This document shows positions 1-6,361 of a stretch of 6,361 bases of DNA, in pieces. Under the pieces are notes generated by a model. The model saw nothing but the letters and a program-made list of their open reading frames with translations. It did no database searches and was not told the DNA's origin. Position 1 is the stretch's first letter. Every line of letters starts with the position of its first letter. Both the position numbers and the translations under genes were made by a program. The stretch comes from Opitutus sp. GAS368 (GTDB lineage: Bacteria; Verrucomicrobiota; Verrucomicrobiae; Opitutales; UBA953). The DNA is taken from assembly GCA_943332745.1 (NCBI GenBank), contig CALQQQ010000070.1, positions 1-6,361 of the forward strand. The letters are read 5' to 3'.

Positions 1-417
1 ACCATCTGGAAGGACGGCGATAAGGGCGTAGGCGACCAGCAATTCAACCGCGGTACCATCACGCAGGTGCTCTCGCTGCGCTACCAGGAGACGATCGAAT
101 TCGTCCGCAAGGACGTCATCCGCCGGCTCGAGGCGATCTTCCCGGGCCATGCGGTGAAGCTGGACCAGAACATGATCCCGTCGGGCGTCATCCTGACCGG
201 CGGTTCGGCCAATCTCGCTGATGCGGCCGAGTCCGTGCAGCAAGTGACGGGCCTCTCCGCCCGCGTCGGCGTCCCGAACTTCGAGAATGAATCCCTCCGC
301 AAGCCCGAGTACGCCGGCGTGGTGGGCCTCATGACCGCCGCGATCACCGACGCGCCGCCGCCAGTGCGCCGCCCACGCGGCTTCCTCGCCCAGCTCAAGG
401 AACTCTTCCGCCTCTAA
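1..417 (+). CDS. ftsA: Cell division protein FtsA, C-terminal part (5' end outside window)
   Basis: This is the last 138 residues of FtsA, the actin-like ATPase that tethers FtsZ filaments to the inner face of the cytoplasmic membrane. The frame is open from base 1; the GTG at 67 is internal. The visible part covers the end of the actin-like fold: an Ile-Pro-Ser-Gly-Val-Ile-Leu-Thr-Gly-Gly-Ser stretch (residues about 59-69 of the fragment), typical of the second phosphate/adenosine region of FtsA, and a P-x-Y-A-x-x-V-G-L motif near 102-110, also common in FtsA. The protein ends in a basic Pro/Arg linker and an amphipathic segment, GFLAQLKELFRL, which fits the membrane-targeting helix at FtsA C-termini. 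The stop is one base before the ftsZ start, so the pair is almost certainly co-transcribed and perhaps translationally coupled. The identification rests on motifs plus adjacency to ftsZ. Confidence 0.93.
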   Translation, partial: TIWKDGDKGVGDQQFNRGTITQVLSLRYQETIEFVRKDVIRRLEAIFPGHAVKLDQNMIPSGVILTGGSANLADAAESVQQVTGLSARVGVPNFENESLRKPEYAGVVGLMTAAITDAPPPVRRPRGFLAQLKELFRL

Positions 418-418
418 A

Positions 419-1546
419 ATGTCCGCGCCCGCTTCCATCCTCTTGGTCGGCCTCGGTGGCGCGGGGTGCTCGATGGTCACGCGCTTGGCGGCGCAGCTGC
501 CCGACGAAGTCGGCGTCGCGTTGCTCGACACCGATGCCCGTTCTCTGCCGGCCGGCGGCGGGGTCACCTTGCAGCTCGGCCGTGCGCAGACCCGCGGGAT
601 GGGTACGGGTGGCGAAGCCGCGCTCGGTCAGGCCTCGGCGGAATCGGAAGAAGCCGCGCTCCGTCGCCTTTTCACCGGTGTCCCCCTCGTGGTGCTCGTG
701 ACCGGCCTTGGCGGTGGTACCGGCAGCGGCGCCGCCACGGTGGTCGCCGGCATCGCGGCTGAGACCGGTGCGACCGTACTCTCTTTCGCTACGATGCCTT
801 TCTCGCACGAAGGCGAGCGGCGCATGCGTCAGGCTAACGATGCCACGGTCAAGCTCGCGCAGAAGTGTCACGGCCTGGTCGTGGTGCATAACGATCTCCT
901 CCTCCAGCAGGTCTCGCCCGACGCCCCGCTCTCGGAATCCTTCGCGGCGGCGGACAACTGGGTCGGTGGCGCCCTCCGCGGACTGGCTGGCGCGTTCGCG
1001 CCCGGCGCGCTCATCGCGATCGATCCAGCTGGGTTGCGCTCCATTCTCTCCACGCCCGGTTCGCCTACGCTCTTCGCCTTCGGCATCGGTCAGGGCGTAG
1101 GCGCCGCGATGAAGGCTGCCCGCGCGGCCTGCGATTGCCCGCTCGCCCACGCGCCCGGCGCGGTGGCGAAAGTCGCCTCGCTCTTCGTGTATGTCGCCGG
1201 AGGTTCGGCGATGACCACCACTGAGGCCTTCGAGGCCGTCGGCGCGGTCCGCACGCGTTTCGGCGGCGAGACTTCCACGATTCTCTGCGCGCGCATCGAA
1301 CCTTCGTTGGGTGATCGCATTGAGGTCTCGGTACTCGGCGCCTCTTTGCCTGCACCAAAGGCGGTGGCCAAGCCCAAGAAGGGCGCCAAGGCCGTGGATC
1401 CTTCCCAGCCCATCTTCGAGTTCGCGACGGCGGAATCCATGCGCCGCGGACTGTTCGGTGGTACGCCGATGACGTTTATCGAGGGGCAGGATGTGGACGT
1501 GCCGGCGTATATCCGCAAGGCCGTGCGCCTACCGGCATCGCCCTAA
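419..1546 (+). CDS. ftsZ: Cell division GTPase FtsZ, divergent
   Basis: FtsZ is the tubulin-like GTPase that polymerises into the cytoplasmic division ring. The 375 residues show a glycine-rich T1 loop (VGLGGAGCS, 10-18), the DTD motif (37-39), TRGMGTGG (58-65), the tubulin signature GGGTGSG (98-104), PFSHEGERR (127-135), HND (157-159) and the C-terminal domain around 238-308. A short linker (about 310-340) leads to DVPAYIRK (360-367), the FtsA-binding tail equivalent to DIPAFLRK in other FtsZ proteins. It differs from textbook FtsZ at key places. The T7 loop reads AIDPAGL (200-206), so by my alignment E. coli N207 is Ala, D209 is kept and D212 is Gly. The Asn-Asp near 179-180 is Asp-Asn. The ATG follows the ftsA stop by one base, with no clear Shine-Dalgarno, which suggests coupling. 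The family is certain; activity with these substitutions is not. Confidence 0.95.
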   Translation: MSAPASILLVGLGGAGCSMVTRLAAQLPDEVGVALLDTDARSLPAGGGVTLQLGRAQTRGMGTGGEAALGQASAESEEAALRRLFTGVPLVVLVTGLGGGTGSGAATVVAGIAAETGATVLSFATMPFSHEGERRMRQANDATVKLAQKCHGLVVVHNDLLLQQVSPDAPLSESFAAADNWVGGALRGLAGAFAPGALIAIDPAGLRSILSTPGSPTLFAFGIGQGVGAAMKAARAACDCPLAHAPGAVAKVASLFVYVAGGSAMTTTEAFEAVGAVRTRFGGETSTILCARIEPSLGDRIEVSVLGASLPAPKAVAKPKKGAKAVDPSQPIFEFATAESMRRGLFGGTPMTFIEGQDVDVPAYIRKAVRLPASP

Positions 1547-1559
1547 GTTCGCTTCCCGG

Positions 1560-1587
1560 TTGCGCCCCGCCCGCGTCCGCCTACGTT
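1560..1587 (+). promoter_or_regulatory. Candidate leaderless promoter of the cysteine desulfurase gene
   Basis: The 47 bp between ftsZ and the next gene contain no Shine-Dalgarno. They do contain TTGCGC (1560-1565) and, 16 bases later, TACGTT (1582-1587), which fits the TANNNT form of a -10 element. The ATG begins only six bases after it, so transcription would start at or next to the start codon and give a leaderless mRNA. The matches to consensus are weak (about 3 of 6 for the -10), and read-through from ftsZ is an equally good explanation for expression. Confidence 0.28.
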
Positions 1588-1593
1588 CGGCCC

Positions 1594-2814
1594 ATGCCTG
1601 TGTTCGACGTCGCCGCTCTCCGCAAGGACTTCCCGATTCTGGGGCGTACCGTGCGTGGCCGCCCGTTGGCCTATCTCGATAACGCGGCGACTTCCCAGAA
1701 GCCGTCGGTCGTCATCAAGGCCATCGAACGCTATTATTCCGAGCAGAATGCCAACGTCCACCGCGGCGTCCACCTCTTGAGTGAAGAGGCCACGACGGCC
1801 TACGAGGCCGCCCGTGCTTCGGTCGCAAAGTTCCTCGGATTGAAGGACACCCGAGGCTGCGTCTTCGTGCGCGGCGCCACCGAGGGTATCAACCTCGTCG
1901 CCGAATGCTGGGGTCGCACGCACCTCAAGGCCGGGGACGAAATCCTCCTCACGCACCTCGAGCACCATGCGAACATCGTGCCATGGCAGGTGATCGCCGA
2001 GCGCACGGGCGCCAAGGTCGTCGTCACGCCCGTCACGCCGCGTGGCGAGGTGGACCTCGTGGCCTTCAAAGGTCTGCTGTCGGCCCGCACCAAGATGGTT
2101 GCCTTCGCGCACGTCTCCAACGCCCTCGGCACCGTCAATCCCGCCGCCGAGATGACGCGTCTCGCCAAGGCCGCCGGCGCGGTGGTGCTCATCGACGGCT
2201 GTCAGGCCGCCTCGCACTTTAAGGTCGATGTCCCAGCGCTCGGTTGCGACTTCTACGCGTTCTCTGGTCATAAGACCTTCGGCCCGACCGGCATCGGCGT
2301 ACTCTGGGGTCGCCCCGAGCTGCTTGATGCGCTGCCGCCTTACCAGTTCGGTGGGGACATGATTAGCAAGGTCGACTTCGCCGGCACGACTTTCCGCGCT
2401 GCCCCTGAGCGCTTCGAGGCCGGTACGCCGGATATCTCTGGCGCCATTGGTCTCGGCGTTGCCTTGGAGTACTTCATGCCCATCCAGGGCGCCGCGCATG
2501 CGCATGAGCAGACCTTACTCGCTGCTGCCACCGAACGCCTCAAGGCCATCAAGGGCCTCACCATCGTCGGCGAAGCCCCCGAGAAGGTTGCCGTGATTTC
2601 TTTCAATATGGAAGGCGGGCATCCGCATGACATCGGCACGTTGCTCGATGCGGACGGCATCGCTATCCGTACCGGCCATCATTGCTGCATGCCGCTCATG
2701 AAGCACTACGGCCTCAGTGGCACCGCCCGCGCCTCGTTTGCGTTCTATAACACCCTCGAGGAAGTCGACCGCCTAGCCGTCTCACTTGAGAAGGCTCGTA
2801 AGATGATGGCCTAA
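1594..2814 (+). CDS. sufS: Group II cysteine desulfurase, SufS type
   Basis: This is a PLP-dependent enzyme that removes sulfur from L-cysteine as an enzyme-bound persulfide, giving alanine, for Fe-S cluster assembly in the cytoplasm. Its 406 residues match the usual SufS length almost exactly. Visible landmarks are LDNAAT (28-33), NVHRGVHLLS (54-63), HHANIVPW with the PLP-stacking His at 124, DGCQA with the PLP-pyridine Asp at 201, SGHKTFGPTGIGVLWG with the Schiff-base Lys at 227, FEAGTPD (274-280), RTGHHCCMP with the catalytic Cys at 364, and the substrate-binding Arg at 379 in GTARASFAFYNT. All residues expected for catalysis are present. DGCQA has Cys where Ala is usual, and a second Cys follows the catalytic one. 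No SufE/SufU or SufBCD genes are visible, so the gene stands apart from a suf operon here. A CsdA-like role is the main alternative. Confidence 0.93.
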   Translation: MPVFDVAALRKDFPILGRTVRGRPLAYLDNAATSQKPSVVIKAIERYYSEQNANVHRGVHLLSEEATTAYEAARASVAKFLGLKDTRGCVFVRGATEGINLVAECWGRTHLKAGDEILLTHLEHHANIVPWQVIAERTGAKVVVTPVTPRGEVDLVAFKGLLSARTKMVAFAHVSNALGTVNPAAEMTRLAKAAGAVVLIDGCQAASHFKVDVPALGCDFYAFSGHKTFGPTGIGVLWGRPELLDALPPYQFGGDMISKVDFAGTTFRAAPERFEAGTPDISGAIGLGVALEYFMPIQGAAHAHEQTLLAAATERLKAIKGLTIVGEAPEKVAVISFNMEGGHPHDIGTLLDADGIAIRTGHHCCMPLMKHYGLSGTARASFAFYNTLEEVDRLAVSLEKARKMMA

Positions 2815-3947
2815 GCCAGTTTCGGTTCGGCTGAGGCCATCGAACGACGGAGGATATCGAGGATCCCTTGGACTTCCCAATTGCGCGCGGAACCGGACAG
2901 TCCGATGAGGGCGCGGGCCTCATGGATATCATCGGGGTGATGCCCGGGCGGCCAGTCGAGCCAGCTGCGGTCGAGCGTGTGTCGCGGATCCTGCAATAGC
3001 GGTAGCAGTGCGTTAACGCATAAGGTATCGGCGCGGCCGTCGGAGAGCAGGCAGGCGAAGACCTCGTCGATGAGCCGCCGGCGGGCCGTAATGAGGGGCG
3101 AAGCGGGCAGGGTGGCGGCCCATTCGCGGAGGCGCAGGCGCCAATCGGGTCGGCGCCGGTACAGTTCGAGGTATTGGCCGAGCCGACGGTGTGGGTGACC
3201 GGCGGGGCGGAGACCACGCAGGCGCCAGCGACCACACTTCTCCATGTAGAGGGTATCAACCCCTAGGATGAGCATCTGTTCCGGCGTATGATGGCGGGCG
3301 AGTTCGGACATCGGCGCGCGGTTACCGCCGAGGCCCAGCGACTCGACGAAGAGTTCGTGGCAGGCTGCGTCCCAGCCGACCTCCTTGATGCGGGCGCGAG
3401 CGTGCTTCGTCTTATTGCGGAATCGTTCCAGTGCGCGGCGCTTCAAGCCCAGTGAGAAGTTCGGTTCAGCCTCGAGCACCCGCTTGGCGACCTCGCCTGA
3501 GCGGCCGCGGAGTTCGAGGAGCGCGTCTTCTTCAGCGAGGTCTTCCAGGTCACGAGGTAGGTAGGGTAGCAGTACCACCGTCTCTGGGCGATGACCCGAG
3601 GTGGTGGCCACGTCCTTCGTCCCGGGGAGCAGGACTGCGTGGAGGATGACCCCGCCGAAGTGCGGATCGCGGTCGTGGCCGTGGGCTTTCCAGTCGGAGC
3701 AGCGCAGATGGATCTCGATGTCGCCGCGGAGGCGTTGACCGTCGACCAGGATTTCGGCACCCAAGAAGTCGGGCCCTGCGCCACGATTCCAATCGCCTGG
3801 GTGGATGATCTCGATTTTCGACCCCGAGGCGGCGGCCATCGGGCCACGGACTTCGCCCGAGGCCCAGAGACGTTGGATGGCGCGCTCGCCGATGGCGAAG
3901 GGGCCGTAAGGGCCGTCGATCTCCTCGACGCGGGCGCAGGTACTCAT
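2811..3947 (-). CDS. DUF2851 family protein, function unknown
   Basis: The protein has 378 residues from the ATG at 3947. An in-frame GTG at 3959 would add four residues; I prefer the ATG, though neither has a convincing Shine-Dalgarno. It belongs to DUF2851 by its characteristic blocks: HPGDWNRGAGPDFLGAEI (about 49-66), GDIEIHLRCSDWKAHGHDRD (75-94), an ILHAV strand (101-105) and LRPAGHPHRRL (246-256). There is no signal peptide or membrane segment, so it is probably cytoplasmic. The rest is rich in Arg and His. The clustered Asp, Glu and His residues (PDF, then E-I-H, then S-D-W and H-x-H-x-x-D) look like a metal or nuclease-type active site, but that is only an inference. The last base triplet overlaps the stop of the convergent desulfurase gene. 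The biochemical function of the family is not known to me. Confidence 0.87.
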   Translation of the reverse strand: MSTCARVEEIDGPYGPFAIGERAIQRLWASGEVRGPMAAASGSKIEIIHPGDWNRGAGPDFLGAEILVDGQRLRGDIEIHLRCSDWKAHGHDRDPHFGGVILHAVLLPGTKDVATTSGHRPETVVLLPYLPRDLEDLAEEDALLELRGRSGEVAKRVLEAEPNFSLGLKRRALERFRNKTKHARARIKEVGWDAACHELFVESLGLGGNRAPMSELARHHTPEQMLILGVDTLYMEKCGRWRLRGLRPAGHPHRRLGQYLELYRRRPDWRLRLREWAATLPASPLITARRRLIDEVFACLLSDGRADTLCVNALLPLLQDPRHTLDRSWLDWPPGHHPDDIHEARALIGLSGSARNWEVQGILDILRRSMASAEPKLA

Positions 3948-4019
3948 GCGCACATCCACGCCGAATCCCCGGCGTTTGGGAAATCAGGAGAAAGCCCAAG
4001 GGTAAGGCACCGAATCCGC

Positions 4020-4048
4020 TTGAGGGAAGACCCCAGTCGCCGTTGAAT
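4020..4048 (+). promoter_or_regulatory. Candidate sigma-70 promoter of tRNA-Ser
   Basis: TTGAGG (4020-4025) and TTGAAT (4043-4048) are separated by exactly 17 bases, and each matches 4 of 6 consensus positions. A start about seven bases after the -10 would fall near 4055, leaving a leader of only a few bases before the tRNA at 4058. The same TTGAAT hexamer lies at 5797-5802, six bases before the second tRNA copy, but there no good -35 is visible at the right distance. Confidence 0.42.
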
Positions 4049-4057
4049 CCCGCTTAC

Positions 4058-4142
4058 GGAGAGGTGGCAGAGTGGTCGATTGCAGCTGACTTGAAATCAG
4101 CCGAGCCGCAAGGCTCCGGGGGTTCGAATCCCTCCCTCTCCG
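4058..4142 (+). tRNA. tRNA-Ser(UGA), intact
   Basis: This is a class II tRNA of 85 nt. The acceptor stem GGAGAGG (4058-4064) pairs with CCTCTCC (4135-4141), with discriminator G at 4142. The D-stem is present. The anticodon stem GCTGA/TCAGC (4085-4089 with 4097-4101) encloses loop CTTGAAA with anticodon TGA at 4092-4094, which reads UCA and, by wobble, other UCN serine codons. The long variable arm GAGCC-GCAA-GGCTC (4103-4116) is the serine identity feature. The T-arm has loop TTCGAAT (4123-4129). CCA is not encoded (CCC follows), so it must be added after transcription. The next gene ends on the opposite strand only four bases downstream, and no hairpin terminator is visible. A near-identical interrupted copy lies 1751 bases downstream. 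Confidence 0.97.
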
Positions 4143-4145
4143 CCC
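4058..4145 (+). repeat. Direct repeat, copy 1 (tRNA-Ser unit)
   Basis: The tRNA plus three following C residues is repeated at 5809-5967. The 5' 70 bases match with three substitutions, and the last 19 bases (AATCCCTCCCTCTCCGCCC) match exactly. Outside these limits similarity falls off quickly. The two copies face the same way and enclose the low-GC Sel1-like gene, so homologous recombination between them would delete about 1.75 kb. Confidence 0.9.
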
Positions 4146-4146
4146 C

Positions 4147-5568
4147 TTATTTCGGTTTATTTTCTTTCCTGTGTTCTTCCGATTCCGTCTTTAGGACTAG
4201 GAACCGAGATTTAGCCGAATCGGAGATGGTCTTCGTGAACTCTGGTTTTCTTGCGATATTATCACGTTCAGCTTTACATGAGCCCTGCGTTGATAACTCG
4301 GGGCTGTAGTCTCTTGAGTTCAGGATATGTCCGAGCGGTTTTTCATCGTCGGCGACGATGTTGTATTGTTTACGGACAATCACAGTTGGCTCTGCTGCCA
4401 GCATGAACCAGGCGTATGCCTCGATTAAATTTGAGATATCTTTTTTAATAAAATCTTCGTAAGTAGTAATATCTAGGAAAGTCATGTAGTAAATTTGCCC
4501 CATCCATCTCTGGCTCTGCTTGCATCCAAGAAGTGCTGAAGATCTGTACCACTTAATGGCTTCTCCCAGATTTTTTTCGGTGCCTTTACCTTGTTCGTGA
4601 AACCTACCGAGTTGGTATTGAGCCATGCGATGGTTCTTAAGCGCGGCTTTCTTCATCCAAGTAAAAGCCTCAAAGTAGTCCAGGGCGACTACGCGGAAAT
4701 GAATTTGAGCGTAATGAAGTCCCAATTCGTACTGGGCTTGGGCATCGCCTGCCTCGGCTTTGGATTTGTCGACGCTGAATTGTTCTTCAGGGGTAAGTGG
4801 CGCCTTTTCTGGCTCTGAGAACGCAGGAGGGGCTTGGGCTTGCATCGGTAACCCAGGAGGGGGTGGGGCTGGCATCGGTGCGGGTGCGGCGCCTGTTTTG
4901 GCGACATGCTCCGTAATGCTCCCCTCTTTGATCAAATCTGCAAGTTTTGGTCTCTCTGGCAGCGCGCCCGAGAAGATGAGAGAAAAATTCTCCTGATTGG
5001 CGATGCTTCCGTAAGCGTTGCAATTTTCGCAAGGTAATTCCCCGATCCCGCCCGTTGCGATAATCCCGGGCCTAGATCGCTTTCCATCGCAGCGCGGGCA
5101 TTTCTCGATGGAGTTGATTTGGATAACCGGTCTAGCTTCGGCAGCGAAATGGGCAAACTCATTCAACGTCAGTTTTGTTGCTGGTGTTTTGGCGTTGTTG
5201 GTAAGTATGTATTTTCCTTCAGAGTTTAGTGCATACATCTCCCTGAATGCTTTCCAGATGTGCCCGAACTTCTGGTTGGTTTCCAGTCTGCCAAATTGCC
5301 CGATTTTACCAAGGTCGAAAGTAGCACTGCTTGAAAGTGTTTTCAGACTACCGAAATAGTTGTAGTCGAGTTGCGCTCCATTTACGTAATAGCGCCATGT
5401 ACCGTTCTCGTAATATCTCTGCACGTAGCCGTAGGATGGGACGTTATAGGTAGAGTATTGATTCGAATAGCTATTCACGGTTTGCCCGCCGATGGTCGTC
5501 GTGGTGATTTTTTGTCCATGGGCCAAGCCAGCGATTAAGACTAAAAAAATCGTTAGAGTGTTTTTCAT
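4147..5568 (-). CDS. Exported Sel1-like repeat protein with CxxC pairs
   Basis: The 473-residue protein begins with a signal peptide (Lys-Asn, hydrophobic TIFLVLIAGLA, likely cleavage after Gly18), so it is probably periplasmic or secreted. Residues 20-75 are rich in Tyr, Asn, Ser and Thr. Two cysteine pairs, CPRCDG (157-162) and CENCNAYG (180-187), 19 residues apart, resemble half of a DnaJ-type zinc-binding region. A Pro/Ala linker (226-250) leads to Sel1-like repeats. The clearest is AQYQLGRFHEQGKGTEKNLG (316-335), continuing EAIKWYRSSA; a preceding one starts near 271 and a longer degenerate one ends AYAWFMLAA near 392. The tail is Lys/Glu-rich. Such repeats usually hold protein partners; none is identifiable here. 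The start has no Shine-Dalgarno. GC content is visibly lower than in the neighbours, and the gene sits between two tRNA-Ser copies, which suggests acquisition. Family assignment is good, function unknown. Confidence 0.85.
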   Translation of the reverse strand: MKNTLTIFLVLIAGLAHGQKITTTTIGGQTVNSYSNQYSTYNVPSYGYVQRYYENGTWRYYVNGAQLDYNYFGSLKTLSSSATFDLGKIGQFGRLETNQKFGHIWKAFREMYALNSEGKYILTNNAKTPATKLTLNEFAHFAAEARPVIQINSIEKCPRCDGKRSRPGIIATGGIGELPCENCNAYGSIANQENFSLIFSGALPERPKLADLIKEGSITEHVAKTGAAPAPMPAPPPPGLPMQAQAPPAFSEPEKAPLTPEEQFSVDKSKAEAGDAQAQYELGLHYAQIHFRVVALDYFEAFTWMKKAALKNHRMAQYQLGRFHEQGKGTEKNLGEAIKWYRSSALLGCKQSQRWMGQIYYMTFLDITTYEDFIKKDISNLIEAYAWFMLAAEPTVIVRKQYNIVADDEKPLGHILNSRDYSPELSTQGSCKAERDNIARKPEFTKTISDSAKSRFLVLKTESEEHRKENKPK

Positions 5569-5583
5569 TACTTAGTAATAAAA

Positions 5584-5616
5584 AGTTGTATTTTTGATTA
5601 AGCAAGCACTACAACT
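5584..5616. repeat. Short inverted repeat before the Sel1-like gene
   Basis: AGTTGTA (5584-5590) and TACAACT (5610-5616) are a perfect 7-bp inverted repeat around a 19-base spacer, starting 15 bases before the Sel1-like start codon. On the minus strand the second arm is followed by TTTTTATT, so it has the outline of an AT-rich terminator or attenuator, but an operator is equally possible. The stem is weak and could be chance. Confidence 0.35.
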
Positions 5617-5642
5617 AGCACACTAACTACCGAGTCTCATGG

Positions 5643-5706
5643 TGTGTGGTTTCGGTTTGCGTGGCTAAGAATTGGCATGCTTCAAAGTATAGCACGAAAT
5701 CACACA
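5643..5706. repeat. 12-bp imperfect inverted repeat with 40-nt loop
   Basis: Bases 5643-5654 (TGTGTGGTTTCG) pair with 5695-5706 (CGAAATCACACA) over 12 positions: eleven Watson-Crick and one G-T. The repeat sits in the AT-rich intergenic DNA and has no T-run after either arm, so it is not an obvious terminator. It could be a binding site or the relic of a mobile element end. Confidence 0.5.
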
Positions 5707-5808
5707 GACCGATCATCGTTAATTCTGATACGGGCTATCGGGCAGGGTGCGAAAGGTAGACGCCGAGCTCCGGCCAGTAGGGCCAGCGCAAAGCCTTTGA
5801 ATAAACCC

Positions 5809-5964
5809 GGAGGGGTGGTAGAGTGGTCGATTGCAGCTGACTTGAAATCAGCCGAGCCGCAATGCTCCGGGGGTTCGGCGAAGGCTGCAAGGCCGAGCAG
5901 GCAATGCCGTGAGGCATTGGACCGATAGGTTCGAAGCGAAGCGTAGCCAATCCCTCCCTCTCCG
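5809..5964 (+). pseudogene. tRNA-Ser(UGA) copy interrupted in the T-loop by 71 nt
   Basis: The 156 bases equal the 85-nt tRNA-Ser at 4058 plus exactly 71 extra. The 5' part runs from GGAGGGG (5809-5815) through anticodon TGA (5843-5845) to TTCG (5874-5877). The 3' part runs from AAT (5949-5951) through CCTCTCC (5957-5963) to discriminator G (5964). Only three bases differ. A to G at acceptor position 5 and C to T at D-stem position 11 both keep pairing as G-U. G to T at 5863 opens the innermost variable-stem pair. The insertion separates positions 57 and 58 in standard numbering, so the T-loop cannot form as usual unless the insert is removed or loops out. The default call is a pseudogene. 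The preserved pairing and the TTGAAT box at 5797 leave open that it is transcribed. Standard tRNA finders would probably miss it. Confidence 0.72.
5878..5948 (+). other. 71-nt structured insert within tRNA T-loop
   Basis: The boundaries are set by comparison with the intact copy: TTCG ends at 5877 and AATC begins at 5949. A 7-bp stem, CAATGCC/GGCATTG (5902-5908 with 5913-5919), is capped by GTGA, a GNRA-type tetraloop. A 4-bp GACC/GGTT stem with a GATA loop follows (5920-5931). GGCTGC (5883-5888) pairs with GTAGCC (5943-5948) including one G-U, closing the insert up to its last base. GCGAAG occurs at both 5878 and 5936, and GGTTCG at both 5872 and 5928, so the insert carries a small direct repeat of the T-loop motif. 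It is far too short for a group I or II intron and codes for nothing. Confidence 0.7.
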
Positions 5965-6109
5965 CCCTTACTTTTAGGCTGTCTCCACGATGCCGGGCTC
6001 GAAAGTTTTGGTCTCTTTATTTCAACAAGAGATGAAGGAAACCCTATTATGGCAGGCTGGGCCTTGCGGCTTGAACCTTATGGGCGGGATGGTGTCCTAG
6101 GGAGGACGG
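5965..6109 (+). promoter_or_regulatory. Intergenic leader region of the cytochrome-like gene
   Basis: The region holds a small hairpin, GTCTCTT/AAGAGAT (6011-6017 with 6027-6033), which is not followed by a T-run. TATTAT (6045-6050) is a good -10 match (5 of 6), but the only -35 candidate, TTCAAC (6021-6026), is poor and 18 bases away. If used, it would give a leader of about 50 bases. No tRNA terminator is evident after 5964. Confidence 0.3.
6099..6106 (+). promoter_or_regulatory. Shine-Dalgarno of the cytochrome-like gene
   Basis: AGGGAGGA ends three bases before the ATG at 6110, with the GGAGG core four bases away, a strong ribosome binding site. It fixes the start and stands out because none of the other starts in the window has one. 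GTCC (6094-6097) and GGAC (6104-6107) could form a small hairpin that partly covers it. Confidence 0.7.
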
Positions 6110-6361
6110 ATGCGACCCCTGAATCCGAGAAGCCCCCTGCGACGTCTGTTTGCACTGACGTCAGGGTTACTGTTGTCCGTCTCGTTGCTTCAGGCCGACG
6201 ACTATGCCGACAAGGTCTTGCCCATTCTGAAGGACTCCTGCCTGACCTGCCACTCGACCAAGAAGCAGAAGGGCGATGTAGACCTGGAGCAATTCGCGTC
6301 TGTCGCCGATATTCGTCGCTCCCCCAAGGTCTGGGAGGCGGTGCTGGAACAGGTGGCCAGC
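6110..6361 (+). CDS. Planctomycete-type cytochrome c domain protein, N-terminal part (DUF1592/PSCyt1-like)
   Basis: Only the first 84 codons are in the window, and the frame runs open to the last base. Residues 1-29 form a signal peptide: basic start with Arg 2, 7, 11 and 12, hydrophobic LFALTSGLLLSVSLL, likely cleavage after QA at 29. The mature part begins DDYADKVLPILKDSC and carries one haem c motif, CLTCH (44-48), followed by KKQKGDVDL, then a Trp at 75. The pattern of CxxCH, K-x-K-G-D-x-x-L and a later K-V-W-x-x-V matches the N-terminal haem domain of the large exported PSCyt1/DUF1587-DUF1592-DUF1588-DUF1585 proteins, which are abundant in Planctomycetes and Verrucomicrobia and are linked to polysaccharide breakdown gene sets. 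The full protein should be several hundred residues long. The downstream domain order cannot be checked here. Confidence 0.82.
   Translation, partial: MRPLNPRSPLRRLFALTSGLLLSVSLLQADDYADKVLPILKDSCLTCHSTKKQKGDVDLEQFASVADIRRSPKVWEAVLEQVAS

Follow-up and report, generated by a model that had tools for sequence, protein, structure and literature searches.

How does a tRNA gene come to carry 71 additional nucleotides within its T-loop? The window (the whole stretch of 6,361 nucleotides analysed here) contains an intact tRNA-Ser(UGA) gene at 4058-4142 (+ strand; called by ARAGORN, 58 bits in the Rfam tRNA model) and, 1.7 kb from it on the same strand, a second and longer version at 5809-5966. Aligned with the intact copy, the second version comprises tRNA nt 1-57 in canonical numbering (5809-5877, 66 of 69 nucleotides identical to 4058-4126), an insert of 71 nt (5878-5948) and a copy of tRNA nt 58-75 (5949-5966, identical to 4127-4144), all on the + strand. 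The insert falls between positions 57 and 58 of the T-loop, and both of its bounds are unique, as neither junction can be moved by even one base. The coordinates, anatomy and T-loop placement given in the original prediction, which had described an exact 71-nt insertion into a tRNA gene complete on both sides, are confirmed by this comparison with the intact copy. The 5′ part differs from the intact gene at three tRNA positions, 5 (A>G), 11 (C>T) and 55 (G>T); one variable-stem pair is lost, and the other two changes produce G-U pairs. Only the intact gene is called as a tRNA by ARAGORN, or by Rfam at its gathering score, and 5809-5964 gives a partial match of 17 bits to the Rfam tRNA model (gathering 29). 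Reading of the sequence reveals no direct repeat flanking the insert, and a promoter scan finds no site close upstream of either tRNA-Ser copy.

The locus at 5809-5966 is very probably a second tRNA-Ser(UGA) gene fused with an RtT-like repeat unit. In many of 45 loci from relatives, the sequence GGGTTCG, a core matched by blastn to the 71 nt of the window and a tRNA 3′ end together form a separate repeat, which stands on the same strand and 3′ of an intact tRNA-Ser; this comparison yields 34 matches, including partial ones and the window copy. The DUF2851 protein encoded near the fusion has relatives of up to 93% identity, found in genomes whose labels are mostly Opitutae, Opitutus or Verrucomicrobia, which makes the window Opitutae-like. 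A free unit consists, in order, of a closing strand GAGGGATGAGAACCC, GGGTTCG, a core of ~70 nt and the copied tRNA 3′ end, and four such units follow one another head to tail in locus L027 with a period of 127 nt. R1, our own covariance model built only from Opitutae units, was run on the 39 genomes that correspond to 40 of the 45 loci, and it matches 82 places in 35 of them. The core measures 61-74 nt in the 52 of these 82 units where its length can be read by pattern (71 nt in the window), and AATCCC or AACCCC is kept near the end of 63 units; truncated units without the tRNA end also exist, for example in L028, L021 and L039. The insertion is exact as far as its bounds are concerned, but what is inserted is the core of a repeat whose units relatives carry as free-standing elements behind tRNA-Ser, and the boundary falls at 57/58 because a unit with an intact end finishes in a copy of the tRNA starting at nt 58. 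The 3′ end at 5949-5966 is the repeat unit's as much as the tRNA's.

The limits of identity on either side locate the junction of the fusion. Identity to the tRNA (three changes allowed) ends at 5877 and identity to five free units starts at 5871 in each, so that the GGGTTCG at 5871-5877 (+), common to the tRNA T-arm and the repeat unit, is the likely site of crossover or deletion. When the tRNA and unit of five relatives (L010, L007, L006, L027 and L022) are joined in silico at GGGTTCG, products of 154-155 nt result, against which all 156 window columns align at 85-90% with one gap. R1 scores the fusion at 85.6 bits over 5809-5966. We also placed the window core in a tree of 44 distinct rows including the window (drawn from the 82 units and the window, with identical or unrecognisable cores left out), where it clusters with free units that two relatives carry in linkage with UGA tRNAs (98/93); this cluster lies inside the free units, in a topology with an arbitrary root and 18 weak forks among 41 inner ones. 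Since the window core is nested among free units, the free arrangement is the likelier ancestor.

From the arrangement in relatives, the ancestral order would have been tRNA, spacer and unit, the last comprising the closing strand (GAGGGATGAGAACCC..), GGGTTCG, the core and the tRNA copy from nt 58. Recombination or slippage deletion between the GGGTTCG of the T-arm and that of the unit would have deleted the original 3′ end of the tRNA together with the spacer and the 5′ strand of the unit, leaving tRNA nt 1-57, the core and the copied 3′ end, a product that would mimic an exact insertion at 57/58. We infer a deletion in cis after duplication of the tRNA, although the data fit recombination in trans as well, since the genomes searched yielded neither the ancestor (this second tRNA with a free unit behind it) nor a sister carrying the fusion. 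The original prediction had proposed looking in related genomes for tRNA genes with insertions at 57/58; no copy of the fusion turned up in 372 genomes of the order with an exact pattern limited to the UGA form, nor by blastn in 39 genomes, where the matches listed cover the tRNA side (to query position 38) or start at query position 28 at the earliest. In one relative (L039/L127), a second tRNA-Ser(UGA) at 6158-6245 carries a paired double change in the T-stem and is followed by a decayed RtT-like unit, indicating that such tRNA-unit pairs can occur beside the first tRNA-Ser in one genome.

Most free units are tied to the tRNA that they follow. A same-strand tRNA lies within 300 nt upstream of 54 of the 82 units, 53 of these being tRNA-Ser (UGA 27, GGA 12, CGA 12 and GCU 2) and one tRNA-Tyr. 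The exact nt 58-73 of the unit's own upstream tRNA is present in 37 of the 54 units, whereas 10,000 permutations average 15.2 and never exceed 25. Every unit of the 54 that has any of the seven strings carries its own tRNA's version (37 of 37), with UGA and GGA tRNAs having one common string and so not being told apart in this match; the remaining 17 units are truncated, end-changed or cut by a contig end. At 19 more loci obtained from wider searches, tRNA-Ser is upstream in 18, and most, though not all, units repeat its end. A Pelagicoccus locus (L110, genome G039) has a weak R1 match of 34.8 bits behind tRNA-Tyr, with the tRNA end copied only in part. By analogy with reports on E. coli RtT, free units are probably co-transcribed with the tRNA and would be freed by tRNA 3′-processing enzymes acting on the copied end.

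The repeat units also share a covarying fold. In an alignment of 20 of the 34 matches, with the window copy left out (A1), five helices are supported and 9 of 27 pairs change on both sides, a number that none of 500 shuffles reaches; the count of further pair types is reached by 5 of 500. RNAalifold run unaided on the unit alignment returns a fold that includes P4 and P5 but differs in part from this one. In the larger alignment A2 (72 matches, 68 of them distinct, from 60 loci), both-side changes occur in 18 of 27 pairs and 94.6% of cells pair, figures that lean towards the model because the alignment was fitted to it. The closing strand covaries with the copied tRNA end in A2, the first two pairs of the closing helix switching mainly among GC, AU, GU and UA. 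Aligned to R1, the window core contains the hairpins P3 (GGCT/GGCC, 5883-5894), with no broken pair marked and with helix support in relatives, P4 (AATGCC/GGCATT, 5903-5918) and P5 (GGACC/GGTTC, 5919-5932), the latter two with covarying pairs in relatives and all three on the + strand.

Under stricter filters, R1 matches 35 of 177 genomes of the order and 21 of 288 of the phylum, two overlapping sets from searches that include chance matches near E 1e-4 to 1e-3, and both tallies may be too high given the matches of genome G073, which lie in a repeated stretch without a tRNA. The stretch occurs there in three near-identical copies (L153, L154 and L155), each with the same core-only match of 31.7 bits, and these look like a repeated gene combined with a chance match. 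Neither the junction pattern of the fusion nor a 24-base signature of the unit has an exact match among viral contigs.

What the fusion is at present is a question apart from its origin. Its product is probably a pseudo-tRNA, because the T-loop is interrupted, the variable stem has lost one pair and the other tRNA-Ser(UGA) is intact. A pseudogene with a mobile insertion had been among the options of the original prediction, and the pseudogene half of it fits best, with fusion and not a mobile insertion as its probable origin. The pseudo-tRNA may still make a folded RtT core, and decay is not obvious, since two of the three tRNA substitutions leave a pair able to form and the hairpins of the core are likewise still paired. 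Taken by itself, the insert folds more stably than its shuffles (z -2.97); with short tRNA flanks the signal is weaker (z -1.52, 10 of 200 shuffles being equally good), and the full 156 nt fold with z -2.55.

It is unlikely that the fusion is a working RNA, either a tRNA-Ser or a tRNA-like regulator, with the RtT domain as an extended T-arm; a tolerated extended T-arm was also an option of the original prediction. The acceptor, D and anticodon stems do remain pairable, the P3-P5 pairs are kept in the R1 alignment, and the T-stem is able to replace the closing strand that the unit has lost, because the partner is in either case the same copied tRNA 3′ end. However, a cloverleaf forced on the fusion lies 8.7 kcal/mol over the free minimum (-58.9 versus -67.6), compared with 2.2 kcal/mol for the intact gene, and the T-loop is interrupted; moreover, an intact gene is present 1.7 kb away, and the fusion recurs in neither the 372 genomes searched by pattern nor the 39 searched by blastn. 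An active RNA in which the RtT domain takes the place of the tRNA-Ser T-loop appears quite unlikely. If it were true, the normal mode of RtT would be that of a structured T-arm mimic, competing with or borrowing the tRNA 3′-processing machinery, and the window would hold a natural one-piece tRNA-RtT.

Between the two tRNA-Ser copies lies a gene for a Sel1-repeat protein (4147-5568, - strand), relatives of which, 55-57% identical, are located downstream of tRNA-Ser in L006, L007, L008 and L010. GC content is 0.42-0.55 over 4001-5600 compared with 0.62-0.70 before it. A PSCyt1 cytochrome gene (6110-6361, +) follows the fusion; in L039 the place immediately after the first tRNA-Ser is taken by a relative (93% identity over 84 aa), indicating that the stretch from tRNA-Ser to PSCyt1 is variable.

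Twenty-eight units have no tRNA within 300 nt, several of them at contig ends. Nine of the 28 are preceded by solitary tRNA 3′ fragments with TTCGAATCCC that come after non-tRNA sequence, and a tenth by a tRNA cut by the contig end. The fragments (L071, L072, L082, L086 (twice), L088, L089, L091 and L102) start 38-91 nt before the units and would fit elements that integrated in the T-loop and parted the tRNA from its unit. With such fragments before nine tRNA-less units, elements may use this site in relatives, and the low-GC gene between the two tRNA copies is a further point in favour of a site-specific integration scar in the T-loop of the window. Even so, such a scar, also proposed in the original prediction, is very unlikely here and does not hold up at the right junction, which lacks TTCG and is the unit's own: it reads ..GTAGCC/AATCCC (slash, junction), as in free units (..CC/AATCCC or ..TC/AATCCC), whereas the solitary tRNA 3′ fragments elsewhere read TTCG/AATCCC. 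In addition, no integrase was found by Pfam among the six window ORFs searched.

An assembly artefact that joined two tRNA-Ser contexts is just as improbable. Contigs of relatives do end at or near the tRNA or the unit (L001, L002, L004, L009, L014 and L025), but no more than 7 nt are common to both sides of the junction, three substitutions separate the 5′ part from the intact copy, and the upstream flank at 5569-5808 matches nothing among the relative loci compared. Insertion of a 71-nt mobile element or intron in the T-loop is hardly credible: the bounds are precise, the core alone is strongly structured and truncated units without the tRNA end occur, but 63 of the 82 units keep AATCCC or AACCCC near the end, free units show the same 3′ junction, the insert has no direct repeats on its flanks and the core-only matches of G073 look like chance. 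An integron-like cassette array, considered for the units about 2 kb apart in L010 and L028, was rejected, as the repeats are explained by their relation to RtT.

The fusion of a tRNA-Ser(UGA) gene with an RtT-like unit illustrates how a tRNA 3′ repeat that captures a tRNA gene can pass for an intron. The Opitutae RtT-related family displays two regularities, namely intact 3′ ends equal to the adjacent tRNA from nt 58 onward and a closing strand that covaries with this copied end, and these constrain RtT function in a testable way. An RtT-like family with exact copying of tRNA ends is the more valuable lead, the fusion itself being a curiosity.

Group I introns interrupt bacterial tRNA genes, and the window shares with them a split tRNA gene; here, in contrast, the intervening sequence is 71 nt long and sits in the T-loop, and no Rfam intron family matches 5700-6100 up to E 10. 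Rickettsia-type palindromic elements, likewise short and structured repeats, can occur within RNA genes; the units described here are set apart from them, by description, in that most are tied to tRNA 3′ ends. The consensus of sX4 (RF02223, a Proteobacterial sRNA) has a tRNA-Ser-like stretch ending GGGGGUUCG and, later, UGAGA. It matches tRNA-Ser together with unit starts at 24-49 bits, with none of the scans reaching its gathering score of 70, and covers the tRNA but not the core. One such match spans L007 5745-5921, and the UGAGA equals the RtT-like start; sX4 may be a composite of tRNA-Ser and RtT.

To our knowledge, the function of RtT is unsettled. In the open-licence literature, none of the matches listed is on point by title for rttR, T-loop insertions or such repeats, and we found nothing relevant joining rtT, tRNA and Verrucomicrobia. 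RtT RNAs have been described from gammaproteobacteria (PMC4986893, PMC2965389); in the RtT context two give Northern signals in Actinobacillus (PMC4986893), enterobacterial attenuator candidates include rtT-like elements (PMC2965389), and a covariation study mentions a tandem GA motif in RtT (PMC7657543).

The free units are RtT-related, because the Rfam RtT model aligns with them over its full length and R1 finds the tyrT repeats of E. coli. The Rfam model (RF00391) aligns from position 1 to 130 of 130. Nine loci were scanned and eight gave matches, at 26-38 bits and all under the model's gathering score of 45; L006 has no match and both matches in L036 are weak (E 0.6-0.7). Across the order, RF00391 matches 9 of 177 genomes at E <= 0.001, one of them above the cut-off (G085, 45.2 bits), and among 14 control genomes scanned it matches E. 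coli only. No RF00391 match up to E 10 is found at 5700-6100 of the window, because the 5′ strand of the window copy is gone. In the reverse direction, R1 run on the E. coli K-12 tyrT-tyrV region (3,001 bases) recovers four repeats at 40-42 bits, one inside the annotated rttR, with rough E-values of 1.4e-9 to 3.4e-9 and a next best match there of 8.5 bits. The E. coli unit ends with the tRNA-Tyr 3′ end from AATCC on, and the repeated stretch continues past CCA. RtT (RF00391/rttR) and the free units thus have in common a position behind a tRNA, an end that copies this tRNA from nt 58 on, an occasional tandem arrangement, GGATGAGAAC, a GCG.AGCG stretch and the P4/P5 hairpins. By contrast, the tRNAs of the Opitutae units are mainly serine tRNAs (53 of 54) with tRNA-Tyr occurring once, and the window copy further departs from RtT in having lost the 5′ closing strand and being fused into the tRNA itself.
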